From a bacterium (GTDB lineage: Bacteria > Patescibacteriota > Microgenomatia > UBA1400 > PJMF01), in NCBI GenBank assembly GCA_017431625.1, contig JAFRKQ010000023.1, positions 1 to 41,523 of the forward strand: a stretch of 41,523 nucleotides of DNA. The letters run 5' to 3'. The notes below the pieces were generated by a model, which had not been told where the DNA came from, searched no databases, and was given only the letters and a program-made list of their open reading frames with translations. The position numbers and the translations under genes are program-made. Positions 1 to 41,523 of this stretch are shown here, piece by piece. The first letter of the stretch is position 1, and the number at the start of each line of letters is the position of its first letter.

Positions 1-1222
1 AACTGGCACCGACCAGAAGACTGTAAAGCAGTGAAATGGGCACGATGGCTTTGGTGAAAGGCGAACGGAAAATCTGCCCTAAAAGTGGCGAGTCCAGATG
101 ATTGACCAGCATCAGCCCCCACATAGCCAAAAGCCCTAGTACCACGCCCACTCCCCGATAATCTCGCCGGTAAATCAGTAGATAAACCGCACCGATCATC
201 ATCAGTAGGGCAAAAATATAACCAAAAACGGTGCCGCTTGACTCGGCTAACCAGGTTTCCATAAAGGCAATCGGTGCTTCACCATCCTCAGTGCTATTGT
301 AATCTTGACCGGCAAACCAGTAGCCACGCAAAAGCAAAAAGTCGCGCCAATTCTCATAAGCTTGGTTTTGCACGGTCACTTCTTTGGTGGACAGCTGATT
401 GATCTGACTTTCAATAGTCACCTGTGAGCCTCCTGTGAGTACAAAGTACGCCTGTGGGGCCAACCAAAAGAGATTGGTGGTGACAATCAGAGCCGCTGAG
501 CCCAAAAGCCGACTGATTTTGGTGCTCAGACTTAATTTGGGACGGCGACTGAACAAATAGGCCAAGCCCATCACGAGCAGTAAGAGGCCATAAACGACGA
601 AATTGGTCTGAATGTAAGCCAGCGGGGCGCCAATAAAGCTCAAAAGTCCCAAACGGAGCCAATTTTTTTGCTCGTGGCCACGCCAGACACGATGCAAGTA
701 GTAAAGTAGCCACGGCAGCATCCCATAAAACCAGTAAAAAGGCTCAAAGGCGACATAAAAATTTTGCACGGTACCGAGATTGAGCAAGTAAAAAAGTGCG
801 GCTGCTAGAGCGGCAGTTTTGGCCGTGATATGCTCACGCTGATTGGTAAAAAGCCAGCCAAACAAGCGATAGCAACCGATAGCACCCACCAGCAGCATAC
901 TCCAAAGTAGGCTGTAGCGGATCAGTGATCGGGGCAGGACGAGTGATAAAAGCGCGACGACCACTTGACGCGGTAAGTCCGCTGCATGGGCCATTCCTCC
1001 CAAAAGCCCCAGGCCTTGATGCTCTTGCCAGACGCTATTGAAACTGCGCCACAAGTCATAAAGGGGATCCCATTCGGGATGCAAATTGTCCCAGCCAGTC
1101 AGCCAACTGCCGGGCACATAATTGGCCACGACCAGCATCAACCAAACAGTCGCAATAAGACAATAAGGCCAATAATGATGCCACCAAGAGGAAATTTTGA
1201 CTTGCCAACTTTTGTCTTTCAC
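1..1222 (-). CDS. Polytopic membrane protein, GT-C/AftD/YfhO-like (3' end beyond window)
   Basis: The frame is open from a GTG at 1222 to the window edge (about 407 codons), so the C-terminus is missing. The translation begins MKDKSWQVKISSWWHHYWPY and has about ten hydrophobic segments. An early outer loop carries GWDNLHPEWDP and a later one FRSPFTKAIVP. Acidic first-loop motifs and FRSP-type motifs are typical of large GT-C-fold membrane glycosyltransferase-like proteins (AftD or YfhO-like); the exact family is not certain. The -10 box TATAAT lies at 1234-1229 with no Shine-Dalgarno site, so I place the start at the GTG six bases downstream; an in-frame GTG at 1228 is the alternative. Likely role, by inference: cell-envelope glycan assembly. 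Confidence 0.7.
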   Translation of the reverse strand, partial: MKDKSWQVKISSWWHHYWPYCLIATVWLMLVVANYVPGSWLTGWDNLHPEWDPLYDLWRSFNSVWQEHQGLGLLGGMAHAADLPRQVVVALLSLVLPRSLIRYSLLWSMLLVGAIGCYRLFGWLFTNQREHITAKTAALAAALFYLLNLGTVQNFYVAFEPFYWFYGMLPWLLYYLHRVWRGHEQKNWLRLGLLSFIGAPLAYIQTNFVVYGLLLLVMGLAYLFSRRPKLSLSTKISRLLGSAALIVTTNLFWLAPQAYFVLTGGSQVTIESQINQLSTKEVTVQNQAYENWRDFLLLRGYWFAGQDYNSTEDGEAPIAFMETWLAESSGTVFGYIFALLMMIGAVYLLIYRRDYRGVGVVLGLLAMWGLMLVNHLDSPLLGQIFRSPFTKAIVPISLLYSLLVGAS

Positions 1223-1228
1223 TGTCAC

Positions 1229-1437
1229 ATTATACCATACTATGGGTAAAAAATCAAGGGGCAAAAATAATATTCTTATAGCTACTAAGTCATAGTTGTG
1301 AGCACCTTCGTGGCGCTCTTTAAAGCCCGATTTGAGCTAGTTTGATCATTATTAAGAGGTCATTATCGCAACTAGTCGGCAAAAAACCAATACCCCTAGA
1401 ATTCAGCCTTTAAACTAGCTTTTCAAATATGAGTTGG
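1229..1437. other. Intergenic region upstream of the first gene
   Basis: No convincing ORF. It carries the minus-strand TATAAT of the truncated membrane gene (1229-1234), an imperfect hairpin GAGC...GCTC near 1300-1318, and the string TATCGCAACT near 1364, which recurs around 20.1 kb. No Rho-independent terminator for the 1438-3039 gene is obvious. Confidence 0.4.
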
Positions 1438-3039
1438 CTAATTGTTGTCCGGTCTCTCCACAATACCAGCCTCTTGACGCAACATTGCTTGGGCTCGCTG
1501 GCGGCCATATTGACGTGTCAGTTGCCGTTCTCGCTGGCGCCACTTATTGGGATTTTGGGGATCGGGCTTGATAGTATCAATCAGTTGTCCTAGAGATTTA
1601 ATCTGGGCCATTTCCAGATTGCTATTGAGCTCGTCGCGGAATTCATTGCGATAAAGCTCGGGATTGGCAGCAACATAGTCGGCGCCATACTCTTCGGTGT
1701 CGGCTTGACGTCGCTCGGCAATGCTTTGATCGCGCAAATCAGCCATGCGACTCAAGACTTCATTGCCATCTCTAGCCCCATCCAGATAGTCATACAGTTC
1801 TAGCTGACTTTGCCAATCCTCCTGATGATAGTCAGGATCGTTGGGATCAAAATCTTCTGGTGACAAATGCTCCTGGTCGTAGGCGAGTCGTTCTTGGTTG
1901 CCCGCTTGCTCTTGTCGTGCCATTTCTTGATAAAACTCGCGTTCATTGCTAACAGTCCGCAAGCGTAGATCATCCTCACTCGCCCAAGATTCACGCGCCC
2001 ACGCTGGTAGCCGCTTAATAATTTCTTGGCGTTTTTGGAGATCACCATTAGCTAGTGATAAGGCTTGCCAAACATGATCCATATCCACGCCACTATCAGG
2101 CTCGCTGCTGCGCTCCAGTTGCGGATAATTGGCATACAAGAAGTCATTAAAGTCATTAATTTCTTGTTTCCTCTTTTTTATTTCGGCAGAATCCTCGCCA
2201 TTTTTGGCCAAGGCTTCGGCGATTAATTGTGCCGTTCGCTCTTGGGGTGTTCGGCGTCGCTCGGCTGCCGCCTCCTCATCACGACGCTCAGCCGCCTGGA
2301 AGCCTTCGGTTTGAAGATGCTGGCGTAACTCAGGTGAACCTTGAGCTAGTCGGCGCGCGATTTCTTGCGAGCCTCGAGCATCACCGAGACTGTCCCAGAC
2401 AGCTTGAAGCCCGGCGGGGCGTTCATTGGCGGGGATATTACGGTAATACTGCTCGAAAGATTGGAGAATATCAAAAGATGACATATTTTGGAGTTGGTCT
2501 GGCGCGATAGTGCGCATCCACGCAGCAATCGCTTCATTGTTGCCTCCCGGTTGTTCTGGGGTGGTTGGCGTCGTTTCGCTGCTGCCGCCTGGCTCGCTAG
2601 TTCCGGACACTGTCGTGTCTGCACCCTCAACATTAGCCGGTGTGATCGGTGTTTCTGCTGCTCCTGGGCTGGTTGTCTGACTATCATTGGTTTCAGCACC
2701 TGGTCGCGGCGTGCCTGCATGTTCGGCTTGAGCGGCTGTGCGCAAGACATCAAGACAGTTGCGATTGTGACCCCAGACTTTGCGTGCCTGATTAAGCGGT
2801 AGCGTCACCTCGTTGCCTTGACTATCACGCCCCGTCACCAGGCCACCGGCAAACTCAAAAGTCGCCCCGGCATCTTGCCCCATCGCGATTGCTGTCTCCA
2901 ACTGGGCGCGCTCGGCCTCACTGCCGGTTTCTAGACCATAACGTTCCAGTTCGTTACTGCCGTCATTGGTGCCTTCACTACTATTTTCTGGTGTCTGTGG
3001 TACTAGCTCTGGATTGAGTCCGGGTACTTCTGCTGCCAT
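1438..3039 (-). CDS. Charged, Gln/Glu-rich soluble protein of unknown function
   Basis: 533 residues without signal peptide or membrane segment. I do not recognise a family. The N-terminal 100 residues are acidic, followed by a Thr/Pro/Gly/Ser-rich, probably disordered linker (about 105-175). A long stretch rich in Glu, Gln, Arg and Ala follows (about 180-533), likely alpha-helical or coiled-coil, with repeated aromatic-acid patterns such as EDFDPNDPDYHQEDW. The start is well supported: an AGAAAGG Shine-Dalgarno sequence just upstream of ATG 3039 and a TTGACT-18-TACAAT promoter at 3092-3063, giving a short leader. This contrasts with the leaderless neighbours. A structural or scaffold protein is possible, but this is a guess. 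Confidence 0.75.
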   Translation of the reverse strand: MAAEVPGLNPELVPQTPENSSEGTNDGSNELERYGLETGSEAERAQLETAIAMGQDAGATFEFAGGLVTGRDSQGNEVTLPLNQARKVWGHNRNCLDVLRTAAQAEHAGTPRPGAETNDSQTTSPGAAETPITPANVEGADTTVSGTSEPGGSSETTPTTPEQPGGNNEAIAAWMRTIAPDQLQNMSSFDILQSFEQYYRNIPANERPAGLQAVWDSLGDARGSQEIARRLAQGSPELRQHLQTEGFQAAERRDEEAAAERRRTPQERTAQLIAEALAKNGEDSAEIKKRKQEINDFNDFLYANYPQLERSSEPDSGVDMDHVWQALSLANGDLQKRQEIIKRLPAWARESWASEDDLRLRTVSNEREFYQEMARQEQAGNQERLAYDQEHLSPEDFDPNDPDYHQEDWQSQLELYDYLDGARDGNEVLSRMADLRDQSIAERRQADTEEYGADYVAANPELYRNEFRDELNSNLEMAQIKSLGQLIDTIKPDPQNPNKWRQRERQLTRQYGRQRAQAMLRQEAGIVERPDNN

Positions 3040-3062
3040 TTTACCTTTCTGTTTACCTCACG

Positions 3063-3092
3063 ATTGTAACACAAATCAACAGCTAAAGTCAA
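3063..3092 (-). promoter_or_regulatory. Sigma70-type promoter of the 1438-3039 gene
   Basis: On the minus strand, -35 TTGACT (3092-3087), 18-base spacer, -10 TACAAT (3068-3063) preceded by TGTGT. The leader to the ATG at 3039 is about 17 bases and holds the Shine-Dalgarno site. Confidence 0.7.
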
Positions 3093-3230
3093 AAGTCCAC
3101 ACAAGGTACAATCTGTCTTACAGCAAATAATCTCCAATATGATTATATCTTGAGACTTGAGTTGTTGTGTGGTCAATGTACATTAATGCGTGTGTACAAG
3201 TAGTATACAAGAAACGTGCCCCTTGTTGAG

Positions 3231-3255
3231 CTTTTTTCAAGTGAACTTGAAAAAG
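3231..3255 (-). terminator. Hairpin downstream of the 3271-4701 gene
   Basis: CTTTTTTCAAGT (3231-3242) and ACTTGAAAAAG (3245-3255) form an 11-bp stem with a 2-base loop, 15 bases past the stop of the minus-strand gene. The stem is A/T-rich and no clean U-tract follows, so termination is plausible but not certain. Confidence 0.45.
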
Positions 3256-3270
3256 TTGTCTGTTTGCTTT

Positions 3271-4701
3271 TTAGTCTTGTACCCTTGGGTCGTAGACTAG
3301 TTGTACCTCATCTGCGGCTGCTGCCAACACTTGTAGTTTATTGCTACGCGTGACCTTGTCGAGTTTGAGCAATTCTTCTCGCGACATGAATGGACGACGG
3401 TTTACCTCTAAAGTCTCAGGATCCAGGCTGACAGCGTCTATTTTTACCAAGTCTTCAAAATCATCGTCAGTTCCCGCCTGTGTCGTGCCAATCAACCAAG
3501 CATCATCGCTGGTCATGCCCAAAACGTATTCACCGCCTATGCCTGCCTCGGTATTTGTCTGGGCCAAAGTGTCTACCTGAAAAGACCAGGGCATAAAGGA
3601 ATATATTTGCGTGGAGCTACCATTGCCATAGCCACCATCGCGCAGGAAGAAAATGGTGAGGCGATCACGGTCTTTTTGGCTCATTATGATCTCGACTCCA
3701 TTGGCCGACATTGTCGCTGGCAAGATTTGTATTGGTGGCTCTTGGGTGTCAGCCAAAAGATAAACATTGGCGTTGGCCATAAACTCTGATCCGACCACGA
3801 TATATAAATATTTATCTATCAAGCGCAATTGTGAAATATAATAGTAATGGCCAAAATCCACGACTAGTTGTTCGGAGGCTGTGGGATCGGCACTCTGGCG
3901 GCGTATCAGTTTACTGTCAATAAAGTAAAAATCACTATCATCAAAATGAATGTATTCGTTACTACTGGTGGCCGCTTGGCTAGCTTCCAAGAGATTATTA
4001 AAGTCAATATTTGCCTCAATGACAGGACTGTCAATATCAGGCAGTAGTGAAGGAGTCGAGCTTACCAACCCAACTGGTTGAGGCAAAGGCGGAAAAGTTG
4101 TTGCTAGGTCATCCCAGAGTTGGCGGAGTTCATTGGCAGCCGGGGAAATATTTACATAGCCATCACTATTAAGATCAATGGCGTCATCTTGCCAGTTCCA
4201 AGCGGTGATGTCAGACCATTGAGAAGTCGGCATGCCAATATTGCCACTATTATAAAGGTCATCATCCACTTTTTCAATGACGTTGCGCCAGTGTATGATC
4301 TGCGCCGGTGACAATTGGCCCACGACCGCATCGTAGTAAAGCGACTCATCAGTCTGATCATCGCCAACAAAATATGCCTCTATTTTGCCATTGTTATAGA
4401 TATTATAGTCGTAATGAGTATTGTGATCAGAAACCTCAAAAAAGTAATTATCAGGGTTAGATGTCATCGTGTAATAAAAATATATTTGTTGCCAAAAGGT
4501 AGCCCCAATGACCAAAATTAACCCCAATATCACTATTAAACCCAGTTGCCAATGTTTGGTCGCGGACGAAGTTCCATCAGCCGGTGAGGAGACAGTTTGT
4601 GGTTGAGCCGTGGTCACTGTCGCTGGGGTCTCAACATTAGCCAGAGTTTCACTATCTTTTGGCAAGGAATCTTGAGCAATCTGCTGATGTTTTTTTGACA
4701 T
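3271..4701 (-). CDS. Single-pass membrane protein with large outer domain, unknown function
   Basis: 476 residues. A Thr/Pro/Ser-rich cytoplasmic N-terminus (1-50) precedes one strong membrane segment (about 53-72, LGLIVILGLILVIGATF). The remaining 400 residues are probably extracytoplasmic. They are rich in Asp, Tyr and Ser; the C-terminal half shows repeated beta-strand-like segments (for example FYFIDSKLIRRQ, LYIVVGSEFM, IYSFMPWSFQV) that could form a beta-propeller, but I see no diagnostic motif. The start is ATG 4701 with TATAAT at 4712-4707, five bases away and with no Shine-Dalgarno sequence, so the mRNA is probably leaderless. Confidence 0.75.
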   Translation of the reverse strand: MSKKHQQIAQDSLPKDSETLANVETPATVTTAQPQTVSSPADGTSSATKHWQLGLIVILGLILVIGATFWQQIYFYYTMTSNPDNYFFEVSDHNTHYDYNIYNNGKIEAYFVGDDQTDESLYYDAVVGQLSPAQIIHWRNVIEKVDDDLYNSGNIGMPTSQWSDITAWNWQDDAIDLNSDGYVNISPAANELRQLWDDLATTFPPLPQPVGLVSSTPSLLPDIDSPVIEANIDFNNLLEASQAATSSNEYIHFDDSDFYFIDSKLIRRQSADPTASEQLVVDFGHYYYISQLRLIDKYLYIVVGSEFMANANVYLLADTQEPPIQILPATMSANGVEIIMSQKDRDRLTIFFLRDGGYGNGSSTQIYSFMPWSFQVDTLAQTNTEAGIGGEYVLGMTSDDAWLIGTTQAGTDDDFEDLVKIDAVSLDPETLEVNRRPFMSREELLKLDKVTRSNKLQVLAAAADEVQLVYDPRVQD

Positions 4702-4751
4702 ACATCATTATAGCATTAATGCGAGTGGCCAACAAGCTAGTAAAACGACAA

Positions 4752-4782
4752 GGGCCCCGGCAATAAATCCGCCGCAGGCCCC
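4752..4782 (-). terminator. Probable terminator of the surface-protein gene
   Basis: On the minus strand, GGGGCC, a short bulge and CGGC pair with GCCG and GGCCC across a nine-base loop; TTGTCGTTTTAC follows. It lies about 155 bases after the stop at 4936, so the transcript would have an unusually long 3' UTR (4783-4935). That stretch contains a second inverted repeat, GTCAGTAAGC near 4810 against GCTACTGAC near 4875, and no ORF. Confidence 0.55.
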
Positions 4783-4935
4783 AATCTTTAATCTAAGTGT
4801 GATGAGTAAGCGTCAGTAAGCAGTAGGGAGCAACGTCCGGTCAAGACTCCCCAGTCTGTGTAACACGCGGTGTGCTACTGACAAAGAGCATGAGGGAGCT
4901 CAACTTACTACCACCTTAGAAGAATTCTAATGCAA

Positions 4936-6708
4936 CTATGATCTCTTGCGCAGCGCGAACGGGATGACTGCAAAAAGCAATGCACTGTAATTCATGCTAT
5001 TGCAGCCGCCACCGCCGCCACCTGAACCTGAGACGCCGCCTTCGGAGCCGCCATTGGTGCCACCATTACTATTGCCTCTACTGTTGAGATATATCGTCAT
5101 GGTGCCAATGACATAGCCGTCGGAGGTTGTCAGTACGTTCCCTTCAAGCGTGCAACGATTCTCGTCATAGCAGTACTTGAAGATGTTCGTGCCCACCAGG
5201 TGCAACTTGTTGACGCCGGCAAAAAAGACAACTTCCACTTTCCCGTCACTCTGCACTGTGATTTTGATGGGTGCAGGTGAGGCTTTTTCGAGATTGTCGG
5301 TGGAGTTGAAAAGCTGTCCGTTGCTGTTGTCGATATCTGCCTTTTTCGCGACGATAATCTCATCTTCGGTCTCACTATTGACAAAATTTGGTTCAGTTAC
5401 CTGGCCATTTTTGCGAGTGAGAATAATGATGTCGGAACTGGTCGGCGTGGATATTTCCCTGCCAGTTGCTGCTTGATTGGGAACAATGACTTTCCACGAA
5501 CCGTAGTCGCCGGTGGTTGAAAAGAAGGTGTTCAGATTTGCTGATGTGAGCTGAACACCGTTGATTTTTTTCCAATACTCAGCATTCGGCCACCAAGTCA
5601 TTTTTTCCTTTACGTTACCGGTGGTGTAGGTTTCTCCAGCCTCGAGCGTTTTATTGCTCTGCACAGAGACACCATCCCAGGCTTCGTGGATTGTAATTGT
5701 CACGAGCGCTGGTACTTCCACCAAAACCTCACCGTAATTGCCTTCGCTCAGGATTGTGAAATACTTCGCCAAATCGCCTTTGGAAACTAATTCTTCGGCT
5801 TTATATGTCTTTGGTTCGGTATTTTCTTCACCTTCGCCGTTTTCGCCTTCACCGGGATTGCTACCGCCATTGTCGGAACCGCTTTCTGGGGTATGGACTT
5901 TAAACCACAATGTGGCCGTCTGTCCCTTCCCATAAACGGTCGCTCCTGCGGTGTGATTTTCGCCATCCTGGACTTCGGTAAGCTCACCGCTAACAATAAA
6001 AGCAATGTCTTCTTTGAGCTCGACGACAGCACCACCATTACCGATATCGGCAGAGATGACTTTTTTGGCAACAGCGTCTAAAACCTGCTGTCTGGTCATG
6101 CTACTGATGTCAATAGAAGTGATTTGAGGTGTGCTACTGTCTTCGTCAGTGTTGACTGAGAACCACGCTGTAGCCGGCTGACCATTACAATTGACAGTGT
6201 CGCCTACGGTATATTCGGTTCCATCCTGAAGTCCAGTGAGCACTCCGCTGATCGTGATCTTTTTGCCAGTGACGAGTCTTCCCTTAACGCCGTAACCGCC
6301 CTCTAACATGTCGTCGGACACGTGGGCGAAGATCACATCGATGACTTCAGAGCGTTTGAGTTCACTAATGTCGACGGAAACAAAATCGCTGTCATCTGCG
6401 GGATCGGTGTTGGTGGAGAACCAAACTGTGGCTTCCTGCCCAGTGCCTTCGACTGTCTGTCCCGACTCATAATTGTTGCCGTCCTGAACGCTGGTGACTA
6501 CTCCTGCAACTATAAAACTTATGTTTGCCTTGAGTGTTCCTTTGACGCCATAGCCGTTTTCCAATGTGTCGTCGACAGTGTCAAAGATCGCATCGATGAC
6601 TTCTGAACGTTTCATGTCGCTGATGTCGATCTGAGCGGCGAATGCGGAGGTTGCGAAAAGAACTGCGAGCGCGAATACTACTACTACGAATAATTTGGTC
6701 TGTTTCAT
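4936..6708 (-). CDS. Secreted three-repeat surface protein with Gly/Cys C-terminal sorting-like signal
   Basis: 590 residues. A classical signal peptide (MKQTKLFVVVVFALAVLFAT..AFA, 1-25) is followed by three homologous units of about 85 residues starting near 26, 112 and 197. Each begins IDIS-type, then (K/R)(R/Q)(S/Q)EV(I/L)DA, and ends with VQDG...G(Q/E)xATxWF. An acidic Gly/Asn/Glu linker (about 285-305) and a C-terminal region of about 250 residues follow. The end is tripartite: a Gly run with Cys569, a hydrophobic stretch (YSALLFAVIPFAL) and basic RKRS. This organisation resembles Synerg-CTERM, MYXO-CTERM or GlyGly-CTERM sorting tails, so envelope anchoring is inferred. ATG 6708 has a GAAAGGAG Shine-Dalgarno site and a long leader. 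The C-terminal tail type is unusual for CPR and suggests transfer. Confidence 0.8.
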   Translation of the reverse strand: MKQTKLFVVVVFALAVLFATSAFAAQIDISDMKRSEVIDAIFDTVDDTLENGYGVKGTLKANISFIVAGVVTSVQDGNNYESGQTVEGTGQEATVWFSTNTDPADDSDFVSVDISELKRSEVIDVIFAHVSDDMLEGGYGVKGRLVTGKKITISGVLTGLQDGTEYTVGDTVNCNGQPATAWFSVNTDEDSSTPQITSIDISSMTRQQVLDAVAKKVISADIGNGGAVVELKEDIAFIVSGELTEVQDGENHTAGATVYGKGQTATLWFKVHTPESGSDNGGSNPGEGENGEGEENTEPKTYKAEELVSKGDLAKYFTILSEGNYGEVLVEVPALVTITIHEAWDGVSVQSNKTLEAGETYTTGNVKEKMTWWPNAEYWKKINGVQLTSANLNTFFSTTGDYGSWKVIVPNQAATGREISTPTSSDIIILTRKNGQVTEPNFVNSETEDEIIVAKKADIDNSNGQLFNSTDNLEKASPAPIKITVQSDGKVEVVFFAGVNKLHLVGTNIFKYCYDENRCTLEGNVLTTSDGYVIGTMTIYLNSRGNSNGGTNGGSEGGVSGSGGGGGGCNSMNYSALLFAVIPFALRKRS

Positions 6709-6918
6709 TTTAAATACAGACTCCTTTCGTTAAATTTTCCCTTTTGGGGTTTTTCGGATAGTTTTGAGCGCGCGAGACTTTGGGGCAAAAAACACCCTGC
6801 AGTCTCTAGAATTCTTCACTTATTCATCATACTTATTAAAGATCGTTCGTCCCTTACGTGTCACCGCGGGAAACAAAACGTCTCTTTAAGTGACTCATAA
6901 GTGAATCAAACTAAACAT
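6709..6918 (-). other. Long structured 5' leader of the surface-protein gene
   Basis: About 200 bases between the promoter and ATG 6708. Nested inverted repeats are visible: CACTTA (6817-6822) with TAAGTG (6898-6903), and TTAAAGA (6836-6842) with TCTTTAA (6883-6889), forming one long bent stem. Nearer the gene, GAGACT and AGTCTC (about 6805 and 6773) enclose GGGTG...GCCC. It matches no riboswitch class I know; a cis-regulatory or mRNA-stabilising role is inference. Confidence 0.5.
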
Positions 6919-6947
6919 ATTATATCACACTATAGGCTTTTTGTCAA
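6919..6947 (-). promoter_or_regulatory. Consensus sigma70 promoter of the surface-protein gene
   Basis: Minus strand: TTGACA (6947-6942), 17-base spacer ending TGTGA, TATAAT (6924-6919). Both hexamers are perfect and the extended -10 TGTGATATAAT is present, so strong expression is expected. Confidence 0.85.
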
Positions 6948-7025
6948 GAGGCAATTTCCAGGCTAAATGCAAATTGGCGGGGGCAATTAGTGGCGATTAT
7001 CCGCACTAAAAAGAAAGTAAAACTA

Positions 7026-8246
7026 TTACTTTATAGTTAATTTATGATGCTTTGTAGGTTTTAAGCCTGGTGGTGATTGGGGATGACGCTTATCGAGAGC
7101 GGCCAGCTCGCTAGTGGCGAAGTTGAGACCTTTTTGGATCAGGATGGGCACAGTCAGGCCAGCGGCAAGATAAAGCAAGAGACTCTGGTGGAGGCCAAAA
7201 GCTTCATAATACCACCAGATATCCGAGTGCCAGGCAGCAAAATTGAAGTCGCCCAAAAATGGCGTGATCGTGGCCACGAGGGCAAAAAAGCCTTTGACCA
7301 GCATAAACCCAGCAAATTGATTGATCATAATCGAGTAGGTATTGTCGGCGATAAGATTGACCAGGCGCGTGCGCCCCAGTGAAGCCTCAAGGATCCGCGC
7401 CAGCCGCAGCCAAAAGATAATCCCGATGTAACCAACTAAAATTGGCAATAGCGGCCCATTGACGAAGTTGTTGCACCACATAGGGGCGTAGTCGGGCATA
7501 TAGCCGACCCAGGCGGCAATCAGATATTTGGCCAGCAGACAAGCGGGTAGCAACCAGATACTCTTGATAGTGTCGTATTTTTCCAGGGTGTGGCGATAAA
7601 AACTGCCCAGAGCAAAAAAAGGCAGCAGGTGGAGTGGACGCACCAGCAAAAGCCACCAACCCGTATTATAGCCTTTGATCGCCAGCGTATTGCCCAAAAG
7701 CCCGAAACTGAAGTAAAAGACAAAATAAGCCCACTCGGGTACGTGAAAAGTCTCACTCTCAAAAGGGGCAAAAAAGCGGCGCACCAATAAATTGAAGGAC
7801 TGAATCAAAAACAGCGGCACCACAAACCAGCCGCCAACATTGTAGCGAAACTGATTGCCGTCATAAAGTGGGGCCAAAAGCAGACTATCCCAAGTGACGT
7901 AGCCACCAATGCTAAAGCCCTGTAAGGCAGTGACACGCACAATCCAGCCATAAAGAAAATTATAAAGATACATCGGGATAATTAGCTGCTTGAATTTACG
8001 CCAGACGTATGTGCGCGCCCGCTCATTGGGGCGAACGCGAAAAAAATAGCCGGAAGCGAAAGCGAAAATTGCCAATTGGAGGCTACCGTAAGGAAACCAG
8101 TGATAAAAAAGATCAAAGCCTAGCTCGTAATTGACTGGCTGACCATCGACGCTCGTACCGTTGAAAATATGTGAACAGACCACCATGGTGATGGCGACAG
8201 CGTAGAGAATTTTGAAGCGATAGTCAATGGTTTTGGCCTTGGGCAT
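7026..8246 (-). CDS. Acyltransferase-3-like integral membrane protein
   Basis: 406 residues with about ten membrane segments. The N-terminus (YRFKILYAVAITMVVCSHIF, then SLQLAIFAFASGYFFR) matches the layout of acyltransferase_3/OafA-type proteins, whose first helix carries a conserved His (here in VCSHIF) and whose second carries F(A/I)SGY/F. A later positive loop follows (RVRPNERARTYVWRKFKQL). These enzymes O-acylate sugars or lipids in the envelope; the acceptor here is unknown. TATAAT at the plus-strand ATTATA near 8256-8261 lies about nine bases from ATG 8246 as TGTGATATAAT with no Shine-Dalgarno sequence, so the mRNA is probably leaderless. No clear terminator follows the stop at 7026. 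Confidence 0.7.
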   Translation of the reverse strand: MPKAKTIDYRFKILYAVAITMVVCSHIFNGTSVDGQPVNYELGFDLFYHWFPYGSLQLAIFAFASGYFFRVRPNERARTYVWRKFKQLIIPMYLYNFLYGWIVRVTALQGFSIGGYVTWDSLLLAPLYDGNQFRYNVGGWFVVPLFLIQSFNLLVRRFFAPFESETFHVPEWAYFVFYFSFGLLGNTLAIKGYNTGWWLLLVRPLHLLPFFALGSFYRHTLEKYDTIKSIWLLPACLLAKYLIAAWVGYMPDYAPMWCNNFVNGPLLPILVGYIGIIFWLRLARILEASLGRTRLVNLIADNTYSIMINQFAGFMLVKGFFALVATITPFLGDFNFAAWHSDIWWYYEAFGLHQSLLLYLAAGLTVPILIQKGLNFATSELAALDKRHPQSPPGLKPTKHHKLTIK

Positions 8247-8379
8247 ATAAGGGATATTATATCACAAGAGAGGAGTCTGTTGGTGAGCAGTTGGTAGTTG
8301 CCGGCGAGCGGTCTGCCCCACGGTGGCGAAGGCGCCTGCTAGACAGCAATGGCTATTTTAGCTTGATTTTTCCCATAAA

Positions 8380-8501
8380 ATGTGTTATAATCGCGCCAAC
8401 TTCCAGGCGAGCGGTCTAGTCTCACCTGTGAGGCTCTGTAACAATCCAAGCTTGAGACCACCCGCTTTGGGAGCAAAATTTTTGGAATGGAGGAATTCCT
8501 A
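8380..8501 (+). promoter_or_regulatory. Extended -10 promoter and structured leader of the 8502 gene
   Basis: TGTGTTATAAT (about 8381-8393) is followed by a leader of about 105 bases. In the leader, AGCGGTCT (8410-8417) can pair with AGACC..CCGCT near 8454-8466 around a small CTCAC/GTGAG hairpin. The 12-mer GGCGAGCGGTCT occurs at 8406-8417 and also upstream at 8303-8314. GGAGGA at 8489-8494 is the ribosome binding site for the GTG at 8502. Confidence 0.5.
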
Positions 8502-9431
8502 GTGTCCAAATTCAAATCTTTTTTGGCCACGATGGTGATTATCGCTATCAGTGGCGCGCTTTTTGTCTTTTGGGATCGACTCGGTGACTGTCTGGAGGAG
8601 GTCGCCCGCGTGGTGGATTACTACCGCCAGGAGTGGCATTGGCCTCAGATCCGGGCTCAACCACTCGCACCTGTCAGGGTGTCACTCCCACAATCAGCTG
8701 ATCAATGGTCGTGGCCTGAATGGCTTGATGCCCCATCAGTCGGCCATTGGCTAATAGTGAGTGCTGAACGACAAGTAAGTGTCACGCTTCCTGCTGTTAA
8801 GACTGGCGAGTCATCATCGGACGCGACTATTGCTGAAGCACCCGAGGAAGTTGGCGAGGAAGTGGTGGTGGAGGCTGATTCCCGCCCCGATATGAGCGAG
8901 GATGTTCTGGAGTCTGTTGATACAAGTGTCGATTATAATACACAGCCGGAATTATTGGTATCAGTGGATACACCAGCAGCACCAACGTCAGCGGATACCA
9001 AGCAGACGACAATCACGATCGTTCAACCTCAACCAACATCAACGGTGGCGTCAGCAGAACCGGCTTCAGACGCACCTCAACCCCAGCCAGCGCCATCGGT
9101 TGTGTCCGCGGATCCGCTCCCAAGTCCACCTCAGCCGCAAGTAACTCGCCCGCGCCCCAAACTCGCTCGTCCTCGGCCAGCATATTTCGTGACGGTGGAG
9201 GCTTATGATCAGAACCTTGATGAATACTTTTATGTCATCGAGGCGGCTGACGGTAAGACTCTCCAGTGGCGTGAACAAGTACCCGGCAACTACTATTTCC
9301 TTTTTGGGCCTCAGATCCAGGTGACAGCCTACAAACAAGGACAAGTGGTGACACAAATCAGTCCGCTCACTCACAGCGTAGTCATCAGTCCTGAGACCTG
9401 TGACCTGATCACCATCAAAAAGGTGCCCTAA
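8502..9431 (+). CDS. Membrane-anchored protein with Pro-rich linker and small C-terminal domain
   Basis: 309 residues from GTG 8502. I prefer this over ATG 8487 because GGAGGA (8489-8494) sits seven bases upstream of the GTG and overlaps the ATG codon. An N-terminal hydrophobic segment (FLATMVIIAISGALFVFW, about 6-23) anchors the protein. An acidic Glu/Val/Asp-rich section follows, then a Pro/Gln/Thr-rich linker with QPQP and RPRP repeats (about 170-230). The final 80 residues (from YFVTVEAYD) look beta-rich and globular, with one Cys near the end. No family recognised. The linker suggests reach across an envelope layer or surface presentation. Confidence 0.75.
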   Translation: MSKFKSFLATMVIIAISGALFVFWDRLGDCLEEVARVVDYYRQEWHWPQIRAQPLAPVRVSLPQSADQWSWPEWLDAPSVGHWLIVSAERQVSVTLPAVKTGESSSDATIAEAPEEVGEEVVVEADSRPDMSEDVLESVDTSVDYNTQPELLVSVDTPAAPTSADTKQTTITIVQPQPTSTVASAEPASDAPQPQPAPSVVSADPLPSPPQPQVTRPRPKLARPRPAYFVTVEAYDQNLDEYFYVIEAADGKTLQWREQVPGNYYFLFGPQIQVTAYKQGQVVTQISPLTHSVVISPETCDLITIKKVP

Positions 9432-9454
9432 AACACGAGCTTGGATCATCAATC

Positions 9455-9480
9455 ACCCCGGCTACAATGTCGGGGTTTTT
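9455..9480 (+). terminator. Rho-independent terminator after the 8502 gene
   Basis: ACCCCG (9455-9460), ten-base loop, CGGGGT (9471-9476) and a run of T to 9480. It lies 24 bases past the stop. Confidence 0.8.
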
Positions 9481-9518
9481 ACTGACAAGTGTGTATTATC
9501 ATCGACAATGAGGGTGTA

Positions 9519-10562
9519 TCACGCCTGGGGAGTCATCTCGGTATTGACAGCGGGCGCGGCCGCAGGGGTGGGTGCTGGAGCCAGTGGGGCGCTACTGGTT
9601 TGAGCATTGGCACTCGTGCTTTCGGCTACAAGCTCGCGGAAAAAGACAGCCTTGGCAGTCATCAGATAGCTTGTCGCCAGATAAGCAGTGATAACAGTAC
9701 TTAACAATTGCGCCGATATTTGCATTAGGTCTTTGACGCCAGAGATGTCCATGGTCGTGCCAAGCGACTCGACAGCAGAGCTGATGGCAATGGTCATGAG
9801 TGCAGAGAGCAAAAACCAGCCCCAAAAACTCATAGTGAAAACCATATACTGCCAACGGTGGCCTTTCATTAAGGTTTTGGCTAGAGTAATCGCCTGACTC
9901 GTCGTGGTTTGCGGATCACCAGTGATAATAAAATAAGCCTGGCTATAGGTAGCATCCAACCACATGAAAGCCAAAAAAGAGACAACGATAAGCAAGATAA
10001 TCAGCAAGAAAACCAATAAAATACTCGTAGTTGACGGACGAGCAACGATATTTCTCGGTGCATCGTAAAAAGCCGTGTCGTCGGCGACGATCGCCTGAAC
10101 GCTCACACCAGGCATACTAGTTTGGCTAAGGAGTGAATAGCCAAAAGTATATGCGGCCACCAAAGTCACAATTGCTAGGGGTACAAAAACCACCAGATAA
10201 AGTAAAATCATCCAACCAACATAGCGTAGCGTCAACCACAGACTACGAGCATAATTGGCACTTTTCCAGCCCGACCAGAGCATAGATAAGGAAACAGACT
10301 CACCCTTGATCAGGTGCAGCGGATAATCATAAAAAGCAAACATCATCGGTGCTAGCACTGCCACCATAGCAATAAGCAGGGCAATCACCGTGATGACACC
10401 AGACGCGGCAGAAAATTGCAGCAAAAGCCCGGCTGCCAACGAGAGTACAATGAAGGCGGCTGTGACGATCAGTGACCAGATCACATAGTAAATACTGACC
10501 TGACCGCGGTGAGCAGCTAAGATCTTTTTGGCTTCAGTTTTAATCTCCTGTCTTGTTTTCAT
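9519..10562 (-). CDS. DUF975-family polytopic membrane protein
   Basis: 347 residues. The N-terminal (T)RQEIKTEAKKILAAHRGQVS and the region LAKTLMKGHRWQYMVFTMSFWGWFLLSAL match the conserved ends of DUF975 proteins, in which a basic amphipathic N-terminus is followed by several membrane helices and an 'LMKGxKw..F.L.lSFigW' motif. About six membrane segments are visible; a Pro/Ala-rich tail (about 320-347) ends the protein. The function of DUF975 is unknown. The start is placed at ATG 10562: TATAAT (10577-10572) is nine bases upstream, and an upstream in-frame codon at 10607 would precede the promoter. Confidence 0.8.
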   Translation of the reverse strand: MKTRQEIKTEAKKILAAHRGQVSIYYVIWSLIVTAAFIVLSLAAGLLLQFSAASGVITVIALLIAMVAVLAPMMFAFYDYPLHLIKGESVSLSMLWSGWKSANYARSLWLTLRYVGWMILLYLVVFVPLAIVTLVAAYTFGYSLLSQTSMPGVSVQAIVADDTAFYDAPRNIVARPSTTSILLVFLLIILLIVVSFLAFMWLDATYSQAYFIITGDPQTTTSQAITLAKTLMKGHRWQYMVFTMSFWGWFLLSALMTIAISSAVESLGTTMDISGVKDLMQISAQLLSTVITAYLATSYLMTAKAVFFRELVAESTSANAQTSSAPLAPAPTPAAAPAVNTEMTPQA

Positions 10563-10754
10563 AAACGACCCATTATAGCATGAAGCCAAAATAAAAACAA
10601 GTAGCAAATCATATCAATAGTATCAACACTGTCTACAAATGTTAGCAATACTGCCGGTTAAGAGGCTGACTGAGCGCAAACAATTACTGACAAGTGTGTA
10701 TTATAATCGACACTGGCAAGTGGGTAGCTTGTAAGTCTCACTTGTTGAGTATGA

Positions 10755-10760
10755 TATAAT
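10755..10760 (+). promoter_or_regulatory. Extended -10 of the 10766 gene
   Basis: TGATATAAT ends at 10760, five bases before ATG 10766, without a Shine-Dalgarno site. A second -10-like element, TGTGTATTATAAT at about 10695-10706, sits in the string CTGACAAGTGTGTATTATAA, which recurs with one change (TATCAT) near 9480-9500. Confidence 0.55.
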
Positions 10761-10765
10761 AAGGT

Positions 10766-11539
10766 ATGGATATTAAGTTTGTCTATGCCGGGCTGGCGCC
10801 GACAATGGGGCTAATGCGTGACTCGAGGCTCAATGGTTCCCATTTAGGGTGGCAGTCAGTGCCATGGCTTATGACACAACTGCCAGCTGGTAAGGATGTA
10901 CTCAAATCGTCGGTTTATCTGAGCCAACAGGAAATTTATCGCCAACTACAAGAGTATGCATGTTCACAAAATATACTCATTGGCGAGCGACTTTTGTCAT
11001 GGCGACAAGCATGGCAAAGCATTAGACCGGCTTGCGAGCGGATTTTAAGCGATTTTTTTGGCGAAAGTACACAAAATTTATGCAATGATGTTCGAGCGTC
11101 ATTGGTTTTTTTTCCTGACAACAGCTATTATTTGCCGGAAAATAGATTTTTTTTGTACATTGACCAAGCACCGGCGAGCGCAGCAGCCATCTGTGTGCGC
11201 GAGCTAACCCGTTGTCTGTGGTTTTATATTTGGCAGCGCCATTTTGGCGATGACGCTGCCAACTATCAGCCAGGACACTGGCCATGGTTACTAGGTGAGC
11301 TGACTCGGGAGCTAATTTGGACCAATCCTGACTGGCGAGCTTATGAGCCGGAGTTTTTTGCTGCTCTTGACCCTGGCGTCAATCTTGGTTGTGGGCCGCT
11401 AGCACAGCTGACTATCAATGGCGAGCCGCTTTTGCAGTCATTGCAGACTCGCTTACAAGACCACATCGTCCAAGAGTATATGGAAGCGGCTATCGCTTGG
11501 CTGGAGTCATTGCCGGCGAGCATCTTGGAGACGTCTTGA
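10766..11539 (+). CDS. Unrecognised 257-residue cytoplasmic protein
   Basis: I do not recognise this protein. It has no signal peptide or membrane segment and is rich in Trp, Leu and Gln. The N-terminus is MDIKFVYAGLAPTMGLMRDS. The central part (about 130-185) has the pattern FFLYIDQAPASAAAICVRELTRCLWFYIWQRHFGDD, which suggests a helical domain possibly related to a peptidase-like fold, although no HExxH or other catalytic motif is present. It is probably expressed leaderless from the adjacent TGATATAAT. It stands between the DUF975 gene (divergent) and a Thr/Lys-rich membrane protein 83 bases downstream. Codon usage matches its neighbours. Confidence 0.7.
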   Translation: MDIKFVYAGLAPTMGLMRDSRLNGSHLGWQSVPWLMTQLPAGKDVLKSSVYLSQQEIYRQLQEYACSQNILIGERLLSWRQAWQSIRPACERILSDFFGESTQNLCNDVRASLVFFPDNSYYLPENRFFLYIDQAPASAAAICVRELTRCLWFYIWQRHFGDDAANYQPGHWPWLLGELTRELIWTNPDWRAYEPEFFAALDPGVNLGCGPLAQLTINGEPLLQSLQTRLQDHIVQEYMEAAIAWLESLPASILETS

Positions 11540-11622
11540 CAGTATCCTCGGGAAATATCAGTCAACCCGTCATTTACTGACAATGTGTGATATAATAATC
11601 AAAATTAGTAAAAAGGATACCT

Positions 11623-12399
11623 ATGGCCAAAAAGACAGTGGAAACTACGATAGAAAACCTTGATACACCGGTAAAAAAATCTGTAAAGGCAAAAAGTGGC
11701 ACTCGCAAAACTACGACCTCCAACAGCCAAAAAGATATGGCCACAGCTAGCAAAACTGCCAAGAAAACAGCCCATACGACTCACAAACCAGCCTCAAGTC
11801 AAGAGACTACCACGCCTGCGCCAGACGATCTCCAAACTCACAATCCAGTCGTAGCTCCACCTGCCAAAGTCAACTCGTCAAAGACGGCTTATTTGATCGT
11901 TTTGGCGGTATGTATTTTGGGAGTGTGTCTGCTGGCCTGGCGTCACTGGGCGCCCATCTCGTCCACGTCGGTCGAGCCGGTCGCCAGCGTGAGCCCAGAC
12001 CAGTCTTGGGCCCAGACTCTACCAGCTGGTAGCTATATCGCCACGACAACTATGACTGATGACCAAGGTGAAATTGACGTTGGTACTCTTTTTGCCATTT
12101 TGGGCGTCGCCGATGAAAGCGAGAGCCGCATTGTCCTCAATATTGATGGTCAGGGCCACGCCACTATGACTGTTTTTGGTGAACAGGATACTTTTAGCTA
12201 TGATGAGACCTATTTTTATACCAGCGATGGTGCGGTGCTGAGCTACACTTGGGATGGTCAAAAATTGGCGATCAAAGAGGAATTGTCGACTACGACTTTT
12301 GTGCCCGAGGCTGATTATGTCCCCCCGCAGCTAGATGATGAGACCCTGCAAGCGATGGATGAGTTTATGCAGTCACTTGAAAGCTCAGTCCAACCTTAA
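11623..12399 (+). CDS. Lys/Thr-rich, single-pass membrane protein with beta-rich outer domain
   Basis: 258 residues. A cytoplasmic N-terminus of about 85 residues is rich in Lys, Thr and Ala (histone-like composition: KKSVKAKSGTRKTTTSN) and may bind nucleic acid or be disordered. One membrane segment follows (AYLIVLAVCILGVCLLAW, about 88-105), then an outer domain (about 125-258) with lipocalin-like alternating strands: AGSYIATTTMTDDQGEI, RIVLNIDGQGHATMTVFG and LSYTWDGQKLAIKEE. Promoter TGTGTGATATAAT at 11585-11596; AAAAAGGA before the ATG serves as ribosome binding site, so this gene has a short leader of about 20 bases. Confidence 0.75.
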   Translation: MAKKTVETTIENLDTPVKKSVKAKSGTRKTTTSNSQKDMATASKTAKKTAHTTHKPASSQETTTPAPDDLQTHNPVVAPPAKVNSSKTAYLIVLAVCILGVCLLAWRHWAPISSTSVEPVASVSPDQSWAQTLPAGSYIATTTMTDDQGEIDVGTLFAILGVADESESRIVLNIDGQGHATMTVFGEQDTFSYDETYFYTSDGAVLSYTWDGQKLAIKEELSTTTFVPEADYVPPQLDDETLQAMDEFMQSLESSVQP

Positions 12400-12421
12400 G
12401 AGGTGGTGTCCAGACCCCAAA

Positions 12422-12455
12422 AAGGCGTACCGAAGTACGCCTTGATTTTCTTTGT
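12422..12455 (+). terminator. Terminator between convergent genes
   Basis: AAGGCGTAC (12422-12430), CGAA loop, GTACGCCTT (12435-12443) and a T-rich tail GATTTTCTTT. The perfect 9-bp stem lies 22 bases after the plus-strand stop and may also serve the convergent minus-strand gene that ends at 12464. Confidence 0.8.
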
Positions 12456-12463
12456 GCTCGCTT

Positions 12464-12832
12464 TTATTCCGCGGCCAAATTCACCTGAGTGATGCCCTCA
12501 CTAACGGGCAAAGGTGAGCTTGTTGGAACGGGCGTCGCATCAAGTGCGCTGGTCTCAATCTCAAGTGCTGGCACCATTTCATCAGTGGTGGCTGTGATCA
12601 TGTCGGTGGGTTGAGCGAGAGCAGAAGCTTCAGTGGGCAGAATCTCCACCTCTTCTTCCACTAGTTCTGGCTCGGGAGTGATAATGTTTACATTTTCAGT
12701 TTGGATTTGGATCGGCCGTCTCTCCATTTGTCGCCGTCTCGAGCCTTTGAGAGTAAGTACATAGAGGATAGCTATGATCCCAAAAAGCACCGCAATAATC
12801 AAAATTGTATCCCTTTTTTGTGTATTTTTCAT
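12464..12832 (-). CDS. Small single-pass membrane protein
   Basis: 122 residues: a short basic N-terminus (MKNTQKRD), one membrane segment (TILIIAVLFGIIAILYVLTL), a basic stop-transfer patch (KGSRRRQMERR) and an acidic, Pro/Thr/Glu-rich outer tail with no recognised fold. The start is set at ATG 12832 because TATAAT (near 12847-12842) ends nine bases upstream; the in-frame GTG at 12841 directly abuts the -10 and would probably lie before the transcription start. Confidence 0.65.
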   Translation of the reverse strand: MKNTQKRDTILIIAVLFGIIAILYVLTLKGSRRRQMERRPIQIQTENVNIITPEPELVEEEVEILPTEASALAQPTDMITATTDEMVPALEIETSALDATPVPTSSPLPVSEGITQVNLAAE

Positions 12833-13080
12833 AATACCCACATTATAGCACGAATGACATTAATAATGCAAGAGGCAATAAAAATTCCCTTCACTTTGTG
12901 ATCATTTCGTAAATTTGTGTACTTGATTTGTCACGAAAAACCAGATGTAAGCGTTTAACAAACGTTAAACACATGTTTAACAAACGTTTAACACTGAGTA
13001 AATTTTGTGTACAATTTATTATCACTGATAAGGTTGTTTTTGGTGAAGCATCAAGACATTAATAATTATTGTTTGTGAGT
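12833..13080. other. Gene-free stretch with phased 11-bp repeats
   Basis: No ORF supported. It contains the 35-base block 12927-12961, shared in inverted orientation with 40876-40910, and the 11-bp repeat cluster at 12951-12994 annotated separately. The remainder is A/T-rich (TGTGTACAATTTATTATC near 13007-13024). Confidence 0.55.
12951..12994 (+). repeat. Four tandem 11-bp repeats (RCGTTTAACAM type)
   Basis: Copies at 12951-12961 (GCGTTTAACAA), 12962-12972 (ACGTTAAACAC), 12973-12983 (ATGTTTAACAA) and 12984-12994 (ACGTTTAACAC). The 11-bp period is close to one DNA turn, as expected of a phased protein-binding array. Two further copies lie at 40865-40886 on the opposite strand. Confidence 0.8.
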
Positions 13081-14859
13081 TTACATTTCTTGTTTGGGCT
13101 TGATTCCAAGGCAGGCGAGCGCGCTTACCAGCACCGTTTGGACGCTAGTGGTCAGGGCTAGCATCGCTTGTGAGCGTGGTTGGTTGTTGGTATCAATGAA
13201 CTTGAGCTGCGTGCCCCACACTGAGTGAAAAAGACTGGCGAGCTCTTGCAAATAAGTCACCACTATATAGGGAGCACGATGTCTAGCAGCTTGTTGGATC
13301 AGACTGGGATAACGGGCAAGTTTGCTTGCTAGTTGGCGGATGAGCGGGTGCTCAAGCGGCAAATCTGCCCAGTCGGTGGACTGGTAAATATAATCTGCGC
13401 CAAAGACACTTTGATACTTGCGCTGAAGCGAAAATGTGCGCGTACAGGCGTATTGGATATAATACACAGGATTGTCTTGTGACTTTTGTTTGACTTTGAC
13501 CAGATCAAATGTCATGGGCGTATCAGCGCTTTTGCTTAAGATAAAAAGCTTGAGTTCGTCGGTATCCACTTGCTTGACCACGTCTGACAAAAGCACAAAG
13601 TTGCCGGCACGCTTGGACATTTTGAAAGGTTGACCGTTTTTTTCGAGTTTGACCAACTGCATAAGCTGGACTTCCAAACGGGTCTGATCGTCACTCAAGG
13701 CCCGGACAACTCCAGTCAACCGCTTGACATAGCCGCCATGATCTGCGCCAAAAAGATTGATCAAAATTGGATAGCCGCGTTGGATTTTGTCATAGTGATA
13801 GGCAATATCAGAGGCAAAGTAGGTGGTGGAGCCATCACTTCTTTTGACGACACGATCGCGATCATCGCCAAAGACACTGGAGCGGAAAAGAGTTTGGCAG
13901 CCTGTATCGTGGCGCGAGTCTTCTTGTTCTTGTTCATTGGCTGGCCGACCCAGAGGGGCGTCAAGTTTCCCTTGATATAGCAAGTCAACTTCTTGGGTCT
14001 GCCCCTCGGCGTCACTAATGGTGACCTTTTTGGGGGCCAGGAAACTCAAGGCCTGATCAATCGCTCCTGACTCCACAATTTTGGTTTCCGACACAAAATT
14101 GTCATAAGTCAGTCCCAAGTCAGCGACATCCTGGCGAATAAGTGTCATCATCGCGTCCACCGCTTCGTCTTTGAAACGTTTGTAAAACTCAGTCTCAGGA
14201 CAATTGATGTAGCGATCACCATATTTTTTTTGGAGGCTGGCGGCCAACGGCAAGAGATAGTCACCAGGATAGCAACCAGCGGGCAGCGGGGTGTTGACAT
14301 CGAGACCACAAGCCTGGCGGTAGCGGAAATGAATCGAGCGCAACAGAGTGTGGATTTGGACACCATAATCATTGATATAATACTCAGTGGTGACTTGATA
14401 GCCAGCTTTGGTGAGGAGTTTGTCGAGTGCCAGCCCCAAAATCGCGCCCCGCGTGTGGCCGATATGCAAAGGACCGGTAGGGTTGGCGGAGATGAATTCA
14501 AGCAGCACGCGCTCACGTGGCTGACCATCGCCAAAATGATCACCGGCCAGGATGATTTCACCCAAAAATTTTTTCCAAGCATCTTTTGTATAATTAATAT
14601 TGATATATCCACCTACAATATCTATATTGTTCACATATTGTATACTCTGGGCCTGGCTGGCTATGGCTTGGGCAATCACGGGTGGAGCTTGTTTTTTGAC
14701 TTTGGCCAAAACCATAGCCGCATTGGTACTATAGTCGGCTGACATTTTGGCTGGTGGTACGCTAAACTTGATTTTGTCTTTAACAAGCCTCAAGTCATCA
14801 CCTACATACTCAGCAATAATTGCTAGTAAGTCAGTTTCGGTTTGTTTGAATATGTCCAT
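13081..14859 (-). CDS. argS: Arginyl-tRNA synthetase
   Basis: 592 residues, within the usual 550-600 range. It charges tRNA-Arg with arginine in the cytoplasm. Class I signatures are clear: the HIGH motif as ANPTGPLHIGHTRG (about 125-138) and KMSKS as FKMSKRAGN (about 412-420). The N-terminal Add-1 domain (1-110) and a C-terminal helical DALR anticodon-binding domain (about 475-592, with YLQELASLFHSVW) are complete. TATAAT at 14872-14867 lies seven bases before ATG 14859, preceded by GTGG and with no Shine-Dalgarno sequence, so the mRNA is probably leaderless. It stands alone; the next minus-strand gene upstream is a secreted protein with its own promoter. Confidence 0.96.
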   Translation of the reverse strand: MDIFKQTETDLLAIIAEYVGDDLRLVKDKIKFSVPPAKMSADYSTNAAMVLAKVKKQAPPVIAQAIASQAQSIQYVNNIDIVGGYININYTKDAWKKFLGEIILAGDHFGDGQPRERVLLEFISANPTGPLHIGHTRGAILGLALDKLLTKAGYQVTTEYYINDYGVQIHTLLRSIHFRYRQACGLDVNTPLPAGCYPGDYLLPLAASLQKKYGDRYINCPETEFYKRFKDEAVDAMMTLIRQDVADLGLTYDNFVSETKIVESGAIDQALSFLAPKKVTISDAEGQTQEVDLLYQGKLDAPLGRPANEQEQEDSRHDTGCQTLFRSSVFGDDRDRVVKRSDGSTTYFASDIAYHYDKIQRGYPILINLFGADHGGYVKRLTGVVRALSDDQTRLEVQLMQLVKLEKNGQPFKMSKRAGNFVLLSDVVKQVDTDELKLFILSKSADTPMTFDLVKVKQKSQDNPVYYIQYACTRTFSLQRKYQSVFGADYIYQSTDWADLPLEHPLIRQLASKLARYPSLIQQAARHRAPYIVVTYLQELASLFHSVWGTQLKFIDTNNQPRSQAMLALTTSVQTVLVSALACLGIKPKQEM

Positions 14860-14883
14860 ATGGGCTATTATACCACGACTTTT

Positions 14884-15636
14884 TTACAGGAGTCGCAGCG
14901 TCTGGAGTGTTTTGGCCGTGCCTTTTTGCTCACCAATGACCAACACTTCTAATCCGGGCTTGACATCCTTGTAAGTAATGGTTTCATTGTCTTGATCGAC
15001 TAGCTGTGTGGACTTGGCCAGTGGATATGACTCCACCAAATTGTCTTCGCCAGTAATCTGAACTTCGATTTTATTGCTCTGACTGTTTTTGACTTGGCCA
15101 CGATGGACAAAACGCTCACTGGGCGCTAATGACTCGCCAGATACCATGATCCGGCGAGGTTGAAAAACCTCACCATTTTGGATGCCGATAATGACCAGCC
15201 AATCATCCACGGCCAAAAGTTCACTCAACTGCGCTTGGTTGCCAGGAGTGGTCTCGCCATTTTTGACGATGACGGTGCTTTTGTCAGGAGCGATCAAGAG
15301 TTCTTCGCCACCAATGAGAGTGATTTTAAAGGCATCGTCTTTGAGACCGCTGACTTGACCGATAAAGCCACGAGCTTTGCTGATGACATCGTCATATTGA
15401 TTGATGATTTCCTCGCTTTGATTGTCATCGCGCACCAGGTTTTCTAGGTTTTGCAAAATTTGGCTGGTGGACTCTTCGCTGACTGAGGTATCTTTGGTAA
15501 AAGAAATCGTCTCGATTTCCGGCTCTTGGACATCAGTGTCGAGGACAGCGGTGTCAGTAGCTTCCTGAGCGCGCACTGGCGAGAGCAAAGACACACTCAG
15601 GCTACCAATTGCTAATAACTTTATCCATTTATTCAT
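14884..15636 (-). CDS. Secreted DUF5666-like beta-rich protein
   Basis: 250 residues. Signal peptide MNKWIKLLAIGSLSVSLLSPVRAQ is followed by a Thr/Glu/Asp-rich segment (25-75). Two similar beta-rich modules follow: about 88-165 (ARGFIGQVSGLKDDAFKITL...DWLVIIGIQNGEVFQPRRIMV) and about 172-250 (FVHRGQVKNSQSNKIEVQIT...LEVLVIGEQKGTAKTLQTLRLL). The pattern 'G.V......I.l......v.....G..v.v.G......a..i' is that of DUF5666-like OB/beta-barrel modules common in secreted CPR proteins. TAGAAT lies six bases before ATG 15636 with no Shine-Dalgarno site. Function unknown; an extracytoplasmic structural or ligand-binding role is inferred. Confidence 0.7.
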   Translation of the reverse strand: MNKWIKLLAIGSLSVSLLSPVRAQEATDTAVLDTDVQEPEIETISFTKDTSVSEESTSQILQNLENLVRDDNQSEEIINQYDDVISKARGFIGQVSGLKDDAFKITLIGGEELLIAPDKSTVIVKNGETTPGNQAQLSELLAVDDWLVIIGIQNGEVFQPRRIMVSGESLAPSERFVHRGQVKNSQSNKIEVQITGEDNLVESYPLAKSTQLVDQDNETITYKDVKPGLEVLVIGEQKGTAKTLQTLRLL

Positions 15637-15691
15637 ACAGTTATTCTACTATAAAAACCGACTTTTGTCAAGTCAAGAGACGAAAAAACCG

Positions 15692-16210
15692 CTATTTATC
15701 ACTGTTTTCTTGTGAGCCGTCACTTTGCTCGCGAGCCACTTGCTTGACTTCCTCTTCGGTGAGTAGGATTTCCTCGAGTGATTTATTGGTGTAGACTACT
15801 AGTCGCTCGGCAGAAAAACTTTGGCCATGATCATCAACTACGGTGGCTTGAATGAGATTACTACCAGAGTCGAGATTGACGGTTTGGGCAAAATTGCCTT
15901 GTTCGTCGGCAGTAATTACGAGGTGTTTTTGATTGATGAAAAGAACGATCAAAGCTGAAGGTGAGGCCTCGCCGCTAATAGTAATTTGCTTGGTGTCAAA
16001 AACAGTTTCGTTGTCTGGACTGGTGATAATAATCGGTGCGCTCACTTTGTCAGGCAGGCTCACGACTGGCGGCGGTGTTGAGGGCGCTGGCGGTGGGGTA
16101 GGAATAACAATGGCATCATGATTGTTACGCCAAAAAATCATTACGGTCGCGATCAAAGCGACTACAATGCCCGCAACTACTACCAATGTGTACTCTTGCC
16201 AGTTTTTCAT
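15692..16210 (-). CDS. Membrane-anchored protein with Ig-like domain
   Basis: 172 residues. An N-terminal membrane segment (YTLVVVAGIVVALIATVMIFW, about 6-26) is followed by a Pro-rich linker (PTPPPAPSTPPPVVSLP). One bacterial Ig-like domain follows (about 58-145) with the sequence pattern SPDNETVFDTKQITISGEA...VLFINQKHLVITADEQGNFAQTVNLDSGSNLIQATVVDDHG, typical of glucodextranase-B/Big-type folds. A charged Glu/Gln tail ends the protein. TGTGGTATAAT lies eight bases before ATG 16210 without a Shine-Dalgarno site. Likely surface adhesion or scaffold role (inference). Confidence 0.75.
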   Translation of the reverse strand: MKNWQEYTLVVVAGIVVALIATVMIFWRNNHDAIVIPTPPPAPSTPPPVVSLPDKVSAPIIITSPDNETVFDTKQITISGEASPSALIVLFINQKHLVITADEQGNFAQTVNLDSGSNLIQATVVDDHGQSFSAERLVVYTNKSLEEILLTEEEVKQVAREQSDGSQENSDK

Positions 16211-16280
16211 GTGTGCTTATTATACCACACAAACACACACGCAGTGTTAGTACTGCGGCACCTTTTTGTGCTTGAGGGAC

Positions 16281-16304
16281 GAGTGTGTATTATAATACAC
16301 ACTC
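16281..16304. promoter_or_regulatory. Perfect 24-bp palindrome with central TATAAT
   Basis: GAGTGTGTATTA (16281-16292) is followed directly by its reverse complement (16293-16304). The centre carries a -10 hexamer in both directions, so it could be a symmetric divergent promoter or a dimeric operator between the Ig-domain gene (minus) and the 16379 gene (plus). Confidence 0.6.
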
Positions 16305-16378
16305 TAGTGGCTACAGATGAGCAAAAAGTTAGCAAGTTGGGTACGTTTTACGTTGTCGCTCATGATATAATACCAGCT

Positions 16379-17914
16379 ATGCTCAAGGCAATTACTGATT
16401 GCAAACATCAATTATTTCGCTATTTGTTGGTTTTGATCTGCGCGGTGTATGCGGGTTTGATTTGGTGGCAGCATCAATATGTGTTTTTACAATTTGATGA
16501 TTTTGGTTATGTCAGCTTGTCGTATCATAGTGACAATATTGGCAGAGGCATTCATTATTCTTTTGATAAAATTATTCAATTTCTCATTTACAACTATTTC
16601 ACCTGGGGTGGACGTTCATTATATTTTCTTTTTGAAATTATTTGCATTAGGTATGGTGGCTTGGTGACCATTCAAAATGTGCAAGCAATTATACTCATTG
16701 GCGTTTGTGTATTGGCGGGTATTATTGGTGCCAACGCACGCCGGTCGCTATGGTGGCCTTGCGTGGCCTTATCTTTAGTGTTGTATGGAATGATTTCTCT
16801 AACTTCGGCTTATGATGGGCTATATTGGTTGACGGCAAGTGTGCTATATGCTTGGCCTTTATTGCCTCTATTTGCTGGTTTGCTGTTGCTCAGACGCCAT
16901 CGCGGCACTTTGCATCTGACGCCAATATTGTTTTTTCTGGCTGCTTTCTCGCAAGAGCAAATGGCCGTGCTGGCGGTAGTCAGCGTTGGGGCTTTTTTGC
17001 TTTTTTCCATCTTTCATCAAGATAAATTTACCAAAATGGAATTGACGCTCAATATGGTGGCTGTGCTTGTGGGCGCTAGTTTGTGTATTTTTTGTCCGGG
17101 GAATTTTATCCGGGCTACTACTGCCCACGCTGATTATTATACTGTTGGCCTTATTGCTCGCACCTTTAATAATTTTGCCAATATCATTTATTATAATTTT
17201 GGCACACACAATGCCATTTTTTGTTTGCTTTTAACGGCAGTGGCCGGCTTGTACTTTTTAGCTATGTATCCGCAACGTAGCGCAATGATTATGAAAGTTA
17301 CTATGGTGTCGGTGGCACTTTTTGTGTGCGAATTGGTAGTGAATAGTGATGGTATGATTTTTGGTTTTTTTTGGGCAATGGTGATAATCCCTGTCTTTTT
17401 GGTGGAGTTTTATCGGCGTTCAAACTATCTTTTGGTAAGCTTGATCTTAGGTGGCGTTGCCTCTCAAGCCCTGATGCTGATAGCACCCAATACTGGTATT
17501 CGCACCCACATGATGATGCAATTTGTTTTGCATATAGTCATGATCACTTTGTGTGGCAATTTTTTCTCGTCAGTCTGGCTGAGTCGGCATGGCGTGTCAG
17601 CGATGTCGCGGTATTGTGTAGTACTTTTGTTGGTTATGCTTTTGGGTTATAGCTTGAAAAATCATCTTTATATCATCAACGGCTATCGTGAAAATTATGC
17701 CACCTATCTGCACAATGATCAAATTTTATGGGCTAGTAGCCGCAGTCACGCCCGCGCTTTGCAGTGTCAGCAAATCAAGCTGTCTGAATACCCCAATCCT
17801 TTACATGCTAATGTAATGCCTTATTATTCCGGACATGAATACATTGAAGACTGGATGAAAGCTTATTATGAGTTGCCGGAGGAGACATATCTACACTGGC
17901 TGCCGGTGGAATGA
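16379..17914 (+). CDS. DUF6056-like polytopic membrane protein
   Basis: 511 residues with 10-12 membrane segments. An early outer loop has FDDFGYVSLSYHSDN, and a later segment has YDGLYWLTASVLYAWPLLPLFAG followed by AAFSQEQMAVLAV. The 'DD...', 'YWLTASVxYxWPL' and 'SQEQ' signatures fit DUF6056-type GT-C-fold proteins, which are found with surface-polysaccharide genes; catalytic activity is not shown. The open frame extends upstream to 16118, but it would overlap the divergent gene start; TGATATAAT (16366-16371) lies seven bases before ATG 16379, so I set the start there. Its codon use is more A/T-rich than that of argS or uvrD. It converges with the YfhO-like gene, 18 bases apart. Confidence 0.75.
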   Translation: MLKAITDCKHQLFRYLLVLICAVYAGLIWWQHQYVFLQFDDFGYVSLSYHSDNIGRGIHYSFDKIIQFLIYNYFTWGGRSLYFLFEIICIRYGGLVTIQNVQAIILIGVCVLAGIIGANARRSLWWPCVALSLVLYGMISLTSAYDGLYWLTASVLYAWPLLPLFAGLLLLRRHRGTLHLTPILFFLAAFSQEQMAVLAVVSVGAFLLFSIFHQDKFTKMELTLNMVAVLVGASLCIFCPGNFIRATTAHADYYTVGLIARTFNNFANIIYYNFGTHNAIFCLLLTAVAGLYFLAMYPQRSAMIMKVTMVSVALFVCELVVNSDGMIFGFFWAMVIIPVFLVEFYRRSNYLLVSLILGGVASQALMLIAPNTGIRTHMMMQFVLHIVMITLCGNFFSSVWLSRHGVSAMSRYCVVLLLVMLLGYSLKNHLYIINGYRENYATYLHNDQILWASSRSHARALQCQQIKLSEYPNPLHANVMPYYSGHEYIEDWMKAYYELPEETYLHWLPVE

Positions 17915-17932
17915 TAATACTCTGGTCTTTTG

Positions 17933-19993
17933 TCACCTCGTCGATGCATGATGTTGATGATAGTGACTGTAACCAGCGGCCGCCCAGGCAAAAACTCCGG
18001 CAACCAGGACACTCACACTCAATGCTGGATCAAAGTAAACTAATTTTAACCGATGGGCTCCAGGCGGCACTTTGACTAACATGCTCGTGCCATCACCACT
18101 GGGTAATATCGCCGCTGGTTTACCGTCTAGCCAAAAACGAAAATAGGGATGATATAAATAATTAAAAACAACATTACCACCAGGAAAATCATCATCAGTA
18201 GTTGCTTGGATACTATTGACTTGCTGCTGGTAAGTAATCGCTTGAGCGGCATTTGGTGCTTTTGGATTTGGAGTGTATACTAGCGGTTTGGCTAGCTCAT
18301 CTTGATAGACAATATAGGTGTCATTGTTAAAAACTTCTTTGATACCATATTTGGTAAAAATAGTTGCTGCTTCCTTTCTCTTGGCGATAGGCACGAGATA
18401 CCAACTCACACCCCGCTTGCGAAACGACCACAAACGATCCTCGATCATTGGCAGGTAGATACTAGCAGTCCAAGCATTAAATGCCGGATCATAAAGTTTT
18501 TCTGAGATCATCACTCGATAGCCATAATAATTGTTGAGTCCAAAAAAAGCGGCTGTATTATACCCATAATAATCGCCAGCGTTGTTGCTGAGTTTGCCGT
18601 CATAATCAAAGCCAGCCAAAACAAAACGGCCTTGAAATAGTTGCGGGTAAGAAACGCCATGTTTGAGTGATAGATAATGGTGATAGACGCCATAAGTATA
18701 ATGTGGTGTGTGCACATAAGTGAGTGCAAAAAAAAGCAATTGCATGACCATACATAAAAAATAGGCAATAATTCGCTTTTTTTTCTGGTGACAATAAACA
18801 TCAATAAACAAACTCAAGCCCAAAGCACCAAAAACAATCAGCAGTAGATTGGTAAAAAGTCCCAGTTTCATCACCCAACGAAAGCGATTGAGAAGGGGAA
18901 TAAAGTAGATTAATTCGGCTACTGGCCACATGGCACTCCAACTATAGGCGATGAAAATGGCCGGTACTAATCGCGCGAGCCATTCCAAACGTTGACTGCG
19001 CGCACAAGTATGAGGATGGAAATGGTATTTACGCTCCAAGAGCACAGCACCATGCCAAACACCAAAAAAAAGTGCCCAGCCAATACCGAGCAGAAAACTA
19101 AAATTAAAAAATGACCAGGGGTTGAGATTGCCAGCAAGATAAGCACCCGGTGTAATACGCATACTAATGTATTCGGCAAAAGGCAGTTTTTCTTGTCTCA
19201 AACTATAATTTTGCATCACAATAAACATGGGTACGATTATGGGAGCGGTCAGAATTAGCACACTAAGATAGATTCGAGTCCAGCCAAAAATGAAATTTCG
19301 CCATGATGACCACTGCCATTTGGTCGTCATCAGGATGAGAGTGACCATGACAATGGCGTCAAAAATAAAAGCATAAAGGTAAAACTGAGCATGACCCGTA
19401 AGGACCAGTGCTATTCGGGCAAAGACAGCCCACCAATAATTGGCGAGTGTCTTTTGTCTCCACCACCTAGAGCTGGAATAAAGTATCCAGGGGAAAAAAG
19501 CGGTGGTAGAGGTAATAATCATCCAATTACTACCCATATAAACGGTAAAAGGGTTGCAAGCATAAGTGAAGCCAGCCAAAAAGGCACAAAATCGAGAGCA
19601 ACCGAACGATTTGACAAGAAAATAAGCTCCCAAGCTCCCCACTAACAAGTGAATATATGCCATGACATCCATTGCTCCCAACAAGTGTCCCAAAATCACC
19701 TCCGATAGCCAACAGGAGATATAAACTAGAGGATTGAAAACGCCAGTTTCGCCCATCGCCAGCGAAGGCTCACCCATGAAAGTGTGAAAATCATAAACTG
19801 CTAGTTGTTGGTGTTGAAATAATGATCTGTAGGCGTAAGCATAATAGGGAAAAATTAAATCCAAATTATCATCATTCAAAAAATAAAATGGATGCAAAAA
19901 CTGCAAAATGGCAAAAAAGCCGGTCACTATGAATATCAAAAATATTGGGCCAAAAAAGCACGAGTGATAAAAGCGTGACCACCAGTTTTTCAT
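17933..19993 (-). CDS. YfhO-like polytopic membrane protein
   Basis: 686 residues, about 12 membrane segments plus a 200-residue outer C-terminal domain. The first loop (LNDDNLDLIFPYYAYAYRSLFQ, then HTFMGEPSLAMGETGVFNPL) matches the 'D...FPY...F.....MG.PSL..G..GVF.PL' signature of YfhO proteins. The C-terminal part ends with VKVPPGAHRLKLVYFDP and a last membrane helix, also typical. YfhO is linked to glycosylation of lipoteichoic acid in Firmicutes; here a GT-C-type glycosyl-transfer role is inferred. TATAAT near 20039-20044 (minus) lies about 45 bases upstream of ATG 19993, so a short leader exists; it contains a possible mini-ORF of four codons starting 11 bases after the -10. Confidence 0.8.
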   Translation of the reverse strand: MKNWWSRFYHSCFFGPIFLIFIVTGFFAILQFLHPFYFLNDDNLDLIFPYYAYAYRSLFQHQQLAVYDFHTFMGEPSLAMGETGVFNPLVYISCWLSEVILGHLLGAMDVMAYIHLLVGSLGAYFLVKSFGCSRFCAFLAGFTYACNPFTVYMGSNWMIITSTTAFFPWILYSSSRWWRQKTLANYWWAVFARIALVLTGHAQFYLYAFIFDAIVMVTLILMTTKWQWSSWRNFIFGWTRIYLSVLILTAPIIVPMFIVMQNYSLRQEKLPFAEYISMRITPGAYLAGNLNPWSFFNFSFLLGIGWALFFGVWHGAVLLERKYHFHPHTCARSQRLEWLARLVPAIFIAYSWSAMWPVAELIYFIPLLNRFRWVMKLGLFTNLLLIVFGALGLSLFIDVYCHQKKKRIIAYFLCMVMQLLFFALTYVHTPHYTYGVYHHYLSLKHGVSYPQLFQGRFVLAGFDYDGKLSNNAGDYYGYNTAAFFGLNNYYGYRVMISEKLYDPAFNAWTASIYLPMIEDRLWSFRKRGVSWYLVPIAKRKEAATIFTKYGIKEVFNNDTYIVYQDELAKPLVYTPNPKAPNAAQAITYQQQVNSIQATTDDDFPGGNVVFNYLYHPYFRFWLDGKPAAILPSGDGTSMLVKVPPGAHRLKLVYFDPALSVSVLVAGVFAWAAAGYSHYHQHHASTR

Positions 19994-20310
19994 TCAAATA
20001 CTCACATCAATTCATACTACAATCATTCGTCTCGAGTATTATACCATAAAGATAATCCAATATGCATTGGTAATTGTGCGATTCTTGTCTGTGGGGCGAG
20101 TGGCAGTGCTCAGGTAATCGCAACTTGTCAAGTTTTTTAGCAGTTTTGCGGTCAAGAGTGCATAGATAATCGCAACTTTAGTCAAAATTTAGTCATGTTG
20201 CGGATAAAAAGGTCATTGCACAACGTGACTGATGAGGCTAACGGATCAATGTCTATTCTTGCAAAAACCGCTATAATTATTGGTTGTTTTTGTGGTAGAA
20301 TAGTAGCATT
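19994..20310. repeat. Intergenic region with degenerate inverted/direct repeats
   Basis: Between divergent genes. TAATCGCAACTT occurs at about 20114-20126 and 20167-20179, each followed about 20-30 bases later by a GTTTTGCG or GTTGCGG complement, so each unit can form a CGCAAC/GTTGCG hairpin. The two units are about 53 bases apart and loosely similar throughout. A third TATCGCAACT is near 1364. No gene here. Confidence 0.45.
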
Positions 20311-21645
20311 ATGAAAATGTCAACGCAACTTTTTACGCCACTGCGTGAGGCTCCAGCTAAAGCTGACACTGTCAATCACCGCTTGCTGGTACAAGCGGGT
20401 TTTGTGCGCCAGACAATGGCTGGCGTGTACACCTACACCAAATTAGGTCTGATAGTTTTAAATAAAATCAGCCAAATAGTCCGCCATCATATGGATACTT
20501 TGGGGTCCAATGAGATTCACATGCCGGCTTTGCATCCGAGCGAACCCTGGAAAAAATCTGGTGGCTGGGATAATATCGATGTTCTTTTTCACATCAAGTC
20601 ACAAACGGGCAAAGAATACGCCTTGGGTCAGTCACATGAGGAAATCGTGACACCTCTGATGAATGAAGTTATCAAATCTTACAAAGATTTGCCCCGAAGT
20701 GTCTACCAAATTCAATGGAAATATCGCGATGAGCTGCGGGCCAAATCGGGCATTTTGCGTGGGCGGGAGTTTTTAATGAAAGACATGTATTCTTTTCACG
20801 CAACTCATGAGGATTTTTTGGCTTATTATGAGAAAGTCAAAGCGAGCTATTTGCACTGTTATAATCACTTGGGGCTAGTGGCCAAGGCAACCGAAGCCAG
20901 TGGCGGGAATTTTAGCGATAAGATCTCGTATGAATACATGGTTTTGACAGATGCCGGCGAAGATGATATTCTTTACTGTCCAGAGTGTGATTACTGTGTT
21001 AATGTTGAGATCGCAGCCGGCAAGACTCAGTGTCCACATTGCGGGGCTCGCCTGCAAGCTGCGCGGGCAAGTGAGGCAGGGAATATTTTTGACCTCGGCC
21101 AGCATTATGCCGAGATTTTTGACCTCAAATTTACCGACAAAGATAACCAAACGCACGTGCCGTACATGGGTTGCTACGGCATTGGAATTTCCCGATGTAT
21201 GGGGATTATTGTCGAGAAATGTTTTGATGAGCGTGGTATTATTTGGCCAGAAAGCGTGGCGCCAGCGGACTTTTACGTGATTGGTATTGGTCAGCAGGGA
21301 CAAAAGCAAGCGGCTGAGATTTATCAGCGATTGACACTTGAGGATAAACAAGCGTCTATCTTTGACGATCGTGATCTCACTCCGGGAGCCAAATTTGCGG
21401 CCGCTGATTTGATTGGTTGTCCTTATCGGCTTGTCTGTAGTGATAAGTTGGGTGAGAATATGGTAGAGATCAAACGTCGTGATAGTCAGGAGTCTTTTGT
21501 CGTCAAAGTGGATGCTTTGGATGAATTGCGAGCGTTTCACGATTCACTTGATTTTGATAAACTTGACACCATGTTCGACTGGGACGACTATCACCAACGT
21601 TGTACAAAATTTATGCACGAATTGGCAGAAAAATACGGTAAATAG
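20311..21645 (+). CDS. proS: Prolyl-tRNA synthetase (short form with Cys-rich insert)
   Basis: 444 residues; it charges tRNA-Pro in the cytoplasm. Class II features are present: N-terminal VNHRLLVQAGFVRQTMAGVYTYTKLG, motif 2 region YQIQWKYRDELRAKSGILRGREFLMKDMYSF (about 128-160) and motif 3 GCYGIGISRCMGIIVE (about 287-303). A C-terminal anticodon-binding domain follows (about 325-444). The large editing INS domain of standard bacterial ProRS (total about 570 residues) is absent. In its place are about 45 residues with CxxCxxC (223-229) and CxxC (241-244), probably a zinc ribbon. TGTGGTAGAAT lies nine bases before ATG 20311 without a Shine-Dalgarno site. uvrD starts five bases after the stop, so the two are probably coupled. 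Confidence 0.95.
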   Translation: MKMSTQLFTPLREAPAKADTVNHRLLVQAGFVRQTMAGVYTYTKLGLIVLNKISQIVRHHMDTLGSNEIHMPALHPSEPWKKSGGWDNIDVLFHIKSQTGKEYALGQSHEEIVTPLMNEVIKSYKDLPRSVYQIQWKYRDELRAKSGILRGREFLMKDMYSFHATHEDFLAYYEKVKASYLHCYNHLGLVAKATEASGGNFSDKISYEYMVLTDAGEDDILYCPECDYCVNVEIAAGKTQCPHCGARLQAARASEAGNIFDLGQHYAEIFDLKFTDKDNQTHVPYMGCYGIGISRCMGIIVEKCFDERGIIWPESVAPADFYVIGIGQQGQKQAAEIYQRLTLEDKQASIFDDRDLTPGAKFAAADLIGCPYRLVCSDKLGENMVEIKRRDSQESFVVKVDALDELRAFHDSLDFDKLDTMFDWDDYHQRCTKFMHELAEKYGK

Positions 21646-21650
21646 GTAAA

Positions 21651-23639
21651 ATGTCAGTTGATTTAAGCTTTTTGGAGACCCTCAATGAGCAACAAAAAGC
21701 GGCCGCTATTCATGATGATGGACCAGCACTGGTATTGGCTGGCGCTGGCTCGGGTAAAACTCGCGTGCTCACCAGTCGCGTAGCCTACCTTTTGGCAACC
21801 AAAAACCTCGCGCCCGATCAAGTCCTTTTGGTGACATTTACCAATAAAGCTGCTAGCGAGATGAAAGCTCGGGTCAAAAATCTCACAGGTTTTGACTTGC
21901 CGATGTCAGGGACTTTTCACTCACTTTCGTGCAAGATTTTGCGCCAATACGGACCGGCTATCAAAATTCCCAATAACTTCACGATTTATGATAGTGATGA
22001 TCAGCTAGCACTACTCAAGCAGCTTTACCGCCGCAATGGCTGGGATGCCAAAACCTACAAGCCGCAAGCAGTGCGCGCGGCGATCTCGGACGCCAAAAAC
22101 AAGCTCCTCGAGCCTGAAGCTTATCGCCAGCAAGCTGATGGAGATTGGCGTCGTTTTGTCGCTGACGCTTACACTTCTTACCAGATGAATTTGCGCCTGG
22201 AGGACGCGCTGGATTTTGACGATCTGCTGATTTTTGCCCTCAAACTACTGCAAGAGGATGCCTATGTCCGTCGTCACTTTCAAGAACAAATCCAATATGT
22301 TTTGATTGATGAATACCAGGATACTAACATGGCACAGTATTTACTCAGTCAGCTTTTGGCGGCACCACAAAACAATCTTTTTGTCGTGGGGGATTTTAGT
22401 CAGAGTATTTATGCTTGGCGCGGGGCAGATTATCACAATATGTTCAAGTTGCAAAAAGATTATCCCGAGCTGACCACCTATAAATTGGACCAGAATTATC
22501 GCAGTGTTCAACCTATTTTGACGGCCGCCACCCAAATTATCCAACACAATACCGATCACCCGATTTTGCAGCTGTGGACAGACAAAAAAACTGGCACTCA
22601 GTTGCAACTTTTTGATTGCGAGACAGGGGACTTGGAGGCTGCCAGTGTGGCCCGAGAAATTAATGATCTTCACCAAAGCGGCCGACCTTTGAGCGACATA
22701 GCGATTTTATATCGCACCAACGCCCAGTCGCGCAGTTTTGAGGAAGCGCTCACCCGTGAGGGGATTGCTTACCGTTTGGTTGGTGGCTTTAAGTTTTATG
22801 AGCGCAAAGAAGTTAAGGACCTTTTGGCCTACTTGCGACTTTTTGTCAATCCCAAGGAGTCAGTCTCGGTGGCGCGGGTGCAAAAAATTGGCAAGCGGCG
22901 TTATCGCGATTTTCAGGCCTGGCGCGAGACATACGCCGTGAGTCTGGAGGCCATTGATCCGGCGCCAGCCGATGTCCTGAAGGCAATTATTGATATTATT
23001 AAATACCGTGATCTTTTTGATCGTGATGATCCCGAGGATGCCGTCCGGCTGGAAAATATTGACGAGCTGATTGCCAACGCCAATCAGTTTACCAGCATTG
23101 ATAGCTTTTTGGAAAATGTCGCTTTAATTCAAGATGGTTATGGGCCTGACGGTCAAAAGCTACCGGCTGCAGATCGTGATCAAGTCACGCTGATGAGTTT
23201 GCACTCGGCCAAGGGGCTGGAGTTTGGCGTCGTTTTTTTAGTGGGCATGGAAGAAAATCTCCTGCCGCACTCGCGCAGTCTTTTTGATCAAGAACAATTG
23301 TCCGAAGAGCGACGACTTTGTTATGTCGGGATTACGCGTGCCAAAGATCAGTTATATTTTACTTATTGTCACCGGCGTTGGACTTACTCGGGTATGAGTA
23401 GTGTCAGTCGCAGTCGTTTTCTCGATGACCTCGACCCAAAACTCCTCGAGGTGACGCGCGTGGAAGATACAAGTCGACGGCTACAGTCACCTTGGTTGCC
23501 GGCTCGAGGTTTTGAGCGGCAAGCGGTCAAAAACCAAATTGCCCTTGATGAGCCGGGGCTGGTGCTTGATTTGGAAGATTCACAGCTAGATGAATTTCTC
23601 GACGGCGACATCGATGCTGAGGCCTTTTTGCACTCGTGA
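21651..23639 (+). CDS. pcrA: UvrD/PcrA-type superfamily 1 helicase
   Basis: 662 residues, a little shorter than typical PcrA/UvrD (about 720). ATP-driven 3'-5' DNA helicase of repair and replication restart. Motif Q/I are LNEQQKAA and LAGAGSGKTR (about 10-37), motif Ia TFTNKAASEMK, motif II LIDEYQDTN (about 220-228), motif III VGDFSQSIYAWRGAD, motif IV YRTNAQSR, motif V LMSLHSAKGLEF and motif VI EERRLCYVGITRAK. The C-terminal 90 residues are charged and lack the longer PcrA tail. It follows proS by five bases with only a weak GGT element before the ATG, so translation is probably coupled. UvrD against PcrA naming cannot be settled from sequence alone. Confidence 0.93.
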   Translation: MSVDLSFLETLNEQQKAAAIHDDGPALVLAGAGSGKTRVLTSRVAYLLATKNLAPDQVLLVTFTNKAASEMKARVKNLTGFDLPMSGTFHSLSCKILRQYGPAIKIPNNFTIYDSDDQLALLKQLYRRNGWDAKTYKPQAVRAAISDAKNKLLEPEAYRQQADGDWRRFVADAYTSYQMNLRLEDALDFDDLLIFALKLLQEDAYVRRHFQEQIQYVLIDEYQDTNMAQYLLSQLLAAPQNNLFVVGDFSQSIYAWRGADYHNMFKLQKDYPELTTYKLDQNYRSVQPILTAATQIIQHNTDHPILQLWTDKKTGTQLQLFDCETGDLEAASVAREINDLHQSGRPLSDIAILYRTNAQSRSFEEALTREGIAYRLVGGFKFYERKEVKDLLAYLRLFVNPKESVSVARVQKIGKRRYRDFQAWRETYAVSLEAIDPAPADVLKAIIDIIKYRDLFDRDDPEDAVRLENIDELIANANQFTSIDSFLENVALIQDGYGPDGQKLPAADRDQVTLMSLHSAKGLEFGVVFLVGMEENLLPHSRSLFDQEQLSEERRLCYVGITRAKDQLYFTYCHRRWTYSGMSSVSRSRFLDDLDPKLLEVTRVEDTSRRLQSPWLPARGFERQAVKNQIALDEPGLVLDLEDSQLDEFLDGDIDAEAFLHS

Positions 23640-23784
23640 GCGTGTGCGTACATTGTACTCACAAAAAAACATTGATACATAGGTATAATTTACTTTTGTG
23701 AGCCTCTAAGGCGTACAAAACTGTCCGTCTCAGGTTGATAAATTACCTCCTAAAATAACATTTTTTTGTGGTAAAATCGAGTTC
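23640..23784 (+). promoter_or_regulatory. Terminator-like hairpin and two promoters before rpiB
   Basis: GTGAG...CTCAC just after the uvrD stop (about 23637-23663) precedes seven A residues. A TATAAT is at 23689-23694, and TGTGGTAAAAT ends seven bases before the rpiB start at 23785. The stretch between them has GGTTGATAAATTACC, a weak stem. Confidence 0.4.
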
Positions 23785-24309
23785 ATGAGAATTATACTAG
23801 CAGCAGATCATGGGGGCTATAATTGCAAGCGGATTATTGACGAGTGGTTGCGAGAGCAAGGACACGAAACTATTGATGTCGGGGCGCATGTGTCTGACTC
23901 TGGTGATGATTATCCTGATTATGTCCGCTCGGCTGTGGCTCAATTTCATCACGAGGACAATGCCAAAATGATTTTGTGGTGCAGTTCCGGCGTGGGGGTC
24001 TGTATGGCGGCCAATCGTCACGAGGGGATTTATTGTGGCCTCGGGATCAACCCCGAACAAATCCGGGCTGCGACTGGCGACAATGCTCTCAACGCCTTGG
24101 CAATTGCAGCGGAGTTTACTTTGATTGACAAGCAAAAAAGGATCATTAAAGAATTTTTGCAAACCCCGTTTTTGCGTGAGGAGCGTTTTGTCCGGCGACT
24201 GCAAAAAGTAGATCGCTTTGCCCGTGATCATTTGCCTGTCTCGATCAAATCAGACACTAACACACCAGCAGCCACTACGGTGGCACCACTAGAGGAGGAA
24301 TTGTCATGA
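23785..24309 (+). CDS. rpiB: Ribose-5-phosphate isomerase B / LacAB-RpiB family
   Basis: 174 residues; family proteins run about 145-160, with the extra part at the C-terminus. It interconverts ribose-5-phosphate and ribulose-5-phosphate in the non-oxidative pentose phosphate pathway. Signatures: AADHGG (6-11), DVGAH (31-35), DDYPDYV and the catalytic-Cys loop LWCSSGVGVCMAANR, with Cys66 where E. coli RpiB has its catalytic Cys. The usual CGTG is CSSG here. GDNALNALAIAAE matches the conserved 'HNDANVLALG' region loosely. TGTGGTAAAAT is seven bases before the ATG. Its stop overlaps the start of the next gene as ATGA, and the two enzymes are consecutive in the pathway. Confidence 0.85.
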   Translation: MRIILAADHGGYNCKRIIDEWLREQGHETIDVGAHVSDSGDDYPDYVRSAVAQFHHEDNAKMILWCSSGVGVCMAANRHEGIYCGLGINPEQIRAATGDNALNALAIAAEFTLIDKQKRIIKEFLQTPFLREERFVRRLQKVDRFARDHLPVSIKSDTNTPAATTVAPLEEELS

Positions 24310-24971
24310 AAATTATCCCCGCGATTTTGGAAACTGACAGTGAGCTAGTCGCCGAAAAGCTCGCTGACGTCATCAGTGATGGCCGGCTAGACACAATCCA
24401 ACTAGATATTTTGGACGGTACCCTGTCGCCTCAATTGACGGTGACACCTTATGATTTGGCCGGCTTGGACTGGGGTGAGCTGAGAGTGGATTTTCACCTC
24501 ATGACTGAGGACCCTTTGGATTATGTGTGGGAACTCGCGGCCCAAAATCCAAGCTTACCGGTGCGCGCTGTGGCAGGGCAAGTGGAGCGGATGAGTGAAC
24601 AAAAAGCTTTTTTGGAAGCGATCAAGGAACGTGGCTGGCAAGCGGGGCTGGCACTTGATTTGGACACCCCTCTTGAGAGCATTGATGATCATGTCTGGGG
24701 GCTTTTGGATCAATTAGTACTTATGAGCGTGCCCTTGGGCCGACAAGGACAGGCTTTTGATGAACACGTTTTGACCAAACTTCATGAATTAACGCATATA
24801 ATGCAAGAATATTCACTCAAGACAGAAATCTTGGTGGATGGGGGTATTAAGCCAGCGGAGTTGGCCCAGCTGGGAGCATTGGGGGTAGGAGCTTGCGCGG
24901 TGGGAAGTTTTTTGTGGCAAGGTGATTATCATGAACGCGTTGAAGCACTTTTGGCTGCCAGCGATGAGTAG
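24306..24971 (+). CDS. rpe: Ribulose-phosphate 3-epimerase-like protein
   Basis: 221 residues, family length. A TIM-barrel protein expected to interconvert ribulose-5-phosphate and xylulose-5-phosphate. Visible signatures are IPAILETD (family SILSAD region), IQLDILDG (31-38; family IHVDVMDG), FHLMTEDP (63-70) and LVDGGI (about 176-181). The metal ligands of RPE are two His and two Asp; here Asp34, His64 and Asp178 remain but the first His is Gln32. The phosphate-loop region (GACAVGSFLW) is less Gly-rich than usual. GAGGAGG just upstream is a strong ribosome binding site inside rpiB, and the start overlaps the rpiB stop by four bases. Family assignment is sound; full catalytic activity is uncertain. 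Confidence 0.75.
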   Translation: MKIIPAILETDSELVAEKLADVISDGRLDTIQLDILDGTLSPQLTVTPYDLAGLDWGELRVDFHLMTEDPLDYVWELAAQNPSLPVRAVAGQVERMSEQKAFLEAIKERGWQAGLALDLDTPLESIDDHVWGLLDQLVLMSVPLGRQGQAFDEHVLTKLHELTHIMQEYSLKTEILVDGGIKPAELAQLGALGVGACAVGSFLWQGDYHERVEALLAASDE

Positions 24972-25001
24972 TTACGGGCTTTTTTGATCAGTTGACTAGT
25001 G

Positions 25002-25031
25002 ACCGGTAGTACTACCGGTAGTGCTACCGGT
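25002..25031. terminator. Palindromic 12-bp repeats between convergent operons
   Basis: ACCGGTAGTACT, ACCGGTAGTGCT and ACCGGT in tandem from 25002. ACCGGTAGT and ACTACCGGT form a perfect 18-bp palindrome (25002-25019), and a second, overlapping palindrome covers 25014-25031. It lies between rpe (plus) and the permease gene (minus) and may act as a bidirectional terminator, though no strong T-run follows. Confidence 0.5.
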
Positions 25032-25057
25032 GTGGTTTGACAGCAACTCTTGAATGA

Positions 25058-25879
25058 TTAGCGAACGAAAATTTTACTCAAAAGCCAAAAGAGTATGAAG
25101 ACAAATAAATTAACCAAAATGATTGCGGCTCCGGTACTGACGTTGTAGACATATGACAAATAAAGACCGATTATAAATGACAGCACGCCAATTGTGGCCG
25201 CACTGATAATCGTGGCACGAAAAGAGCGACACCACCACATCGCAGTTGTGGCGGGAAAAATAATAATACTACTGATGAGCATCACGCCCATCATGCGCAT
25301 ACCGATGACGATTGTCACGGCGGTCAAAATGGCGATGACATTGGTGTAGAGAGTCATATTGAGACCAGTGGCACGAGCAAAATCTTCATCAAAAGTTAGC
25401 AAAAAAAGTTTGCGGTAGTAGATGATAAATAAAACCAAAATGACGATACAGGCGGCCACACTCAGATAGACATCATTGGCCTGTATGGCGAGAATACTAC
25501 CAAACATAAAGCTGTGAGTATCGAGATTGAGACCAGGGGTCAATGAGGTGACGGCGACACCTAATGCCAAGGCAGAACTAGAGATTAAGGCAATCGCGCT
25601 GTCACTTTTGAGATGACTGTGGCGATCTAGCCGCAACAAAATAATCGCTGCCAGAGCGACACCAGGTATAGCGACATATAAGGGAGCAGTCAAGCCAAGG
25701 GCACTGGCCAGTGATACAATCCCAAAGCCCACGTGTGAGAGACCATCGCCAATCAGACTGTAACGCTTGAGGACCAAAATGACGCCCAAAAGAGAAGCAC
25801 ACAAACTCACCAGTATCCCCACGACAAAAGCCCGCTGGATAAAAGCGTGAGCCAGCATTTCCCACCACACCGCTAACAT
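25058..25879 (-). CDS. znuB: Metal ABC transporter permease (ZnuB/ABC-3 family)
   Basis: 273 residues with about eight membrane segments, the normal size for this family. It forms the membrane channel for divalent metal import. The family signatures include AFVVGILVSLCASLLGVILVLKRYSLIGDGLSHVGFG (about 15-50) and TVVIGMRMMGVMLISSIIIFPATTA in the central part. The ATG at 25879 has AAAGGAG five bases upstream inside the preceding ATPase gene, whose stop overlaps the start by seven bases. It is the last gene of the fur operon. Metal specificity cannot be read from the permease. Confidence 0.92.
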   Translation of the reverse strand: MLAVWWEMLAHAFIQRAFVVGILVSLCASLLGVILVLKRYSLIGDGLSHVGFGIVSLASALGLTAPLYVAIPGVALAAIILLRLDRHSHLKSDSAIALISSSALALGVAVTSLTPGLNLDTHSFMFGSILAIQANDVYLSVAACIVILVLFIIYYRKLFLLTFDEDFARATGLNMTLYTNVIAILTAVTIVIGMRMMGVMLISSIIIFPATTAMWWCRSFRATIISAATIGVLSFIIGLYLSYVYNVSTGAAIILVNLFVFILFWLLSKIFVR

Positions 25880-26562
25880 TTTACTCTCCTTTCGGTAAAG
25901 GTTGTGGCTGGCGCGTCAGCGACTATCCGACCAGACTCCAACTTGATAATTCGCGTGGCTATGGGCAAAAGGTGGGTAACGTCATGACCGACAATGATGA
26001 TTGTCGACTGGTGTTGGTGCCAATCCCGCATTAGGTCATAAAAATTTTTACTCGTGTGCTCATCAAGATGATTGGTGGGCTCGTCAAATAAATACACGCT
26101 CGCTTGACAACAAAGGGCCCGCGCGATCAGGGCGCGCTGTTGCTGACCACCAGATAGAGACAAAAAGCGTTCTCGCGCGAGCGCGGCGAGTCCCATTTTG
26201 TCAAGCATGATTTGGGCGCGAGCGCGATCGTCGTTGCTAGCAAAAATTCTTTGGGGGTGATTGCCAATTGTGCCCGACAAGACCACTTCCATGACGGTAG
26301 CCGGGAAATTACTAGCCAGATTATGCGTCTGGGCGACAAAACCAATTTGGCCAGTGACATCAATCGTGCCGGTGTAATTTTTGATCAAGCCTGCCAGACA
26401 CTTAAGCAAGCTACTTTTGCCCGAGCCATTGGCACCAATAATACCCACTAGCTCGCCTGGTAAAATTTGCAAATTAATGTTGTCAAGTACTTGGTGTTTG
26501 GGCACATAGCTCAGTGACAAATTGTTGACGCTGATGATGGGTGTAGGTAGTTTTTTGGTCAT
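25873..26562 (-). CDS. znuC: Metal ABC transporter ATPase (ZnuC-like)
   Basis: 229 residues. It hydrolyses ATP to drive metal uptake. Walker A GANGSGKS (43-50), Q-loop GFVAQTHN (about 73-80), signature LSGGQQQR (about 136-143), Walker B VYLFDEPTNHLD (about 156-167) and the switch His in VGHDV (about 186-190) are all intact. The start is ATG 26562, four bases after the stop of the binding-protein gene. A TATAAT sits there too, but it overlaps the stop and may be chance. Overlaps the permease gene by seven bases. Confidence 0.93.
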   Translation of the reverse strand: MTKKLPTPIISVNNLSLSYVPKHQVLDNINLQILPGELVGIIGANGSGKSSLLKCLAGLIKNYTGTIDVTGQIGFVAQTHNLASNFPATVMEVVLSGTIGNHPQRIFASNDDRARAQIMLDKMGLAALARERFLSLSGGQQQRALIARALCCQASVYLFDEPTNHLDEHTSKNFYDLMRDWHQHQSTIIIVGHDVTHLLPIATRIIKLESGRIVADAPATTFTERRVKC

Positions 26563-26566
26563 ACTA

Positions 26567-27550
26567 TTATAATAGAGCGGCTCGTAAAACGTCGAGATTG
26601 CGTGTCATCAGACTCACCCAAGTTTCGCCGCGGGCAAAATCATCCAAGCTAATATTATGCAAACTCTGGATTTGGCGGGGTGTGCAAGTACCCAGATCGC
26701 GACAGATAGTCTGTGCTAAGGTCCCGGGATTGAGCTCGAGGTATAAAACCACCGGGATGTCTTCAATCTGGACGCGTTTTTCGAGGGTGGCCAGCGTTTT
26801 GGCAGTAGGCTCGGACTCGCTACTGCAACCCGCGAAAACGGCACTCACTTTTAGGCCGTAATAGTTAATAAAATATTGCATGGGCATTTTGTCAGCAAAA
26901 ACTAAGCGGTCGCGTACCCGGGCAGTCACGAGTGCTTGTATCTGCTGATCGACAGTTTGGATTTGGTCAATGTAGTCACGCGCATTGGTTTGATAACGAT
27001 CGCAACTGGTGGGGTTTAAAGTGCACATTTCTGGTGTCAAAGTCTGTATCATCGCTATCGCATTGTCGGGCGCAGTCCAGATATGTTCATCAAAACCGCC
27101 CTCTGACTCGTCTTCGTCTTCGGGCTGCATATCGTCGATTTCTTGTTCTGGCTTGGTAGTGACAAAGTCTGAGATTTTAAGGACGCGCGCCGGCCGATGG
27201 TCGCTACTGGCCAAAATGCCATCAGCCCAATTTTCCATCGTGCCGCCGATGTAAACAAAAAGGTCTGCTTGCTGGACGGCGAGTATATCTTGGGGGGTGG
27301 GGTCAAAAGTGTGAGCGTCTTTGCCTGGGCCCAAAAGAAATTGCAAATTTACCTGCTCATCGTCGCCAATAATCGCGCGCAAAAAATCATAACTGGCAAA
27401 ATTACTAGCAACAACACTGAGACGTGGGGTGGTACCATTTGGTGGTGCGACCGGGATTGACCGGGGTTGGTGGCCATTGATAAGCACCAAAAGTCCGAGC
27501 AAAATCAAGACTGTGAGCAAACAACTAAAAAAAATTTTTTGGGGCCACAT
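26567..27550 (-). CDS. znuA: Metal ABC transporter substrate-binding protein (ZnuA/TroA family)
   Basis: 327 residues; captures divalent metal outside the membrane. An N-terminal membrane anchor (FFSCLLTVLILLGLLVLI) takes the place of a cleaved lipobox. Family motifs: VVASNFASYDFLRAIIGDD, first-ligand region PGKDAHTFDPTPQD, second-ligand DEHIWTAPDNA, then VFADKMPMQYFINYYGL and AGCSSESEPT. In classical ZnuA the third region begins with His; here it is Asp, as in a Firmicutes-type branch, so zinc, manganese or iron are all possible. The acidic stretch before DEHIW (MQPEDEDESEGGFDEHI) replaces the usual His-rich loop. Start is ATG 27550 behind AAAGG, sharing one base with the fur stop; an upstream in-frame codon at 27583 would lie inside fur. 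Confidence 0.88.
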   Translation of the reverse strand: MWPQKIFFSCLLTVLILLGLLVLINGHQPRSIPVAPPNGTTPRLSVVASNFASYDFLRAIIGDDEQVNLQFLLGPGKDAHTFDPTPQDILAVQQADLFVYIGGTMENWADGILASSDHRPARVLKISDFVTTKPEQEIDDMQPEDEDESEGGFDEHIWTAPDNAIAMIQTLTPEMCTLNPTSCDRYQTNARDYIDQIQTVDQQIQALVTARVRDRLVFADKMPMQYFINYYGLKVSAVFAGCSSESEPTAKTLATLEKRVQIEDIPVVLYLELNPGTLAQTICRDLGTCTPRQIQSLHNISLDDFARGETWVSLMTRNLDVLRAALL

Positions 27551-27945
27551 TAGCAGCCTTTCCGGCGACGACAGTGACGACAAATGCCGGCGATCGTGGC
27601 CTCATTGTTGATAATAAAACCGTGATCCATTGCCAAATGGCGGGCAATGGCGAGAAGTTCTGGACACTCAAGGTGAATGATTTGGTGACAATGATCACAC
27701 TGAAAGTGAAAATGTGAATGACAATCGGGTGCGGCGTATTGGTAGTATTTGGTGCGCTCTCTGGTGTCGGTACGGACAAGACCTAATTCCTCTAGGTCAT
27801 TGAGTCGGCGATGAACAGAGGCGATGCCCACTTTATAGCCGTCGTCTGCCAACGCTTCACAGATTTGTTGACAACTAAAAAATTCATGAGCGTGAGTGTA
27901 TAAAAAATCATCAATAATTTGCTTAGTTTTGGTTTGGTAGTTCAT
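27550..27945 (-). CDS. fur: Fur-family metal-dependent repressor
   Basis: 131 residues, slightly short for Fur (about 140-150). It binds DNA as a dimer when loaded with metal. The N-terminal winged helix has SVHRRLNDLEELGLVRTD (about 43-60). The metal region is HSHFHFQCDHC (76-86), and a second Cys pair, CRHC (122-125), completes a structural zinc site. Start is ATG 27945: a TTG at 28005 would lie upstream of the promoter. The operator overlaps the promoter, so autoregulation is very likely. The gene leads the znuACB-like operon (fur stop and next ATG share a base). Fur against Zur cannot be decided from the protein, but the box is of Fur type. Confidence 0.9.
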   Translation of the reverse strand: MNYQTKTKQIIDDFLYTHAHEFFSCQQICEALADDGYKVGIASVHRRLNDLEELGLVRTDTRERTKYYQYAAPDCHSHFHFQCDHCHQIIHLECPELLAIARHLAMDHGFIINNEATIAGICRHCRRRKGC

Positions 27946-27957
27946 ACATGTTTTCTC

Positions 27958-27980
27958 AAATTGATAATGATTATCAATTT
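27958..27980. promoter_or_regulatory. Fur box over the fur operon promoter
   Basis: The core TGATAATGATTATCA matches the 7-1-7 Fur consensus TGATAATNATTATCA exactly and lies within a perfect 23-bp palindrome (11-base arms, central G). It overlaps the -10 and transcription start region of the fur promoter, as an autorepressor site should. Confidence 0.88.
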
Positions 27981-28005
27981 TATCACAAAAGGTTATTTTT
28001 GTCAA
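27977..28005 (-). promoter_or_regulatory. Promoter of the fur-metal transporter operon
   Basis: Minus strand TTGACA (28005-28000), 17-base spacer ending TGTGA, TAAAAT (27982-27977). The expected start near 27970 gives a leader of about 25 bases before ATG 27945. Confidence 0.85.
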
Positions 28006-28070
28006 GAGTAAATGTATTTTCCCAGGCAGAAAAGAATTATTAACGACAGTCGACTATTTTGACGTGTTTT

Positions 28071-28099
28071 TTGAATTTGATAATGACTATCAAATTCAA
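28071..28099. promoter_or_regulatory. Second Fur-box-like palindrome, overlapping a stop codon
   Basis: Twelve-base arms TTGAATTTGATA and TATCAAATTCAA flank ATGAC; the core TGATAATGACTATCA differs from the Fur consensus by one base. It overlaps the stop codon (28096-28098) of the DUF3592-like gene and lies about 65 bp upstream of the fur -35. It may be an auxiliary operator or an mRNA 3' hairpin. Confidence 0.65.
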
Positions 28100-28575
28100 A
28101 TTGCACTTGACGTTTGTTGGCGGTCGCTTGAAGTGTTATCTTGGCTTTCGGATTGACCGCGCTTTTGCCAAAAAAGGATAATGCCGGCTACAATAAAGAT
28201 AGCGCCAAAGCCACTTAGTGCCCAAGGACCAATGGGGTTGGGATCAATGATTTGATTGGGATTTTGCGGATTGTACTGGATATTGATTTGCTCACCGATT
28301 TCGTAAGCCTGCTGACCTTCGGCCAGTGTGGTCGTGTAAGTCTGACCATCGACTTGATACTCGATTGTAGGAGTAATCCGATCAGGATCACTGGTTTCCA
28401 TACCAGGAAAAACCATCACGTCAGTCACGATGGCGGTAGCGGGAGTATAGCTTTGTTGGTGGAAATGAGCAACCACACCAAAGACGACAAAAATCAGACC
28501 GGCAATGATACTGATTGGTGGCGCCCAACGCGTCAGTGTAGGATTATTGATTTCAATAGTTTTGTTGTTTTGCAT
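28096..28575 (-). CDS. DUF3592-like two-pass membrane protein
   Basis: 159 residues. Two membrane segments (about 17-38 and 117-137) flank an outer beta-rich domain of about 75 residues with the pattern ATAIVTDVMVFPG...ITPTIEYQVDGQTYTTTLAEG...YEIGEQINIQYNPQNPNQI, characteristic of DUF3592 (a small SH3/OB-like domain following 'ta.V'). A hydrophilic Ser/Gln tail ends it. Function unknown. TTGACT-17-TACAAT at 28610-28582 lies six bases before the ATG, so the mRNA is probably leaderless. It reads toward fur, about 90 bases ahead of the fur promoter, with a palindrome between them. Confidence 0.8.
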   Translation of the reverse strand: MQNNKTIEINNPTLTRWAPPISIIAGLIFVVFGVVAHFHQQSYTPATAIVTDVMVFPGMETSDPDRITPTIEYQVDGQTYTTTLAEGQQAYEIGEQINIQYNPQNPNQIIDPNPIGPWALSGFGAIFIVAGIILFWQKRGQSESQDNTSSDRQQTSSAI

Positions 28576-28581
28576 GAGTGG

Positions 28582-28610
28582 ATTGTAACAGTTGTTTGTA
28601 TTTTAGTCAA
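28582..28610 (-). promoter_or_regulatory. Promoter of the DUF3592-like gene
   Basis: Minus strand TTGACT (28610-28605), 17-base spacer, TACAAT (28587-28582), six bases before ATG 28575. A good example of the near-leaderless design in this window. Confidence 0.8.
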
Positions 28611-28664
28611 GAGTCAATCTTGGGTCGGGCATTGTCGCTAGTGAATATTATTGTCGTCATCAAC

Positions 28665-28698
28665 TCCCCAAAAGTGGCCTATTGACCACTTTTGGGGA
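28665..28698. repeat. Perfect 13-bp inverted repeat
   Basis: TCCCCAAAAGTGG (28665-28677), eight-base loop, CCACTTTTGGGGA (28686-28698). It lies between the DUF3592 promoter and the 33-bp repeat array. It could be an operator or a hairpin that insulates the array; no U-tract follows on either strand. Confidence 0.6.
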
Positions 28699-28723
28699 AA
28701 ACAATGATCCAATAGTGAAAAAC

Positions 28724-29017
28724 TTGCATTTTTGTTGGCAAAGTGGGCATAAAAAGTTGCAATTTCAATCTAAGAGTGGGCATAAAAAGTTGCAATTTCA
28801 ATCTAAGAGTGGGCATAAAAAGTTGCAATTTCAATCTAAAAGTGGGCATAAAAAGTTGCAGATTGTTTATCTTATGCCTGTAAATAGCTATCGATAACTT
28901 TATGGCTATTAATTAAAAAAAAGTTGCATTTTATCTATAATTGTGAGCAGAAAAATTGTCTTTTTTAATGTAAAAATCACCATAAAAACTTGCAATTTTA
29001 TAAAAAAGTGATATAAT
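28724..29017 (+). repeat. Phased 33-bp repeat array ending in the ATPase promoter
   Basis: Units starting with TTGCA or TTGTC at 28724, 28757, 28790, 28823 and 28856, then after a 69-base diverged stretch at 28925, 28957 and 28990. Units at 28757, 28790 and 28823 are nearly identical, with TTGCAATTTCAATCTAA then AGTGGGCATAAAAAG. The last unit, TTGCAATTT...AAGTGATATAAT, includes the extended -10 of the ATPase gene (29012-29017), with TTGCAA in the -35 position. A 216-base open frame across the repeats is not taken as a gene. Confidence 0.85.
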
Positions 29018-29024
29018 AGTCAGT

Positions 29025-30341
29025 ATGTTGCAACGCAAGATCACTAAAGTACTACAAGCCTGGAAACAAGAAACTCATAAACCGTGTCTTTTAATCAGGG
29101 GAGCCAGGCAAGTGGGCAAGACTTTCATCGTTGATGAGTTTGCTCGTGCCAATTATCCCCACTATATTTATATCAATTTTGAACTATCACCAGAGCATAA
29201 AGAAATCTTTCGTCAGGGAAATTTGGATTTTGACACTATTCGCATTCAACTTGAATCATTTTTCCCTGATGTCAAAATTGTCCGCGGTCAGACACTATTG
29301 TTTTTGGATGAAATCCAAGCATGCCCCCAAGCCCGCACGGCTCTCAAAAGTTTAGCCCTTGACGGTACTTTGGATGTTATTGCCTCAGGTTCGCTTCTGG
29401 GACTGTATTATAAAGATGTTTCTTCGTATCCAGTTGGCTATGAACGAGCCCTAGACATGTATCCTTTAGACTTTGAGGAATACTTATGGGCTATTGGTGT
29501 ATCGACGCAAGTGATTAACAACTTGCATCGCCACTTTATTTTGGGACAAGCCTTACCCACAGCTCTAATCAAAAAAATGAGTGAGTATTTCCGCGATTAT
29601 ATCCTCGTAGGTGGTATGCCGGCAGCAGTAAATGAATTTATTCGGCAAAAAAGTTTTGTCAGTGTGCGTACTATCCAAACACAAATTTTGGAAGCTTACA
29701 AAACGGATGTTGTTAAATATGCCTCCACTCCAGACAAGGGTAAAATTATCAAAACGTTTGCAAGTATTCCGGCTCAATTGGCGCGTAAAAATAAAAAGTT
29801 TCTCTTTTCACAAATTGACGCTCAGGATGATCACGCGAGTGAGCGAAAGTACATTTCCGCCCTTTTGTGGTTGCAGGATGCGGGGATTATTAACTATTGT
29901 TACAATTTGTCAGAACCAGCTTTACCTTTGGCAGTTAACAAAAGACTTGAGGCTTACAAGATCTATTTGCGTGACACTGGTCTGCTTTTGGCAATGTTAG
30001 ATCGTGATATCAGTCAGTCGATTCTTCATTATAATTGGACAGTTAATGAAGGGATGATTTTGGAAAATATTTTCGCCCAAGAAATTATCAGTCGTTACGG
30101 CGAACTGACTTACTTTGAACGGAAAAGTCGACTAGAAATTGATTTTATTATGAATATCAATGGCATAGTAACGGCGATAGAAGTTAAATCCGGTCACAAT
30201 CGTCAAGCGAAGTCTTTGCAATCAATCAAGGATAATTATCCTAGTGTTCGGCGTTGGATCAAGTTTGAGCCAGACATAAATCTAACGCGTGATGAAAAAG
30301 ATATTGAGCATTATCCTTTATTTATGGCGATGTTTTTGTAG
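29025..30341 (+). CDS. AAA_14/DUF4143 ATPase
   Basis: 438 residues. An N-terminal AAA+ ATPase domain has Walker A GARQVGKT (26-33) and Walker B LLFLDEIQ (91-98), with sensor-like DVIASGSLLG (about 114-123). The C-terminal DUF4143 region carries a PD-(D/E)XK-like nuclease pattern: FERKSRLEIDFI (about 364-375) and AIEVKSG (about 384-390). Family members are common in bacteria and archaea, often several per genome, and their role is unsettled; links with DNA processing or toxin-like functions have been suggested. TGATATAAT is seven bases before ATG 29025 and no Shine-Dalgarno sequence is present. The repeat array upstream points to specific regulation. Codon use is A/T-rich. Confidence 0.92.
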   Translation: MLQRKITKVLQAWKQETHKPCLLIRGARQVGKTFIVDEFARANYPHYIYINFELSPEHKEIFRQGNLDFDTIRIQLESFFPDVKIVRGQTLLFLDEIQACPQARTALKSLALDGTLDVIASGSLLGLYYKDVSSYPVGYERALDMYPLDFEEYLWAIGVSTQVINNLHRHFILGQALPTALIKKMSEYFRDYILVGGMPAAVNEFIRQKSFVSVRTIQTQILEAYKTDVVKYASTPDKGKIIKTFASIPAQLARKNKKFLFSQIDAQDDHASERKYISALLWLQDAGIINYCYNLSEPALPLAVNKRLEAYKIYLRDTGLLLAMLDRDISQSILHYNWTVNEGMILENIFAQEIISRYGELTYFERKSRLEIDFIMNINGIVTAIEVKSGHNRQAKSLQSIKDNYPSVRRWIKFEPDINLTRDEKDIEHYPLFMAMFL

Positions 30342-30397
30342 GGACGAACGCAAAAAATATTTCGCCCCATCATGAAACTCAAGCTGGCTAACGATTT

Positions 30398-30426
30398 GTC
30401 AATTTGATAATGACTATCAAATTGAC
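30398..30426. promoter_or_regulatory. Third Fur-box-like palindrome, between convergent genes
   Basis: Twelve-base arms GTCAATTTGATA and TATCAAATTGAC around ATGAC. The core is identical to the one at 28071. It lies 57 bases after the ATPase stop and before the terminator of the convergent C39-like gene, where no promoter is needed. CTTTTGCC follows on the plus strand, so it may act as a hairpin terminator. Confidence 0.65.
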
Positions 30427-30435
30427 TTTTGCCGC

Positions 30436-30460
30436 AAAAAAGCCCACTATGAAAGTGGGC
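30436..30460 (-). terminator. Rho-independent terminator of the C39-like lipoprotein gene
   Basis: Minus strand: GCCCACT, five-base loop, AGTGGGC and then TTTTTT (stem 30460-30442, T-run 30441-30436). It lies 27 bases past the stop. Confidence 0.85.
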
Positions 30461-30486
30461 CAAGTCGCAGCTTGGTGGACGGTAGG

Positions 30487-31275
30487 CTACGGATAAGCGA
30501 TGATGTAGGTGTGCTGGTAGGGCTCGACCTTGCCCGCACACAGACCTTCATGCCACTCGTAGAAAAATTGTTCCATACCGACAGTGAAGTAGCCGTCCTG
30601 ATAATGATCAGTGGTGTCGTAGGGATCAGCCATGATCAAGACGTCGTCAGAACTACTTTCCGTCCCCATAGTGTCGATACCAATGATCGCTTCCCAGTGG
30701 CCATTCCAGCGCGTCCAGTTGACGATAATCGGGCGACCAGCGGCCAACTGCTCACGCGCAAAAGCACTAAACTCATCAGTGTCAGCAAAACGAGTCTGGG
30801 TAGAGACGTGAGCATCTACGTGCCAGCCGAGACGTACAAAGTAATCGCGCAGATTCTCCACGGTTGTACCGACAGTATCATTGGTGTCTACTTCAACGGC
30901 TATCTCTGGTTCGGTGATAGTCTTGACACCATAATGATACAAGACCATCAAAATTGTTGCGGGTCCGCAATTAACCTCGGTCGTTTGCTGGTAGGTGGCA
31001 AACCGAGGAATAATCGTGAGCCGATCGGTAGAATGTCGCTCATACCAGTTGTGATTGGTCGGGAAATACTCCGAGTCCAGGTGATCATTGCTGTGATCGT
31101 AGCCAGCAGCTCCGCCCAACTCAATACCCTCTGGATAGGGGATAGTGTGATCAACTGACTCCGGAGGTGTAGTCGCCGCGGGCAAAGCGGTACTACTGCC
31201 ACCACAACCCACGCTCACCAGCACTGCACTCAAAACGAACAAAGCGACGATCGGTAAAAACTTTTTACTTTTCAT
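30487..31275 (-). CDS. C39-like papain-fold peptidase lipoprotein
   Basis: 262 residues. A signal peptide ends in a lipobox-like VSVGC with Cys24, so it is probably a membrane lipoprotein. The catalytic domain (about 88-255) has Cys103 in EVNCGPATILMVLYHYG, His193 in WNGHWEAIIGID and Asp217 in MADPYD, the three residues expected for a papain/C39-like fold. Proteins of this type cleave peptides or act as amidases; the substrate is unknown. ATG 31275 has a strong AGGAGG site and a structured leader of about 80 bases (CTAAGC/GCTTAG hairpin, 31330-31347). TATAAT is at 31368-31363. The leader and strong ribosome binding site differ from most host genes, suggesting acquisition. Confidence 0.82.
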   Translation of the reverse strand: MKSKKFLPIVALFVLSAVLVSVGCGGSSTALPAATTPPESVDHTIPYPEGIELGGAAGYDHSNDHLDSEYFPTNHNWYERHSTDRLTIIPRFATYQQTTEVNCGPATILMVLYHYGVKTITEPEIAVEVDTNDTVGTTVENLRDYFVRLGWHVDAHVSTQTRFADTDEFSAFAREQLAAGRPIIVNWTRWNGHWEAIIGIDTMGTESSSDDVLIMADPYDTTDHYQDGYFTVGMEQFFYEWHEGLCAGKVEPYQHTYIIAYP

Positions 31276-31432
31276 GTTTTATTCCTCCTAAATTTAAAAC
31301 AATTAGTGTCACCAAGCTGTTAAAGAACGCTAAGCGTTACAGCTTAGTATTACTGATAGTGTATTATACTACCTTTAAGTGAAGAAAACGAATGCAATTT
31401 GGGTAAATGTCAGGGGGAGTCTAATTTTTCGC

Positions 31433-31471
31433 CTTTCTCCAATTTGATAATGATTATCAAATTGGAGAAAG
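31433..31471. promoter_or_regulatory. Fourth Fur-box palindrome, 19-bp perfect arms
   Basis: Arms CTTTCTCCAATTTGATAAT (31433-31451) and its exact complement (31453-31471) around one G; the core TGATAATGATTATCA matches the Fur consensus exactly. It lies in the divergent region between the C39-like gene (minus) and the 31572 gene (plus), 15 bases before the latter's -35. Confidence 0.8.
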
Positions 31472-31485
31472 TGCCAAATTCACTC

Positions 31486-31514
31486 TTGACAAAACTTTTA
31501 CAATTTGCTATAAC
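31486..31514 (+). promoter_or_regulatory. Promoter of the 31572 gene
   Basis: TTGACA (31486-31491), 17-base spacer, TATAAC (31509-31514); leader of about 50 bases to the ATG. It is adjacent to the Fur-box palindrome, so iron-dependent control is plausible. Confidence 0.75.
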
Positions 31515-31571
31515 AAACCATAGTATATTGTGACTGGGTAAGAGTCAACACAAAGATGAAAAAAGGAATCT

Positions 31572-32417
31572 ATGCAAAAAAATAAACTGATAGTGATTAG
31601 CGGCGTGATAGCGACGCTTTTGGTTGTTTGTGTAGTTGGTTGTCTGCTGGCCAAAAAGAAAGCCTCGACTCCACCCGATGATAATCTCACACCACCGGCT
31701 GTGGCCATGCCAACGAGTGCCCCTGATGCATCACCTGTGGCGATGATACCGCCTACAGATACTAGTCTAGCCGGCCAGTGGCAAGATACGATCAGCCAGC
31801 GTGCTAGTATGAGTATCGCGGCAACCGGCGACAATCAATATCAGGTGGACATTTATTGGTCTAGCAGTGCTAGCGAAATGTCACACTGGACTTTTGCGGG
31901 GACGTTTGACGTAGCCAATAATTCTTTGACATACACCGACGGCACGTACATTGTAGAGACGACCACTGATGATGGAACCACGAGCGAAGAAATTGTCTCC
32001 ACGAGTGAGTCAGGTAGCTTGGTACTAGAGGCAGACCAATTGCGCTGGTATGATAATAGTGAGCCGGAGCGTGAAGCGCTTTTTGTCAAAGTGTCTGATT
32101 TTGCATCTCAGACCGATAGCGACGTGTCTGTGGCTCAAGAAATAGTGATGGAAGAATTCTCGCGTTTTGGTGAAGGGTTTGTGTTGGAGTCGCTCACTTA
32201 TAATCCTGAGCGGTCTCATGATCCGCAAGAGTTGGCTTATGTCAATAGTTTGGAGCGTGGTAGCTTTGATAAACTCGTGTTTTTCGATTCACTGTTTCAT
32301 ACACCGGCTAGTTTTGATGAACTGACTGCTTGGGAGCCAGATCTTGATTACACTTATACTTGGTATGTCGCTCGTGATCAAAATGGAGATTGGCAGCTAG
32401 TCACTTACGGCTATTAA
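31572..32417 (+). CDS. Membrane-anchored protein with lipocalin-like domain
   Basis: 281 residues. An N-terminal hydrophobic segment (VISGVIATLLVVCVVGCLLA, about 8-27) could be an anchor; VVGC resembles a lipobox, but hydrophobic residues continue after the Cys. A Pro/Thr/Ala linker (30-63) follows. The domain at about 66-172 has the pattern GQWQDTISQRASMSIAATG..YQVDIYWSSSASEMSHWTFAGTFD...LTYTDGTY, seen in lipocalin-like domains of Firmicutes secreted proteins. The C-terminal 100 residues are acidic and unassigned. Ribosome binding site AAAAGGA precedes the ATG. The Fur-box palindrome upstream suggests a metal-stress role; this is inference. Confidence 0.75.
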   Translation: MQKNKLIVISGVIATLLVVCVVGCLLAKKKASTPPDDNLTPPAVAMPTSAPDASPVAMIPPTDTSLAGQWQDTISQRASMSIAATGDNQYQVDIYWSSSASEMSHWTFAGTFDVANNSLTYTDGTYIVETTTDDGTTSEEIVSTSESGSLVLEADQLRWYDNSEPEREALFVKVSDFASQTDSDVSVAQEIVMEEFSRFGEGFVLESLTYNPERSHDPQELAYVNSLERGSFDKLVFFDSLFHTPASFDELTAWEPDLDYTYTWYVARDQNGDWQLVTYGY

Positions 32418-32520
32418 TAGCGCCGGCTACTAGCGTGAGTGTTCACACATTGACAACCACCCAGCGATTTCAGTTAGCTTTGCTGTCTGGGGTCGGTTTT
32501 GGGGAGACAAACGATCATTT

Positions 32521-32561
32521 TCATTTCCCAAAATCTCAAAATTTGACTTTTTGGGAAATGA
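32521..32561. repeat. 13-bp perfect inverted repeat before the flavodoxin gene
   Basis: TCATTTCCCAAAA (32521-32533), 15-base loop, TTTTGGGAAATGA (32549-32561). It lies about 30 bases upstream of the TGTGGTATAAT promoter of the 32627 gene. It could be an operator or an unusual terminator for the 31572 gene; there is no U-tract. Confidence 0.55.
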
Positions 32562-32590
32562 CGCCTCAAATTGTATGCGTCTAGTTTTTA

Positions 32591-32604
32591 TGAAGTGTGG
32601 TATA
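32591..32604 (+). promoter_or_regulatory. Extended -10 of the flavodoxin gene
   Basis: AGTGTGGTATAATC just upstream of the 32627 gene; a leader of about 15-20 bases with AGAAAGGTG as ribosome binding site. Confidence 0.6.
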
Positions 32605-32626
32605 ATCATCACCAGAAAGGTGCCAT

Positions 32627-33328
32627 ATGAATACCAAAATCATATCTACAGCAATCGGCATACTCGCTATAGTGGCGCTAGCTTGGATAGCCTGGCCGGG
32701 CAAAACCACTCATACTGCTAGTAATAGTGACAGTACTGCTGGCTCGAGCGAGGCCACAAACATCGACATTATTGACATTAATGATGACAATCATGAGAAA
32801 GGAGCTACAATGTCCGGAAAACCATTAGTGATTTATTTTTCCCGTGCTGACGAAAATTACGAGGTGGGCACGGTAGACGTCGGTAATACCGCGCTGCTGG
32901 CGAAGGTGGCCATTGATCAGCTTGGCGCGGATAGCTTTGAAATCAAGCCCGTCACCCCGTATCCGGCCGTCTATGACGAAGCCATCGAGCAGGCTACCGC
33001 CGAACGTAATGCTGGTGCTCGTCCCGATTATATCGGCGACGTAGATATTAGCGGCTATGACACCATTTTTTTCGGTTACCCGATTTGGTGGGGCGATCTG
33101 CCGATGATCGTGTATAATTTTGTGGAAGATCATGACTGGAGTGGTAAGATCGTCATCCCTTTTAATACTCATGAAGGTTCTGGCAACGCCGGCACTTATC
33201 AGACACTTGGGTCCATCATGACGGGTGCCACGCTGCGAGGCGACGGCTTTAATCTAGCAGGGCATGTGGCACGCACTAGCGAAGGACAAGCCCGTATGAA
33301 AACGTGGCTGACAGGGCTGGGCTATTGA
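32627..33328 (+). CDS. Membrane-anchored flavodoxin-like protein with an internal start
   Basis: 233 residues from ATG 32627. Residues 5-24 form a membrane segment (IISTAIGILAIVALAWIAW) followed by a Ser/Thr/Asp linker to about residue 61. From Met62 (ATG 32810) the protein is a flavodoxin_4-type domain: LVIYFSRADEN (about 67-77), YDTIFFGYPIWWGDLPM and IVIPFNTHEGSGNAGTY. These bind FMN and carry electrons or reduce quinones. AAAGGAG sits five bases before the in-frame ATG 32810, so a soluble 172-residue form may also be made. The flavodoxin part has more G/C-rich codons than the first 61 residues, suggesting that a transferred gene acquired an anchor. The promoter TGTGGTATAAT is just upstream. 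Confidence 0.85.
   Translation: MNTKIISTAIGILAIVALAWIAWPGKTTHTASNSDSTAGSSEATNIDIIDINDDNHEKGATMSGKPLVIYFSRADENYEVGTVDVGNTALLAKVAIDQLGADSFEIKPVTPYPAVYDEAIEQATAERNAGARPDYIGDVDISGYDTIFFGYPIWWGDLPMIVYNFVEDHDWSGKIVIPFNTHEGSGNAGTYQTLGSIMTGATLRGDGFNLAGHVARTSEGQARMKTWLTGLGY
32798..32812 (+). promoter_or_regulatory. Internal ribosome binding site and second start in the flavodoxin gene
   Basis: AAAGGAG (32798-32804), five-base gap, ATG 32810, in frame with the upstream start. The site is as strong as any other in the window, which argues for dual products or for a fusion that kept its old start. Confidence 0.65.
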
Positions 33329-33351
33329 GCCACTGCGGTTGCCACCCAATA

Positions 33352-33384
33352 AATTTTGCCCTTTCGTGTCAAATCGGCCACTTC
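33352..33384 (+). repeat. Left copy of a 33-bp direct repeat
   Basis: Matches 35026-35058 with one mismatch (G or A at position 25). It contains TTTTGCCCTTTCGTGTCAAA and ends GCCACTTC. It lies 23 bases after the flavodoxin stop and, with the right copy, brackets the orphan gene. Confidence 0.85.
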
Positions 33385-33495
33385 GTCTTCGTTTTGTGCG
33401 TTTGGCGTGTTATAATCTGCAGTGGACATAGCAATCCTTTCATCAATTTACATATATATTGCTGTTTATCAATTATTTTCAGGTGAAATTGCCTC

Positions 33496-33524
33496 TTGAC
33501 AAATTGTATACATTGTGATATAAT
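33496..33524 (+). promoter_or_regulatory. Consensus promoter of the orphan gene
   Basis: TTGACA (33496-33501), 17-base spacer ending TGTGA, TATAAT (33519-33524). The leader of about 110 bases has a GCGGCG/CGCCGC hairpin near 33580-33599 and ends with GGGAGGA before ATG 33645. Confidence 0.85.
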
Positions 33525-33644
33525 GTGATATATAGTGGCTGAAATCAGCTGCTGCTCCAAGTTGTTGAGACTGGCGAGAGCGGCGGCTGGTGACGCCGCA
33601 GTTCTTTGACAAGTCAAATGGAGCAAAAAAGGGAGGAAAAAGCA

Positions 33645-34700
33645 ATGGCAAGATCAATAGTAAAGACGAATCAGGAGCTCGAAACAGTATTACGCGATAT
33701 GCACTGCCTCCACAAGGGACACATCATGTTCGCGGTGGATAAGGAAACTTCATTCCTTATGGACGCCGCCAGCCTTAATTGGCAGGATGGTGATCCTGTG
33801 CGCACCTTCAAGCAGCCCCGCAAAACCCCCTACGCTTTAACCATGCACAAAGCGTTTTTCGCGCCGCTGGCCTGGCTGCAGCTCTCCAACGTCGCCAAGC
33901 GGGTGTTCAAGAGAAATCCCGCGAAAATGAAAATGATCGAGGTAAGCAATGAGCTCATCGCAGCGGTCTACGGGGTGACGTTTCAGTGGTGGATAGAGAA
34001 GCCTGAGAAGATAAAATACGAGGATGGATATATTGTCATCCCTCACGAAATGGGCTTCGATCATTCCCCGGTGAGCTGGCTGGAAAAAAAGCCCGCCCAC
34101 TGTGTGGGCATCACTGACGTACAGGTGTGGTGGAACTGCGCTTACCATGTGGCCGTCGTTGGCTGGAAGAAGACATACGTGGCTGACGACGACACAAAAA
34201 TAACGGTGCAGGATGGTGAGAAGAAAGAGTTCAAGACTGTAAGGTATGGAAGGAAGTTTAAGTTTGAACAGCTCATCATATACACCGACCCGCTTGCGAG
34301 CCAGACAACGGCCGACGGCGGCGAGTACGAATACCGTCTCACTGAGGCGGGGATCTTGCGCCGTCACATCGCTCAAGTCCAGATAACCTATACCCCTGGG
34401 AATGGCGGACATAGCATCGTTGAGAGCACGCACGGCTGGCACTGGGACGATGGCGGGATCACCAGCACACACGTTACTTACGGAGAAAGCGTCGTACTGC
34501 AGCCCAGCGAGGTTAGTGACGACCTGCGCAAAGAGAATGCGCGGCTTGATTTGGCGTGCCAGGCGATGACGGAGTATGGCAGCGTTGCAGCAATGCGCGA
34601 CGCCTACGACACCTGGCAGGCAGAAAAGACTATTTTTGAAAATGCACAGATGACACTCGCCATGGCAGAGGCGGAGAAGTTTGCCGCTACGCTGAAATAG
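33645..34700 (+). CDS. Orphan protein of unknown function within a repeat-flanked insert
   Basis: 351 residues; I do not recognise a family. It has no signal peptide or membrane segment. The N-terminal half is aromatic- and Lys-rich (FFAPLAWLQLSNVAKRVFKRN, VTFQWWIEKPEK). The middle contains VQVWWNCAYHVAVVGWKKTY and EYEYRLTEAGILRRHIAQVQ, suggesting a beta-rich domain. The last 50 residues are Ala/Glu-rich helix. The start ATG 33645 follows GGGAGGA; a TTG at 33606 is in frame but lacks a site. G/C-rich third positions, AAG and GCC use and the strong leader set it apart from its neighbours and suggest transfer. It ends before a hairpin at 34729-34751. A 289-codon antisense frame is considered a shadow. 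Confidence 0.75.
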   Translation: MARSIVKTNQELETVLRDMHCLHKGHIMFAVDKETSFLMDAASLNWQDGDPVRTFKQPRKTPYALTMHKAFFAPLAWLQLSNVAKRVFKRNPAKMKMIEVSNELIAAVYGVTFQWWIEKPEKIKYEDGYIVIPHEMGFDHSPVSWLEKKPAHCVGITDVQVWWNCAYHVAVVGWKKTYVADDDTKITVQDGEKKEFKTVRYGRKFKFEQLIIYTDPLASQTTADGGEYEYRLTEAGILRRHIAQVQITYTPGNGGHSIVESTHGWHWDDGGITSTHVTYGESVVLQPSEVSDDLRKENARLDLACQAMTEYGSVAAMRDAYDTWQAEKTIFENAQMTLAMAEAEKFAATLK

Positions 34701-34728
34701 CTTCATTTACTTTTCAAAAATGTGAGCC

Positions 34729-34751
34729 CCAGGGTAGAATATCGCCCTGGG
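34729..34751 (+). terminator. Terminator-like hairpin after the orphan gene
   Basis: CCCCAGGG and CCCTGGGG form an 8-bp stem about 28 bases after the stop; a T-rich tail (TTTAACTTTATTTT) begins only about ten bases later. Confidence 0.6.
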
Positions 34752-34767
34752 GTCAACTCGTTTAACT

Positions 34768-34928
34768 TTATTTTCTATATCTAGTATCAAATTCCTCTTG
34801 ATTGTAATTGTGGTATTTAGCGTAATTCCAAATAGCGTCTATGCTCAAGCCAGCATCGATTAAGGGCTGGAAAATCATCTTTTCATCACTATCATATATT
34901 TCTGAATCTGGGACAGTTGTTGAATGTC
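34768..34928 (-). pseudogene. Small coding-like fragment
   Basis: A minus-strand frame of about 52 codons, ending at a TAA (34768) and open back to a TAG near 34931. Its translation includes IFQPLIDAGLSIDAIWNYA and ends EEFDTRYRK, which looks protein-like (amphipathic helix, good codon use). The only ATG would give 36 residues (start near 34875) and lacks a good ribosome binding site. It may be the 3' remnant of a gene cut by insertion. Low certainty. Confidence 0.35.
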
Positions 34929-35025
34929 CTTTCTAAAGTTTGACTTTGGGGAGGATATTTTTCTCCTTATAATTTTTTAATCTGTGGGAATATTGCTATT
35001 TCAGACGTTTCAGACAAACAGCCAT

Positions 35026-35120
35026 AATTTTGCCCTTTCGTGTCAAATCAGCCACTTCATTACTTGCCCTTGTGTCAAAAATAGGGGTCTGACACTTGCC
35101 TTTTCGTGCAAGACCCGCGA
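35026..35120 (+). repeat. Right copy of the 33-bp direct repeat with two degenerate copies
   Basis: 35026-35058 matches 33352-33384. Two diverged units follow with TTGCCCTTGTGTCAAA (35064) and TTGCCTTTTCGTGCAA (35096), spaced 34 and 32 bases, so the right end is a short array. An open frame of 63 codons across it is not taken as a gene. Confidence 0.8.
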
Positions 35121-35193
35121 TTTTATCGTGTGTTATCCAAAAAACTTATTTATCCCCAAACAAGTGGTTGGCTGATGATTAAGCTTTTGCCAG

Positions 35194-35496
35194 TCACAAG
35201 TCGCTGACGCGCTCGAGCTTGATTATCTCCATCACATCATCTATTTCCAGACTTCTAGCAATCACGCCTTTTTGATAGTCACTGAGTTCGTCGAGAAAAG
35301 GATGATCCTCTAGGTGTTGGAGCTTTTTGATCGCTACCACCTTGAGCTGGCCTAGTTGTGAGCGATAAACTTTACCCACTTGATAGCGTCCTACTTCTGC
35401 TTGAACACGGGTGGTGTAAATCGGCAAACCCTCCTGGAGAAGTTTTTTGTACGCCGGCCATTCTTTTTGGGGAAAAGTAATTGAGTTTTTAGACAT
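35194..35496 (-). CDS. Small ASCH/PUA-like protein downstream of tRNA-Thr
   Basis: 100 residues from ATG 35496. The frame runs further upstream through the tRNA, but Met38 of that frame is the first credible start. The central region IYTTRVQAEVGRYQVGKVYRSQLGQLKVVAIKKLQHLEDHPFLDELSDYQKGVI has the ASCH-like pattern (T/S)TR, G..y..G..y and a strand 'kVv.ikk...l.dhpf.deL'. ASCH domains are PUA-fold and often bind RNA. The gene begins 20 bases after the 3' end of the tRNA with no separate promoter, so it is probably co-transcribed with it. No obvious Shine-Dalgarno sequence. The family assignment is from memory of motifs. Confidence 0.6.
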   Translation of the reverse strand: MSKNSITFPQKEWPAYKKLLQEGLPIYTTRVQAEVGRYQVGKVYRSQLGQLKVVAIKKLQHLEDHPFLDELSDYQKGVIARSLEIDDVMEIIKLERVSDL

Positions 35497-35516
35497 AATC
35501 AAGCAACTGTAAAATG

Positions 35517-35589
35517 AGCCTTCATCGGGACTCGAACCCGAGACCTCAGTCTTACCAAGACTGCGCTCTACCACCTGAGCTATGAAGGC
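35517..35589 (-). tRNA. tRNA-Thr (anticodon GGT)
   Basis: Seventy-three bases reading on the minus strand from 35589. Acceptor GCCTTCA pairs with TGAAGGC; D-stem GCTC/GAGC; anticodon stem CAGTC/GACTG with loop TTGGTAA (anticodon GGT); T-arm TCGGG-TTCGAGT-CCCGA. CCA is not encoded (TCAT follows). TATAAT near 35599-35594 is four bases upstream, and TGTGGTATAAT lies about 30 bases further. It is the only tRNA in the window. Confidence 0.95.
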
Positions 35590-35691
35590 ACCAATTATAA
35601 AGATCAACTTCTGTTAATACAGCTGATTATACCACATGCCACTTGTAAATTGACAAGCAAATTGTCTTGGGCTCGTGATATAATAAGAAGT

Positions 35692-38493
35692 ATGTCAAAA
35701 CCAAAAGATTTAATCATCACTGATTTGAGCCAGACACCAGATTTTCCTGCCATGGAAGAAAAAATTGCTGACTTTTGGGATGAGCATCAGATTTTTGCCA
35801 AAACTCTCGAGCAAACTCAAGACCAAAAACCTTATGTTTTTTTTGACGGACCGCCATTTGCCACTGGTCTGCCACATTATGGCCACATTGTGGCCTCCAC
35901 CACCAAAGATGTCTTCCCTCGTTATCAGACAATGCGGGGGCGCTTTGTCAAACGCATTTGGGGTTGGGATTGCCACGGTCTGCCAATTGAAAATATTATC
36001 GAAAAAGACTTGGATTTACACGATCGACCTGCGATTCTTGAGTATGGGGTGGATAAATTCTGTGATGCTTGTCGCTCCAAAGTCCAGCTTTATACACAGG
36101 AGTGGAAAAAGACCGTTCGTCGTCTTGGTCGCTTTGTCGATATGGAACATGCCTACAAGACCATGGACTTAGACTACATGGAAGCTGTTTGGGGTGTTTT
36201 TGCTGATCTTTGGGAAAAAGGGTTGATCTACCAAGATTATAAAGTGATGCATGTCTGTCCGCGTTGTAGCACGCCGCTGTCAAATTCTGAGGTGGCCGAG
36301 GGCTATAAAGACGTGACAGATATTTCGGCTTATGTTCGTTTCCGTTTGGAACGGCCACAAGACTTGGGGCTGGAAGGTCAGACGGCGCTGGTGGCTTGGA
36401 CGACTACCCCCTGGACTCTGCCGGGTAATCTTCTTTTGGCTGTTGGCAAAGACATTAATTACGAAGTGGTACGAGTGGCCACCGCTGATGGCGACCAAGA
36501 AAACCTAATTATGGCTGCTGGCAAAGCTGCTGAGGTTTTGGGGGAGCGAGAGTATACTATAATACACACTTTGCCGGGAACTGAGCTCGTGGGCCGCCGC
36601 TACACGCCGCCTTTTTCATATTTTGCGGATACACCCAGAGCTTTCCAAGTCTGCGAGGCAGATTTCGTCACTAGCCAGGAGGGGACAGGTATTGTCCATA
36701 TCGCACCGGCTTATGGCGAAGATGACTTCCTTTTGGGTCAGCGCGAGGGGGTGGCGATCATTCATCATGTTGACATGACGGGGCGTTTTGTACCGCAAGT
36801 GATAGATTTTGCGGGCATGCCAGTCAAACCCAAAGACAATCCCCAAACCACTGACATTGAAATCATTAAATATTTGGCTCATCATGATTTGTTGGTGGCC
36901 AAAAAGAAAATCAAACACGCTTATCCTCACTGCTGGCGGTGTGACTCGCCTTTGCTCAATTATGCCACCTCGTGTTTTTTTGTCCGCACGACTAGTCTCA
37001 AAAACGAGCTTTTGGCCAATAATCAACACATTAACTGGCAACCGGAACATTTTAAAGCGGGTCGTTTTGGCAAATGGCTTGAGGGTGTGCGCGACTGGGC
37101 TGTTTCTCGCAATCGCTTTTGGGGAACGCCATTACCGCTCTGGAAGAGTGAAGACGGCGATTTTATCTGTGTCAAAAGTCGGCAGCAACTGGAGGTGTTA
37201 AGTGGACAAAAAGTGAACGATTTGCACAAAAATGTTGTTGATAAGGTAAAAATTATCAAAGATGGTAAGACATATACCCGCGTGGACGAGGTTTTGGATT
37301 GCTGGTTTGAGTCGGGTTCGATGCCTTATGCCTTGGGGCAATTCCCGGCCGACTTCATCAGTGAGGGACAAGATCAGACGCGCGGCTGGTTTTACACCTT
37401 GCATGTTTTGGCGACAGCCTTGCACGGTGAGCCGGCATTTAAAAATGTGCTGGTCAATGGCATTGTGTTGGCTGAGGATGGCAAAAAGATGTCCAAAAAA
37501 CTGCACAACTATCCAGATCCTCAAGCAATGTTTGATCAATATGGGGCCGATGCTTTGCGCTTATATCTGATGACTTCGCCCATTATGAAAGCCGAAAGTC
37601 TCAATTTTAGCGCCAAGGACGTTGGCATCATGCGCCGGCAAGTCAATGTTTTGCTTTGGAATTGCTATGTTTTCTGGCGCCAGGCCGGTGATGATCAGCC
37701 AGTGAATCTTGAGGCTGAAATCTCAAAAGCGCATTTGTTGGATCGCTATTTGTACCGACAGGTCAACCTTTTAACTCAGCAAGTGACTCAGGATCTTGAT
37801 AGCTATCACATTATTGAGGCTGGGCGACAACTTATTGACTTTATTGGTGATCTGTCTACCTTTTATGTTCGGTTGTCACGTGAGCGTTTGCGAGAAAACA
37901 GTGTTAGCCGGAGTGTACTAAAATACACACTTAGGCGCTTGAGTCTGCTTTTGGCTCCCTTCACCCCCTTTTTGAGTGAACTTTTGTACCAAAACCTGGA
38001 CGGTGAACGAGAGTCAGTACACTTGGAGGCTTGGCCGGAGCCAGCGCTCGAGATTTTTGACGCGGCACTTGACGAGGAGAACAAATTTTTGCGCCGTTTG
38101 ATCGAACTTGGACGCAGCGAACGTAAGAGTTTGGGGATAAAAAATCGTCAGCCTTTGGCCAGTGTTGACATCACTATTGCTGATTATAATTTACATCAAT
38201 TTTTGCAGGACCAGGATCTACTACAAGTGCTATCAAGCGAACTTAATGTGAAAAAAGTCAATGTAATAAAGTCCGATAAACAGTCATTTAACTTTGAATT
38301 TGATCACAATTTGACACCAGAACTTATTGCTGAGGGTCAAGCGCGGGAATTGATCCGCACTATCAATAGTGAGCGCAAAAGCCGGCAGCTAGCCAATCAA
38401 GATGCTTGGGAATATCAAGTAGAAAATATTCCCGCCGGCTGGCAAGAAGAGATTGAGCGGCGCACCAATACCAAATTAGTTTTAAAAACATGA
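35692..38493 (+). CDS. ileS: Isoleucyl-tRNA synthetase
   Basis: 933 residues; charges tRNA-Ile. The HIGH motif is PHYGH (61-65) in FDGPPFATGLPHYGHI, KMSKS is KKMSKK (about 597-602), and the editing domain has TTPWTLPGN (about 238-246). Zinc-type Cys pairs CPRC (about 188-191) and CWRC (about 416-419) are present. It belongs to the longer IleRS type that resembles the eukaryotic form. The start is ATG 35692 with TGATATAAT seven bases upstream; an in-frame codon at 35650 lies upstream of the promoter. The stop overlaps the next start as ATGA, forming an operon with a D-Ala-D-Ala carboxypeptidase. TGTGTATTATAAT-like strings inside the gene (near 36555 and 37920) are probably chance. Confidence 0.96.
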   Translation: MSKPKDLIITDLSQTPDFPAMEEKIADFWDEHQIFAKTLEQTQDQKPYVFFDGPPFATGLPHYGHIVASTTKDVFPRYQTMRGRFVKRIWGWDCHGLPIENIIEKDLDLHDRPAILEYGVDKFCDACRSKVQLYTQEWKKTVRRLGRFVDMEHAYKTMDLDYMEAVWGVFADLWEKGLIYQDYKVMHVCPRCSTPLSNSEVAEGYKDVTDISAYVRFRLERPQDLGLEGQTALVAWTTTPWTLPGNLLLAVGKDINYEVVRVATADGDQENLIMAAGKAAEVLGEREYTIIHTLPGTELVGRRYTPPFSYFADTPRAFQVCEADFVTSQEGTGIVHIAPAYGEDDFLLGQREGVAIIHHVDMTGRFVPQVIDFAGMPVKPKDNPQTTDIEIIKYLAHHDLLVAKKKIKHAYPHCWRCDSPLLNYATSCFFVRTTSLKNELLANNQHINWQPEHFKAGRFGKWLEGVRDWAVSRNRFWGTPLPLWKSEDGDFICVKSRQQLEVLSGQKVNDLHKNVVDKVKIIKDGKTYTRVDEVLDCWFESGSMPYALGQFPADFISEGQDQTRGWFYTLHVLATALHGEPAFKNVLVNGIVLAEDGKKMSKKLHNYPDPQAMFDQYGADALRLYLMTSPIMKAESLNFSAKDVGIMRRQVNVLLWNCYVFWRQAGDDQPVNLEAEISKAHLLDRYLYRQVNLLTQQVTQDLDSYHIIEAGRQLIDFIGDLSTFYVRLSRERLRENSVSRSVLKYTLRRLSLLLAPFTPFLSELLYQNLDGERESVHLEAWPEPALEIFDAALDEENKFLRRLIELGRSERKSLGIKNRQPLASVDITIADYNLHQFLQDQDLLQVLSSELNVKKVNVIKSDKQSFNFEFDHNLTPELIAEGQARELIRTINSERKSRQLANQDAWEYQVENIPAGWQEEIERRTNTKLVLKT

Positions 38494-39467
38494 TTGCCTA
38501 TATGCCCATGTCCAGGAAATTTATCATCAATTTGTGTTTGTGCTTGCTGATTTTGGGTTTGTTTTTGGCACGCAATTGGACGCGACACGGTGAAATTTTG
38601 CCTGTGGCCAAGCGTGCTCAAGTGGAGCGTAAGTTTCGCCTGCTAGCGGCTCCTGATCGTCCTCAACTCAAATCGGTGGCGGCTGCAACTGCTAGTGGTG
38701 CGGCCAGTGTGGCTCCGGATATTTCTGCCCGCTCAGCAATCGCTTTGGATGTGGAGTCAAAAAAGATTTTATGGCAAAAAAACGCTGATGTGCCAAATTA
38801 TCCAGCTTCCACTACTAAAATTGTTACCGCTTTAGTGGCGCGCGAGCTCTATGATCTTGATGATGTGATTACGGTGACGGCTGAGGACTTGCAATATGGA
38901 CAAAATTTAGCATGGAGTGTTGGCGATCAGATCCGTGTCGATGAACTACTACGCAGCTTGCTGATTTTGTCAGCCAATGAAGCGGGTATGATGTTGGCTG
39001 ATCACGCGCCACGCGGTTATCATGCTTTTGTGGCTCGCATGAATGCTAAGGCCAAAGAGCTGGGTTTGAGTCAGAGTAGTTTTGATAATCCTCAAGGGTT
39101 TGATGCCGATGACCAGCGCATGAGCGCCCACGATCTGGCGATCGCATCACTAGAATTATTGCGTGATGACTTTTTGCGAGAGATTGTGGCGACTGCTTAC
39201 ACGACGATCAGTAGCGAAACGGGTAAGAGTTTTTCCTTGACCAACACCAATAAATTGTTGACCGACAGACATCTAGATTATCAAGTGTTAGGCATCAAGA
39301 CGGGCACAACTGCTCTGGCCAATGAGGCGCTGGTGTCGCTTTTGGCCAAAGACGGTCACCAAATAATTGTGGTTGTACTTTCTGCACAAATGCGTTATAA
39401 TGATACGATACAAATTGCGGATTATGTGTTTGGAAACTATGTATGGCAGCCGGCAGTAATCGAATGA
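38490..39467 (+). CDS. dacA: D-alanyl-D-alanine carboxypeptidase (DacA/PBP5-like)
   Basis: 325 residues. It trims the terminal D-Ala of peptidoglycan stem peptides at the outer membrane face. An N-terminal membrane segment (about 10-27) is followed by a peptidase S11 domain with all three penicillin-binding motifs: SxxK as STTK (107-110), SxN as SAN (161-163) and KTG (270-272). The usual long C-terminal PBP5 domain and anchor are missing, so it is anchored by the N-terminus. The start overlaps the ileS stop (ATGA); a second Met at 38508 (MSRKF) is also possible. The next gene overlaps its stop by four bases. This shows that the cell makes peptidoglycan. Confidence 0.92.
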   Translation: MIAYMPMSRKFIINLCLCLLILGLFLARNWTRHGEILPVAKRAQVERKFRLLAAPDRPQLKSVAAATASGAASVAPDISARSAIALDVESKKILWQKNADVPNYPASTTKIVTALVARELYDLDDVITVTAEDLQYGQNLAWSVGDQIRVDELLRSLLILSANEAGMMLADHAPRGYHAFVARMNAKAKELGLSQSSFDNPQGFDADDQRMSAHDLAIASLELLRDDFLREIVATAYTTISSETGKSFSLTNTNKLLTDRHLDYQVLGIKTGTTALANEALVSLLAKDGHQIIVVVLSAQMRYNDTIQIADYVFGNYVWQPAVIE

Positions 39468-40567
39468 GCATGACCAATTTTCTCGAATACGCTCGGGTTG
39501 GTTTGCTGTTTGGTGGTATTGTTTTGGTGATGGTGACGATTTTTGAGGTGGGTATGATGGCTATGCGGGCGGCCACAGGCGAGCTAGAGACTGTCCAATA
39601 TCCGCAGCCAGATTATGCTTTTGGTCAGTTGCCTGGAATCCGCTTTCCGTATCAGGCTGGCGTTGTCCGGCCACAGACCTATCAAGCCAATTTTGGGGCG
39701 TGGCCATATTATGGTGAGTACATGGGTGGTGGTTACTACATGGTGCCAATTTACAAATTGCCCAAAGTAGGCTATGATCTGACTTCTGACCAAAAGGCGC
39801 GACAAATCGCTATGAACTTGGGTTTTGCTGGCGAACCACAGATCATTGATCAGCGGACTTATTTGTACAATTACCCCGGGCCACCTTTGCGCGAGACTTT
39901 GCAAATTGACCTTAAGACCATGTTTTTGGAATTTGATACTAATTATTTATCATCAAGTAATATTTTTGGCACGATTGATCGGCGTGGTGACCGGCAGATT
40001 CCTTTGCGCACTGACGCGATCAAAGCCACTCGAGATTTTTTGTCGGCGGCCGGGATTGCCCCTCGTGACTTGAGTGATCAGGCCTCGAGCGTCCAGTATA
40101 TGACTAGTATCGGTGACTCGTTGCAGTTGGTTAATACCGCTTTGGAAGCAGATTATGCTGTGGTTAATCTCGCGCGCGAGCCCGTGGAGGGGAAAATTGG
40201 CGAGGAGACCGCCTATTTTAATTTTTATGGTCCAGATGGTTATGGCAGTATTCGCGCGGTGGTAGGTCGCGATAGCTCGGGTCAGGACGCGGTGGTGGAG
40301 CTGACGGATAATTATCACGAGTTGGATTTGAGCACTTTTGGCACTTATCCTTTGACTTCGGCGTCAGCAGCTTGGGAGACACTGACTGCAGGTGGTGGCT
40401 ATATCATCAATCCGCGCGGTGTGCGCACGGCCGTGATTGATAGTATCGAATTTGGTTACTATGAGTCGCATGACGAGCAAGAGTTTTTACTGCCTATCTA
40501 TGTTTTTCGCGGACAAAATGACTTTATGGCTTATGTGCCAGCATTATTACCGGGAATGTATTATTAA
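39464..40567 (+). CDS. Single-pass membrane protein with extracytoplasmic domain, unknown
   Basis: 367 residues from ATG 39464, overlapping the dacA stop as ATGA. One membrane segment (about 10-34, VGLLFGGIVLVMVTIFEVGMMA) precedes an outer domain of about 330 residues rich in Tyr, Gly and Asp: YPQPDYAFGQLPGIRFPYQAG, then YKLPKVGYDLTSDQKARQIAMNLGF. The end is AWETLTAGGGYIINPRGVRTAVIDSIEFGYYESHDEQEFLLPIYVFRGQNDFMAYVPA, a beta-rich pattern. I do not recognise a family. Coupling with dacA suggests an envelope role. Codon use is ordinary for the window. Confidence 0.75.
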   Translation: MSMTNFLEYARVGLLFGGIVLVMVTIFEVGMMAMRAATGELETVQYPQPDYAFGQLPGIRFPYQAGVVRPQTYQANFGAWPYYGEYMGGGYYMVPIYKLPKVGYDLTSDQKARQIAMNLGFAGEPQIIDQRTYLYNYPGPPLRETLQIDLKTMFLEFDTNYLSSSNIFGTIDRRGDRQIPLRTDAIKATRDFLSAAGIAPRDLSDQASSVQYMTSIGDSLQLVNTALEADYAVVNLAREPVEGKIGEETAYFNFYGPDGYGSIRAVVGRDSSGQDAVVELTDNYHELDLSTFGTYPLTSASAAWETLTAGGGYIINPRGVRTAVIDSIEFGYYESHDEQEFLLPIYVFRGQNDFMAYVPALLPGMYY

Positions 40568-40962
40568 TTTTTGACGGGTCTTAACTTTTTTCAACTAATC
40601 ACTGCACAGATATGTGCGCAGCTGCGGGCAGTTGAGTGCATATCTGTGTGCCGAGCTCGGCACTCTTTACATACAAACAACGTATTTACAACTCACGCTG
40701 CTCACCCGGACAAATATTTAGCCGGGCGCTCAAACAGTGACTGCGTGTGCTCGCCTGCCCCGCTCGTCAAACTCGCGCCAGCGGTCAAAATATTTGCTTC
40801 GGGTTCACAGACCGCAGTTTTCCATCATTGAAAATATAGACAAAATATGATCAATAAAGTATTTTTGTTAAACGCGTGTTAAACGCCTACATCTGGTTTT
40901 TGGTGACAAAAATGGCATTTTTGTTTTTTTCGTGCCTATTAATTTTTATGGCATTTATATAC
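40568..40962. other. Gene-free stretch with inverted repeats and an 11-bp repeat pair
   Basis: A 10-bp perfect inverted repeat, CACAGATATG (40605-40614) and CATATCTGTG (40639-40648), could terminate the ileS operon. CCGAGCTCGG follows. CAAATATTT and AAATATTTG (about 40713 and 40787) form a further pair. The inverted shared block at 40876-40910 and two 11-bp repeats at 40865-40886 lie next to the transposase promoter. An 86-codon frame (40571-40831) has no ribosome binding site and is rejected. Confidence 0.55.
40865..40886 (-). repeat. Two tandem 11-bp repeats, inverted copy of the 12.95-kb element
   Basis: On the minus strand GCGTTTAACAC and GCGTTTAACAA in tandem, next to CCAGATGTA and TTTGTCAC. 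The block 40876-40910 matches 12927-12961 in reverse complement with three mismatches over 35 bases. Confidence 0.8.
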
Positions 40963-40991
40963 TTGACACCATTGATGTCTTGTGATATAAT
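40963..40991 (+). promoter_or_regulatory. Consensus promoter of the transposase gene
   Basis: TTGACA (40963-40968), 17-base spacer ending TGTGA, TATAAT (40986-40991), ten bases before ATG 41002; no Shine-Dalgarno site. Confidence 0.85.
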
Positions 40992-41001
40992 CTGACCACT
41001 T

Positions 41002-41523
41002 ATGAAATTTGATAGTTTACTATCGCTGCTCCAGGTTTACGACACCGAAGACAAGTGTCGGGAGTTTTTCGAGGACACTCGCTGGCACGGACACGTTGTC
41101 TGTCCCCATTGTCATAATGACAAAAAGAAAATCTATAAACTTAAGCGAGGAATTTTTCGCTGTAGTGCTTGTGGTAAAGATTTTTCTGTCCGGACAGGTA
41201 CTTACTTGGGTGAAAGTCACATCAGGTATCAACAATGGTTAATGGCGCTTTACCTTGTGACCTCTCATAAAAAGGGTATAAGCTCCACACAACTGGCTCG
41301 TGATATTGGTTGCACGCAAAAAACTGCCTGGTTTATGTTACAGCGAATCAATCACATTGTTTCTCTCCATCAGACTAAACTTGATGGCACTGTAGAAGTT
41401 GATGAAACTTACATTGGTGGTAGTGAGCGGTTTAAGCACGCTAATAAGAGAACTACCAAATACAATATTGTTCAAGGTGAGAAAGCCATTATTTTGGGCA
41501 TGATTAAGCGTGGCGATAAACTT
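41002..41523 (+). mobile_element. IS1595-family (ISXO2-like) transposase, 3' end beyond window
   Basis: The reading frame is open from ATG 41002 to the end of the window (174 codons). An N-terminal zinc ribbon has CPHC (about 35-38) and CSAC (about 54-57), typical of IS1595. A helix-turn-helix-like segment (STQLARDIGCTQKTAWFMLQRI) follows, then the first catalytic Asp in TVEVDETYIGG (about 135-145), the start of the DDE/ISXO2 domain. The rest lies beyond the window, so intactness cannot be judged. The left inverted repeat was not identified. The gene has the host-like TGTGATATAAT promoter, and the 11-bp repeats lie about 80 bases upstream of its -35. Confidence 0.9.

Follow-up and report, generated by a model that had tools for sequence, protein, structure and literature searches.

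PDC-S01 (COG1373), the family to which the protein studied here belongs, is described in the accessible text of the publications that cover it as a single-gene defence candidate proposed by association, with no mention of an array. Its 29,494 bacterial and 9,986 archaeal copies (about 39,500) make it the fourth most common defence-annotated system in prokaryotes, and experimental validation is still pending for most PDCs, according to PMC12988326. In the portions of the open-access literature on the family that are available, we found no mention of a phased cognate array for PDC-S01/DUF4143.

Orc1/Cdc6 and DnaA initiators and plasmid iterons are examples of AAA+ and winged-helix proteins on direct repeats, which is the arrangement proposed here. 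In contrast to origin repeats and iterons, the array described below stands at a promoter, no replicon was seen, and the period is 32 to 34 bp (or 23 bp). MalT and the other STAND proteins, like CED-4 and the NLRs, may have in common with the ATPase studied here a related nucleotide-binding core and a winged helix, and MalT assembles on repeated promoter sites. Unlike STAND and NLR proteins, the ATPase has no recognised LRR, TPR or LuxR-type part, it has a PD-(D/E)XK-like end, and its paralogues have private DNA words. Operator-based control of defence genes, as proposed here, is also exemplified by RptR, CapW/BrxR and the restriction C-proteins. Those regulators are dedicated small repressors, whereas the putative regulator here is an ATPase-nuclease with its own array. 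A built-in control switch of this kind seems to be undescribed.

The stretch of DNA that was analysed, referred to as the window, comprises 41,523 nucleotides of a genome of 1.14 Mb in 32 contigs that is 96% complete. Positions 29025 to 30341 of the forward strand encode a protein of 438 amino acids that the earlier note had called an AAA_14/DUF4143 ATPase. This assignment was borne out, with Pfam PF13173 (AAA_14) and PF13635 (DUF4143) both above the cut-off and a match of residues 1 to 437 to PADLOC PDLC04786 (PDC-S01; E = 2.8e-133). The protein has the P-loop GARQVGK, the Walker B motif LDEIQ, and the PD-(D/E)XK-type residues E347, E371, D373, E386 and K388. The part encoding DUF4143 (residues 227 to 390; 29703 to 30194, forward strand) includes a winged-helix-like region and the start of the PD-(D/E)XK fold. 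Walker residues K32, D95 and E96 are present in 84 of 84 aligned sequences, as are E347 and K388; E386 is found in 83, E371 in 81, and D373 in 72, with Glu in the other 12. The nearest PDB folds to an AlphaFold2 model built on this 84-sequence alignment (mean pLDDT 95) are the archaeal ATPases PABY2304 (2qen, Z 16.7) and SSO1545 (2fna, Z 15.9), the closest solved folds, with only residues 1 to 326 of the window ATPase aligned. We know of no reported DNA array for PABY2304 or SSO1545. Further fold matches, with high rmsd, were CED-4 and plant NLRs (Z about 13 to 14) and Orc/Cdc6 (Z about 11); MalT (8bob) was also among the matches, and a shared fold shows no function. A sequence search for solved relatives found none.

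The region directly 5' of the ATPase gene contains the phased 33-bp array of TTGCA units that the earlier note had reported. TTGCA starts at 28724, 28757, 28790, 28823, 28856, 28924 and 28990, forming five units at 33-bp steps and two degenerate units that run into the ATPase promoter. Four units, all on the forward strand, have the identical 20-mer AGTGGGCATAAAAAGTTGCA (28742 to 28761, 28775 to 28794, 28808 to 28827, and 28841 to 28860). In register with these, 33 bp 5' of the first perfect unit, is a degenerate upstream unit (28709 to 28728, forward strand, with TTGCA at 28724). Downstream on the same strand are the degenerate unit AAAAAAAAGTTGCA (28909 to 28928, with TTGCA at 28924) and, four steps of about 33.5 bp past the unit at 28841, the promoter-proximal unit CATAAAAACTTGCA (28975 to 28994), which overlaps the -35 element. 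The earlier note had placed further units at 28925, 28957 and 28990; the last was found there, the first actually starts at 28924, and the one at 28957, where the sequence is TTGTC, is weak or absent. TRF assigned positions 28740 to 28860 a period of 33, 3.7 copies, 97% matches and a score of 228, with 77 for the runner-up array in the window. The lag-33 score for the 330 bp 5' of the gene was 109, compared with a maximum of 24 in 2000 shuffles and with scores of 26 or less everywhere else in the window.

The last unit was also claimed to be the promoter of the ATPase gene, and a sigma-70-type promoter is indeed predicted there from its match to the consensus (28990 to 29017, forward strand). 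It consists of TTGCAA at 28990 to 28995, a 16-bp spacer, and the extended -10 TGATATAAT (TATAAT at 29012 to 29017). The -10 ends seven bases 5' of the ATG at 29025, and therefore the transcript might be leaderless. A perfect 13-bp inverted repeat, TCCCCAAAAGTGG/CCACTTTTGGGGA, lies directly 5' of the array at 28665 to 28698, and its AAAAGTGG is like the left part of an array unit (AAAAGTGGGCAT).

More than a dozen AAA_14 genes are present in the window's genome, and six belong to the same subfamily as the window gene (31 to 36% identity to it). In all six, the top repeat lag in the 330 bp upstream was exactly 33 among 106 lags tested, with harmonics at 66 and often also at 99. The words largely differ among the six. 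The word is CATAAAAA(G/C)TTGCA in the window, CATTTTGTGAAAAA on contig C7, CATTTCGTGAAAAA on C24, AAAAGTGTGTAAA on C11, GGGATTTTGGGCAAA on C10, and CAAAAAACTCCTACCAAAAAGTAGTG on C2; the most alike are those of the closest pair, C7 and C24, whose proteins are 52% identical. No further copy of AGTGGGCATAAAAAGTTGCA was found in the genome even when 3 mismatches were allowed, no second array of the window word was found in the genome or the window, and the word had zero exact matches in viral contigs. A site for a host-wide regulator was ruled out, because the paralogue words mostly differ and the window word is unique in the genome. One DUF4143 member of this genome, from another subfamily, falls outside the 33-bp pattern, with a lag of 39 to 40.

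The same arrangement is found far outside this genome. The homologue set consisted of the 80 best matches from GTDB species genomes, a non-random sample whose loci are not independent. The sources were Clostridia, Bacilli, Bacteroidia, Treponema, Desulfovibrio, Bifidobacterium, Coriobacteria and Verrucomicrobia, as well as archaea (Methanocorpusculum, Methanomethylophilaceae, Methanocalculus and others). The top lag was 32 to 34 bp for 62 of the 77 homologues with enough upstream DNA versus 15 of 444 neighbouring ORFs at the same loci (Fisher P about 4e-51, for best-match, non-independent loci). A chain finder detected arrays in 65 of 86 cases versus 0 of 172 shuffles, with spacings of 33 (80), 32 (18) and 34 bp (7). 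Three or four units is the usual size among the homologues, and in 64 of 74 arrays no more than 70 bp separate the end of the last unit from the start codon. Homologues in plasmid and phage records likewise have phased repeats, and a clear array is absent in about a fifth of the homologues. Two genomes of the same phylum have the same pattern, including the word AGTGGTCGGAAAAACTTGCAATTT, which is near the window word. Related AAAA(G/C)TTGCA words accompany a Clostridia homologue (61% identity), a Bifidobacterium homologue and one from the same phylum. The spacing is thus conserved over very large distances, and recent amplification, which the earlier note had named alongside selection as likely, is not supported as the whole story. 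Exact phasing on one face of the helix was not upheld either, as spacings of 32, 33 and 34 bp are all found and 23 bp is the period in other DUF4143 subfamilies. A coding repeat (33 bp being 11 codons) was ruled out because spacings of 32 and 34 bp occur too.

Our claim is confined to the DUF4143 subfamily whose members start M(K/L)RK...L..WK, because others show 23-bp arrays, a lag of 39 to 40, or no array. For example, in a Bifidobacterium genome with 45 DUF4143 genes, the members of the window's subfamily have 32- to 33-bp arrays (one of them weak), whereas genes of the other subfamilies mostly have arrays with a 23-bp period, as long as about ten units and each with a private word; such arrays were found at ten loci of this genome. 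The 23-bp arrays of other subfamilies are mainly in Bifidobacterium. In other genomes, other DUF4143 subfamilies have a period of 23 or of 31 to 33 bp or no array, and several subfamilies are without any. Therefore, the period seems to be tied to the protein subfamily. Some genomes contain 20 to 45 genes of the family. Another DUF4143 gene, Thermus TT_P0211, is up 6.6-fold in HB27 with the plasmid compared with HB27 without it.

Word and protein vary together. Across 74 loci with arrays, the similarity of words in the same orientation climbs with protein identity, from a mean of 0.26 at less than 28% identity to 0.41 at more than 50%, and none of 2000 permutations in a Mantel test equalled this association. 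In the reverse orientation, word similarity is flat against protein identity. In a single-copy control the rise was confined to the word, with the spacer within the unit and the DNA 60 bp upstream both flat. These results indicate constraint and polarity in the word, which is more than inherited flanking DNA.

Array and gene also move as one. In plasmids of Bacteroides (Bacteroidales), the flanks on both sides match records that hold a HipA operon instead, and the exchanged block starts just 5' of the first unit and ends just past the stop codon (junctions at 3865/3866 and 5287 of locus L239). Vibrio plasmids that are about 97% identical include versions of the array without a 62-bp stretch, about two units. 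Some Vibrio plasmid copies have only one unit, and thus a multi-unit array is not always needed. An E. coli homologue for empty-site mapping was not found by DNA similarity. The array is located where an operator would be expected, at the ATPase's own promoter, and its co-inheritance with the ATPase is strongly supported. That the array belongs to the ATPase appears about as certain as comparative evidence permits.

The earlier note had suggested that the ATPase might bind its own array. Strong indirect support comes from the arrays of all six paralogues, from the link across phyla and in both domains, and from the way in which the word tracks the protein; binding itself is a prediction from these comparisons. 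It is probable that the ATPase is the reader and that it regulates through the array. The note had looked to the PD-(D/E)XK part for binding. The winged-helix region is at least as good a candidate for reading DNA. A sliding-window correlation of residues with the word gave weak peaks only, at residues 281 to 300 (the wing), 117 to 136, and 389 to 404.

The position of the array relative to the promoter was evaluated in 65 arrays with a -10 within one mismatch, a set that includes archaeal loci and in which -10 calls in AT-rich DNA are uncertain. In 34 arrays the last unit overlaps the -35 or -10, in 20 it is located at the -10 or past it, and in 11 it is fully 5' of the -35. The window array was scored by its last perfect unit and is therefore counted among the 11, although its degenerate last unit overlaps the -35. 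The C7 ATPase is also among the 11, with its last copy 5' of the -35 in an activator-like position, and the C24 arrangement and the promoters of the C7 Fic genes are similar. The geometry favours repression in most members, and activation may apply in some.

Arrays with the same word are also found before other genes. A genome search with the C7/C24 word CATTTYGTGAAAAA, allowing up to one mismatch, gave 20 matches, most of them in these arrays, versus a single match when the pattern was reversed. Apart from those at the two ATPase promoters, CATTTYGTGAAAAA arrays are located directly 3' of both ATPases and at C7:10557-10669. On C7, same-word arrays stand 5' of two genes of the Fic family, and the distances to the -10 elements are similar; the second Fic protein matches PDC-S72 (E = 3.7e-122). 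The C2 word recurs 5' of a WecG glycosyltransferase gene. A second copy of the C11 array lies downstream (113 bp, 95% identical), and beyond it come a different array and the gene of a ParE-family toxin. At other homologue loci, same-word arrays stand 5' of T5orf172 (PDC-S57) and a type I restriction subunit, of an MNT-HEPN pair, and of another AAA_14 gene. The control ORFs that had a lag of 32 to 34 bp and did not share the ATPase upstream region were mostly such effector genes or second AAA_14 ATPases. Of the six genomic members of the subfamily, four have a 3' array copy that is 85 to 95% identical, and orphan arrays with no gene behind them occur downstream on C24 and at C11:73576. The earlier note had named two observations that would speak against its claim, orthologous loci without the repeats and the same repeats scattered with no link to the ATPase gene. 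Both are mostly contradicted, as orthologues carry the repeats and those away from the ATPase are same-word copies, mostly before toxin, defence or further ATPase genes, with a few orphans.

Several further features of these loci were observed. The different array before the ParE-family toxin gene on C11 (array and gene in locus L252, 4640 to 4770 and 5089 to 5436) has a 33-bp period and the word GGGGAAAAKCTGCA, which resembles the words of two other loci; it adjoins no cognate ATPase. At 6211 to 6609 of the same locus are two short adjacent ORFs with similar ends, the second of which matches CdiA_C (PF18451). A reverse transcriptase (RVT_1; L249:1770-2867) is encoded directly 5' of the C7 ATPase, and its PADLOC assignment is RT, with top scores to unassigned RT and DRT-like models. 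At one homologue locus, direct repeats resembling an integration scar flank the cassette, formed by part of a tRNA-like sequence 5' of the ATPase and by tRNA genes 3' of it, and at four others direct repeats of 33 to 176 bp flank the ATPase cassettes, some of them outside the array.

The reading that we favour, with a probability of roughly 60%, is that the array is a cognate operator on which the ATPase binds cooperatively, repressing its own promoter and the toxin and defence genes to which the array has been copied. The ATPase, with its AAA+ core, winged-helix-like region and PD-(D/E)XK domain, would read a directional word of about 20 bp, and the period of 32 to 34 bp, about three turns of DNA, would allow several protomers to assemble side by side. 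This assembly would cover the promoter-proximal unit over the -35 and -10, keeping expression low and self-limited, until the ATP state or an infection-related signal released or remodelled it. Copying of the array before neighbouring genes (Fic, MNT-HEPN, T5orf172/restriction, other ATPases) would bring those genes under the same switch. Word and protein change together, and therefore many paralogues could share one cell with little crosstalk. A broader and more tentative proposal is that one of the most abundant prokaryotic candidate defence genes is a self-contained, paralogue-private switch, an ATPase-nuclease with its own phased operator that can enlist toxin and restriction genes through array copies at their promoters, with many orthogonal switches coexisting in a cell.

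Other functions for the array can be considered. An ATPase that assembles on the array as MalT does might recruit RNA polymerase and activate its own gene, giving, after a trigger, a positive-feedback burst of the ATPase and linked toxins. The array just 5' of the -35 at the C7 ATPase and at both of its putative Fic targets would suit such a mechanism, as would the upstream layout in 11 of 65 arrays and the presence of MalT among the fold matches. However, 54 of 65 arrays have their last copy over the -35 or -10 or past it, where it would block the polymerase, and the -10 elements are frequently near consensus; auto-activation appears unlikely. Somewhat less likely still is that the ATPase-nuclease is kept inactive on the array and that disturbed occupancy or replication, as in phage infection, frees or activates it to cut DNA, with any promoter effect secondary. 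The conserved PD-(D/E)XK-type residues and the standing of the family as a defence candidate are compatible with this, and arrays can far exceed the needs of repression, reaching about ten 23-bp units in another subfamily. It fits poorly with arrays that consistently sit at promoters and are copied to the promoters of other genes, and the nuclease activity is itself a prediction.

It is also possible that cassettes move via the arrays, so that array-gene-array is an integration product and solo arrays are excision scars. The highly identical 3' copies, the orphan arrays, the direct repeats that flank cassettes at other loci, and the patchy distribution with exchange as a block could all be understood in this way. 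Yet the window cassette has no second array, the Bacteroides plasmid junction is just outside the array at a site that held a HipA operon, no recombinase is encoded, and recombination needs neither a fixed period of 32 to 34 bp nor promoter overlap; we regard it as improbable. The least probable alternative, by a further step, is an RNA mechanism like that of type III toxin-antitoxin systems such as ToxIN, in which the ATPase would be held by antitoxin RNA units transcribed from the repeats. The tandem arrangement, a similar repeat size and the position directly 5' of a protein gene recall such systems, as do the units that in some cases follow the -10. Nevertheless, in a consensus scan the best promoter of the window and of most homologues is at the last unit, where the array ends or past it, rather than before it, and the same array stands before unrelated genes. 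A CRISPR array does not fit either, as repetition extends to the spacer parts of the unit, which are also preserved between duplicated arrays.

The conserved array that follows the protein provides a first concrete handle on PDC-S01. From it one can predict the DNA that each member targets, the protein that reads this DNA, and the genes so controlled (Fic, HEPN, T5orf172, restriction). These predictions are open to gel-shift and reporter tests, regulon prediction becomes a pattern search, and the family might be a source of many orthogonal DNA-binding switches.

The window also contains four copies of a Fur/Zur-box-like palindrome, TTTGATAATGAYTATCAAA, at 27960 to 27978, 28076 to 28094, 30403 to 30421, and 31443 to 31461 (chance expectation, 0.03). 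They are found around ZnuABC-type genes (25058 to 27583) and a C39-like peptidase gene, and they probably mark a zinc regulon. Two identical copies, those at 28076 and 30403, lie on either side of a DUF3592 gene together with the ATPase cassette.
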